Assembly: GCF_028858725.1 (NCBI RefSeq)
Contig: NC_084776.1
Span: 6,510,001 to 6,574,000, forward strand
Length of the DNA stretch: 64,000 nucleotides
Direction of reading: 5' to 3'
DNA from: Colius striatus
Taxonomy: Eukaryota > Chordata > Aves > Coliiformes > Coliidae
Within the stretch, counting starts at the first letter, position 1. The number at the start of each line of letters is the position of its first letter. Below the pieces are notes generated by a model that did no database searches, had not been told where the DNA came from, and worked only from the letters and a program-made list of their open reading frames with translations. This document shows positions 1-64,000 of the stretch, piece by piece. A program made the translations under genes and the position numbers.

Positions 1-3000
1 GGGTAGATGTTCTCTCCTCCTCGAATGATCATGTCTTTACAACGGCCTATAATTTTGCAGTAGCCATGCTCATCCAGGCTGGCAATGTCCCTGCAACGAC
101 ACCACACCCCTAGTCCTGTCCCACTTGAGTGGAAGAATGGCTGATGGTCCCACCCAGACCAAAGAGCTCCTGCTACAGCCAGACCTTGCCATCAGCAGTG
201 TCCACACAAACATCAGGGCTTAGGGAGAGGCAATTCCTGCCCCTGTGGTGCATCCCCACAGCCCTTCCATCGCACCAGAAGCAGAGGGATTATCCCCAAC
301 ACGGAGGGCTCTGTGCTACAAGCTGTTCTGAAGTTTCATGGACAGACCAGAAAGCTAAAGTGGGCAGCTTTCCCTGCTTTGGGAGTCACAGCCAAGGCAC
401 TCCTGTACACACCCAGGAGGATCAGGGCTGCTTCCAGACTCACCCTGTCTTGTACCACCCCTCAGCACTGACCACCTCGCTGGTCTTGTCAGGGTCATCC
501 CAATAGCCCAGCATGACGCAGTAGCCACGGATCTGAAGCTCCCCAGGAGTGTTCAGAGGCACAGACTGCCCTGTTTCTGGATCTTCGATTTTTGCCTGTG
601 ATGGAAGAGAAGAAGAGCTTAGGAGGGGATGTCTGAGCCAAACATGATGGCACAAACTGACTCTGTCACCAGAGAGAGAGAGGACAGAGGACCTGGGGCA
701 GGTGGGGAGGTCACCTCTGTGTGGGGGAAGATGTATCCCACTGTCTCAGTCTTTCTGGTGATGCTGTCGTTGGGGAATCCCATGAAGGTGACAGGGCTGT
801 TTTCTGTGGTCCCATAGGCAACCTGCAAACACAAGAGGAGAAACGTGCCTCAAGGGGACCGCGCTGCTCCCGGTGTGGGAGAGATGAAGGTAGTGATGAG
901 CACAGAGGGGACTGGGATGGGAGCAAGATCTCACAAGTCAGTCAGGTCACAGGCAAGCACTACTCTCCTGGCTTGTGGATGGGGGTCTGCAGACACTCCT
1001 GACAGAGTCCTGGAGACACAGGAGCTATAGCAGCACTGCACCTGCTCTTCTCTCTTCCATGGCTGTGCTCCACGCCCTGACCACCCACAACACCCTGGGT
1101 ACCAAACTACTTTTCTTGGAGGATCCCATGGTTCACCTTCCTTTTTTTTCACTCAAGCCCTGTCCTGTTGACTTCCTACCATCCTTGCCAGACACTGATC
1201 TTGCCTTGCTGCCCTTGCAGCCATCTCTCAAGGTGCTGAGGTCATCATCCACAGCTCAGAGCACATCAGACATCACTTTGGAAAAACCTTGGATCCAGCA
1301 GCGAGCTCCTGTGGGAGACCACGTGTCCCACAGCAGGGCTGCTTGCTCCAGATCGTTTTGTGCACACATCAGCTCCTGTAACCCTCCTAAAGGCATCACG
1401 AGGCTGCACAGTACTCAGTGCAGCTGCACTTACAGACCAAAAGCCTCACAGCAGGACAAAAGCTGCTCACTGCTAAGCCTCCCTCACCGCTAATCCCAGC
1501 GGCAGGCCCCGAGTCACCTCAGCTGAGGGTCACCTCTCCTTGGAGTAAAATTCCAGCTCTTTATGCCCAGTCCCATGGCCTGCTGAGGCAGCAGGAGATG
1601 GGCAGGAGGTGCTCTGGGCAGCTCTGAGCTGTGATGAGGCACCGTCGCTGCAATTGCTGCTTCACCTCCAGCTCGTGAGAGCTGCATTTGAGCGGTGGGA
1701 CATGCTGGAGCACTGCTCTGGTCTCTAATCCGCTCAGCACATCGTGTGTCATCAGGCAGGGGTTCTCTCCCATCCACTAACATCACCAGTGCTTTGCTGG
1801 CAGAGCACAGATGGGAGTGGGTCCAGTGCTGTTTGCTCCTTTCTCCTCCAGATCTTCAAAGGCTGACACATGAGCAGCTCTGACCCACAGAACTGGGGCT
1901 CAACCATCTTCCTGCCTTTAAGAGCAAACGGCCAGGCTCCATCGCTGCCTGCAAGGGCCAGTCTGCATGGGGCTCACCAAACTCCAGGCACTGCACCCCA
2001 CATTAACGAGGAACTTTGCAAAGGACTATGATGAGGCAGCCTGAAAAGACAGCTGTGTGTCCTGAGTGAGCTACAGGTAATCCCGGGCCGAGCACTCGGT
2101 GCTTTCTCGGGGCTGCTGAAGGATCTCACGTTGGGCACAGTCTGACATAAGGACTGATGCTCTCGTTTAACTGCACCAGGGTCAGCATGAATCCGAGCTG
2201 GGGATTTGCAGGAGCTGCTCTGAGCCAGCAATCTGGAGGAGATGGTCTCCATCTGGTGCAAACTGCTCTGTGAGGAGCCTGGCAACCCGCAGGGAGCGAC
2301 TGTAAATAGGCTTCTCCTACCAGACCCAACGATCGCTTCCCAGCCGGGGTGGAAACCTACAGCGTCTAATGCTCAGACAGGATTTCTCTCCCACCCACTA
2401 ATAGGAGTCCTGTGGCTGGATCAAATGACTGACGAGACACAAATCCAAGGTCTTAAACGCTTATTAAAAATCCCAGCGCCTTTGTTTCTTTGTTTTGCTC
2501 TGCTGGATGAATTGCAGTGTCGGTCCCAGGAGCCCAGCCAAGTCCTGAGTCAACCCCTTCTGCCTCTCTGGGTCTCTCCAACAGTTTAATTGGACACAGG
2601 AGCAAGCAGCTCCCTGGCAGGATGATGCCGTGGGTGCTGCGGCTCACCAGGCTCCCCCAGCTCCCTGGCAGTGTGCCACTTGCCCCAAGCACCGTCTGGT
2701 CGTGCCTCGGCTGGTGGCTTGTCCCTATAAACACCCTCACACCCTCAGCAACGGGCTTCCCATCCCAGCCCAGAGAGCACGATGGGGTTGAGCCTGCAGC
2801 CCTCAGCCTGCTGCCTTCCCCTCCCACCCTGCCTGCACCAGACACAGGGATGTTGCTCCTGACCTTTCCCAGATAGCCTTTCTCTCTTGGAACAACATTT
2901 CCTCCAGCTGCATTCCCAGGATGGAGGCAGTGGACTGCTGTCCTTCCTGACCCCCATCTGATACGTGGAGCATCCTCCAACAGCTCCATCCTCCCAGCCC

Positions 3001-6000
3001 ACAGCTCCTGAAGCACGAGATGAAATGACGCCTCCACAAACCCCCACGTACCAATTTAAGGCTTGGAGATATCCACAAAGATTCAAAGCTTTCCAGACCC
3101 AAAGGGACACTCAGCATCATCTCTCCCTGTCATCTGGTAGAACCCAGTCCAGAAAAACCTCACCCAATAATTTCTGCATCAGCTCCATAATTTCCACTGG
3201 AGCTGGATCTAGTGTCAAAGCAAAGCTTTCCAGAGGCAAGGCATCCAGCTCAGACCCTTGGCTTTGAGAGGAGCTAAGAGAGTACAGAATATAATTGACT
3301 GTAAAGGCTATTTTTTGTACTGTCAGGACCACAAGTGACTCCCCCCTCAATGCCCACAGCACACGGATCAGTCCCACCTTCAGCAACGACACTTCCAAAA
3401 CAAACTGCCGCCAAACTTACTCCTACCGACAAGAGGTTCATTCTCTGTGAATCCTAAGCCTCTGTCTAAACCAGGAATAAAAAGAACATCTTAGCAGAGC
3501 TGTGTTTTTTAAAAGCACAGTTCCAAAACATTTCCTGCTAAGGGCTGTTTAAACACCGGCCACTGCGGAACAGGCAAAACAGCCCAGGGAAGGGAGCGTC
3601 TAAACAGTAAAAACAAAGTGGAAACAATCAGACTCCAGTCTCTTTAGCAAACATTTGGGAGGGAGACTGATCTGGTGGGGAGAGTGGGGACTCTTAAAGA
3701 CCCTGGGTTTTTCCCAACTGTGCCATTTATTTACTGCAGAACTTGGGATGAGTCACATCAGCTGGCTGCTCCTCGCTTCTCCCCACCGCTCAACGGCGAT
3801 ACAAACACCCACTTCCCTCTGCGTCCCACTGTGCAAGGCTCAATGACAAGGCTGGTTCCAGTACTACCAGCACCACAAGTGGGGTTATACTGGGTGGGAC
3901 TGAGCAGATTGTCAGGGCTGCAGGTGGGCAGGAAGTCCTTGGAGGAAATTCCCTCCCCAGGACCTGAATGATGCTCAGAGAGGATCTTCCCGGCCCCCGT
4001 CAGCACCCTCTGGTTGTGCCACGCTGGAGGATGATGGCAGGGCTTGAACCACCAAACCAAAACCTACAGAAATGGAGTTTTGCTGAAGACAATATTGGCC
4101 TCAGAAAAAAGCAGTAAACTGACCATGAAATCATAGGGATTTTCAGACCTCAAAGAGGGTGTAACAAAGAGCAGAAAGTGGACTGGCAACCCCAGAGATG
4201 AGCTGAGGGACCTCGAAGATGCCCTTTGAACCCCACTCAGGGTAAGACACCAGATGGATCCAACGATCCCTAAACTCACACTGAGTGTGTTGTCTGTCTC
4301 CTACCTCCACCAAAGTCATCCCCAGCCCTCCCTTTCACAGCCAGCTCCAAACTGTTCTCAACTCAGCAACAACCTTCCCTCACTCAGCTGCCTGCTGCCA
4401 AGCTCGCCCTGATTTTTGCCATCCTCTGGGGGACATGCATCTCCTTGGTTTGGAGATGGGCCTTTATCCCAAGTTGTATTGGAATATTCCTGAACCTTCA
4501 GGTCACCTTTGCTGCTGCTACCAAAGAAACCCAACTTGTGCTCACATCCAGCCTATGTCACAGCGAGATTCCATTTCCTACCCCTGCAACAGTAGCATCT
4601 TTGTGTCAAAAACGTCGGGACACAAACAAGCAGGTCTTGTAGGACAAACCTCCAAGGGTGGCCACTCTGTTGGCATTTCTCCCCACCCAGAGAGCTGCCA
4701 GGTGGGGAGCTCTGGAGACAGTCCCAGTTTGGATGGGGCTTAAGATGTTCCCAAAAATATCAGGTGCCCAAAGCGCCGTCTTTGTGTTGTAACACGTCAC
4801 AGCTTTGCCCCAGGAGGAGACCACTGCAAAAATGGGAACCCAGCTCGCCTGGCTTGAGGGCTGGAAAGCAACCTCCTGTTATTGTACGGGCAGGACAAGC
4901 TGCTCCTCGTGGTCTGCAGTTAAAGCTGCCTCTCTTCTTCCCAGGCTGAGCAGAAGGCTTGAGGCTTGCAAGTATTTCCCCAGTTCTGTCAGACGCACTG
5001 CCCAATGGCAACCAGCAAAGGCGTGTGCAGTTACTTGGTTTATGCACAGCTTGATAAAAGGTCTTTGGTAGGAATTAACTCCCTGCTCCCTGCTGCTGGG
5101 TGCCAATGCATTTAGGAAAAGGAGAATTAAAAGGAAAAAAAAGAGTGCAAAAGTGTCTTGCAAAGGTTTGAGGGTACCTGAACTCTCAAAACTGCTGCAG
5201 AAGGAAATGCAGACAAATCCCTTGAGGCAAAGGTAGGATCTCCAGGGATTTGGAGAGCTCAGCTCCCACCAAAGCCATGGCTGAAAGCTCAGGATCTTGT
5301 TTCTTCCACACTGCACTGAAGTGTCCTCACAGCACATTCCCACAGCTCCTGCAGCTACTGAAACCACCTACTAATCGAGGCCTCCTCAAAAATGAGGTGG
5401 GATGGGATGAGGAGGGTTCACTTTGGCAAGGACAAGCAGGGGATTTGTCACCAAGTGAAGGTGATTTTCCAAACTGAGAACAGGGGGTACTGCTGTCTGG
5501 GGAGCACATGGGAAAGTCAGTAGTCTTGCATGGATGAGCTGTGTGCAGAGAGGGAAGAAACCTTCAGAGCCTGCAAGAGCTGCAGAGAGGACAGCAGAGC
5601 TGGGCATGCTTGGTGCCTGCAGGGTGGACATGGCAGGGCTGGGGAGAGGCAGCGAGGGCTGGGTGAGCTCCATGGGAGAGGCCAAGAGCATCATCCAGCA
5701 GCTGCTGGGATCAGACTGAAGGGAAGGGTGGGTGGACGTCAATGGGGAGCCAAACTGGCAACACATCCAAGGGTGGAGGCCACGCTGCAGTGGAAGAAAA
5801 CCATCAGAAGGAAGGAGGTGCACTCATCCCCACCTCCTCCAGCTCCAGGAGCACCCTGAGCCCCTACACCACACAAAGGGTACCCTACAAGATGGCAAAC
5901 AGAACCAACAACTCAGGTCTGAACCTGGACCCCCGGTGCCACTGTCACTGATGGGGTACTTGCACATCCCTGAAAGCCAGGGATTTCTCAGGTGGAGAAG

Positions 6001-9000
6001 TTCTACAGAGCTTGTACCTCCTCCCACCCTGCTCCCTCCCTGGCACAGAATGCTGTGTGGGCTGCAAATGGAGACAGCACATACAACCCCACATGCTGCC
6101 TGAGCCTTCCCCTCCAGCCTGGACCCCCAGGCCAGCTCCCCTCCAAGAAGGTGATTGCTGTCATGCACTCACATGCAAAACCAGATCTGGAGCCCCTTAA
6201 AAACTACAGAATCAAGCTGAAGTGAGCAATGGAATATTTTAACATGGACCTGTCTTGACAGAGATATTTTAATATGTTAATACTAACAAAAGTAAAGATT
6301 AGATCTGGAAAAGACCATCAGCAGTGTTGTATCAAACCAGCTCTGACCAGCACCAAAGAACACCCCAAATCTATTCATACTGTTTCATAACCCTTATTTA
6401 TTTGCTTAGACCTCCAAAGAGGTCTAAGGGGAGTCCAGCATCTGCAAACGACCTGCACACAGTTTGCAGAAGTGTTAATCAGCTAAGAAAGAGAGGATGG
6501 AAGGCTAATCCAGCCTCTTCTGCCATGTCCCAGCAGTGCCAGTCCCGGGGGAGCTGTGAGGGACAGTGCTGGAGGGGCCCAGCTCACTGCAGTGTCACCG
6601 TGGCAGAGGGAACACCGACACTGCTGCCATTGTCACCACCCTGCAGAAGCTTCTCATCCAACTGGATGGTTGTTGGTCAGCTGAGGGCTGTGAAAGCCGG
6701 TGTGGGAAGCCCAGACCCCACCAGTGAGCAGCTCACAACACAAACAGCCATGAGCCCAGAGGCGAGGTGCCAGCTGAGGCTGATGCCAACTGGCTCCCAC
6801 CACAGGAATGTGCTCACCGAGGCATGGACATCAAAAACATTAGGGGAAAGAACTTCCTTTTGAGTCAACATTTGAGCCTGGAGAAATGGGAGCTGAGAAG
6901 CTGATGCCTTTCCTCCAGTAGCACTGTCCTGCTGCAGTCCCACCAAGGGACCAAAAAGAACCCAACATCTACCTCACCTCTGCTGGGAGCGCTGGGGGCA
7001 GGGGCAGCTTCCCACCTTGCACCAGCATGGTGGCAGCTACACCCTGGCATCTTCATGAGGAAGCCATGGGTCCTATCTGTGCCACAGCCTGCCTGCTCTA
7101 GCCACAGCACACTCATCCCTGCAGGGACAGTGTCCCTGGCTCAAAAATCTGCAGTCTCAGCCAGATAAGAGATAAAGAGTAGAAGAAAGGGAAATTAATC
7201 CTCAGAGGAAGAAAGATGAGAAGATGGTTTGAGGTTTGGAAAGTTTAACCTCTGGATAGGGTCTTGTTTCAGAAACACGAGTGGGATGTATTTATGGATG
7301 GAGTTTGCAAAGCCTTCACCAGCTTTTTGCTCCCATCTGACCCATGTTGGCAGAAATCTGCAGAAGCAGAAAGCTGATAGCTGGCATGTTTTTTGCAAGT
7401 GGATGGGAAAACCAAGTATCAGTCATCAGCTGCATCCAAGGAGGGTGAATAGATATGCTACCCACTATGCTAGTGTCCAGCAGAAACAGACTGGAACTTC
7501 AATCTCACCCATCAGTTACTCTTGCACAGTATAGCTGGTATATAACTGCAGGAATTGCTCATCAAATGATCACAAGACTAATGTGGTTGAACCTGCTCAG
7601 AGGAAAAACCCTGAATTTAAGATCCAATCTATCAGTGGATAGAAGATGATACTTTAGAGGTGATTATTCTCTTCTCCAATCATTCACACAGCTCCCTGTC
7701 TGAGCTCTATGAGTAGCACACACTTAAGGGGCACTCTCAGTCCTGATCAACTTGCTGAGACAAAGCAGAAAAAGGAGAGTTCTCCTGTCTGCCTCCTCTC
7801 TTGCTGTCTCAAAGGTCCTGAGCCAAGCACTCAAAGAGCTACTGCAGAGGTGAAGCACGTGCATGGCCACTGAGGTGCTTACTGGAATAAGCAAAAATAC
7901 CATTGTTTTGATCAAAGAGTTTTAAATGCTACAGTGAGGAGTCCTGCAGGAGATCCCTCCAGCAAGAGCCTGGAGCTCCTATGGTTGGAGATGAGGCAGG
8001 AGAAGCACTTGGTGCTGGGGTGAGTGTGGATCTTGGGGCTGGCACACACTGGCAGCCTGACACAGCCTGGTTTGCACCCAGGTCCTGCACTACACCATCC
8101 TTCCTCCAACCTTGTCTGCCCCGTGGGCTCACCAGAATCTATATTCACATCCCAGAAGCCCCTTTTCTGCCCCAAATCAGTCATGCAATGAAGACACAGC
8201 CCAGCCTGAGGGCTGCCAGGCAGTTTGCATAACGCTGCCTGGAGCGCTCGGCAGCGCTGGCTGGTGCCTCCCTGCAACAATGGAAAAACCCAGAAATCTC
8301 AGTGAATAAGTCAGTCTGTGTCCTAAGTCAGCCCTTGGATTTCCTCCCTTTCTCGAGCCTGTCTCGCCTCTGCAAAAGCTCCGCTGGGGCTCAGCAGTCA
8401 GCCTCAGGAGCAGAAAGCTCAACAGGCTCACAGTTATGCGCTCGGCTCTCGGCTGTTTGCTGCAGCCAGGAACTGGCTGGAAATCAGTTCAAAATGTTCC
8501 ACTTCCAAACCCCACCCCACAGCCCCTGGATCTCTGTCCTCACACTTGCAGAAGCAGGCAGTGGGGCTTTTAACTGCTTTGCTTTAGCTTTATCTATGTG
8601 GAGAGCAAAGGACATCCATCTTTGTCACTGCCATCCCAAGTCAGGAACCAAGACAGACGCCAGACCCAGCTCCAGCAGCCATTTCCCCCCTCTGCTACCT
8701 TACCACACCTTCACCAACACCCACAGCATTCCCAGTCCACAGCTTTGAGAGCCACAGGCACTGCCATTCCCCAGACATTCAGCAAGGTCTCACTGTCCAG
8801 CATTTCTTATCCACTACCCATGCCCCACTGCTCCCCACGGGCTCTGCCACTGCTCCATCCCTTGTTGGGGTGCCACGTGCTGAGAACCTGCAGAAGTTCT
8901 CCTGGCCATGTCCATGGATGTGTCACACTGGACTGCTCATAGGAAAAGATGCAGCAGGAGTTAAGACTGTCTTTGCTCTCCCTTTCTTGGCCACCTCCTG

Positions 9001-12000
9001 GGTGCAGTCCAGATCTGGAACTCTTCAACCACACCTTTGCATTGCAAGAGCAACTACAGCTCTGTTGGCCTTTACCAAGACCCTGTAGCACTCCCATCTC
9101 CTTCCATCCCTCCTCAAGGCAAAGTACTTTGGAATCAGCAAGACAAGGTCCCCTAAAAAACCTGCTTCTGTGATAACAGACCAAAGTGCTTCTCCCCAGA
9201 CCAGCTGAAGCTAAATATAACCCAGGAGGCCAATGAAGGCTCCAGCATGAAGTGGCTGTGGAGCACAGCAGTGTTCCCTGCTACACTGTTCAACCAAAAC
9301 AGGTTGTTCTTCCCCCCCACTGATTAATCTGGGCCCTGCTCAGCTCAGCAGGGACCAGAGAGGTTCCTCACAGTCCAAGTCTATGTTTCTTCTTCCTGAC
9401 CATTTGAGTCCCCGCTGCAGAGAGGAAAACGACCTCTGCAGAGTGGCTTCAGTGGCAGGGCCAGGCAGGGCCGTGGACACTCCTCTGCCTGGTGCCAAGG
9501 GGTTAAGTTCACACTAAGTTCTCAAAGCCAGTTGCTTCCAACTGGCTGCTGCCTGCGGTTTGTGGGAAGGGATTTTGCTTTTTAATAACATTATAAATAG
9601 GGCTGTGTTCAGCATGCTGAAAACCCAGTTACTCTCTCTCTCTTCCACCCATCTCCCTCCTCCTCCTCCTCCTGCTGCTGCTTCCCTTCCCATCACACCA
9701 ATCCCAGCCCTGACCATGAATCGGTCAGGCTTCCTCCTCAGTGTCCTCAGCCTGCTGGCCTGCCTTGCCTCGGTGCTGCAGGCATGTCCCCAGAGCTGCC
9801 ACTGCCACGGCGGGGACCTGCAGCACGTCATCTGCGACAACGCGGGGCTGCAGAAGATCCCCAAGGTGCCCGAGCAAACGCGGCTCCTCAACCTGCAGAA
9901 GAACAACTTCCCCGTCCTGCCAACCAACGGCTTCCGGGACATGAAGAAGCTGGTGTCCCTGCACCTCCAGAGCTCACGCATCAAGGAGATCTCCACTGGA
10001 GCCTTCCGTGGGCTCAAGAGCCTGGTCTATCTCTATCTCACCGACAACCAGATCAGTGTCATAAAGCCAGGAGCCTTCGATGACCTCTCTGAGCTCACCT
10101 ATCTGTACCTGGACCAGAACAAGATCCCAGACCTACCCAAAGGGCTCCTCTCCCCTCTTGTCAACCTCTTCATCCTGCACTTAGGCAGCAATAAAATCCG
10201 GGAGCTGAAACCAGGAGCCTTCAACGGGGCTAAAGACCTGCGCTGGCTCTACCTCTCTGACAACTCCCTCACCACCCTCCTGCCTGGGGCTCTGGAGGAC
10301 GTAGAAAACCTCGCTGTCCTCCACCTGGACAAGAACCAGCTGAGCAGCTACCCTGTGAATGCAATGAGTAAGCTGAGAGTGCTGGAGGAACTGAAGCTGT
10401 CTCATAACCCAATTGAGGTCATCCCAGACAATGCCTTCCAGTCCTTCGGGCGATACCTGCAGACACTCAACCTCGACAACATGAAACTGAAGAAGGTGAG
10501 TCCTTTCTCTTTCCATTTGCTCCAGATAAGAAACATGGGGCTTGATTTTCTTTCTCTTTACAAAGCTCTTGGTTTGCTGCCCCTGCCTTGCAGAGGGGAG
10601 GTGAGATTGCAGGTCTGCAAGCTTTGCAGGCAGCGAGGCAGAAGCCAGCTGACAACGCTCCTGAGATGGCTCAAGCGAGCAATGAGAGAGAGTACTCTGC
10701 CCTTCTGTTGAGTGCTTTTATGCTATACCAAATTACCTGGAGCTGATCAATCTCCCAGCAGCATGTTGATCTCTGAGCTGGAGGTGACACCAGATATTGA
10801 GAAAGGTCTTTGGGATTCTCCAGGACAGTTAGCAACCCTCCATCACCCCAGACACGAGGCGTGGGATGAGAGGCGAGTGTCTGCCTCGTGCTCAAGGGCC
10901 TGAAGGGCATTGCCACCTTGCAGAGCTGAACTGCTCTGTCTACTCCCCTCAGCCTGGTACCTGCTGCAGGTTGGGGTGGGGACACTACTCACAAGGGGTT
11001 ATGAAGAGCAGTGATTCCTTACTTGTGCCTTGCAGACAGGTAGGCACACAGACACGCACCTTCAGCTCCCCCCCCAGCCTCCCAGCTTTACACATTATAA
11101 AGAAAGGTTTGTTAATTGATGCTCTCTCCAAAGGAACTCTCACAGCATCTTACAAAGGGGCCCTGTTCCCACTGGAGAGGAGGAGGGACGTTCAGGTATC
11201 CCAACTGGTACAACAACCCCCTCTTTTTCTGTGAGCAAACATGATCCACAGGCAGGAGCATCACACTCAGGGAATCCCTTGCACTAGGGCCTCTGAAATG
11301 CCAGGCAGTGCCAGAACAGAAACAAGCACAGTGTGAGAGCAGCAATACTCTGCTGCAACCTGATGTCCTAGATGCACCTCCATGGCTGGAAAGGGAGAGT
11401 GCTGCAGGAGGTGTAGAACAGATCTCCCCAGGACAATGCTTTGCCAGGAGCTCAAAGACGGCGTCCAGGTAAGGCAGGGCTTGGGCTTCAGGGCAAAGCA
11501 ACACCCATCACACACAGGAAGATGAAGATATGATGAGAAAGAGAGCAACAAAGCGTAACTCAAGAGGGAGGAGCAAATCACCTAAAAGCCACCAGGATTA
11601 GAGCACATCAGAGTTTTCAAGGAGATATAGCAGCCCAAGATGCTTCAAAATTGAATCACAGCTTGCACAGGTAGAGAACAACACTATCAAAACCAGGCAG
11701 TGTTTAAGCCCTTGTCACTCTCAGCACTAACCTCTCCAGGATGGCAGGAAGGAAACACAGTGCTTGAAAACAATCTACTGACCTCTCTAGGAGAGACCTT
11801 AGGCATGCTGTCACAGCACTTCTGTAGACTCTGTTTTAGGGCATTTTCATCAAGTGCAAGTCAAAAGCTACGGTTTAAATGTTGTATCAGCTGTAGGGAC
11901 ATTAGAGTCCCAAGTTACACATTGAAGAAATTAGACTAACCCATGATGCTGAGGTTGCTCCAAGGAGTTGTGTCCTTGGATTGGCTAAAAAGCAAGGGTT

Positions 12001-15000
12001 AGCAATTCTAGCCAGTAAACAAGACTTTGCTTTCAGTGGCCACCTGTGGACAGGACTTTTAAAGGCTCTCCTGCAGCCAGATGCCTCCCCACTAGCCCAG
12101 CAGACACCACTTTAACAGATCAGCACTAATAGGAGTGACCTTCACAGATTTAGAGCTTGTATTCTTCAGGAAAACAAAGCTCCCATCCCAGCTTCAAGTT
12201 TCCCCTTCAAATCCTCAACGACCTTGTATCCAAACAGCCCACACCTGAACTGTGCACTGTTAGGAGACATCAAATCAGAGGCCTCATGACCTGGGAAATC
12301 ACTACCAAATACTTCAAATGCCACTGGCACCTTAACTGCAGCCCTTTCTCCTTTCACAAAAATACTGTCCTTAGCTGCTCCCTGCATGGCTACAAGGTTT
12401 TCAAGCTTATGAAGCACAAAACGAAGCTGTCCCAGCCTCTACTGCAGTTGAGCAGGAGGAGAGCCCTCAGCTCTCCACAGCTCCAGCACAGAGCTCCCTT
12501 TCACCACCAGCATCATGAACCCACACCAGTTACCTGCAGGGCAGCATCACAGGACCCACCATGTACAAACAGACAATGCAGATCCTGGAAGCTTTACCTA
12601 CACCCCTCTCTGCTAATCTATTGCTGAATAAATCAGATCAGTGATCTTCCATCTAAATAATGGGGGAGAAATCCTCCATTTCTTTACAAACACGCTCTCT
12701 GGCAAGCACTGCTGCAGCTGTTCCCAGCAGATGCAAACACTTCTCATGGGGCTGGGAGAGGAATGAGCAGCTGAGACAGTGCAGCAGTGTCCAAACCAGA
12801 GCGTGGCCAGGCTGCCGCCCCGCTGCTCAGCGTGCCAGCAACTCTCTGAGCAGCTCCAGTGTCATCAGCACAATAAAACCTACTGAGGTCAGCTCAGTTT
12901 TGGATGGCAGAGGCCAGCCCCACTGACCGTCCAACAGCTACAGGACTCTGGGAGTCTCTTAGCTGAGCTCTAATCCTATCCAACGTTGCTTAATTTGGAA
13001 GATGACAAAAGTTCACAGCTTAAAATAGAGCATTTCCTCTGTCAAGCTTTTCAGCTTAGAGAGCTCAAAGACACCCTGATTGCCCCAACAAAGTACAAGC
13101 TTCTGATCAGAAATGGGAGCACAAGTCCTTGACTGGGAGGGTTCTGGTAGACCTAGTGAGCCTTTTCTTCATCCTTAGAGAAAGCTTTCCCTGAACTCAT
13201 GTACAGAGGAACAAATGGTTTGTCATAGCCAAGAGGAGCTTTGTGCTTTGTCAGTGACTCCCTCTCCAACTCATCATCCCCAAAGGAGTTTGTATTGAAA
13301 GGTTTACTTTCAAGAAGAAACTTTCCAACCTGAGTAACCGTAGGCTGAAAAAAGCCAGGCATGAGGTCGTAGGGAAGAGAGGGGTCTACAGCCTCTCTCC
13401 ACACTTGAGCAGATGTTTTAAGGGAGGCTCCCCCTTAAAGCCTGTCTGTCAATCAAGAAAAGACAAACCCTGCAGCATCCCTTGCAAACAACCTGCAGGA
13501 AATGAGAAAAAATGGAGGAGGCTGAGGTGCTGGAAACCTGCCTCTATTTCTACACTGCTCAGATGCCAAGTGTAACTTTCCACTCGGAGCCCCTGGGCAC
13601 TGCCAAAGTCTACAGCCCCTTCAGACGCTACAAACACTCCCTCCTTCAGCCATTCCAGGCCAGGCAAGGCAGCAGGCACTGGGAGGATTTCCAGCCTTGG
13701 AAAGGAATACACCCAGAAAATGTCTTCATTTAGAACGGAGAGGTATGGCTCAAAAATAAAGAGGGCTGCCAGACTTCACTTTATTTAGGATGTGGTTGCA
13801 AAGACAATCCCACATGGATTTAGGACGTAGCTCTCTTCAAGCAGGAGACTCCCTCACCCATGAGCCCACCTGCCTGACGCCTCTCTTCAGTGTCCAGGGC
13901 TTCCAGTGAGTCAGGATTGCTCTCTCCTCTCCCTCTCCCTGTGTTTACACCACTAAAAGCCTTGAATGGAGTGCGTGAGGTTTGAAGTCCCCTCCCCTGC
14001 CTCGGTGCTCCTCACCATAAGCCCGTGTGCTTTAGTTTGCAGACAACGCGTTCTCGGGCGTGACGGCGCTGAAGGCCGCGCACCTGGAGCACAACCGCCT
14101 CACGCAGCTGCCCCGCAACTTCCCCTTCGACAAGCTGGAGACGCTGTCGCTGTCCCGCAACGCCTGGCACTGCAGCTGCCAGCTGGCACACCTGCGCAGG
14201 TACGGCACCAGGGGCAGCCCCGGGCAGCAGGAGGCTGCTGAAGGCTGCACACGTGCCCAGCGGGTTCTCCTTCCCCCGTGCTCTGCCTTGCTGAGGCTTC
14301 GTATGGAGTGCTGTGCTCAGGTCTGGGCTCCCCAGCTCAAGGGAGACAGGGAGCTGCTGGAGAGAGGCCAGTGCAGGGCTGCAAAGATGATGAGAGAATG
14401 GAATGTTGTCCTTATGAGGAAGGGCTGTGGGACCTGGGGCTGTTCAGCCTGGAGAAGACTGAGGGGAAACTTTATCAGGGTGGGTGTCAGCAGGATGGGG
14501 TGACACTTTGTTCTGTTGTCTCCAGTGACAGGACAAGGGGTGATGGACATGAGCTGGAACACAAAAAGTTCCACTGAAACACAAGGAGAAGCTCCTTTGG
14601 TGCTGAGGTGAGGGAGCCCTGGCCCAGGCTGCCCAGGGAGGGTGTGGAGGCTCCTTCTCAGGAGGTTTCCAAACCCACCTCAACACGTTCCTGTGCCCCC
14701 TGCTCGAGGGGAACCTGCTTTAGCAGGGGTTTGGGCTGGAGGAGCTCTGCAGGGCCCTTCCCACTCCCACCATTCTGGGATTCTATGATTCAATATCTCT
14801 CTCTCCCTAGCCTGCCTTCTCCCCTCATGGTGGGAGTGACATCCATGGTGGTTTGTGCTTCTCGTAAACTCCCTGTCTTCTCCCTCCCCTGGTCGCAGGT
14901 GGCTGAAGGGCAATCGCACCCGCACTGAGGACACCTGCTCCACACCCGCACAGTACCGGGGACAGTCCATCAGAGACACCCCGGCCCTCCGCACCTGCAA

Positions 15001-18000
15001 GCTCCCCACCAAGAGGTCCAAGAAGGGAAGCCGCCATTAAACACGTAAGATGGTTCATTTTTAGTCAGACCTACAGCAAATCCTGATGCCTCCAAAGGTA
15101 TGGAGGCTTCTGTCTCTGACTTCAGTGACATTTGGCTCAAAACACCCATTCACTCACCAGTGCTCCCACTCAAAGCTGCTCCATTGCCAGCAATACTGGG
15201 CCTCATGAGCTCCCAGAGCAGAGAATCTGCCTGGGGCATCAGGCATGGAGTCAATGCTGTAAAACAAACACGGGGCTAAAGACATATCTAGGGAAGCAAG
15301 TAGGGTGAAGCGTGTAGTTGAATGTGAGAACAAGGGGGGATTTAGCTCACTCTTACTCTGAGTCGGTATCACACATGCTTTACTTTTCCACCTGACTGGA
15401 GATACTCAGCCTTTTGCCCTAGTAGAGGTCCTCTGAGTCTGGTTTGAAGTCCAGATCAAGATATTGCTGGGAAATCTGTCCCCAGGCTGCCCAGCCCATA
15501 GGAAAATAGATGTCTTCCACAAAGAGCAGTTCTCAGTCCAGCACCTGCCTTTCAGCAATTGCAACTCTCCTCCAAGACACTCAGGGATTTAAAAATAAGG
15601 GCTGATGCCTTCAAATGAGTGTCCCAGAAGAGGGGAGGTTGAGACAGCAAATATTCTTTGAATCAAGTGTTCTGGGCCAGAAGGTGATTCAGAGACAGGG
15701 CTGACTTTCCCTGAGCAATGAGTTTACTGACCTCTACCAATCCAAACACCAACTGTGAAAACCTTTCATACAAACACCTTCCACAACTGGAAGCAACCAA
15801 GAGTATTAAATTCAGTGCACAGAGTAGAAAAAGACCTGCAGCTGTCATCACTCCACCCCAAGCATTTCACTTTTCCCCATCCCAGGAACAGGTCTGGAGC
15901 TTGTGTGGATTCCAAAGGACTTTGGATGAGCTTGCAAGTTTGGAAGCTCTTGGGAAAAGGACTTTGCTCATTTGTTAAGTGCAGTGACCCTGCACTGCAC
16001 TGTATGAACAAAGGTTGTCACCGTGCCCTGTGGTAGCAGAAAGGAGGAGGAAGCAGCCCGAAGCTATGGCCATTTGGTCCCAAGGTCACTAAGGATATGC
16101 ATAACAGGATGGAGAAAGTAAATTTATGACCAAACTGTCAGGGATGCTGCCAACTGCTCTGTGCCTTCCTAAAGTGGTTATTTCTCTTGCAGTGCCAGAG
16201 GTTTTATGGATTAGAGATGGAAATACCAGTCGTTCCACACAGGGCGGGTAAAGTTCTGCTCTAAGGGTGGAAAAACTTCATTTTTCTAAACCAGAACACT
16301 TAAATGTATTTTATTTACAGGTCTGGCCCTTCTTAACCTTCTCTCTCCCTGCCTGAACTCAATTCCAATTCACTGCTCTGTGATGAGATTAAGAACACCG
16401 TGACAATAATACCTGGGGCTCTTTTCCCACAGCACCTTCCATCCAGCTCTCTCAAACAGGGTTACAAGTGTTAATGAAACAGAAAATTCTGTATTCCAGT
16501 CTTACAGAGGACAAAGCTCGGCACCTTCAGGAGTCAGTGTCAAAATGCAGGCTTACAAACCCACTCTAGTGTGGTGAGCATGATTTTACATGAAGTACCT
16601 CCAACTTCATCATGCACCTCCTGTGAGCCAGGCAGCTTTCTCAGCTGTGAGTTACTGGGGTCTGTATCTCAAGGATGACCAGTTACTCAGGCCAGTGACC
16701 ACACTTCAGACAAGCAAAATGCTTGGCAGTTTCTAAATAGCTACTTGGCCTGGATTTTCAGAACCAAGGCACCAAAATAATTCACTGCTCTTGAAAATTT
16801 TGCTCTTGGGTTTCTTCTTCTATGAAGGAAGTGCTCACTGACCATCAGTGCTTTGGGTAAGGTCCTCAAGAGACAAGGGGGCTCTACTGTGGGAGCTTGT
16901 AACGGCTCCTGGACTCTGAACTCTTTAAGAATGGGCTTTGTTCACTCACTGTAAAGAGACAATTGCTAGAAGTTTACTGCATGAAAAAATCCCCTTAAAC
17001 ATGTGGCCTTCTCTCTTCTTTTCCTCCCTAGCAGTCCCTGGAATGGCCTGTCCTGGTGACTGGTCACTTCAACCATCAGAGAACTACTGACGTCTGAGTC
17101 CTTCCTTAAGCTTCTCCTACCTGTCGGGAAACACTTCTGATCTATGCCAACACCTCCAGCCTCCCCGCTTCTCTGCTGATTGCAGGATGGAATCCACCTT
17201 TTCAGTCTTTTCTGACATCTATATCTTGTAAAAGAGGCATTTTTTAAAAACTAAACTATGCATGACCATACTAAGACAAGCTAACCTAGATCCTGCCGGT
17301 AAAACACAGTCATCTTCCCCAGAGGAAACATAACCCGCGCCCTCAACAACCAGTTGGTCGCTGTCTCTCCCCTTCCAGTGGAGTGGAAGCAAGTGGGAAG
17401 GTAGGAGCATCCCTCCCCCAGCTGCTTGAGTGGGAAAATTGGTCTAAACCCATGGAAAGAGACTCCTCTGCCTTCCCACGGAGGGGATCCCTGCAGGCCA
17501 GGGCTGAGGGGGAGAGGTGAAGCAATGACCAAGAACCGGTGGCCTTGACACCCAGCTGCCCCTTGATGCCAAAAGGCAGCAATCTCTCTGGGTCAGCCAG
17601 AAACCCTTTTCAGTGAAGCAGTACGGGGAAAGCCCCAAACTGGAGCCATCTGAAGACTGGATTCCCTCCCACTCTGTGGGGCCAACCGGGACACGCGTGT
17701 GTCTGAGAGGAGAAGGTGTGCACCGTGCAGCCTGGCTCAGGCACCCCTCCTCTGCTCCCTGCCCAGGCTTCAGAGGATCCAGCACGACACCAGGATGATT
17801 GTGGTTTATTGTCACAGCTATTACAATACCACAGTTGCAAATTAACTATGTTTTTTAACCCCAAAGAGTTATATAAATATATGTATATTTATTCCTCTGT
17901 AACTGAGTGTAAATGACCTTTAAGAGGATGAAAACTCCTCTGTCTCCTATAGAGAAATCAAATTGTATATTTTCTTATGTACATCTTCTGTATAAAGCTC

Positions 18001-21000
18001 TTGCTGCAAAGGTGAATTCAACAAGTCTCCCTGTGTCTGACTGAGGGCTGAGGGATCAGAAGTAGCATGAGACCGCTGCTACAAATATAGACTTAATCCT
18101 CTTTATCCTATGGGCAGAGCAACTGTTTGGGAGGGTTTTGTTATTTGTCTCTCTACAAAGCAGGAACATGTGACACCTAATGAGTCCTGGGCATATTTTG
18201 TGAGGCCAAACTCAAGCCTACTATAAAAATAGGTATCTGTCCCCTGACAGAGTCCAGGCAACAACACCAGGGCCATCCCTGGTGCTTTTAGCTCAGCATT
18301 AAGAGCACCACAACCAGGAAGAAAAACCTCTCGCTGCCTCCAAGACTGCTCCAGGACAGATGTCCTGGACTCCCCTGGTCCATTGCAGAGCACACAGTCA
18401 TCCCTGTAAAACCTGGTGCTGGTGCTGCCTGTGTCTGCCAACAAGTAACAGGCCTAATGTGACTCACAGCCCCACATGTTTATCCATCACAACAGTTGGC
18501 TTCCTCAGCACTTGCAAGCAGCGAGGTACAGAAGTTATTTCCTTTAAAGTAAGATGAAAAAGGCCTTTTTTTGGCTCAGCCTTTCACTCACAGGCACACA
18601 CATGCAGATGGCAGTTACTTGCCCATGAAATGTGTCACCTTGAGTGCCACTGACTCTTTTGATGGTAGCCTGTTCCCCTCCACATGCAGGACACGCCGGT
18701 GCTCCTGCACAGGTTGAGGGTGCAGGACATGCAATGAGGCAGCAGCACACGTGCTCTGACATGTGCTGCCCTTCTGGTAATGCAGTGCCTGGTGCTGCAC
18801 TTGGGGATGGTGCCATTCCCACATTCAGACCCAACCATGTAGCATGCAGCAAGGTTTTATATCTGCATGCAGCCCAGGATAGTGAGAGAAACCCAACAGC
18901 TCCACAGCAAGATGAACACATGCACCCACCCACACATACAAACCAGCAATGTCTCTTTCACAGCTATTCATCCTTGCAGCATATACAACAGAAAGGGTTA
19001 TAAAGGCTTTGAAACACACCAGCAGAAGCTCTGTTTACGACACTAAATGCAATGTTTTCTCCTCTTCTTACAAAGCTTCCTCCCCAGACACCCCATCAGC
19101 AGCCAGAATCTCCTTTCTTGCTCCCAGCCCCTCTACACCTTCACTCCTCAGCTTGATCTCATGCCCACAGTCTTGTCACACCTGATCACAGCAGCTCCAG
19201 CACTGCTGTAGTGCAGAGATGCCCAATCTCGGGCTCTCACCCCACTTGTAGCTCTAGTGCCAGCAACCACAACTCACCACAATCTCTGGCATGTGCATCT
19301 TGGTCATAATCATCCTCATGATCTCAGGGGGAACAGGGGAACCTGCAATGACTCCTGAAAGAAAGAGGAAAAGATGACTGTCTTGGAAACTATCTATTTC
19401 TTCCCAGGAGTGGTGTCTCAGAAAGTTCTGCACTCCCAGAATGAAATGCTAGCAAGACTTTTGGGATATATTGGTTCCTATCAAAATATTTTCTATCCTT
19501 ATGGATACAGGTCTTAGTTACTCAAGAAGCAAAGGCTGCAGCAAGGCCCATGTGCCTCAATGCATGAAGAGTTGACAGAGTTGACTCATCAGGAAAATAA
19601 ACTCTTTAGCACAAACCTGCTTTTTCCAAAAAGGAAAGATTCAGAGCAGGAAGGGGTACAGATTTTTTGCAGGACAAACACTCCCATCCATCATCACCAC
19701 CATAAGCCCAAAAACCTTTCTTGCTTTTCACAGGGCAGCCTTTTTGCGAGAGGGCAGACCACACTGTCACCTGTTCCATCCTAAGGTGACAGAGCAAAAG
19801 GGCAGGTAATAGAGAGGATCATTTTTTTTTCACATAGCAGAGATGATTAGGTAATCTGCTTAAATGGTTCTTTTTGCTCCAGCATCATCTCTTCTCTATG
19901 CTGTTACTGCCTCATAAAGGCTGGTGGTCTCTCTGTTTCAGCTATTTCTGAAGCCGTCTGTGACAGGAGGGAGAGCTCCAGCATACCTTATCACACCATC
20001 TCCAGAGTTCAGATGAATGGCTTCAAAAACAGGCAGTAGACTTGAGGTCAGAAAATCACAGAATAGCTCTGCTTTAAGGACTGCACCAGCCTAAAGCACA
20101 CAAAGCATCTGCTGCCACACGGTGGTGGCTGGTGAGATGAGAGTGAAGCAAAACCAGCCACCCCAGCTCCCATCTCTAGCAGATAAAATAGAAAGGTCCT
20201 TCCCCAAGCAGCTTCAGGATGAAAGAAATCTTAAAAGTGTGTAACTCTTGAAGGAAATCCCAAGGAAAGGAAATGTAGCATCAAATTAACCATGAAACAC
20301 AAGGCTCGTGAAATCAAACTCTTCACTCCAGAAGAGTACTTGCTTGCAAAGCTTACTGCAGCCTCTCAGCAGAGAACCAGCAGTATCCAGTTTCTTTGGA
20401 TTTTTCCATGAGCTGTCTAACTTACCTCCCCGGAGAGATGACAGGTCGTACGAGTCAAAGTCCGGCTGGGACAGCATGTCTATAAACATGGTCGGAGTGC
20501 CAAGTAGAAAGGAGCATCTTCAGGAAGGAGAGAGAAAAGGCAAAGCTGCAGAGCTGGAGCCAGGGGCAGCCCCAGCTCAGCACCTCATCCTGTCCCATTG
20601 TGCGTGAGGCCATGCAGGAGCAGCACAGAGGTACAGCAGTTGTAGAATCATTTTGGTTGGAAAAGCCCTTGAAGCTCCTGGAGTCCCAGCCCTCCTCTCA
20701 CCCTGCCAAGCTCACGGCCCTCAGCACCTCGGCTCCATGGCTTTGCAATAGCTCCAGGGCTGGGCACTCCCCCAGCTCCCTGGGCAGCCTGGCACAGGGG
20801 CTGACAACCCACCCCAGTTCTGCTTCAGCTCCAATCTCAACCTCCCCTGGGGCAACTTGAGCCCATTTCCTCTTGTGCTGTCATTCATTACTGGGGAGAA
20901 GAGACTGGCCCTGACCTCACTACAACCTCCTGTCAGGGAGCTGCAGAGAGTGATCATGTCTCCCCTCAGCCACCTCTTCCCTAGGCTAAATAACTCTGGA

Positions 21001-24000
21001 CCCACATATACATATGTGTATATTAAAAGATATATGTATATTATGTATATATTGTTCAGACCCAGTGATAGCTCTTTTGTTGTACAAGTTACACATGAAG
21101 GACACACTGGAAATGCAACTATCTCTCCAGCAGAGGTGGCCTTGGAGAAGGAGGGCAGGTGATTGGGTGTAAAAACACACTAGCCATAGCAAACCAAGAC
21201 ACCACTGCACTTCCCAGCCAAAGCCCTACAGTGACCTGAAACATCCCTTATTTTGGGGAAAAGAGAAAGGTGGCAAACTCCCAAGTGCAGCTGAAAAGGC
21301 AGCATTTAGGGTCCTCAAGTGCCTGTGCAATCATGGGTAATAGCAAAGCTGCCACTCCCATGGTGGGAAGGAAGAGCGTGAGCAATGGCCTGGCAGGTGA
21401 GACAAGAGCAGGAAGCACAGCTAGGAGGGAACGAGTTCCTCTGCAGGCAGACACACACAGACTCACTTCTCTCGAGACACTGCCTCCAGAGCAGCCTTCC
21501 CCTCGAAGCTGGGCGACGAGAAGATGCAGGAGGAGCCGTGCAGAGCCATCACCATGCAGCCTCCCACCGACGCCAGGCAATGGTAGAGGGGCGCGGGGAG
21601 GACGAAGCGATAGTCCTGGGGTCAAGCCAAAGACAATGGTGAGGAGAAGAGATCTTCCAGCCCCTGAATACCCCACCTCACTGCTAAAGAGCAAAGATCT
21701 GAACAGTGAAGCGCTCTCTGATTCACTGAGAACTTGCTTACATTTATCTGTGTTCCCTTTAGGTGGGAACACGACACTGGCTCTTTCTGCCTTGAATAGC
21801 AATCAGCTGGGGAAGGTTTTAATGCCAACATTTCATTCTGTAATTTTTCAACCTCTTTCCTTTCAGGACTTTTTGGTCTGGTGTCACTTACACATTAATT
21901 TATGATCTGCCAGGAGAGGAGTGGTAGAGCTGTGATGGGCATGAATAGGATGTGCAGGACTTGGCACATGCTATTAATGCTATTTGGATGTTAAAAACAC
22001 TGAAAGCTCTGAAGACTGATTGAAACAACCCAGCTTTCATTTCTGGATCTGTTCTGTTAGAAATAACTACTTCAGAGCTTGAAACAGAAGCATTTGCCTT
22101 TCACAATTTGTAAAAGGAACTAGAAATAGGAAGTTCAGATCTCGATAAGAGTAATGAGATTGTCTACACGACAGGAAACAAAACCATGTCAAATGAATCC
22201 AAACCTCATTCAACAGAATTCAAAGCTAACATCCAGAGTCTTCTAATTATCTGAAATGAGCATTCACCTAAACAAAAAGCTTTTAATTTCACAGTTGCTT
22301 CCCTATAAAAAAAGCATCTCTTTTTTTCCCCCCAAGAAAACGTCACATGAAACTAAAACGAAACATCAGTGCAATGAAAAATGTTATGTATGAGTATCCC
22401 TCAGCATCATTTGTAGCAAAACATCCTGCCCTTCTGCTGAGCAAGTGCCAGCACTCTCCACACACGTGGTCTCCCTGCAGCTGTGAGAACACCCCAAACC
22501 CTGCTCACACCCAGACCCACCTGCTCTGTGATCCCCAGCCTCAGGCCGATCAGATGGGCATTATTCACAATGTTCCTGTGGGAGAGGGTGGCTCCTTTGG
22601 GGCTTCCTGTTGTCCCCTGAAAGACACAGAGCATTCATTACACAATGATGTCACTCCTCCCGAGGATGTGCCCTCTGGGGTGATTTCCCAAGTAGATTCT
22701 GAGGTGCTCTTGTGCTTCATTCTCCATTTGGACCTGGGAGACTTTACTTTCTTTTTTAACAGCATCTTAAACCCAAAGCACACACAAAAATGGTCTGACT
22801 TCAACTGGAGAGAACTCACACAACATCCTCTCATCCCCATCAGCCCTTGACAAAGGGCTGAGCACCAAGAATGGAAGAAGCAAAGGGAAATGCTAGAACT
22901 CTTCCTCCATCTTACAGGAGGAGATGGAACTGCAGTCTGGTCTCAGGGAGCAGAAGGCAAAGGAAATGGGATGCTCAGCATCATCCACACCTTCCCCAGC
23001 AAGGAACCCAACCACAAGGCATGGAGCAGGCAGAAGCACCTACTGAAGTGAACTGGATGTTGATGGGCTCATTGCAGGAGAGGGTCTGCTGCACAGCTCT
23101 TAACTGCTTCACATGACTGCTGTCCCCAGCCTTCATCACTTCATCCATGTGGAACGTGCCAGGCAGCTTGGAGTCCAATGTGATGACAATGGATAAGTCA
23201 GGTAGCCTGGTAGAAAGAAAAAATACTATCAGCAATCATGGAGCAAGGAGAAAACAGCCTGGACAGGTGTACACTGATCAGGGCAAACCTCCAGGACAGC
23301 CTAACCCGTTCTCTTCAGACAAGACCCTTCTTCTCCTACAGCTCATGCTTTGCAGCTGAGAGGACACAAGGCAGGACATAGCTATGAGGTCAGTCCCAAG
23401 ACATCACATGTTCCTAACTCACCTTTTGCTCTTTATTCCCCCTGGACTGGATTTTTCAATCTCAGGACACGCCTGCTTTAGAATATCATAGTATTTCTGT
23501 GTTTTAAATTGACTGGGAAACACCAGTGCCTTACAGCCAACCTGTGAAGGGAGACAGAAACCCATGAGAGGTCCCATCAGGTTCATGTTCAGGACATGGT
23601 AAAGGGCAGTCACCACCAGCACAGGCACAGCAAGTGCTATTCATTAACACCACAATGGGATTTGGTCCATGGCTTTTTTTCTGTAAGCACATGATCCAAT
23701 GAGCAGTCTCCAGATTAAATCTGGAAATTTTAGACTCTTCCCAGTAAGGGCCATGATGTGCAGTGGTTTAGGGATTCACTGAAGAGCATGACATAGTCTT
23801 TGCACAGTGAGGGTGCAACAGCCATGCTCCCAGGGCAAATTCAAGCCCAGCCCTTACAGCTGTACACTCATAAAACCCCATGAGCACACCTGGATCAGGT
23901 GTGCAACCCCTGCTTTGCTCCTGCCTGGTGCTGGGTTCAGGCCAGGCAGGTTGCTATTTGCTGTGCAAGAGAGCAAAGCTGCAGCCTGAGGTTCCCTCTT

Positions 24001-27000
24001 CTCCCAGGATCAACACTCCTCATTGTGAGCACAAGGCAAACAACTGATTTTGCAGATTAAGAGTCCCAGGACTACAAAACAGCCCAGCCCTGAACCACAA
24101 AAAACCCCAAAGCCAACCAAACAAAAACCCCACAACCAAACACCTCATTTGAGTTGATCTGAAATGAGGTTTTTTGAGGAGCTTTGGAAAAACAAGGGAA
24201 AACCTAAAGACTGCCTCTCAGGTCAAGCCAATGTTTTGTTGTGGGGTTGTTTTTGTTTTAGTGTGTTCTGTTTCCTAAGATTCTCCCACTCGTTCTTTGA
24301 GAGCTGGCTATCTTGAAAATGAACACATCTGTTTCATTCAACCTTTCCATTTACAGAGTCCTCAAACAAAGCACTTCAATGACTCCAAGAGATCTGATGA
24401 ATTTGACCCAGATTTACAAACTGCTTCCATTCCGCCCCCCCAAAAAAATGCATTCTTCTCAAATAAATTGTTTACATCAATGCTTTACTCAGCTGTTTCA
24501 TTCTTTTCCCAAGGTCCATGAACTTTAGACCAAGGCTATGCCAATAAATTATTTGTAGGTACCCTCTGGGGCTTGTTTGTCAGAAAAGAAGACAAACATC
24601 GCTGTTTCCTGGATCAATCTGCTCAGGACCCAAGGGGCTGGGTCTGATCTGAGATGTTTTGAGCCCTTGTAACTTTTGAGTATTATTTCCTTCAAACTAC
24701 TGTTCTGGTTGAAGGAGCTTTGCAAATCAGATGATATTGGGTGGAGAGGAGCTTGCAGGGCAGATGCTATATGAGGCAAGGGTCTCTAGTCGGGCACTTC
24801 TCACTTGGTCTCAACCTGAATGGCAGCAGACCTGTCATCAAAGGACCTGTCATGTAAGTGCTGACTTCAGTTTGCTTTTACAAAGCCCTGGAAATATAGC
24901 AGAAATCACAGGAGTGGTTATTCAGCTTGTATTTCTGTATTTACTAAAGGCAGGGAACCTGGTGAAGCAAGGAAGGGATCACACAGGCTGACAGGATACA
25001 ACAGGCAAAGCCCTAAAGACTTCAGGGGTTTTGTTGCACAAATAAGCAAATCCAAATGAGTAGTTTGAGGGGTGAGGGACACCAGAGATCCCAGTGCCAA
25101 AGGAAAAGTTAGAGAACACTAGCAAAGCTGGGAGGGTGAGACAGGAGTAAGCCCCAATGGAGCTGATTCTGCTCTTACACCATCAACACTGCAGAGTTAC
25201 ACTGGTGGAGAAAATCAGAGCAGACTCTGACAGAATGAGATGTGGAGGAAAACAAGAGCCAAATCTCACTGGAGAAAAAGGAAAGTACTGGCATACACTT
25301 TTCCACCTGGTGAGAAAAGCAGGAAGACAGCCACACTGGTAAAGACATGCTTCACTCCAGAACTGTGTTCAACTCTAACACATGAGTAGTGACACCAGTG
25401 AGACTACAATAAGGGGATTAAATGAAGGATGAAATGAGAACTCAAATTGCAGCCCAGCAGCTGAATTACAGAGCTATTGATGCAAGAGAAAAGTCTCCCT
25501 TTGTTGCTAGAAATTACCCAGGTAAAGCAAGAACTTGGATGATGCTGGGAAGATCCAAAGTGGTTCCCTCCCTTCTAAAATCAGCCTTTGATTTAAAGAT
25601 GAACAAATTATAGATGCATAACTTAGCTTCTTAATCCAAGGATTAATTTTTAGCCATAAAATGTTTAATAACCTGAATTGCTTCTTACTGAAGCTGAGGA
25701 GCCAGAGCAGTTTAAATGGACTGGTGCTCTGCACATTGAAAACTCATACCCAGGCAGGTATTTGAGGGTGGCTGGGGCAGCAAGGAAAGATGTCAAGGAG
25801 TAGTAAGACCTAGTTAAGCCCAGCAAGGCCTAGGCCAAATCTGGGAAGGAGAAATCAAGCTCCCAGGTAGACTGGTCCTTTCTGAGCCTTCCTCCTTTCA
25901 AGGTTAAAATCCCAGATGGTGATTTTTGTCCCAGGCAGGAGGCAGGCAGGAAGGCACTGAGCTAGGGAGGGCAGCCACGCAGTGCTCTCCATCCTGGGCA
26001 GGTTGGAGCATGACTTTGGCAAAGTTAGAACTGATTTAAGACAGATATTGCCTCTAGAGATTGCAGCCATGCTCTGCTACTACATAGTCTCTGCTGTCCT
26101 GGCTGCCAGCTGCTCTGGTAGTCACCAGGGCAGATATTTAGCCTTGCCTCATTTTCCTCATTCACTAGTAATCACTTGTTAGCAGGTATGGTTGTTATTG
26201 GTGTAATCTTGGCAGTACATGGTTGTTAGCAGAAAGAGTGAGGGATGAAAAGGATGAAGAAGTCTCCATCAAACAGAGAGGGTGGCAGCCACAGGGAACA
26301 GCAACAAATGTGACTATATAGCTTGGTCAGTGTGATGGTGTCTGCTCTACACAGCCACCACCAGCCCTGCTCTCCCTGGTATGCCCAAGTCTTAAGCAGA
26401 AGCTCATCTGTTCTGTGTCCCCATGATCCCCTTTAACAGATGGCTGCCCATATGGGTTTCTCACAACAAATTAATTAGCACTGCCAGCATGTGTCATACA
26501 AACCTTCCTGATGACAAACTCCAACTCAAGGGCCTGGTAGGCTGGATTCACAGACACCTGAAGAGAGAGAAACATGAAGATTGATCAGTTACTCTTGCTG
26601 TGAAAACCTACTGCCCTAACACATATTCCAACAGAAGTGATCTCTCAGGGACAAGCCACACTCAAAGCTTCTCCCCTAACACACAGAATTAAGAGCTCAT
26701 TGCCACAGGGATTTCACATGCACCAGGAAAATTAGCTGAATCCTATGTCTGCATGAGAGAAAACAATCAAAAACGAGAAGAGATTTATGTGAGGTCGCAC
26801 ATCAAAGGAGTTTCAGGAACTCCCATCTCCCAGGCAGACATTCAACCCACTAAACTGAACACTTAAAACTCAAGTACAAGTCAGGTTTCTTGATGGACAA
26901 GCATGAAAACACCATCTTTCTCCTGTCCCACTGTCCACAGAAGCAGCATCGGCCACTGGAGTCGTGTTTGCATTCAGGTTCATCCTGAGCCATGCTCATC

Positions 27001-30000
27001 CACCCTATAACTGTGTCTTAGCAGATAGTGGGATGAATCATGATGAAGAAAGCAGACCAGAAAGTTCAGTGCAGCCTTACCACAGTGCAGCCTCTACATA
27101 AGATGCATTTTGGTGAATGTGCTAGGTCATACTATCAAATTAAAATTGACTTCTGGGGATATGCAGCTTGGACTACATCTTTAATTGAGCATTTGCACCA
27201 TGAAGCAATACAGATCCTATTTAGAAGGGATGTAACTAGCTGCTAACTGTTTGCTACACAAGAAATGGTCCTATAACCAAAAGCACATCTCTTTCTATAA
27301 TCAGCTGCTGCAAGCGAGATCACAGCAGGCCATTTCTTGCTGCTCCTTCCTCTGCAGCCTGCTTTCCTACAGAAAGTAGAGGACAGAGACACAGAGGGCT
27401 GCACAGATCTTGTTTAAATATTGAATTCAGTTAAAGACAACGTGCTGGGTAAGTGCATGGAGAAAGAGACAACAAGCTTTACTCTGCAGTATCTCCCATT
27501 GCTTCTTTGTCTCCATTTCCCAACAGGTCGCTAAAAACTCAGACACAGCAAACTCCTTACCAGGATGATTCCTGCCTGGGCAGTTGCAAACTGCATGAGA
27601 ACCCACTCGTATTTATTGGGACCCCACATCCCTAGACGGTCTCCTTTCTTCAAGCCAAGGCCCAGAAGCCCAGCTGCTGCCTGGTCCACCTGTAAAACAC
27701 GAGCCAAGAGACTGAAGATCACACGCAGGGTGCAGGGGGGAATATGCACTTCCAGGCACTGCTTTCTGGGGAAAAAAAATCATCTTTGCAAGTGAAATAG
27801 GACAGAATGTACCTCTGCTGCACAGCTTGTCAGCCTACGGCTGCAGCAGCATCCTCTGAGGCACAGAGCACAGAGCAGCCCCTGCTCAGCGTGAAGATAA
27901 CAAGCACCGACTAACACAACAAAGCAGGAAGGAAACAGAAATAGGCAATTATGTACAAATAGCTGTAAATGCATTTTTGCCTAAAGATGATTTAGTGTCT
28001 AACTCCACTTAGACTAAGCCTTACCCATAAGCTGGGCCCAACTACACCATTGGATCTGCCTCCACGTTCTGGTATATTACTGCAGAAAGGATTTGGGTGA
28101 AGAAATTTGTATTGAGTGATTTTTGACCACTCTGAGGTTCCTATCTTCATTAACTTCAATTCAGCCACTATATTAACATGAGTACTTTATTTTGCAAGAT
28201 GACAGGCATGTTTCAGGTGTACAAATGTATAAATACTGAGACATTCAGGAAAGTTTTTATAGTCATGTTGTGTTCTCAAATGAACTGGTGAAATCCACCT
28301 TGCAGGAGAGGTGAATGTGAGGAACAGCTGATCTCTGCCTTTGTTCTGAATTACAGCCTACCTTTTTTTTTAATTGGGGTGAACACAGGTAACTTGTTGA
28401 CCTGAATAGATGTAACCAAAACACAGTAAATCTAAAAAACAGAATAAAATTCTTCCTATCCAAGATCATGTCATGTATTTAATAGAAACATTCCAGGTAC
28501 TGAAACACCACCCCTCCATTTGGCATCCATACAGCCATGTGTTTTTATGTAATCTGAGAGCATGCACACACATGCATGATACACCCACACCCATTTTTGT
28601 ATCTGATACTGAGACCAAGACTTTGACTGTGCTGAGTTGCCTTTGTGCTTGCACTAGAAACCTCCCCACACTCAAGACTTCTGACAGTCAGCACGGTGAC
28701 TAATGAGCTGGAGTGAGAAGCACCATGACTCAGCCTGTAACACATCAGATAGGGGGGAGATTTTTTAAGTATGAAGGTTCATTCTGAGATGTTGAGCAAG
28801 CATTTTACATAGGCTGCCTCCTCGCTCTGATCTAGAGACTCGAAGGAGGACAAAGAGAGCACACACCCCTTGGTGTTTGCTGGGGAGGCGCCGCCACCCA
28901 CTGCTTGGGGCCAGGGTGAAATCCACATACAGCACACCTCCCTCCTGAGCTGAGTGATGAAACTGCTTTCCATTTCCTCATCAGGCCTGCTGCTGTTGTT
29001 ACCCACTCACTTGGGCTCTCTGAGGGGTGAACCAGGCACTCACCTCCTCTTTGAACTGAGCAAACGTCTTCCGGACCCCATCGCGGGAGAAGAGCAGCGC
29101 GTCGCGGTGGGGAAAGCGCTCTGCAGTCTCAGCCAGGCACTGGCCCACGGTCTTGTCCAGAAGGGGAATGTCTGAGGCCCCTTGGATGTAGCTGTTGGTC
29201 ACCCGGTGAGAGGCAGAGGGCAGCCCTGTGTGCAGGGCACTGTGAAAGGAAAGGAGGAGAGTCTAATCTTTAATACAGCCCCATTAATATAATTGTCCCA
29301 GCCTGGAAGGATTATCAACCTGCTGAGGGTACCAGGAGTACAGGAGCACATCCCTACTCTGCTGGGAATCACAGGCACCTGCTTCAGCAGCTCCAGGTCA
29401 CGAAGACCCCCATGAGAAGCATGTGCAGCAGCCCGAGGAGCACTGGGCAGGCAGATGGCCTCAGTAACCCAGTGCACCCACCCAGACCTGCCCATCTCCA
29501 CAAGCAGCACAGGCAGAGCCTCATGGGGAAGGAGCCTGCATCAGCCCTGCAGACTGTACCCAGCCTGGTCCTACACTCATTCCACTGGGTGAAAGCTACC
29601 TTGGATATTGTAGGCTATCTGGACAGATAATGGACTTTTCTGAGAGAGAGCAACTTGGTTTGGTCCTTCCACAACATTAAAAAGCACAAATAACTTGGAA
29701 GGAACACAATCAAAACAATTTGGGGTGAAATTCCTCTGGCTGGTGTCTCTGCTGGGAAAAGCAAATGACTGAGAAAGTTAAAATGAAAGCCAGAGATCTG
29801 CCACTTTAACAGTCTCCAAAACAGTCTGCAGAGGAGAGTCTAATCCTGCAGGATAAAAACCCTTTAGAAGAGTTCAAAGGAGCTGAGCTTCTCTTTCTTC
29901 TCTAACAGATAGACCATAGTTTATGGTATTGAAGACAGTATCAGTGAAACAAGGAGCTACCAAAGAGATGAGGGGGGAGAAGCAGAGAGGCAATAATACA

Positions 30001-33000
30001 GCAGGCTCATAGAGTGCAGGAGACTACACTCACTGCAAACACAGGACAGGAGGGGAGGAGGACAGCAGGGAAGTGTTTCAGTAGAGCAGCACTGGGGCAG
30101 GAATGACATGACAGGGTCCTCAAGAGCACAGAGACACTGCTGGAGGGCAAACTGGAGAGGAAACACAGTTAGGAGAGGCAGCAGTGAAAAGATGTGGGCA
30201 GGGTGGTAGGGAAAATAATTGAAAAATCATTAAGAGTTTCAATGAGGTTCAATCATCAGTGGAAAAGCAGTGACCTCCCCTCATATCACAGCTCCTGACC
30301 AACAGAACACTGCAGTTCCTGCCCTGGTTTCTCTCTCCACCTCCTCCTGCTCCAGGGCTCTCTGCCCCAGCAGTCATCCATCACCACACTGCCTCCTCCT
30401 GCCTGCAGCCCCCCAGTTTCTCTGTCCCTCCTCATTTATTCCCTGCCTCCCTCCATGCTCTCAGCTCCTCCTCTACATTCCCACCATGGAAGATGACCAG
30501 GAGGGATGGGGTTAAGCAAAACTCGTTCTTCAGAGAAGCACGAAACAAGTTTTTACCTTCCAGGAGAAGTTTTGCTCTGAGAGCTGAGCAAATGGCCTGA
30601 CCGTCTTTCCCCCACTGCTTTTCAGCAGATGGAGGGTTGTGCAACTCCTATTGGCTGTTCAGCCATCCCTCCTAACAGAGCTCTTGGGCAACTCACTGTA
30701 GGGCTGCCTGAGGAGGAAGGACAAGTAAATTGAACTGTCTTCTATTGTTTGAAAGTTCCTGGGCATGGTATGTAGAAAAAACTAGGAAGTGAAAGCACAC
30801 TCTGCAGAAGAAAAGCCTTTATAAATAGAGGTTATACAAAATAAAGGTGGAAAAAACTTCTCCCTAAGGGAAGGATGAAGGCTCCTGGGAAAGCACTAAA
30901 AGCCACTGCCATGGCCACTGGTTGATCCAGCAACTGGAGAAGCCCCTGTCCCATAGCTGCAGGGTGCTCTGAGATAAGCTGCTCATGCAGGATGTCTGCA
31001 AAAACACTTAACAGAAGGGATCACACCCACTTCCCCCTAAAGCCAAGTCAGCTCTGGTTTCAGCAGAGTCTGTCTCTAAACTCTCTGCTCTGCTCTTGCC
31101 AGTTGAGGCACAGAGAGGTTCCTGCTCACTCCCACAGCCCCAGAAGGGCTGGGATGGCCAGAGGGCAGCTGCTGAGCTGCTTGCACAAGAGCACTTTCCC
31201 TGAGTGCCGTCTCAAGGGTCACTGGGAGCTGAGCAGGCTCCACACTGGGCTGGAGTGGGAGCACGTAAGGACAGGCACTCCATGGACCATTTCATGGTAT
31301 CCCTTCTGGGGATACCAAGTAAAGGAAGCACTGGTAGAAAAACCAGGTGCAAGACATTGTTCTACTGCAACAGAGAAATAAATAAGAAAACCACACCACA
31401 AAAGAGACTGGAGAGGGAAGGAAAAACTACTAGAAAACTCAGCTTGTGAGAAAATCTAAATCAAAATCTGAAATGTTCATCTGAAACAGACTCCTGCTCT
31501 CTGCAGTCAGCCTTCAACAGGTACTTGCACAACCCTGCACTGATGATGAAAAGGGTGATGTTTTACACTGACATGTCTTGGCAACACACTAAACAGAGCA
31601 TTCTTTCTGGTCTTGCTCTTATTTTTTTTTCCCCAGGGCCAAAGAGCCAAAGGGTTTCACTGACCCCACAGGAACCTGACTTTCAGACTAAATGCAGAGC
31701 CAGAGCCAAGTGACAGTTCCACCTCCATTCTTCACGGCTACAGCTTCCTCTCTACCCCCAAATACGGATGAAAGTGCATCAAAGAGAAGCAAAAGATAGT
31801 TTTACAAAACCCTACACTCCAAAACACTGTGAAAATACTGCTGGTTCCCCTCATGGTATGAAAACATGCACAGCTTGTTCTCGAGAGTCCCAAGCATTCA
31901 CATCTTGTAATGAAAGCATCAGTAGCTTTGACACTAGGGCCTAAGGCACCTCAGGCTCATAACCCAGAGTCACTAACTCCTCTCAAAGCACTTACTTCAA
32001 ATACATTAAGAAAAGTAAAATTCATAGTTATCATCTATTTTGAGGTCCCTGAATTCTGGTCTGATCTGCACATGTGCTTCAGTATTTCTGTCTCGCTTAT
32101 CTCTGGAGAAGTGAAGGGTGTGGGATAAAACACAGCAGGCTGCTGGGAGCACTGAGGGTCAGGAATGGGAGGAATGAGGCTGGTACAAGACATATTATCT
32201 GTAGCATCATGCTGGAAACAATGTAAGGTTGGTTTCCTTCCTGCCTATAACCAACAGCAAGTGTATACATCTGATCTGAAAGAATGTATCAAGAGACCTC
32301 TATGAAGAAAGAGTCCAAATGACTTTGAAATCATATTTTTGTTCATCTTTGTTACATAAAACAAGTAGTTCACCCTCCATCTCTTCCTCTGAAGCATCTA
32401 GTACTGCTGGAGGTAAAACAAGACCAATAGTCTGATCTTAAAGGAGCTCTCATTTCGCTGCCTCAGCCAGAGAGCAAATAAACTCTGCTTGCTTTTGGGG
32501 TTCAGCAGAGACTGTTAAACATGGCTCCGAAACAGCACATGCCTTCTGTTGGTAAGGCATTCCAACAGCATGGGAGCTTGCAGTGCCTGCACAGACCAGC
32601 TTCAGCACTCCTGGCAAAACCCCGTAAAGCTGGAGTTCATCAGCACAACTCAAGGGAGAAACATCAGAGCACTGAGGAAAAGCATCCCCAGCCACGTCTC
32701 GGGCTAGCAGTGGCTGCTGGCAGCTCAGCAAGCAGAAACAGAGGGAAGCAAACACTCTCCAGCAATCCTAGGGCTCTTTGTATTTATCTCTGAACAGCCC
32801 CAACTAATGTTTCATAGTTGTTGACATAAGATAACCAGCTTCATTTTTCACCTTTAACTCCTCACTAGTCCCTATTGAACTTATCAGAAGGGATGAGAGA
32901 TGAACAGGAGGCAGAGGCAGCAGTGTAACCTCCTGTCCCCTGTGACCAGCACACAAGCTTCTGCTCTGTTGCTAGGAAGGTCATTGACCTGGTTTGTGGT

Positions 33001-34524
33001 GTCATCCTTTCTGGATGTGAGGGAAAGGTCCTGCCCTCCCAGGGCTTGGGAACCATCCCAGATGCAGAGGTCATACTAAGAGAGGTTCATGGACTGCCCA
33101 GCCAATTCCTTTGTTCATGGACTTCTCTCAGGAGCTTCTCTCCCCAAAGAGCTTTGAGGTCTTTTAGGTAACACAACTGCAACAAAAGGGTGGTGAAAGC
33201 TATCCCTGCTGTGTTCTGTCCTTACCACTTCTTCACTCTAAAACAACTGTGTTGACTAAAGAGTTAACCAGGTTCTCATTACTGTCTTTGTTTGGTTTGA
33301 GGAAAGATTAAGTCCCCAGAGCTTTCAGACTCACTGCAGCAGACTTTTTGGTTGCATTTTCCACTGCAACTTGCCCCCCTCTGTACTCTTCCTGCCAAAA
33401 GGATAAACACTGCTTCATGCTAGCAGCAGAATTTAAGTAAAACTTTTGAATAATGTTACTAGAAATAATTTACTCTAAATACATGGTCTTTTGCTCCAAG
33501 TCTTTTGTGTTCCTACTCCTCGGTTTTAATTCTGGGCTGGAGTCCAAATTGCAGTGAACTCTTTGTCATGCTTCCCTTCTGATCCCGCTTCCTAAGAATG
33601 GATTCCAACACATCAGTCTTGGTCCCAGATACACACATGGGCTTCAGCCACTCACTCCTAATCTCAGCACAGCTGAAAAGAAACTCCCAGACCTTGCATG
33701 TGGAAAAACCAAGGCTGCTCCCCACAGCTTCGGAGGAGCTGCTCTCTGGAAGTTGTACTTCTTGATATCAGGCTCTGAATATCAACTAATCCTCCAAAGC
33801 TTTTCCCAGAGTCAGTTGCTTTCCTATTGCTGTTCTTTCCCATGAACTTGCTCCGAGAGGTGGCTCCGAGAGAACTGGCCTTGCTCCAAGAGAAATGGCC
33901 TGATCCCTCCAAACCCCAGAGCTCCTCAGTGCCCTGGACCTGCTGGAGCACCCCACGAGGACGGGAACACTGCCCATTGAAGCCCACAAGCCAGAACACT
34001 GAAAGAGAAGAGAGAAGCTGCATGATATATTTCACATTACTATAACAAGGATGGAGCTGTGGCACACGCTCACATCCCTCCATAAGCTGTGCAGGGGTCG
34101 TCCCTGGCCCTTGTCCCCTCCCACGCCAGAGGGGCAGACCCAGGGAATGCAGCCTGTCTTCTACCACTTTGGAGGGGTTTTAGGAGAGCCAAAGGACAGC
34201 AACACACCTGCCCTCTCTGCATGTGATCACTCACCTGGCTGGAGACACGTACCCCTCTGCAGCTGCCCCATAGCCCCGTGCCATATGTCACACGTGGCCT
34301 CTGTCCCCTAGAGCCCCCATCCCTGGCCCTATAACCTCCGTGCCCTTCAGCCTCTCATCCTCTGCTCCCACAGCCCCCCACTCCCCATAGTCCAACCCCT
34401 TTCCGCACACACTCCGTCCCCTCCAGCCCCGTCCCTACCTGCCCAGCGGGGCTGTGGGCCGGCCCGCCCGGCGCAGGAGGAGCAGCCCGCGGCGGGGCAG
34501 CGCTGCCAACCGGCCCGTGGCCAT
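1..34524 (-). CDS. ACSF2: ACSF2, mitochondrial acyl-CoA synthetase family member 2 (3' part beyond left edge)
   Basis: Activates medium-chain fatty acids to acyl-CoA with ATP in mitochondria (family knowledge). Coding exons on the minus strand, 5' to 3': 34524-34439, 29239-29044, 27689-27561, 26557-26504, 23541-23423, 23206-23044, 22616-22521, 21615-21467, 20517-20426, 19354-19278, 822-715, 595-444 and 90-1. All joins have GT-AG ends and keep frame, giving about 503 residues; human ACSF2 has 615, so roughly 110 are off the left edge. The Arg-rich start [13 protein letters not shown] looks like a mitochondrial targeting peptide. Adenylate-forming motifs are visible: [10 protein letters not shown] across exons 6-7, AYGTTENSP in exon 11, GWYKTGD/I across exons 12-13 and [10 protein letters not shown] in exon 13. 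Residue order matches human ACSF2 throughout. Intron 10, about 18.5 kb, contains the whole CHAD gene in the opposite orientation. No disabling change was seen. Confidence 0.96.
823..9591. other. Left part of ACSF2 intron 10, upstream of CHAD
   Basis: About 8.8 kb of unique-looking intronic sequence lies between ACSF2 exon 11 and the CHAD promoter. Many short chance open frames are present on both strands, none with recognisable domains or a consistent splice pattern. No clear transposon or RNA gene was seen. CHAD enhancers could lie here, but nothing in the sequence identifies one. Confidence 0.5.
9592..9599 (+). promoter_or_regulatory. CHAD: TATA box of CHAD
   Basis: TATAAATA lies 117-124 bp upstream of the CHAD start codon, in a stretch that is not CpG-rich. 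This contrasts with the CpG-island promoters of the other genes here and fits a tissue-restricted cartilage gene. The 5' UTR after it contains a short pyrimidine-rich CTC/CTG tract at about 9640-9685. Confidence 0.6.
9716..15040 (+). CDS. CHAD: CHAD, chondroadherin, cartilage leucine-rich repeat protein
   Basis: Secreted class IV small leucine-rich repeat protein of cartilage matrix; binds collagen and integrin alpha2-beta1 (family knowledge). Coding exons: 9716-10495, 14036-14199 and 14899-15040, which join in frame to 361 residues against 359 in human. A signal peptide covers about residues 1-22 ([18 protein letters not shown]). It is followed by the N-terminal Cys cap [17 protein letters not shown], about ten LRRs (LxxLxLxxNxL pattern), the C-terminal cap [14 protein letters not shown] with TC and TC, and the basic tail [13 protein letters not shown]. 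Exon 2 begins at TTT after the acceptor at 14034-14035, because only that choice keeps frame (KK-FADNAF). The gene is nested in ACSF2 intron 10 on the opposite strand, as in mammals. A CR1 LINE fragment occupies most of intron 2. Confidence 0.97.
13153..13419 (-). other. Unidentified coding-like segment inside CHAD intron 1
   Basis: An open frame of about 88 codons on the minus strand ends in TAG (13155-13153) and is bounded upstream by an in-frame stop. It has protein-like composition: [10 protein letters not shown], then an acidic/polar stretch, then [13 protein letters not shown] and [11 protein letters not shown]. In-frame ATGs occur before PGFFQP and before SSGKAF. It has mixed, AT-leaning codons unlike the GC-rich CHAD exons on either side. 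I do not recognise the family. It could be the terminal exon of an unannotated gene, a decayed retrocopy, or chance. No convincing partner exon was found. Confidence 0.3.
14301..14791 (+). mobile_element. CR1 LINE 3'-end fragment in CHAD intron 2
   Basis: 5'-truncated copy of a CR1 non-LTR retrotransposon in the plus orientation. Typical phrases are GTTCAGCCTGGAGAAGA, AGTGACAGGACAAGGG and AGGCTGCCCAGGGAGG, and the 3' end GGGATTCTATGATTC. Only the 3' portion is present, the usual result of incomplete reverse transcription. It lies between CHAD exons 2 and 3 and does not touch the splice sites. Confidence 0.88.
15041..18010 (+). other. CHAD: Probable CHAD 3' UTR, split by an intron
   Basis: A good donor (ACAC/GTAAGA, GT at 15045-15046) starts 4 nt after the stop codon. 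A strong pyrimidine tract and acceptor (CCTCCCTAG, or the following CAG) lies at 17029-17034. The implied last exon runs from about 17032 to 18010 and ends near a variant poly(A) signal, TATAAA, at 17991-17996. The region has no long open frame. The exon and its end are inferred, not proven; a retained intron would give one continuous 3' UTR instead. Confidence 0.4.
20643..20997 (-). mobile_element. CR1 LINE 3'-end fragment in ACSF2 intron 8
   Basis: 5'-truncated CR1 copy in the minus orientation, so its 3' end is at the left. It reads TAGAATCATTTTGGTTGG at the left end, then CCTCCCCTGGGGCAACTTGA and CTACAACCTCCTGTCAGG, as in avian CR1 copies read from the reverse strand. It belongs to a different CR1 subfamily from the fragments at 14301 and 50787. 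It sits between ACSF2 exons 8 and 9. Confidence 0.87.
21000..21053. repeat. AT-rich simple repeat (TATA/CATA tract)
   Basis: An irregular run of TATA, CATATA and TGTATAT steps directly abuts the inner end of the CR1 fragment. It is low-complexity sequence with no coding or regulatory role visible. Confidence 0.7.
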
Positions 34525-34740
34525 GGCCGTGCCTGCGGGGCGGCGGCAGCGCCCGACAGCCCAGCCCAGCCCGGCCCGGCACGGCCCGGCCGGACCCGCC
34601 GCTCTATACGCGGGGGCGGTGCGCTCGGCGGCCCGCCCCGGCCCCGCTTCCGCCCCTGCTCCCGCTCCCCTCGGCGCCAGGGCTGTCCGCGGGCCGGGCA
34701 GGGGAGGAGACGAGCAGCCTGCCCGGCCACCAGCAGCGGG
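34430..34740. promoter_or_regulatory. ACSF2: CpG-rich promoter and first exon of ACSF2
   Basis: Dense CpG and GC-box-like sequence surrounds the ACSF2 start codon at 34524-34522 and continues about 200 bp upstream of it. No convincing TATA box is present. The start was chosen because it is the ATG that opens an Arg/Leu-rich leader and splices in frame to exon 2. This is inferred to be a housekeeping-type promoter; the transcription start is not visible. Confidence 0.6.
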
Positions 34741-37514
34741 GCGTGCGGGGATGGGGCTCAGGGCAGGCAGAGGGGGGGATTGCCCCCGCACATCGCTGGG
34801 GGCACAGAGCCCTCGAGGCATCTGCTAGATCCCTTCCCAAGAGTGTGTGTCCCCCTCCCCACCCCATGTCTCTTTTACAGCCTGCCTCATCAGCTTTGTT
34901 CTGGCCATCCCAGCCTTCTCATGCACCCCAAACAAGCCCCAAGCTCTAGCTGAGGTGGACTTTGGTGCAAGGTCATCACTATCCCTCGCCTCCACTTCTT
35001 GCCATCTGCATTGCATGTTGCCTGAGCCTTGTGAGTAGTTAATGGATTTCCAGCCCTTAATGAGTTTCCACAGTCACTATCTCATCATGAGGTTTAGGCA
35101 TTCTGTGGCTGCCCATGCCCTTTTAGGGGAGAAGGAGAGACCAGACAGAAGTGCAGAGCAGCTCCAGAAAGCTATCCTCTCAGCTAAGGGCAGAGGCATG
35201 GGCAGGGAGTGCTGAGCTCCACTGCAGCTGTGCTGAGACTGAAAGGAGTTTCTTTGCCTGCAGCAATGGCCAAAAGCAACTTAATCTTTGTGGAAGGCCT
35301 GGGGGATAAATTTGAGCCCAGAAAACAGTCTATGTCTTTTAAATACCATGTAGGCATTAAACAAATAGTCAATGGAGGTTTGAAGTCTAATTTTAAGACA
35401 TACTGTGAGCTATTCCTGGCTCAGCCACTGACCTGCTGGGTGATCGCTGGCTGCTGTTCTGTAGCTCTGCATGGGTAGAAGCTAGAGTTCAATCTATTTG
35501 GACACAGTGTGTCTGTGTCACCTCATGCACGATGGTGCTGAAGAACAAGGGCATTGGTATCAGCCTCAGAATAGTCCATTTCTGACACTAAAGCCATTAA
35601 TGTGCTCATAACACAGCCACACAGTGAAATACCACCTGCAGCCAGAACTCTGGTGTTAGACACTTGGGTTTAGAAGCAGGAAGGATCTTCTTGTATGTCT
35701 TGTTCACAAGGAGTATGTTTGGTGGCATAGGTGACCAAACCTATAGGTGTCTTCTTTGGCAGGAGAAGGGTTGGTTTTGTCTTTGAAATGATTAAAACTT
35801 GGTGGTGGCTGCAGAGGGAATGCTGGGTGAGGCAGGGCAGAGGTCTGCAAAGGGTCTGGGAATGGTCTCCAGCTCCTTGCTGCCATGGCCAGCTCGTGCC
35901 TCCAGAATGAATCCCCAGCAAGGATCAAGATCTCAGGATAAGATGGACAGTGCTGATCCCACTTCCCTTGGCAGGTGCTGCTCCCTTCTCCTTACTAATG
36001 TTCTTGCAGCCTTCCTCTAACAAACATGCAAATGTGCCCCATGCTATAGTTTGTCAGTCTCGTGGAGGTTCAAAGTCTCTTTACACATGCATGGGTGCCT
36101 CTATCTACATACACATCAGATGATTCTATGACATCAGTAGCTCAGTGGGTTTATGCATTTCTGCAGACAATGTAAGGCTGTACAACATTTGTGGCCTGAA
36201 GTTATCCTTCCATTGTGTCAGCACAGAGCAATTATCTCTGGCTGTCTTGCAGGAACATCAGTGTGCTCACTGTTGTGTAACTACAGACAAAAAAACCCCC
36301 ACAAAGCCCAGTGTATTGGCTGCAAGCTCCCTCACTTTGAATAAACAGAAATCAAGCTGACTTTCAGTTTGATCTTCCCACATTCCAACCATTGGCCTAC
36401 AAGGTGAATCCCAGTTGGGTATTAAACCAAGAGCTGTGCAGAAGCTAATGTGACCTTGACATTGCCAGAGCCAAGGCAGGCTGAACCAGTAATGCCTCCC
36501 ACACCATTGACTAAGGTATCATTTCTTTCTAACACAGAAAGTCTGCCTTAATCACAAGTCAGCAGGTAGGTTTTGTAACGGACCTACACCCTCATTTCGT
36601 TCCACTAACAGCAAAGAACCATGCAAACCCCAAAGGGCAGATTTCAGCCTCTGCAGCACTGTCTGGACAAAGGCCAGAGGGTCCTGCTTGGGTTCCCAGA
36701 GCTTCCCTCAGGTTTCTCCCTCAGGAGCGGGGCTGTGCACGGTGCCTTCCAGCCGGGGAAGGGAGCAGTGGGCTGTGAAGCTGCACGGCACCTCACACGA
36801 GTCCCTTGGTGCCACAGGGTAATGCATGGCTCAGGCAACCAGCTGCCTCCCTTGGTGTCCATGTTGTGCCAGGAGATCTGACAAGGTGAGGTGTCCTTGA
36901 CCCTGCAGCAGGTTGTCCTCCAGCCTTTCCTTGCCCTCTCAAGCTTGTTACGAAAAGCTGAGGGATGGGAGAGATTCTTGTACTCTTCTTAAACATGAGC
37001 TCTGTAATTTTATCTCACCTTTGGAGGAGCAATAACCTGCTCCAAGAAACCTCTGTCATCTCCTGGACAAGAGCATGTTAACCTCAGGTAGATCTTGTTT
37101 CTCTTTCTGTGAGGCAAATCCCTGCTTGCTGTTTTGGGGGGCCTTTGTTCAGAGACTTCCATGATCTCGGTTCCCTCTGTGCTGAGCTAATGCAGATCTC
37201 TGAGTGTTGGAAGAGACCTAAAAGCAACTTCAAAACACACCAGAGCACCCACAGGGTAGTTGCACTGGAGGGGTTAAAACACCTTTTCAAAGTCCTCTAC
37301 ATCACAAGTTGTGTAGGGAAAAATTCAAGGTTAGTCCTCACTGTAATCTCATTACTGGGTAATACTAATTTGGCTCTGCCCCAGGCTCCTTTTCTCTTTT
37401 GCTGACTTTCTCCACAGCGGGTTGGTCGAGATGAGAGTGCTCTGCTCCTGCAGCACCGGGGTGCTGGGTCTGAGCAGGAACAGCCACTGCACATTCCTCA
37501 CAGTGACACGAGGG
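34741..37514. other. Intergenic region between the divergent ACSF2 and LRRC59 genes
   Basis: No gene, RNA or clear transposon is visible. Short open frames are scattered and not protein-like. A very weak CR1-like phrase (TTGGAAGAGACCTAAAAG) near 37208 is too short to call. The right side runs into the minisatellite. Confidence 0.5.
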
Positions 37515-38776
37515 ACACGGTGGTGTGACAGTGCAAGGGCAGGAGCCCAGCACACGGTGGTGTGACAGTGCAAGGCAGGAGCCCAGCACACGGTGGTGTG
37601 ACAGGCCAGGGCAGGAGCCCAGCACACGGTGGTGTGACAGGCCAGGGCAGGAGCCCAGCACACGGTGGTGTGACAGTGCAAGGCGGGAGCCCAGCACACG
37701 GTGGTGTGACAGGCCAGGGCTGGAGCCCAGCACACGGTGGTGTGACAGTGCAGGGCGGGAGCCCAGCACACGGTGGTGTGACAGTGCAAGGCAGGAGCCC
37801 AGCACACGGTGGTGTGACAGGCCATGGCAGGAGCCCAGCACACGGTGGTGTGACAGTGCAAGGCGGGAGCCCAGCACACGGTGGTGTGACAGGCCAGGGC
37901 AGGAGCCCAGCACACAGTGGTGTGACAGTGCAAGGCGGGAGCCCAGCACACGGTGGTGTGACAGGCCAGGGCAGGAGCCCAGCACACAGTGGTGTGACAG
38001 TGCAAGGCGGGAGCCCAGCACACGGTGGTGTGACAGGCCAGGGCAGGAGCCCAGCACACAGTGGTGTGACAGTGCAAGGCTGGAGCCCAGCACACGGTGG
38101 TGTGACAGTGCAGGGCGGGAGCCCAGCACACGGTGGTGTGACAGGCCAGGGCTGGAGCCCAGCACACGGTGGTGTGACAGTGCAAGGCTGGAGCCCAGCA
38201 CATGGTGGTGTGACAGGCCAGGGCAGGAGCCCAGCACACGGTGGTGTGACAGTGCAAGGCTGGAGCCCAGCACACGGTGGTGTGACAGGCCAGGGCTGGA
38301 GCCCAGCACACGGTGGTGTGACAGTGCAAGGCTGGAGCCCAGCACACGGTGGTGTGACAGTGCAAGGCAGGAGCCCAGCACACGGTGGTGTGACAGTGCA
38401 GGGCGGGAGCCCAGCACATGGTGGTGTGACAGTGCAGGGCGGGAGCCCAGCACACGGTGGTGTGACAGTGCAGGGCGGGAGCCCAGCACACGGTGGTGTG
38501 ACAGGCCAGGGCAGGAGCCCAGCACACGGTGGTGTGACAGTGCAAGGCAGGAGCCCAGCACACGGTGGTGTGACAGTGCAAGGCAGGAGCCCAGCACACG
38601 GTGGTGTGACAGGCCAGGGCGGGAGCCCAGCACACGGTGGTGTGACAGTGCAAGGCAGGAGCCCAGCACACGGTGGTGTGACAGTGCAAGGCTGGAGCCC
38701 AGCACACGGTGGTGTGACAGTGCAGGGCGGGAGCCCAGCACACGGTGGTGTGACAGGCCAGGGCAGGAGCCCAGCA
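37515..38776. repeat. 36-bp minisatellite, about 35 tandem units
   Basis: Direct head-to-tail units of 36 bp; the first is 37 bp. Each unit has the constant part GAGCCCAGCACACGGTGGTG followed by TGACA and one of two variable cores, GTGCARGGC or GGCCAGGGC, then A/G/T-GG. About 35 units are present with few substitutions. Near 37860-38060 a 72-bp pair repeats three times, each time with the second unit carrying CACAGTGG instead of CACGGTGG. Because 36 is divisible by three, five of the six frames stay open throughout; these are not genes. The array ends 287 bp before the LRRC59 start codon. Confidence 0.97.
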
Positions 38777-38859
38777 CTCCTCACAGAGCCCATCGAGGGG
38801 CCGCGGCGCTGCCATCCGCTTGCCTCACGGAGTAGCTGACCCAGGCTGGCACTGCTGGC

Positions 38860-39260
38860 CGTTACACGGCGGCGCTCCGGGGAGGGCCGAGCGCCGTGTC
38901 CCGCCCCGGGCCGGCAGGGGGCGCTGTGCCCGCGGCTGGCGGGCCGCTCGCGGACGTGGCCGCGGAAGTGTGTGGCGGCTCCGGGCCGGCCGCAGCGCTC
39001 CGCCCCCCCCTCCCCGCGACCCCTCCGCTTGGCTCTGGGGGGACCCCGGCGGCACCGGCGGCCATGTCGCGGGGCGGCGGGAAGGGGCCGAGCCTGAAGG
39101 ACAAGCTGGACGGTAACGAGCTGGACCTGAGCCTTTGCGACCTGAACGAAGTGCCGGTCCGGGAGCTGGTGAGCGTCCGGCCCGCGGGGCCGCGCGGTGG
39201 GGCCGGGGCCGCAGCCGCGGGGCCGGGGCGGTGCCTGGGAAGGGGAGCCCCGTGCGCTGG
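38860..39260. promoter_or_regulatory. LRRC59: CpG-island promoter of LRRC59
   Basis: GC- and CpG-dense sequence covers the LRRC59 first exon and its upstream 200 bp, without a TATA box. An ETS-type site, CGGAAGTG, lies at 38963-38970, about 95 bp before the start codon. The minisatellite ends just upstream at 38776. Transcription start is not determinable by eye. Confidence 0.6.
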
Positions 39261-42200
39261 TGCGTTCGCCACTCGGGCTGCTGTTACTCAGAGCAGCAGA
39301 GGAGGGCTTCGCGTCCATTTCGGGGTGAAGTGCTGCTTTTAGACCCAGCGATCAAGGTGTGACGTGACCTCGGAGGCAGGGGCTGGACGGAGCGAGGCGG
39401 GAGAAGCTGCAGAGGCCGAGGCAGAACGAGCAGGTGGCACCTCGGTGCTGATTTGGTGCTTTGTACCTCTTCCAGGCCGCTCTTCCGAAAGCTACTGTGC
39501 TGGATTTGTCCTGCAACAACCTCATTTCCTTGCCGGTAAGGAGCCAGAGAGCCCTTGTGGGGATGAGTCCGCTGGGAAATCTTTCCAGCAGATTAGTGCT
39601 TGAGGAAAGGCTCAGCGGGAGGTTTGGAACCGGTGCTGCGCTCACTCTGTGGTGGCTGCGTGGCTCTGCTGGCAGCCACGGCTCAGTGCTGCTGCTGCTG
39701 GTTTTGGCCGAGGCAGGAGAGGGCAAAGCATTGCACTGCGTGAAGGTTGTGGTCTCTTCCTGCCAGAGGGTCCCCATGGGGTATAAAGACCCTTTGCATG
39801 AGCAGAGGAGACTCAGGCTTGTTTCTGTTGTATCACCTCATCAGTGTGTGTGTCTCGGCTGTCCTGCTGTGTTCCGTCTCCATCTTTTGAGGCAAAGGAG
39901 GAGAGTGGTTTTTCTCCATCACCATTCTGTAGGAAGTTAAGGGTTTGGGGGTTATGTGAGGTGCCTCCACATACTATCTGCTGAGGTTCCTCCAGAAAGG
40001 TGCTGAGAAGCTTTTTCTGGGGTTTGTTTGGGTTTCAGTCAGATTTCTGCAGTTTGATGCACCTGGTGAAACTGGATTTGAGTAAAAACCGGCTCCAACA
40101 GCTGCCCCTGGACTTCGGCCGCCTGGTCAATCTGCAGCACCTGGACCTCCTCAACAACCGTTTGGTCACTCTGCCTGTCAGCTTTGCACAGCTCAAGGTA
40201 AAACTTTCTGCTGGCTGGTTACGTAAAGCTTTGGGATGCAGCCCAGGGTCTTGTGATCCTTCTCAAGTCGGTTTCTCTGGTAAAGGATCCATCCTGCTGA
40301 CTACCTGCTCCAAAATTCATCTGGCTCTGCACCGCAGCTCAGTGGAAGTTGTCTACTGACAGTGTCTCTGCCCATGCCCGTTTCATACATGTGAAAACAA
40401 AGTCGTTCTTTGCTTCGGCTTTGGATCTCTTAAATAATTGCAAGACTACTGTGCCCTTACAGCTCTGCTTTATTGTTCCTTCCTGCAGAACCTGAAGTGG
40501 CTGGATCTGAAGGACAATCCCCTGGATCCTGTCCTGGCTAAAGTAGCAGGCGACTGTCTGGATGAAAAGCAGTGTAAACAGGCTGCTGTCAAGGTAAGAA
40601 ATCTGCTCCTATTCTTTTTTCTTTATCCTTTTGTCTTCCTTGGCTTTGCTGGCAGTGGTTCCTTTTGCTCAGCAAGCCGGTGAGGTGGTGTTTGCTGCGC
40701 TGACTTCACTGCTCTGTGTCCATTGAGGGCAAACACTGGGCTGAGTGGCCTTCTCTCCCATTATGGAGTTAAGAAAGGACTAAATGCAGGTTGCCAAGCA
40801 AGTGGAGGCACACTCAGACAAAATAAACCACGTCTAGGGTTTTATAGACCTGTTATCTCTGGAAAAGCTCTGGCAAACTTATAGGCCCAGGGAAATGGAA
40901 GCATTCTGTGATCCTCTGTGTCACACCAGTTTGGTTTTTAACAGAAAGATCTGTTTCTCAACCCCAAAGATTCAGGCAGGAAGGTGCAAGCTCTCTTTCC
41001 CTTCAGAGCTGTGCCCAAAAGGGTAAGCTGGGGCTGGTGGGCAGCCTCCAGAGACCTCAGCTTGTTTTCTTGGGCCCTGAAGGTGCTGCAGCACATGAAA
41101 GCGATCCAGTCCGAGCAGGATCGGCAACGGCAGCGGAAGCTCCAGGCAGAGCGAGGTAAGCACAGAGAGCCCTCAGGATCTCTTACATACCCATTGCCAT
41201 CTAACAAATACTTGTAACTATCAAAATCTGGAGGACTCCAGGGTAGAAGAGCAGGAGGGAGAAAGGTAGCAGAGGGTAACTATGCCATTTCTTGCCTGAA
41301 CTATAGTTAGATCTCTAGGTATAACGTGCTATAGGTTACCTATAAAACATGTGAAAGAAGAGCACAGGGTTTATTTTAAGGGAAACCTAATTCTGAGGCA
41401 GCAAAATGCAAGGTGTGTAATGTTAAAAAAAACCCGAGCAAAGATAAAAAAAGAGGATAATCATTTGGCTTCCTCACTCCCATTGGGAACAGACAAGCAG
41501 CTAATAAGGAGGCAATGACAACCCTTTGCATTAAAGGAAACAACTTCCTATTAATCCCCAGAAATGGAGAAGAAGCGTGAGGCAGAACAGCGAGCAAAGG
41601 AGGCTCAAGAGAGAGAGCTGAGGAAGCGGGAGAAGGCAGAGGAAAAGGAACGCAGACGACGGGAGTATGACGCTCAGAAAGCTGCAAAGCAGGAGGTGGA
41701 GAAGAAAACTAAAAAGGAAACGGTGCAGACCCGAAGTAAGTAGTATCTGGTTTGGGTGGGATTACATCAGACTTCGTCTCTATCACATTTTGATGCTGCC
41801 AGATTTGCTTTTATGCAGCCGAAGTACTGGGAGATGGGAGGAGTAGGGAGGGCCCTGTAGGACTTGTATTGAGCTGTGTGGCTGCACCCTTTCCCCTTCA
41901 GCTCTGCTCCCACTAAACTGTCCAGCAACTGGATTCTAAAGGGTCTGTAGCTGCTCCTGAGAATGACCCTCCCCTCATTTTAACTGAACTAGATGTGCAA
42001 AACCAGCTCTTGTGCCACACAGAGGTGTGTTACACCCTCTGCATGAAGCCTGTGACATGAACTCTGACACGTTTCACCCAGAGCAGTTAGATCCCACACG
42101 TTTATTAACCAGAGTTAAGGGATGGAAATTCAAGACAAACGACAACTACAGCACAGGCCAAGTTACCTTACCTGAGCAGCTCATTCCTGAGTGCAGGCTG

Positions 42201-42500
42201 TTCAGGGTGTTTGATGAATTCCTTATGCTCTGTCCTGGAAACGTTGCTGTTACAGAGCCTGCCTCCAGCTCTCGTGCCCCTCAGCCTCCCCGGCACAAAG
42301 CCTCCTGGTCGCGCTCGGTGCTGCGGGTCCTGCTCCTGGTGCTGCTGTGCCTCCTCTGTGCCCTGGCCGCCTGCAAGCTGACGGAGCTGCGCCACCAGCC
42401 TCTGTGCATCAGCGTCAACACTCTCTACGAGGACGTGGTCGCCGCTCTGCAAAACCACAAAACCCTGCAGAACATGCTACAACAGAACTCGCAGCAGTGA
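39064..42500 (+). CDS. LRRC59: LRRC59, leucine-rich repeat containing protein 59 (ER/nuclear envelope membrane protein)
   Basis: Tail-anchored ER and nuclear envelope protein that faces the cytosol, binds ribosomes and aids nuclear import of FGF1 (family knowledge). Coding exons: 39064-39168, 39476-39535, 40039-40197, 40489-40593, 41083-41155, 41562-41735 and 42256-42500. They join in frame to 306 residues, against 307 in human. Order of parts: N-terminal [18 protein letters not shown]; LRRs with [40 protein letters not shown] and [13 protein letters not shown]; a charged coiled coil ([19 protein letters not shown]); a basic linker; one membrane segment ([19 protein letters not shown]); and a short luminal tail ending QNSQQ. 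The gene is compact, with introns of a few hundred bp. It is divergent from ACSF2 and convergent with EME1. Confidence 0.97.
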
Positions 42501-44611
42501 TTGTCCTGGACGGGCACTTGCTTCGTCAGCATCTCCCTCCACCATCTACACAGCCAGAATTCCTATGGAATTGTGTTCTGATGGAACTGCTTTCGATCAG
42601 CCAGCACTGGTTTGCTGGTCCACTCCACGCAGAGTTATTGTTCAGATCAGCTTTGCTGTGCATGTTTTGCAGTTGGCCTGTAACTCCCATTATTTGCCCT
42701 CGTTCCCCTAAACTTGTTAAACTTGCCTCCAAGGGATGGTTACCTAGATTGTGAGATGCAGAAAGCTGCCAGGCTGTAGGAGCAGAACAGACAAGCCCTT
42801 GTGTTATCGGGGTAGCTGAGCTCAGACCTGGAGGTACAAGGTTTTTAATACATGCCCATTCCTTGCTCTCATTTCTATTCCTGCTAAAATCAGTGATACA
42901 GCTGTATGGGAATGATACATTCAGGCCTTCTCCAGGGCCAATTACCAGGTGTAGGATGGCTGCGTGTCTGTGTGTCGGAGTGAAGAAGCTGATGTACTAT
43001 GGAAAGGAGCTGAAAATTTTCAATACAAGAGTTTTCACAGCAGTTTGTCTGAACGGGGTGTTTATGTTGAAATGCACTTTTCATCTTAATTCAGTCTTTT
43101 AGAAACAGCCCCGAGTGATTGCTGAGGATGTTAATTTTAACCAGCTAGTACCAACAAAGTGGCTGCAGCGTGGGGAGGGGGACTGGCCAGTCTGCAGGTT
43201 GGGTTTGTGTCTGCAACAAGAGGGGGGTGTCTGACACCTAGGGACGGACAGTGGGCCAGTTGCCAGCTGCAGCGGTGGCAGGCAGCGCTGGGTGGCGCTG
43301 TGGCAGCATTGCAGGCTGGAGCAAAGGGCTTGGCCTGGGGGCTCTGGGCAAGGCTGGGGGGTTTGGAGGTTTGCACCCAAAGAAAACCCGGCTGGGCAAA
43401 GACCTGCAAATTATTTATCTGTTTCCTTACAGAGAAAAGCAAACAGAAGTTGGTCAGAGCCTGAAGGGCTTTGTAGTTCTAAACTGAAGCAGACAAGTAG
43501 AGGTTTCAGGGAATATCCACGCTCCAGACTCCACTGAGACAACTCACATCAGTCACCAGAATCACTCCCCCTCTTCTCATCCTTGAGGTTGTTGCTGGTG
43601 AGAGCAGTGCCACGAGGAAATAATCTGTAGCATTTCACACCAAGGTCATTACTGAAGCTGCACACCATCCCTTTTGTAACCTGGTGACGAGACTGCGGTT
43701 CCCTGCATACCATGCAGAAAAATGTGACAGCAAGGGTGTCACATGAAGGGAAGGACGGGCTGCCTGGCTCTGGCTTAGCAGTATAAATGTTTTCTAAGCT
43801 TCCCTGAAACAGATTTAGGCATCTAACTCATCACATTCCTTAAGAGGTCTTGTCTTACTATCCAGAAATGTTCAGAAACTCAGCAAACAGTAGTCAAAGC
43901 GACATTTCCCCTCTGCAGACATTCCTGACAGCATCTGCTTTGCCATCTAGGAGAGTGCTGCCTCAGTTCCCAGATGAGAGGCTCACAAGATTGATAGGTT
44001 CAGCTCACAAGTGTGCTCCTGGTCAGGCAAGGGCTCCTGCTGGGTGTCTGGGGCTGGCAGAGGGGCAGGTGGTTTTTGTCACCAGAGGCAGCAAAGGTCC
44101 AAAAGGTGAATTCCACACTCTGGGCACAGTTTCATTCACTCTCAGCCCTCGTCTTGGTAAGTGCTGCTATCCCAAAAGCCCTCATTTGTCCTTGTGTGTA
44201 TACAAGTGCTAATGGCTGTGTGGACAGGCCAGTGTTTTCCCCAGTCTAATTAAAAGAAAAGCCTTTTCTGCCAACTGTTTAGGCCTCATAATTCCAGTGC
44301 TTATAATCAGATTTCAAGACCCACTATAGATTAAGCTGTCTGGAGACTGAATCAGGGCTAAATTTATAGCTGAAAGTTAGTCTTACTCATTCCCATCTGC
44401 CACAGCACAAAACTGAGTCTGTTTTGTGAGGTGAATTCTTCTACCTCACTAGAGCAGGTTCTGGGTGAGCAGCACCATGTGCCTTTACCATTAGGAATTT
44501 TCACTCTGGAGACAAGATAACCCCTAGCAGTGTTCCTTTCAAACAGATGACATCCCTGTCTGTATTCTAGATGGCATGCTAAGAAGCAAAACTCATTATT
44601 ATTCAAAAGTA

Positions 44612-44699
44612 TTTATTTTATAGGAAGACAACTAAAAGGAACTGTCAAGTGCTGTCCCATGCCCAACTCCTGCTCTTATAGATATTCACCATATTTATT
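44612..44699 (-). terminator. EME1: Two AATAAA poly(A) signals, candidates for EME1
   Basis: On the minus strand AATAAA occurs at 44699-44694 and again at 44617-44612, which is 149 and 231 nt after the EME1 stop codon. Either would give a short 3' UTR. Confidence 0.6.
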
Positions 44700-44748
44700 G
44701 TGTAAGCTCCCCATTTTCAGCCATTTTATCCAACCTTCCTTCTGCCAC

Positions 44749-44754
44749 AATAAA
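44749..44754 (+). terminator. LRRC59: AATAAA poly(A) signal, candidate for LRRC59
   Basis: Canonical hexamer on the plus strand, 2.25 kb after the LRRC59 stop and only about 95 bp from the EME1 stop codon on the other strand. Confidence 0.5.
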
Positions 44755-44847
44755 GTCTAAATGTGCTTTAAGTCTTTCAATTAGGATCAGTGAATGTTAC
44801 CTAAGCACATCTTCGCACACAATCAGTAAAATCCTTGTGCCATGCAG

Positions 44848-47800
44848 CTACACAATTGAATCCAAATAGAGGTCAGGGTCGTGGGAAGTCATCTGCAGGT
44901 AGATGCGCCGGGAGAGCTCTGGCCCAACCCGCCGGGCAGTGGCTGTCACACCCTCACCACGGTGCACAAGGATGTTGGCCAGCATGTCTTCCCTCTCCTG
45001 CTCTGAGGAGCATCTGCTGTAGGCCTAAAAACAACACAAAGGAAAAGCACTGTTATCCATTTGCATTCATGGCTCAAAACAAAAAATGAAAGGTATGCAT
45101 CTGTGGCTGCTCAACCCCTCACAGGCTGGTGCAGCAGCAGTACTGCTCCTTGGGCTGTCTGCTCCCCATAGCCAAGGCAATGAGTGCCAAGGAATCACTT
45201 CCTTCCCTACCTTACTAGCCAGCTCAGACAGAGCCATGTTTCAAACTTCATGCCAGTTAAATGATTTCTTCCACTCCTTATGTTGTTTGTATGTCTGCAC
45301 ACTGTGCTCAGTAAGCCTGAGGCATCCTCACCTGGACCAGAAGCTGAGGAGAAGGGTAGGCAGACACAATAGCCTCAGCCATCTCACTGCTGACCCGGTT
45401 GAATTGTTGTATCTGCCTCTTCCAGACTTCCAAGAGCCCCTTTCCAGAAGGATCCACCTTCACCCCTCCACACCATTTCTTATCCAAGTAGAAAGAGAAG
45501 CCTGTCTTCTCTCGCTCTCGCCTAGGGAGAGCAAAGGGTGGGAAAGCAAATGAGTCAGTGAGGCTGTGAAGACAATCCTGATCCTGCATCTGCTGTCACG
45601 TAGCTGGAGAAGGCACAAGCTGTTTCTCACCTCGTGCTGTTACAGACACCATTGTCATCAACGTAAATGCTAAAAATTAAACCTCATTTTCTCTATGTGC
45701 ATTTCCAAGTTCCCTAAGATCCAGATTTCCCACTGAAAAAAGAAACAATCCTGCACTTGGGAGCAATCCTGACAGAAGGCAACACGCATACAAAGTGGTA
45801 AACAAGAAAGCACTTTCTGTCAACCACGATCAACCACTTTTACATGTCATTTTTAATGACATCTCACCTCTTCTCACGGCCGAGATGCAAAACACAGCAG
45901 CTGCTGTGATAGGAATGCCAGGATTGTGTCAGACTACACAAGATGGCTTTCTTAGCTAGGGCTGTGCAGCATGCTGCTGTCCCTCTGTATCAGTGTCAGC
46001 AGCTAAGTGGTTGATTCTCTGTAATGTCTCTCTTGGTTACATGCTGAAGAAGAAAAGCTGGTGCTATAAGAGCCCAATCCTATTGGTATTCTCATCCCAC
46101 TCCTAAAATTGTGCTGAGAACAAGAGCTTTGCTTGATGTCAAGACTCCAATGGGAAATGAGGGTCTGTTCTAACCTCTCCCCAGGCAGGCCATCAGTTTC
46201 CAAGAACCAACCCTGTGCTGCAGTCACAGGCCTGTTGTTCCCTCCTCTGTCACCGTGAAAGTGCAGCATGACCAAACCTCATCAGTGTACTCACTTGAAC
46301 GGTGCTTCAGCAACAGCTTTTGTGAACATGGTGGCAAATTCTCCAAGCTCCTCACAACTCTCAAACAAGTTGACTTGGACTTTTTGGCACAGCTGCAGAT
46401 CTATCATGGCCTGTGAACATCATTGCAAACAACAAATGGAACAATTAATCTTCTTGCATCAAACCCCACTCATCTGAGGAAAAACAAAAGGGGTCACAAT
46501 ATCTTGCTATGGGAGAACATCAACCCTCTCCCCATTTGGGGAACAGTTCATTTAAGGCTCTGAAGTATTTAAGGGCAACCTGTCTCCTGCTGGTTGGTAC
46601 CAGTTTGTTTCCTTTTCAGCTGCCACAGTGTCTCAGCAACAAGCTCTGTGGCAGACAGGCCACCTAGCCCAGGGCAGCACTCGTGTGTTGCCAAGAGGAC
46701 ATGAAATGTGAGACTGGTTGAGACTGACATTGGGATTGAGGTGGAAGTCAGGCACCTGGGCAGTGGGGAACTGAACTCAAGGAGCCCTGGACTGATGAAG
46801 GCTGAATCCCCTTTGCCCAAGAAAGTATGTGATTGGGTCAAATGCTCAAACAATGTCAGGCAACAAGATCTGATGTCTGCATCCCTGCTTTGCAGGTACT
46901 CACTTCTTCCACATCCATTCTGGTTATCTCCAGGCCAGAACCCTTCACTTCCCTTTTCCTCTGCTTTCCCTGTTTCTCTTCCTGCTTTCCACTTGCTGCT
47001 GCCTGGTGCAGTTTCTTTTTGGGCTGAACTCTGAGAGGCCTAAGAGTAAAGGGAGACAGAGTTTGTGCTCTTTTCCGGGTGTTTCCCACTGTTCACTGCA
47101 GTGACAGGATGGATGGACCTTTGCTTGTTTTTCTGTAACACCAGTGGACTAGTTCTGAGTGGGAATAGCTCTTATGCACCAGTCTTTGCTAGGAATTCAT
47201 GTCAATGCCTATGGCATTTTTTCTGAGGTCAGAGACAACACAGAAATGTTTGAAGGGGAGGAAAAAAGTTTAACCTGAAGTAATTTTCTACTCCAACTAC
47301 TGCCAGTGCCAGAATCTTCCCAGGTATTTTCTCCATCACATGAACCACGTAGCTCTCTAGAGTTTCCTTATGTCCTTCTGTACAACCCTGGGCCTCCTGC
47401 AAAGATCCAACAGAAAAACGAAGCTAAACCATTCTGAGGTACACATGCAAGGCAGCAATCTATGGCTCCAGTTCTGCAGATGAAAGTCTGTTCACCCAGC
47501 TCTCCAGGGGCAAGCAGGCTGTACTTGACCTCATATGAAGTTACAGAAGAAAGAAATAAATAATCCCACTTGATCTGACACCTTTTCCTCTTCAAAAATC
47601 TGTGAAACACTTGTAACTAGGCAAGAATGTTTGTCAGGACTTTGCATTATAGAACTCAAGTGGTTTTAATCCCTGAATGGTTTCTAAGACCTGCTTTCTG
47701 GGTTACTGAAACCATGGCTCCATCCCACATTAAAAACCCTTCTGCCAGAAGAGAGACGACCAACACCACCCTTACAGCAAGGCATGTTCAAGAGCACAAA

Positions 47801-48980
47801 AGACATAAATGCTCTCACTTGTTTGTAGTTGTGAATCATGGACAAAAACTCTTCCAGATGAAGCAGAACCAGAACATTTGGTTCTTCTGTCCATTTGTCT
47901 CCTTCTTCTACCTGTCCAGATAGGGAAACAGTCAGACCAACAGTCTAATTCACACAAACCAGTGCTCCCACTCTGACTTCTGAGGCAGGGAGAAAGTTGA
48001 GGGCATTGCTTGGGTTGCTAAATACAATTACTAATGAGGGTCAATAAGAGAGGCAGAAAAGGGCAAGAACACTGAGATTTTGCTCACACACCTGACAAGA
48101 CACAACCTTTCTCCTCCAGCTGATGCTGCAGGGTACAGCCTGACTCTCAACCACACAGGAATAATTTGCAGCCTGCAAAGCACTAAGGATCTGTCCACCA
48201 CCTTCTACCTGTAAGAGAGCTGAAATGAGGGTATGGGTCAGGTCTCCACAGCGAGAGCTGACAGTCAATACAAGGCAGATGCAGGCTGTGAGAACAAGTA
48301 CCTGGATCTAGCACCGCTGTTATGTATTTCTGGCACTCCCCTGGTCGCTGAGCTTTCAGCATTTTGGCAAGAGCCCTCTTTCTCTCTTTTTCCTGCTCCT
48401 GTTCCCTTCTCCGTGCATCTCGTTCCTTCCTCCTCTGACACATAGCCTGGCTGATTGCCTCCTTTTCCTTCCGACTATATTTTCTCTTCTTGGCAGCAGG
48501 TGATGTTTCAGGGCTTGCTTCCCTTACCAGAGGCCTACCATTCCGGCCTGTGTGCTCAGTCTGAGAAGCTGGCAGTGGGCACACGGAGGGCCTCTCAGCA
48601 TCACTTGTGCCATCTGGGCTGCCACAAGACACAGCTCCAGCCGACACGGGGTCTTCCCACGTTCTCTCTCTGCAGGATGCCAGCAGGCTGCCACAATCCA
48701 CATCCCCACCACAAACCGCATCCCTCTTTGCTTCCACCTTCCTTTTGATCCTCTCAGACAACGGAACGACCTCCACCAAGTCCTCATCTTCCTCTTCGCT
48801 TCCACTGCTCACCATCACAACTACCCCCGCCGAATTTCCCGGTTTGGGAGAGGGAGGTGAGGACTGCCGGCAGCCCAACACTCCGGGCGGTGGCTGTAAG
48901 AGGGCCGCTAAGCTGGGCAGCTCCTCCTCACCGCTCTCCTCAGACCCCATCCCGCTCTCCGCCATCCCGCTCTCCGCCAT
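44848..48980 (-). CDS. EME1: EME1, non-catalytic partner of the MUS81 structure-specific endonuclease
   Basis: With MUS81 it cuts 3' flaps, stalled forks and Holliday-type junctions in the nucleus (family knowledge). Coding exons, 5' to 3': 48980-48302, 48219-48092, 47911-47819, 47396-47275, 47030-46904, 46410-46295, 45521-45332 and 45024-44848. All joins are in frame and give 543 residues, against 570 in human. The long first exon encodes an acidic, disordered N-terminus and a charged helix ([12 protein letters not shown] onward). The nuclease-like ERCC4 fold begins at [14 protein letters not shown] and includes [21 protein letters not shown] and [16 protein letters not shown]. The C-terminal helix-hairpin-helix region includes [23 protein letters not shown] and [14 protein letters not shown]. 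The start is uncertain among three in-frame ATGs at 48980, 48965 and 48950. It shares a promoter with MRPL27. Confidence 0.96.
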
Positions 48981-49187
48981 CCCGCCTTTTCTCTCCCCTC
49001 AGGCGCCGGGGTGAGGGGGAAGCTCAAGCGCGCGTCGCGATTGGACGAAACGCGCGCGAGGCGGGCGGCGATTGGTCCGAACGCGCGCGGCCGCGCGCGT
49101 TCGGACCAATCGCCGCCCGCCTCGCGCACCCTCACGCCCGCCCACCGCCCCCCTCTCAGAGGAGGAAGTGACGCTGTGAGGGGAAAC
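48981..49187. promoter_or_regulatory. Bidirectional CpG promoter shared by EME1 and MRPL27
   Basis: Only 207 bp separate the two start codons, which point away from each other. The interval is extremely CpG-rich and TATA-less. NF-Y-type boxes are ATTGG at 49040-49044, ATTGG at 49071-49075 and CCAAT at 49106-49110. An ETS/GABP-like site, GAGGAAGTG, lies at 49162-49170 close to MRPL27, as is common for nuclear genes of mitochondrial ribosomes. The centre is a perfect palindrome, listed separately. Confidence 0.8.
49054..49127. repeat. Perfect 74-bp palindrome with no spacer
   Basis: Two 37-bp arms are exact reverse complements, centred between 49090 and 49091; the core is ACGCGCGCGGCCGCGCGCGT. 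I paired every base out to 49054/49127, and the first mismatch is 49053 against 49128. Each arm carries one NF-Y box (ATTGG in the left arm, CCAAT in the right). An imperfect third copy of part of the arm (GATTGGACGAAACGCGCGCG) lies just left at 49039-49058. Confidence 0.97.
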
Positions 49188-52100
49188 ATGGCGGCGCTGG
49201 GGCGGTTGTGTGAGTGAAGGGGGTGTTATTCCCACCCTCAGATTCACCCTCCTCCGCGGGCTGTGGGGAAGGGGTGTCCCGGGGAGCGTCACTTGTCGGT
49301 AGCTCGAAGCTTTCGCCTCTCCCCCTTCGGCTGTGAGGCGGTGCTGTGGTGAAATGGGCGGGTTGTCAGGCCTTAGCGCTGCCGGATCGCGGTGTCCTTC
49401 AGGCGGGGAAGAGGCCTCGGGGGGGTGGTTTGTGGTGTAACCTGCTGAAACTTGGGTCAGCTCTGAGGTGGGACGGAGCTGCTGAGGGCTCTAAGCTTTC
49501 TGGACTCGAAAATCTCCAGGGATGAGGGCTGCACAAGCTTTGATTGTCCTCATAGTGAAAAAAAACCTCATCTTTGGAACGTCAAAGTTCATTTGCGAGG
49601 GGTGCTGCTCTCAGGGCAGTGCGATAGGCTTTAAAAATCCCTTGTTTTTAGTCTAGGAGTGTTACAGGCAGAAATACGCTCATGGTTTCCTTGGTGGGAC
49701 ATCAGAATTGTGAAGTTTCCCAATATGACTTCAGTCATGTTGCAGATCTCTGCCTCGGGCTTCTCTAGGTAACTGCTTTTTCCCACGTGCCTGGCATTTT
49801 GAGATCCATTTGTTTTATTAGCAAACTTCTTCCATGCAACACAAAATCTGACCCTGGAATCTAACCTCTTGGGAGGGTTGTTTCTTTAATTGGGCTCTAA
49901 CTTTGTAGAATTTGAGTATATGAAACTGTAGCTCTGGTTCATCTTTCCCTGCTTCCCTCTAGTTTGTCAAGCCTCAGAGCTTCTACGTAATGGATAAGCT
50001 CCTGAAATTAATGGTTCTTTATAGAGTAATTACCCTTATTTCCTGATAACATTTCTAGCTCACTGAGTATCCATGGTGGTATAATTAAGATTAAATTAAT
50101 CCAGTGGTTTTACTCAGGGTAAGGAAACAACAAGGCTGTGATAACCACTCCTCCATACTAAACTGCTTCTTAGGAGGCTAAATAGAGGGATTCAGAAAAA
50201 CTTTCATTGCCTACATGAAAGGAAGTACTGAAGAGATTGTTAAGAACTAAATATATCTCAATCATTTTTAACAGAGTTCACAAGAGTGTCAGCTCTCTTG
50301 ATCAGAAAACCAGCCAGTGTCTTTAGTTTGTGGTGTGAATGACATTTTGTGTGCCAGAGGCTTTTATTTTTTTCCTTGATTTGTCCGATTGCAACTCAAG
50401 GATTTGCACAAAATGCTTCAATTGGTGTGTTCAGGACAGTAATTCTAAATTTATGTGTTGTCCTGGAGTCTCCACACTTCTAAGAGTTGTAAATATCCCT
50501 GTGTTAAGTAAGTGTCATTTGATCAAAGGGGAAACTGAAACAGAGAATACACTGTGTCTTCTCTCAAAGTAATATAAGGCCAACCCACAGCAACTGGTGA
50601 CCTCTGTACCTCATTTTACAAGGCCTCACTGAAGCAGGGATTTGTGCATGTCCATTATTATTGGCATTACTCCTCCCTGGGCAGCAGCAGTACTTGAGAC
50701 ATGGCCTCTTTGCAGGGGGCTTAGGCTATGGTTGTCTAATTTGGTTTATCTTGGAAGTACTTTATTTTTTTGACCCCTTATATAAAGGGTGGGTGCCAGG
50801 AGGATGGAGCCAGGCTGTTCTCAGTGATGGCCAATGACAGGACAAGGGGCAGCAGGTACAAGCTGGAACATGAGAGGTTCCAGAGAAACACAAGGAAAAA
50901 CTTCTGCAGGGTGAGGGAGCACGGAAAGTGGCTGCCCAGATGGGCTGGGGAGTCTCCTTCTCTAGAGACATTCAAACCCACCTGGATGGGTTCCTGTGTG
51001 AGCTGCTCTGGCAGGGGGGGTTGGACTGGATGATCTTTCAAGGTCCCTTCCAGCCTTGGAGATTCTGTGGTTCTTTTGCCTTTAGTTTTAAAGCCTGTTT
51101 TAACTGACATCCTTTAACCCTGAAAACAGAACAGCTTTTTTTTCCTCAGCTGACGTTGTTGTTGTTGCTCCCCACGTAGTTCTGAGCACTCCCCCAACAA
51201 GCCTGGTTGCTGTCAGATGTGCTTCTAAGAAAAGTGGAGGCAGCACAAAAAATTTAGGTGGCCGCAGCCCTGGGAAACGCTACGGATTCAAAAAAGTGGA
51301 AGGTGGGTCTGAGGATCTGCTGAGTCTTCTTTGGGTTTCAGTGGGTTCTTCACAGCTTCTCCCCCAGCATGGTTGTGAGTTGTTGAGCGTTTCAGTAGGA
51401 GGTGACCAGGGCCCTCTGCCAAGAGAAAGGGAAGGGGAGGTTCAGTGAAGGCCCGTGATGGAGGGCAGGCTGAGTCAGCCTCCCTCCCAGGTGGGCCCAC
51501 CAGCTGACACTGCCTACAGAAAATGTACTTTGCTCCTGCTGTTGCCTCGCTGGGTACTCTGTGGGACACCTCATCACTCCACTGCACTTTTCCCCCCATG
51601 CTGTGCTGGAAAGCTGGGCATTTGCAGTGTTTACAAAGGGGAGAATTATGAGGCTTAGCAGAAGACAAAGTACAGATTCTTGCAGCTGAGAGTTTAATAA
51701 GTATTGGCTTTGCTGATGGAAACATAGTGATGGAAAAGGTAATAAAACAAATGCCTTTAGCAACCAGAAAATGCCTTTTACCCTAGAAATAATCTCTTTA
51801 AAGACTAGAATTGCTTTTTTCCATCATATTTCAATTGCCCTTTATTTCCTGATAACAGCATGGGGTTTTTTCCATAGAAAATTCCCACAGAAAGATGGGG
51901 TTTGTAAGTCCTGGAACCATTTGTGTTCTGCCATGGCTTTGGGGAGCTGTTTCTCTGCAGCCTGACTCTCTTGTTCTGTTGCAGGTGAATTTGTGCATGC
52001 AGGCAACATTTTGGCCACACAGAGGTTGATACGCTGGCATCCAGGGGCTCATGTAAGTTTTTCCTGTCTCTTCTGTTCCAGTTCCACAGTCAGTGTCTCC

Positions 52101-52648
52101 TCTCTTTCATGCTCCTTCTTTATGCTCTTCCCTATATAATCCTGACATTGGGTTTCATGACCTGGTAGTTTGTCACCTGTGTCTGTGTGACTCAGGAAAG
52201 GTCTGTGAGTTCTGGATGTCCCCAGACACCTAAGGGGGGGCTTGTGCTTCAGGGTGGAAGTGCTGTCTCCTCCCCTGTGCTGAGCACCATTGCATACCAG
52301 TCTCTGGAAGCAAGTAGCATGGTTTTATTTTAAAATACAAAGCAACAGATGCTGTTGAAGCCAGGATATCAGACCAATGGTCAGATCTGCTTTTGTGGTG
52401 GAACCTCCAGCCTTTCTTAAAGACTCTTCATCCTCTTCCAGGTGGGGATGGGCCGGAACAAGACACTGTACGCCCTGGAGGATGGGATTGTGAGGTACAC
52501 CAAAGAGGTTTATGTACCTCTGCCCCGCAGCACCGAGAGCAGGGAGGTGATCTGCCGCCTGCCCAAAGGAGCCATCCTGTACAAAACCTTCATCAATGTT
52601 ATCCCTACCACAGAAGTAGGAAGCTTTAAACTCGTCAGCATGCTCTGA
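49188..52648 (+). CDS. MRPL27: MRPL27, mitochondrial large ribosomal subunit protein bL27m
   Basis: Component of the 39S mitochondrial ribosome near the peptidyl-transferase centre, homologous to bacterial L27 (family knowledge). Coding exons: 49188-49209, 51180-51302, 51985-52052 and 52442-52648. They join in frame to 139 residues, against 148 in human. The short first exon encodes MAALGRLC; the targeting peptide continues into exon 2 and probably ends near [11 protein letters not shown]. The L27 signature is clear: [45 protein letters not shown] and [12 protein letters not shown], ending FKLVSML. Intron 1 (about 2 kb) holds a CR1 fragment. Confidence 0.96.
50787..51074 (+). mobile_element. 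CR1 LINE 3'-end fragment in MRPL27 intron 1
   Basis: 5'-truncated CR1 copy, plus orientation, with AATGACAGGACAAGGGGCAG, TTCCAGAGAAACACAAGG and TTGGACTGGATGATC, and the tail GGAGATTCTGTGGTTCT. The wording is closer to the fragment at 14301 than to the one at 20643, so these two are probably the same subfamily. It ends about 105 bp before the exon 2 acceptor. Confidence 0.88.
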
Positions 52649-52809
52649 GCATCGTGCCTCACGGAGTAACCACTCCCATTGGACTGGCATCCAAGGACAG
52701 CAATATCTGTCTCAGGAGATACCAGCGTAGGACTTTGTTTTCTCACTCCTAAAGCACGTGGAGTCAGTGTTGAGGCACTGGGCTTACCTGCCCACGTTTG
52801 TAAGTGTGT

Positions 52810-52815
52810 AATAAA
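52810..52815 (+). terminator. MRPL27: AATAAA poly(A) signal of MRPL27
   Basis: Canonical hexamer 162 nt after the MRPL27 stop codon, which gives a 3' UTR of normal length for a ribosomal protein gene. Confidence 0.75.
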
Positions 52816-52834
52816 TGTGGTGGGGCTGCTGAGG

Positions 52835-54144
52835 GCTTGGCTGTTCATAGAACGTGTTATTTGTGTCCAGGGAGTAGCTGGAGCTGCCTCCCGTGGGAGA
52901 TCCTCTTCCCTTGTGCCCACGGCATGAGTTCTCTCTGCAATCATTTAGAATAATTCCTTCTATTCTTACTCATCTTCAGACATTACTGTTATATTTGTAC
53001 CTTAATTCTGCAGGAGAGGACAGATCTCTTTCTGCTTGCACCTACTGCTGCATCCCAGGAATGATGATTTTTCCTTCCTTTTAACTCACCTCAGTGATTA
53101 ACTCAAATACCTGACAGCATTCCATTTACTGGCCATCTGAGGCAAGTTCCCACTCAAAAAGCTAACTCATGACTCACTTTAGAGTGCCTGGTAAGATGCA
53201 TGAGGATGGGGTGGTATTTGAAGCTCGGCAGCTGGAGGTATATCATAAAGCCATAACCCAAAAGACTTATCCTTTGGTCTTTGAGTCATTCCGTCACATT
53301 TTCGAGTTCATATTGCTCGAAAGAAAGGAGCCTCAATGCCCTGTAGCTAAACTGATCTCACTTTATCTGCAGCTTTGTAAAGTTGGCTCTGTAGAAAACA
53401 GGGTATCAGAATGGGTGGTGTGAGGATGATTCGACTGGCTGCTCTGCAGATGACCAGGTAGACGGGGCCAGCCACACGTGTCCACATTGGGTTTATGTTA
53501 TTCATGGAGCTCACCAGCTCTTTTGTCTGTGGTTCTCTTTTCCCAGCTTGCACACACAGTTCACCTTGGTGGTGGGTGTTAGTGTAGAGCAGATGCCAAC
53601 CCCCAGAGCTGAGCCTTCCATCTGCAGTCTGTACAGAATTGCTTTTACTCCCTGAGGACCAGTGCTGTGCTCTGATGCAGTCATCCTGCTGCTCACAGGT
53701 GAGGTTTCCACCTGGCAGCCAAGACAGCCATCAAGTAAAATGTTTTATAACCCAAGGAATCAGTGAAGCAGCAGAGCAGGAACCCTGCCCAGTCCTTGGT
53801 GCAGCTGGCAGGGCTTTCCTCACAGAGGTGCAATACACCAGCTGCCCAGAGGAGACCTTCACCTTGGCTTTGCCCTGGTGTGGAAGCAGCAGCTGGTCCC
53901 TCGCCTTTGGTAACGGGACATTGGCCAAAGCAGTGTCAGACGTCCCTGTTTGGAGCATGGTGCCTGGTGCTGGCTCTGTGGTTGTGCTTGTGCTGCAGGA
54001 GGGATGGTCCTGGCCGGCAGGCTGAGCCCCCCGCACCACGGCTGAGGGGTGAAGGGCTGACGTTTGGCCGTTCCCTGTGGCCGACAGCGCTGTCACAGGC
54101 ACTTCTGTCACTGGCACCAGGGGAAGCAGCAGCACACTGAGGCC
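52835..54144. other. Gap between MRPL27 and the unnamed membrane-protein gene
   Basis: Probably contains the 3' UTR of the minus-strand gene that stops at 54145, but no clear minus-strand AATAAA was found. One plus-strand frame of 84 codons (53169-53423) is present; it matches nothing I know and has no splice or promoter context. Confidence 0.4.
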
Positions 54145-57100
54145 TCACACTGCTGTGTTTCGCTGAGTCTGGTAGCTGAGAGGGGCCTGGAAAGGGTCTG
54201 GTACACCACGTCTGTCCAAGGTCTCTGAGCTGATCACTGATCCTGAGAAAGCCAGAGGATGCCTCAGAGCACGCTCGTAGGGAGGCGGCATCTACGGAGG
54301 AGAGAGGAATAGCATTACAGCTGATCAGAAATAACCAGGAGTTACCCCACCTCCTCTTACAGAGCAGATGACAAGGCTCACAGCCACCACCAGCTTGGAA
54401 TGGAATTCCTGCAGCCCTCTGAGCAGCAGAGGCTGCTGGGCCATGGATGCTGGGAAGACGAGCGCTCAGCACCATGGCACGGCAGAAATCCACAGGAGAA
54501 GCCCTGGGCTGCCATGGCATTTATTTTAGCAGAGCTGGGCCAGATTTCTCCCTGGAACAAGTGACAGGAGCAGCACAGGGACATTGTGGAAGGACCCCCA
54601 CTGCAGTTCCTCAGCTACCTGTCTCTGAGGCTGTGCCCTCAGCATTCTGGTTTCAGGGCAGGTATTAGTTACAGTGCCAGCTATGGCAGATTTTATGATA
54701 CACTTTTAAGAACTGAAAATCCAGTTAAGTCCATGAACCTTTAGGGGTTCAAGCTTTTCTGTTCTGCTTTAGTCCATGAGGTCTCTTTGTTTAAGAGTCA
54801 TCTCTGGGGGAGACCTGTTTGTCAGGTGCTATCATAGGAGCACACATCTGAACTGCTGTAACAGGCAGAAGCCTCCTGCCTGTAAATAAGCAATAATAAC
54901 AACAGTAATAATAGCAGCAGCAAGGGGCCTCCCAGAGATATCCTGCAGATACAATAAAGCAAGAAACTGTGGAAGCCTTACAAATGGGAAAATACCCTTG
55001 CCACCTTGGACTTGTACTGAGCCAACGATCCACCCTGCCCTGCCTCGTGGCAGAGCTGTGTGGTTAACCAGCAGAGCTGTGAGCAACAGCCTCCTGCTAC
55101 GCTCCGTGCCCTTCCCAGAGATAACAGCTATCAGAGAAGAGCAATTGCAGAGAACAGAGTCCGTTTCTAATGCAAATCGCTGAACAAGACCCAGAGAGGG
55201 ACCTGATGGTGCAGGGGAAGGAGAGCTCACCTCCTGGGAAGGCTCTGCCCACAGCCCGAACCTGTCGGCGATCATCTGATGGATTTCCCGCTGGCGGTCT
55301 TTCTTCCGCACGCTCTCATAGCTGGGCAGGTGGGACTGCTCCCAGGCAGGGAGCTGGTAGCTGCTGGGGGAGCCCACGCAGAACAGCTCATCTCCCTAAA
55401 GAAACGCCCAGCCCAGAAGGGAAATGGCATGGAAGTTCATGGCCCGGTGCCACCTCAAGATATTTCAGGGTTCAAAGTGGTGCGTGTCCTTGCTCAGACA
55501 CACAGAGGAAATCCTGCCTCCCAGGAGGTGATTACAACAGGGGATCCCAGCCTGAGGGATCTGCCTGGCACTTCATGCACAAACATCTCAGGGTGCCGGG
55601 GGGTCCTCTGCAATATCCCTTCCCCCACGACTTCCCCTTGGTTTTTACATACAAGCAGCATGCCTCAAAGTTGCTGTCTCCGTCCAGCCCCCCCTTCCCA
55701 TCCCCATAACCACAGTCCCTTGGGTGCCATCCCCAGCTCCCTCTGGGGCCCTTCCATCACCTGCAGGCCGGGGTTCTCGGCTGCGCTCTCCAGCCGCGCC
55801 GCGCCGCTCGGGGCACCCACCAGCCGCTGGCTGCTGCTGAAGTACGGTGGGGGCCGCTCCTGTGACAAGGTGAGGACATGAGCAAAGCCACAATCCCTGT
55901 TTGCTGACAGCATCCTCAGCGGGCCGTGCAGGGCCCATGCAGGCAGCGAGATGGCAGCCTGGGCACAGGCTTTCATTCAGACTCTTTTGGGGTGAACACA
56001 ACCAACCCAGCTGTTCTGCTAGCTAGGTTAGAGCTCTGTCACATGCTCAGGGTTACAGCACTGGTAAACTCTTATCAACCGAGGTAGTGTAGCAAGCAAA
56101 CCTGCAGGGCAAGTGCTGTTCTGTTCCCCACCTGTCTCATCTTGATTCCCTGTCAAGATGTTGAGCAACTGTGAGCAAAGATCTCTCATGGGGCACAGCC
56201 CCTCAGGGCAGGACTGGGGCCGTGGGCCATTCCTCACCCTCAGGAAAGCCCACCTCTGCCAGCAGAAATGTTACTGCTTTTTCTTTTTAGCCCAGAGACT
56301 CGCAGAGCACACAGGGATGGCAGGGAGGAGGCCCACGAACTGCAGATTGACTTCTGCTCTTAACACCCGAGGAGTGGTTTGTGCCAGCAGCTCAGTGCTG
56401 GAAGTTGCAGGCACTCGGCTGCCTGGGCAAGTGGCAACAACTGCTGAGCAAACCCAGCACAGCTACACCCGCATGAAAGCTGCCTCTCACCACTACCACC
56501 ACTCTGCTGTTTCTGATGGAAATACAGCCCAGAGATGTGCTCTTTCCATATACAATCCTTTGCATCCACTTCCATCTGTCCACACAGCCCTTTGCTAAAG
56601 GCAAGCCAGTGCCTTCTCCTTGAACCACCCATCCCACAGCCCAGCCCTGGCACAGTGAAGGCTCCACAGCTCACGACACATACCATATGCCCTGGGGAGC
56701 AGGTCTGCAGGGCCAAGCCTCTGCCCCACACCTGCCATAGAGCAAGATGGGGAGAGAGGCTGAGGTAGTGAAGCAGGCAGGAGATACCCACAGGCCATTC
56801 CCACTGGAGACTTCACAGCCTGTGCTGGACTATGAGATTTGCCTTTTGTGGCACAAATCAGGGCTGGATGTCCCCTCTTCTCCCAGGGACTGTGGAGCAG
56901 TACCCACAGCCCTCCCCTCAGCTTTGGAGACTGAGCTTTCCCCAGGCAGCCCCTGCCACAAAGGCAGCGCTGGCTGAACACGCTGCTCTATTGCCATCAC
57001 CAGCTTCCCCACTTGAAAGCCAGCCCCAGGAAATTACAGATGCAAGTGAAAGGGCTTTGTGTCTCACAGCTCTGCACCCAGGCAAGCGGCTTTGTCTACC

Positions 57101-58220
57101 TTTGCACTGAGCTCCCAGCCCCTTTCCATGCTGGGCTCCTTCCCTGTAAAGCAGTGTCTGACCCCACACATGACTGGAAGAAACTCCCTCCTGAGCTGCA
57201 GGAGGAGCTGGGGAACCTGCTGACATTGGGCTTTGCAGGTATTATACCCACAGCATAGCCAGGTAAGGCTGGGCAGATGGATCTCTGGCGTAAGGTGGGA
57301 ATGAGGAGGCGGCAGAGCCTGGCTCTGCTCAGAGATCCCACATCCATCAGTGAGCCGAGCGATACAGCCTCACAGACCTCAGTGCAAGGGAACCAGGGCT
57401 GTGGGGGCAGCCAGGGCAGGCAGCAGGGCAGGGAGGACACTCACATACTGGCTGGGGGTCCGGAAGAAGCGGCAGGAGCAGAGGAACTGGCAGCACGTGG
57501 GGTCTCGGTGGTAGAGGAGCAGCAGCAGGATGAGGATGGCCACAATGAAGACAGAGGTAGACACAGCTGTCAGAGGAAGGAAGGAGAATGAGCTGGTGGC
57601 CCAGGAGGCCCATGGGTCTCTGCCACTTCTCACCTTCGTCCTCTGGAGACCTCGGCAAAGAGCAGCTTGGAAAAGCCCCAGAGCAGCCGGGTTCGGCGGC
57701 TGCCTGCCCGGTGGACGCCAAAGCCCCATCGTACCCAACGTCTCTCATAACGAGAGACACACACAACCCGCAGAACCAGCGGGGCTCGGCCCCGGCCCGG
57801 ACCCACAGCAACCCCCGCGCCGCTGCCGCAGGGATCGGCCCCCGCGGCCGCGGCTCTCGGCTCACACCCGGCAGGTGCCGGCAACTCCCAGCTCTCACCC
57901 GGCCCACGCTCTGCTCCGCGGAGCGCACCCGGCCCCGTCAGCCGCTCCCGCCGCTCCGGCCCCCGGCCCCGGCAGCCAGCGGCGGCCCGGAGAACGACCG
58001 GGGGCTGCAGCGCCCGCCTCCCCGGGGCGGCGGAGCGGGGGGAACGGGGTGTGATCGCTCCGGCGCGGGCCCGAGGCCGCTCCGAGAGGCAGCGGCGGCT
58101 CGCGGCCGGCACCCCCCGCGCCCGGCACTCACTGGCGGCGATGACGATGGCCAGGACGCCGCTGTCCATGGCCGCGCCGGCGGCCGCCGCGTGCGCCGAC
58201 GCCTCGCTGGGCTGCGCCAT
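54145..58220 (-). CDS. Unnamed single-pass membrane protein with PPPY and LPSY motifs
   Basis: Coding exons, 5' to 3': 58220-58133, 57566-57445, 55859-55761, 55395-55231 and 54291-54145. All have GT-AG ends and join in frame to 206 residues. A short N-terminus (MAQPSEASAH) is followed by one membrane segment at about residues 21-48 (VFIVAILILLLLLYH), split by intron 1. A Cys-rich juxtamembrane run (CCQFLCSC) follows, a likely palmitoylation site. The long tail carries RPPPYF at about 72-77, LPSYES at about 126-131, a basic stretch RKKDRQREIHQMIADRFGLW, and MPPPYERAL at about 159-167. PPxY and LPSY motifs bind WW domains of NEDD4-type ubiquitin ligases, so a trafficking or ubiquitin-adaptor role is likely but inferred. 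A second ATG at 58169 has the stronger context. It is not TMEM92, the PPPY protein near human XYLT2: the sequence and position differ. Confidence 0.85.
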
Positions 58221-58700
58221 CCCCGCGCGCGCCGCCCGGCCACAGCGCCGGGAGGGGCGGGGCCGCCGCCGCCGCGCCCCTCCCATTGGCCGCCGCTCCG
58301 CCCCCCGCCGCTCCCCATTGGCCGCCGCACCGCCCCCCGCCGCTCCCCATTGGCCGCCGGCGGGCCCGGCTGCGTTGGGCGGTTGCCGTGGCGACGCGGC
58401 CCGCGGCTGCCGGCGCTCCGGGGCTGCCGGAGACCGCACGGCCGGAGGGGCCGCGGCGCTGCCCCCGCTCCTCCCCTCGCCGCAGCACGGCTCCAGGCCT
58501 CGCCCTCCGCTCCCACCAGCTCATTAGCCTCAGCGCAATGAAACCGCTCATTACGTGCAGGGCGCCGGCCGCCGGCGCGGGCCTCGGCACAGACAACGCA
58601 CAGGCAGCTTCTGCGGCTCAGCGGCTGAAGACACGGCGGGGATCCGGGCTCCAGCCGCCACCCTCCGGCCGAGAGAACCCCGCGGCTCGTTGCCCCACGC
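58221..58700 (-). promoter_or_regulatory. CpG-island promoter of the unnamed membrane-protein gene
   Basis: Part of a roughly 1-kb CpG island (about 57690-58730) that covers exon 1. There is no TATA box. The core contains three evenly spaced CCAAT boxes with GC boxes, listed separately. Confidence 0.65.
58285..58359 (-). promoter_or_regulatory. Three CCAAT boxes in a 32-bp tandem repeat with GC boxes
   Basis: ATTGG (CCAAT on the gene strand) occurs at 58285-58289, 58317-58321 and 58349-58353, exactly 32 bp apart. The two full units differ at one base, and each has CCGCCCCCCGCCGCTCCCC between the boxes; the third is cut short after ATTGGCCGCCG. They lie 65-133 bp upstream of the first ATG. 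NF-Y and Sp1-type factors are the expected binders (established for these motifs). Confidence 0.75.
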
Positions 58701-60427
58701 TGCCCTGCTCCCCCCGCCCTCCTGGCCCCGGCGCCTGGGAGGGATTTACTCCCCCTCCCCCAGCCCCACACACAAACCGCACACAGCACGCTGTAGAGAT
58801 AAGAGATATATTTGTGGTGATGTTGCATATTTAAGACAACTTGACATAATGCTTCTGAGGCAGAGGCTGGCGGTGGGGACAGGCCCCCCTCACCCCCAGC
58901 CAGGCTGCCAAGGGCTCAGTCCTGTTCTGCAAGTCCCTCTTGCAGCACCAGCATCCTTAACCCAGGGGAGGGAGATGGAAGCTCTCTGGAGGAAGGCGAA
59001 GGATGGCACAGATCTTTGGGGATGGCAAAGGCTGAGTGGCCCAGGCCCCAAGGTGCCTGCTCCTGCCCGAGGGGCTCCAGCTGGTCCCTGGCAGCTCCCC
59101 TGCTCCAGCTCTGTGCAGGCCAATGCCCCTTCCCAGGCCACAGGGGATGTGATGTGTCTTCCCAGGCTGATAAACCAAAGCCAGATGTCTGTCCCTGTGG
59201 TCCTGGAGAAAGGCAGGTTGCAGGCAGTCCCTGGGGCTGGGAGGACAGCAGGAAGGGGGATGCTTCTTCCCTCAGAGGAAGGGAAAGAAGCAGCAGCGGA
59301 GAGCAGATGGAGCAGTTGGAGCTCACCAGACCTCTGTCCTTTTTGGCGAGGGAAGCGCAGACGATCCCAAGAACGGGAGAAAGGAAAAGGTTGGGCCGGG
59401 AGGCTGTGGCACAGGGTGCCCACCCGGGCATAGCTGCCTTCTCCTCCGCAGCAGGACATATCCCCGTGGATGGTGTTTTGGCAGAGGACTGGGGCAGCCT
59501 TTTGTGGAGGCATCAGGGTCCCAGTGGGTTGCTGGGCTGCAGCCCCGTGCCAAGCACTGCCCTGCGGGCCGTCACACGCCGGCAGCTCCAACCATTTGGC
59601 ACAGAGGGGCAGGTGCCACAGGGGGTGGGCAGCACCCCCCGCCAGCCCTGCCCGAGGGTGTGCGCCCCAGCAGCAAACGGGGAAACAGCAAAACAACGAG
59701 AATAGTCATAATAATACTTAAAAAAATATGTAAACGACCCAGCACCCCATCCTGTAGCGGCAGGACACCGAGAGAACAAGGTGTGTTACAGTCTGAGGGG
59801 AGATGGAGACACAAGGACATCCCGGCCAATGCGGGGTCTCGTCTCTATTGCACTTTGCATCATATATATTTCTATAGATATACTTATAAAAATACAAACT
59901 AAGGGGCTGGGGTGGTGTGGATGAGATGCAAACCCTGGGCCAGCCGCAGCTCCATGCCCATGGCACCTTTCGACCCATTCAGCTCCTGCTTGTCCCTACT
60001 CCTTGGCCAGCCCGCCTGGGGGGCAGCCAGCAGCACAGGGCCTGATCCTGCAGAGATTCGGGGCTGGGTGACAAAGGGCCCAGTTGGTCCAGAGCCTGCC
60101 CACCCTCCATCCCTCATCACTCCTTCCCGAGGCTCCAGTGCCCGCGGTACCAAACTCACAGCTCTTCCCAGCCGCTGGCACCGTCCGTGCCCCTGCAGCG
60201 GTTGGCGCCCTGGCACGCTCTCCCCGTGCCTGCCTATTCTGGGGGAGGTGGGTAAGACTGACCCCACACTCCCCCCTGCCCAAAATACCCCCCAGGAGAA
60301 GGTTTTCCCCCCTGCCCGGAGGTTCCCACTGAGCGACTAAAGGGGTGACAGTCCAGAGACACCCCCCACCAGCGAGGGAAGATGCTCCCCGCTCCCTGGG
60401 CCGCCGCCGCCCCCCCGGCTGCTCCTG
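58701..60427 (-). other. XYLT2: Gap downstream of XYLT2, probably its 3' UTR
   Basis: Region between the XYLT2 stop codon and the CpG island. Long open frames on both strands reflect GC-rich composition and show no domains. A long XYLT2 3' UTR is expected to occupy part of it, but no canonical AATAAA was found on the minus strand. AT-rich islands at about 59700-59740 and 59855-59900 are the most likely end regions. Confidence 0.4.
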
Positions 60428-63763
<3,336 letters not shown>

Positions 63764-64000
63764 CTGAGGTGCAAATCAGAAAGGATTAATGGCCCCGGGG
63801 TAAAGCAGCCCAGTAAACATTCATATTGCAAGAGCCATCCAACACAAAGAGCCTAAAGCTGCTCGGTGAGTGCTGACTCAAAGCCTTGTGCCTGGAGAGA
63901 CACAGACGTGGACTCTCTGCCGTCTGGCACCTCACAGGCGTGTTCCCCTGCAGCACCCAGACTGCAGGGCAAAACAGCCTCCGAGTTACTGTCTGGGCTC

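What the first reader, a model, noticed from the sequence alone, without database searches (positions are those of the whole stretch)
49054..49127. Perfect, spacer-free 74-bp palindrome in the middle of the EME1/MRPL27 bidirectional promoter
Seen directly: 37-bp arms with no mismatch and no loop, centred 98-110 bp from each of the two divergent start codons, with one CCAAT box in each arm. Each gene would therefore see the same promoter half. Perfect palindromes of this length are normally unstable and could extrude a cruciform. EME1 itself belongs to the enzyme that cuts branched DNA, so self-regulation through DNA structure is a tempting but unsupported idea. The plain alternatives are a recent inverted duplication of one promoter half or a fold-back assembly error.
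Basis: partly seen in the sequence, partly recalled or inferred. Interest (0 to 1): 0.75.

Follow-up and report, generated by a model that had tools for sequence, protein, structure and literature searches.

The report
Mirror-image CCAAT promoter, mousebird EME1/MRPL27
Between two bird genes that are read in opposite directions lies a perfect 74-base DNA palindrome; it appears to be an old pair of mirror-image switch sites, also traceable in a parrot, whose two halves became identical in this bird, rather than an assembly error or a new kind of switch.

Summary
Confirmed: 49054-49127 is a perfect, spacer-free palindrome (37-bp arms, 81% GC); the next in the window has 8-bp arms, and 10,000 Markov simulations of 207 bp gave at most 16. 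It lies between the EME1 (-) and MRPL27 (+) start codons of a bird, probably a mousebird. Four of 116 retrieved EME1-like proteins run upstream of the start codon and expose the promoter in translation. A parrot fits all three modules (33 and 31 bp spacings; 0 of 1000 shuffles for either orientation) but with at least two mismatches between arms; pigeon, duck/goose and rhea fit in part, some tests not significant. A fold-back artefact or a recent new inverted duplication is therefore less likely. Best reading: an old CCAAT (probably NF-Y) bidirectional promoter whose inverted modules were homogenised, probably by template switching. NF-Y binding and mechanism are inferred. EME1 self-regulation through a cruciform is unsupported.

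The parts
49054..49127 (.). perfect spacer-free 74-bp palindrome (37-bp arms, 81% GC)
49029..49059 (-). module U1: CCAAT box on the - strand at 49044-49040; direct repeat of U2, period 31 bp
   Evidence: parrot fits the same 31-bp spacing
49060..49090 (-). module U2 (left arm): CCAAT box on the - strand at 49075-49071, facing EME1
49091..49121 (+). module U3 (right arm): CCAAT box on the + strand at 49106-49110, facing MRPL27; exact inverted copy of U2
49082..49099 (.). (CG)n-rich self-complementary core; possible seed for snap-back copying and perhaps Z-DNA-prone (inference)
   Evidence: sequence; simulated 207-bp stretches contain a palindrome with arms of 8 bp or more in 98 of 5000 and 168 of 5000
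48978..48980 (-). EME1 start codon (first of three in-frame ATGs)
49188..49190 (+). MRPL27 start codon
   Evidence: gene identity
49163..49173 (+). AGGAAGTGACG, ETS-like site on the MRPL27 side (motif recalled, not tested); outside the palindrome
   Evidence: sequence

Best explanation
The palindrome is the symmetric part of an old, compact, CCAAT-driven bidirectional CpG-rich promoter. Three CCAAT modules of about 31 bp stand in the order U1, U2 (both facing EME1) and U3 (facing MRPL27). With the NF-Y contact range given in PMC4982600 (7 bp before to 17 bp after the first C), U1 would cover 49027-49051, U2 49058-49082 and U3 49099-49123: no overlap, and the palindrome equals the stretch from the outer edge of the U2 footprint to the outer edge of the U3 footprint plus 4 bp at each end. 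NF-Y on U3 would serve MRPL27; NF-Y on U2, with U1 at 31 bp, would serve EME1. The inverted layout predates this bird; in its lineage the two inner modules became identical, most likely by template switching (one arm copied from the other through a hairpin), turning a quasi-palindrome into a perfect palindrome. Shown: the palindrome, the three boxes, the 31-bp spacing, translated traces of the same layout in a parrot. Inferred: NF-Y occupancy, the direction and mechanism of homogenisation, and that no cruciform is needed for function.
For: Three CCAAT boxes with a U1-U2 direct repeat, 0 of 1000 simulations. Relatives: 4 of 116 retrieved proteins run into the promoter. Back-translated parrot peptide: CCAAT-type module 22 of 23 at two places 31 bp apart (CCAAT-compatible at -85 and -54 from ATG) and ATTGG-type module 21 of 23 (ATTGG-compatible at -118), 0 of 1000 shuffles for each type; mousebird -95, -64, -130. 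Pigeon ATTGG-type module 22 of 23, 0 of 1000; duck/goose CCAAT-type 21 of 23, P 0.006. Conservation sits mainly in the modules: parrot compatible at informative positions 15/18 (U1), 17/19 (U2), 15/18 (U3), but 10/29 between U1 and ATG and 4/10 upstream of U3. Parrot arms carry two forced mismatches, so the pair is imperfect there. Literature (passages only): in c-Fos-bound human promoters direct CCAAT pairs peak at 31 bp; NF-Y contacts span -7 to +17; in TOP2B a CCAAT pair at distance 32, called inverted there, binds NF-Y at both boxes (PMC4982600); an NF-Y-dependent bidirectional promoter in chicken (PMC5663575); template switching turns imperfect into perfect inverted repeats (PMC7954356 and PMC8604942).
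Against: Relatives were seen only as translated peptides, so boxes are 'compatible', not read. The palindrome as such is not significant in the degenerate back-translation (parrot 29 of 31 pairs; 16% of shuffles as good). Only the parrot fits all three modules. The pigeon's CCAAT-type module (P 0.243, best place far upstream) and the duck/goose ATTGG-type module (P 0.127; its box is GTTGG at best) are not significant, rhea's CCAAT-type is weak (P 0.043), and rhea's record starts too near to show U3 (P 1.0). In the pigeon the stretch upstream of U3 also fits (16/24), so conservation is not confined to the modules there. The unnamed records (label lgn) I take to be k-mer contigs (recalled), which may break at a perfect palindrome; perfect arms in relatives could thus be missed and the polarity 'imperfect to perfect' is not proven. 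No binding or expression data.
Confidence: 0.6

Rival explanations
1. Assembly or library fold-back artefact: one arm is real and the other is a spurious inverted copy.
For: GC-rich palindromes are hard to sequence (recalled); no reads could be examined; the search of the window's own assembly did not complete.
Against: The palindrome stops after 37 bp on both sides between two different, intact gene starts, whereas a fold-back read would be expected to run on into the copied flank (inference). A module in the U3 orientation fits the parrot (33 bp from its U2) and the pigeon (0 of 1000 shuffles each); a degenerate, by itself not significant one (P 0.127) lies in duck/goose at the same 35-bp distance.
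Confidence: 0.08
2. Recent de novo inverted duplication of one promoter half in this lineage, unrelated to modules in other birds.
For: Arms are perfect; the U1-U2 repeat runs across the left palindrome boundary without a break, so the left arm looks native and the right boundary like a junction (sequence; the stretch at the boundary is a CG run, so this is weak).
Against: A module in the inverted orientation is found outside the lineage at nearly the same place (parrot -118, pigeon -120, mousebird -130 from ATG).
Confidence: 0.13
3. The perfect symmetry is kept by selection for a DNA structure (cruciform or hairpin) with a role in transcription or as a substrate of MUS81-EME1, giving feedback on EME1.
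For: A single strand of 49020-49160 folds with the arms as stem (35 pairs, 4-nt loop), -66 kcal/mol, z -9.05; yeast Mus81-Mms4 contributes to breakage of palindromes transcribed from near their centre (PMC8053094, passages).
Against: The parrot pair has forced mismatches, so perfection is not conserved there. The centre is all G and C, which should hinder extrusion (recalled). The yeast passages concern gene-sized repeats (one construct given as 1 kb). No link to EME1 dosage found.
Confidence: 0.05
4. Remnant of a mobile element or viral terminal hairpin.
For: Spacer-free GC-rich hairpins occur in some viral ends and fold-back elements (recalled).
Against: No exact 3-14 bp target duplication at the ends; apart from U1 no other place in the window matches a 31-bp arm module at more than 20 of 31 bases; 0 exact matches of a 24-base piece of the arm in viral contigs; the module is also present outside the palindrome as U1.
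Confidence: 0.02

Closest known systems
NF-Y (CCAAT) bidirectional promoters, e.g. chicken CCDC152/GHR-AS-I6 (PMC5663575, passages)
   Same: head-to-head genes, short shared promoter, CCAAT box
   Different: here CpG-rich, with three boxes, two of them in a perfect palindrome; NF-Y binding not tested
Paired CCAAT boxes with 31-bp spacing, and the TOP2B pair (PMC4982600, passages)
   Same: U1-U2 at exactly 31 bp; an inverted pair U2-U3 (35 bp between box starts)
   Different: full 37-bp arm identity, not only the boxes; that paper did not treat inverted pairs separately
Quasi-palindrome correction by template switching (PMC7954356, PMC8604942, passages)
   Same: perfect inverted repeat where at least one relative seems to have an imperfect one
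   Different: longer arms than in the yeast passages read (up to 16 bp) and in a vertebrate promoter; ancestral nucleotide sequence not available here
Perfect inverted repeats surveyed across genomes (PMC13155455, passages)
   Same: perfect, spacer-free
   Different: that survey reports spacer-free repeats in eukaryotes as disproportionately AT-rich; this one is 81% GC

Membership tests
NF-Y-driven bidirectional promoter | two divergent genes with under 1 kb between them | tested here: met
   207 bp between start codons; gene identities
NF-Y-driven bidirectional promoter | CCAAT boxes with typical spacing | tested here: met
   three boxes, 31 bp direct spacing, compare
NF-Y-driven bidirectional promoter | conserved boxes in relatives | tested here: inconclusive
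   parrot fits for all three, pigeon, duck/goose and rhea in part; peptides only
NF-Y-driven bidirectional promoter | NF-Y binds and activates both genes | not testable with these tools
   needs ChIP or reporter assays
Template-switch homogenised quasi-palindrome | perfect arms in the derived sequence | tested here: met
Template-switch homogenised quasi-palindrome | imperfect arms in relatives | tested here: inconclusive
   two forced mismatches in parrot; degenerate test, possible ascertainment bias
Template-switch homogenised quasi-palindrome | cluster of changes on one arm relative to the ancestor | not testable with these tools
   no nucleotide sequence of relatives obtained
Mobile element or viral terminal repeat | target-site duplication | tested here: not met
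   no exact one of 3-14 bp
Fold-back assembly artefact | inverted copy runs on into the flank | tested here: not met
   arms end at 37 bp with unrelated flanks
Fold-back assembly artefact | inverted copy absent from relatives and from reads | tested here: inconclusive
   inverted-orientation module fits parrot and pigeon; no reads available

The most novel reading that the evidence does not exclude
The two halves of a divergent promoter evolve in concert: because they form a palindrome, recurrent hairpin template switching keeps copying one gene's CCAAT module onto the other's, so that two unrelated genes (a DNA-structure nuclease subunit and a mitochondrial ribosomal protein) stay wired to the same promoter half over tens of millions of years.
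Probability: 0.22. Interest if true: 0.62.

Novelty: new variant of a known kind. Interest (0 to 1): 0.45.

Why it matters
If right, it is a readable vertebrate case in which a mutational process (template switching within a palindrome) acts directly on transcription-factor sites and makes the two sides of a bidirectional promoter identical. It gives a small, testable locus for how long perfect GC-rich palindromes persist in germlines, and for whether regulatory halves can evolve in concert.

Tried and rejected
Rejected or disfavoured: chance; mobile-element or viral end (no exact target duplication, no close copy in the window besides U1, 0 exact viral matches); simple fold-back artefact (see rivals).

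Led nowhere: searches for relatives of the EME1 first exon, hoping for promoter DNA, in genome contigs (462 stretches matched a pattern, none confirmed; one scan used) and viral contigs (378 matched, none confirmed); a region search with the parrot promoter peptide returned only itself among 52 candidates; paper search for fold-back assembly artefacts, 0 papers with at least 4 of the 6 terms; paper search for at least two of EME1, MRPL27 and bidirectional promoter, 13 papers, none with a title about this promoter; the only one with all three terms holds them in a gene table and a reference. The degenerate palindrome test on the relatives' peptides has no power (share of 500 shuffles as good: parrot 0.16, pigeon 0.32, duck/goose 0.516, rhea 0.8).

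Full report
OBSERVATION. The interval 49054-49127 is a perfect, spacer-free palindrome of 74 bp, 81% GC. It is by far the longest in the 64-kb window: the only other spacer-free one with arms of 8 bp or more has 8-bp arms. In 5000 order-1 Markov simulations of the 207-bp promoter the longest arm was 13 bp; training on the left half only gave 16 bp in another 5000. As single-stranded DNA, 49020-49160 folds with the arms as stem (35 pairs and a 4-nt loop, -66 kcal/mol, z -9.05, 0 of 200 shuffles as stable). Chance is excluded.

GENES AND HOST. EME1 starts at 48980 on the - strand, MRPL27 at 49188 on the + strand; 207 bp lie between the start codons, 73% GC, CpG observed/expected 1.27. The EME1 C-terminal exon matches solved EME1 chains; a later + strand exon matches mitochondrial bL27m (Pfam Ribosomal_L27 only at E 0.0033, below the curated cut-off). 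The EME1 first exon is 98% identical over 42% of the query to a partial EME1 of Colius striatus, so the window is most likely from a mousebird; this is inference from one protein.

ANATOMY. There are three CCAAT boxes between the start codons, not two: ATTGG at 49040-49044 and 49071-49075, CCAAT at 49106-49110. The first two sit in direct repeats with a period of 31 bp (23 of 32 bases; best 30-bp ungapped match 23, reached in 0 of 1000 simulated pairs). The third is in the exact inverted copy of the second. I call the modules U1, U2, U3; the palindrome is U2 plus U3 and the last six bases of U1 with their copy. Using the NF-Y contact range given in PMC4982600 (position -7 to +17 from the first C; passages read), three complexes would fit without overlap, and the palindrome ends 4 bp outside the U2 and U3 footprints. 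In that paper direct CCAAT pairs in c-Fos-bound promoters peak at 31 bp, the spacing of U1-U2, and a pair at distance 32 in the TOP2B promoter, called inverted (in the same passage also a direct tandem), binds NF-Y at both boxes; inverted pairs were not analysed separately there.

RELATIVES. No bird genome collection was at hand, and the search of the window's own assembly did not complete. A detour worked: three protein searches brought 116 distinct proteins, mostly named or evident bird EME1 (two unnamed ones, P0115 and P0116, may not be birds). By eye on that listing (first 40 residues of most, 130 of those with a late anchor), 4 of the 116 run upstream of the EME1 start codon far enough to translate the promoter: P0009 (parrot-like; EME1 start resembles Amazona collaria P0084), P0002 (pigeon-like; Columba livia P0046), P0020 (duck/goose-like; Anser P0087) and P0099 (Rhea pennata, named). 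The others start at the ATG or inside the gene, or extend by a few residues only (e.g. P0091). I back-translated the four extensions into degenerate DNA and compared them with a 23-bp core of the module in both orientations, with 1000 shuffles of each peptide. All eight tests: parrot CCAAT-type 22/23 (at two places), P 0/1000; parrot ATTGG-type 21/23, 0/1000; pigeon CCAAT-type 19/23, P 0.243, at -353 and so far from the promoter; pigeon ATTGG-type 22/23, 0/1000; duck/goose CCAAT-type 21/23, 0.006; duck/goose ATTGG-type 19/23, 0.127; rhea CCAAT-type 20/23, 0.043; rhea ATTGG-type 16/23, 1.0 (its record begins too near for U3 to appear).

SPACINGS. Positions are from the EME1 ATG. Mousebird: ATTGG -130, CCAAT -95, CCAAT -64 (35 and 31 bp). 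Parrot: -118, -85, -54 (33 and 31). Duck/goose: GTTGG at best at -143 (read by me from the peptide; its first base is forced to G), CCAAT -108 and -66 (35 and 42). Pigeon: ATTGG -120, CCAAT -77 (43). Rhea: CCAAT -119 and -89 (30). Each peptide also has further CCAAT- or ATTGG-compatible places by degeneracy (for example parrot -16 and -13, pigeon -113, -253 and -100, duck/goose ATTGG -73 and -63, rhea -101, -80 and -46), which I did not use because the module around them does not fit. The boxes are compatible with the peptides, not read.

WHERE CONSERVATION SITS. In the parrot, at positions where the peptide constrains the base, the mousebird base is compatible at 15 of 18 (U1 footprint), 17 of 19 (U2), 15 of 18 (U3) and 9 of 12 (core, U1 register), but 10 of 29 between U1 and ATG and 4 of 10 upstream of U3; the median over 100 registers is 0.36. 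In the pigeon the U3 footprint fits at 16 of 18, the sequence upstream of it at 16 of 24, and U2 at 12 of 20. In duck/goose U3 fits at 14 of 19, U2 at 13 of 19, U1 at 11 of 18; in rhea U2 at 15 of 19 and U1 at 13 of 19. So the modules are what is mainly conserved, clearly in the parrot and less clearly elsewhere.

PERFECTION. The parrot arms contain at least two forced mismatches, at pairs 5 and 8 from the centre. Palindromy as such is not testable on such degenerate sequence: 16% of shuffled parrot peptides allow as many pairs. The unnamed records are, as I take their label (recalled), k-mer contigs, which may break at a perfect palindrome, so relatives with perfect arms could be missing from this sample. 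With those limits, the simplest history is an old inverted module pair that became identical in the mousebird lineage. Template switching between imperfect inverted repeats does this: PMC7954356 (great apes) and PMC8604942 (yeast), passages read. The (CG)n core is itself self-complementary and would be a natural seed (inference). A weak mark of direction: the U1-U2 repeat runs through the left palindrome boundary without a break, so the left arm looks native there (inference; the stretch is a CG run).

STRUCTURE AND EME1. In yeast, Mus81-Mms4 (Mms4 is the counterpart of EME1) contributes to breakage of palindromes transcribed from near their centre of symmetry (PMC8053094, passages; the abstract says divergently, one section heading says convergently transcribed). 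The arrangement here is similar in kind, but those are gene-sized repeats (one construct is given as 1 kb), and nothing links cutting to EME1 expression. The GC-only centre should slow cruciform extrusion (recalled). I leave this as a low-probability rival.

VERDICT. Observation confirmed and extended by a third module. Most likely an ordinary kind of promoter, CCAAT-driven and bidirectional, with an unusual mutational history. I saw no paper on this promoter or palindrome in the listings of my seven paper searches in the held library; that is no proof of absence in print.

Noticed in passing
48947-48985: A 15-bp unit is repeated 2.6 times without mismatch at the EME1 start, giving [15 protein letters not shown] with three in-frame ATGs; the ten other EME1 rows in the alignment show no such repeat at the start.
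   Followed up: partly
49011-49017 and 49129-49135: A 7-bp inverted match GTGAGGG / CCCTCAC flanks the three-module block outside the palindrome; may be chance, not tested.
   Followed up: no
49163-49195: The MRPL27 side carries an ETS-like AGGAAGTGACG (49163-49173) and an AAACATGGCGGC start context (49184-49195) resembling a YY1 site (motifs recalled); both lie outside the palindrome, so the two genes do not share all promoter elements.
   Followed up: no
P0006 (Colius striatus EME1): The Colius striatus EME1 protein found is partial and lacks the start of the first exon next to this palindrome; a sequencing gap at a GC-rich palindrome could explain it, but this was not checked.
   Followed up: no
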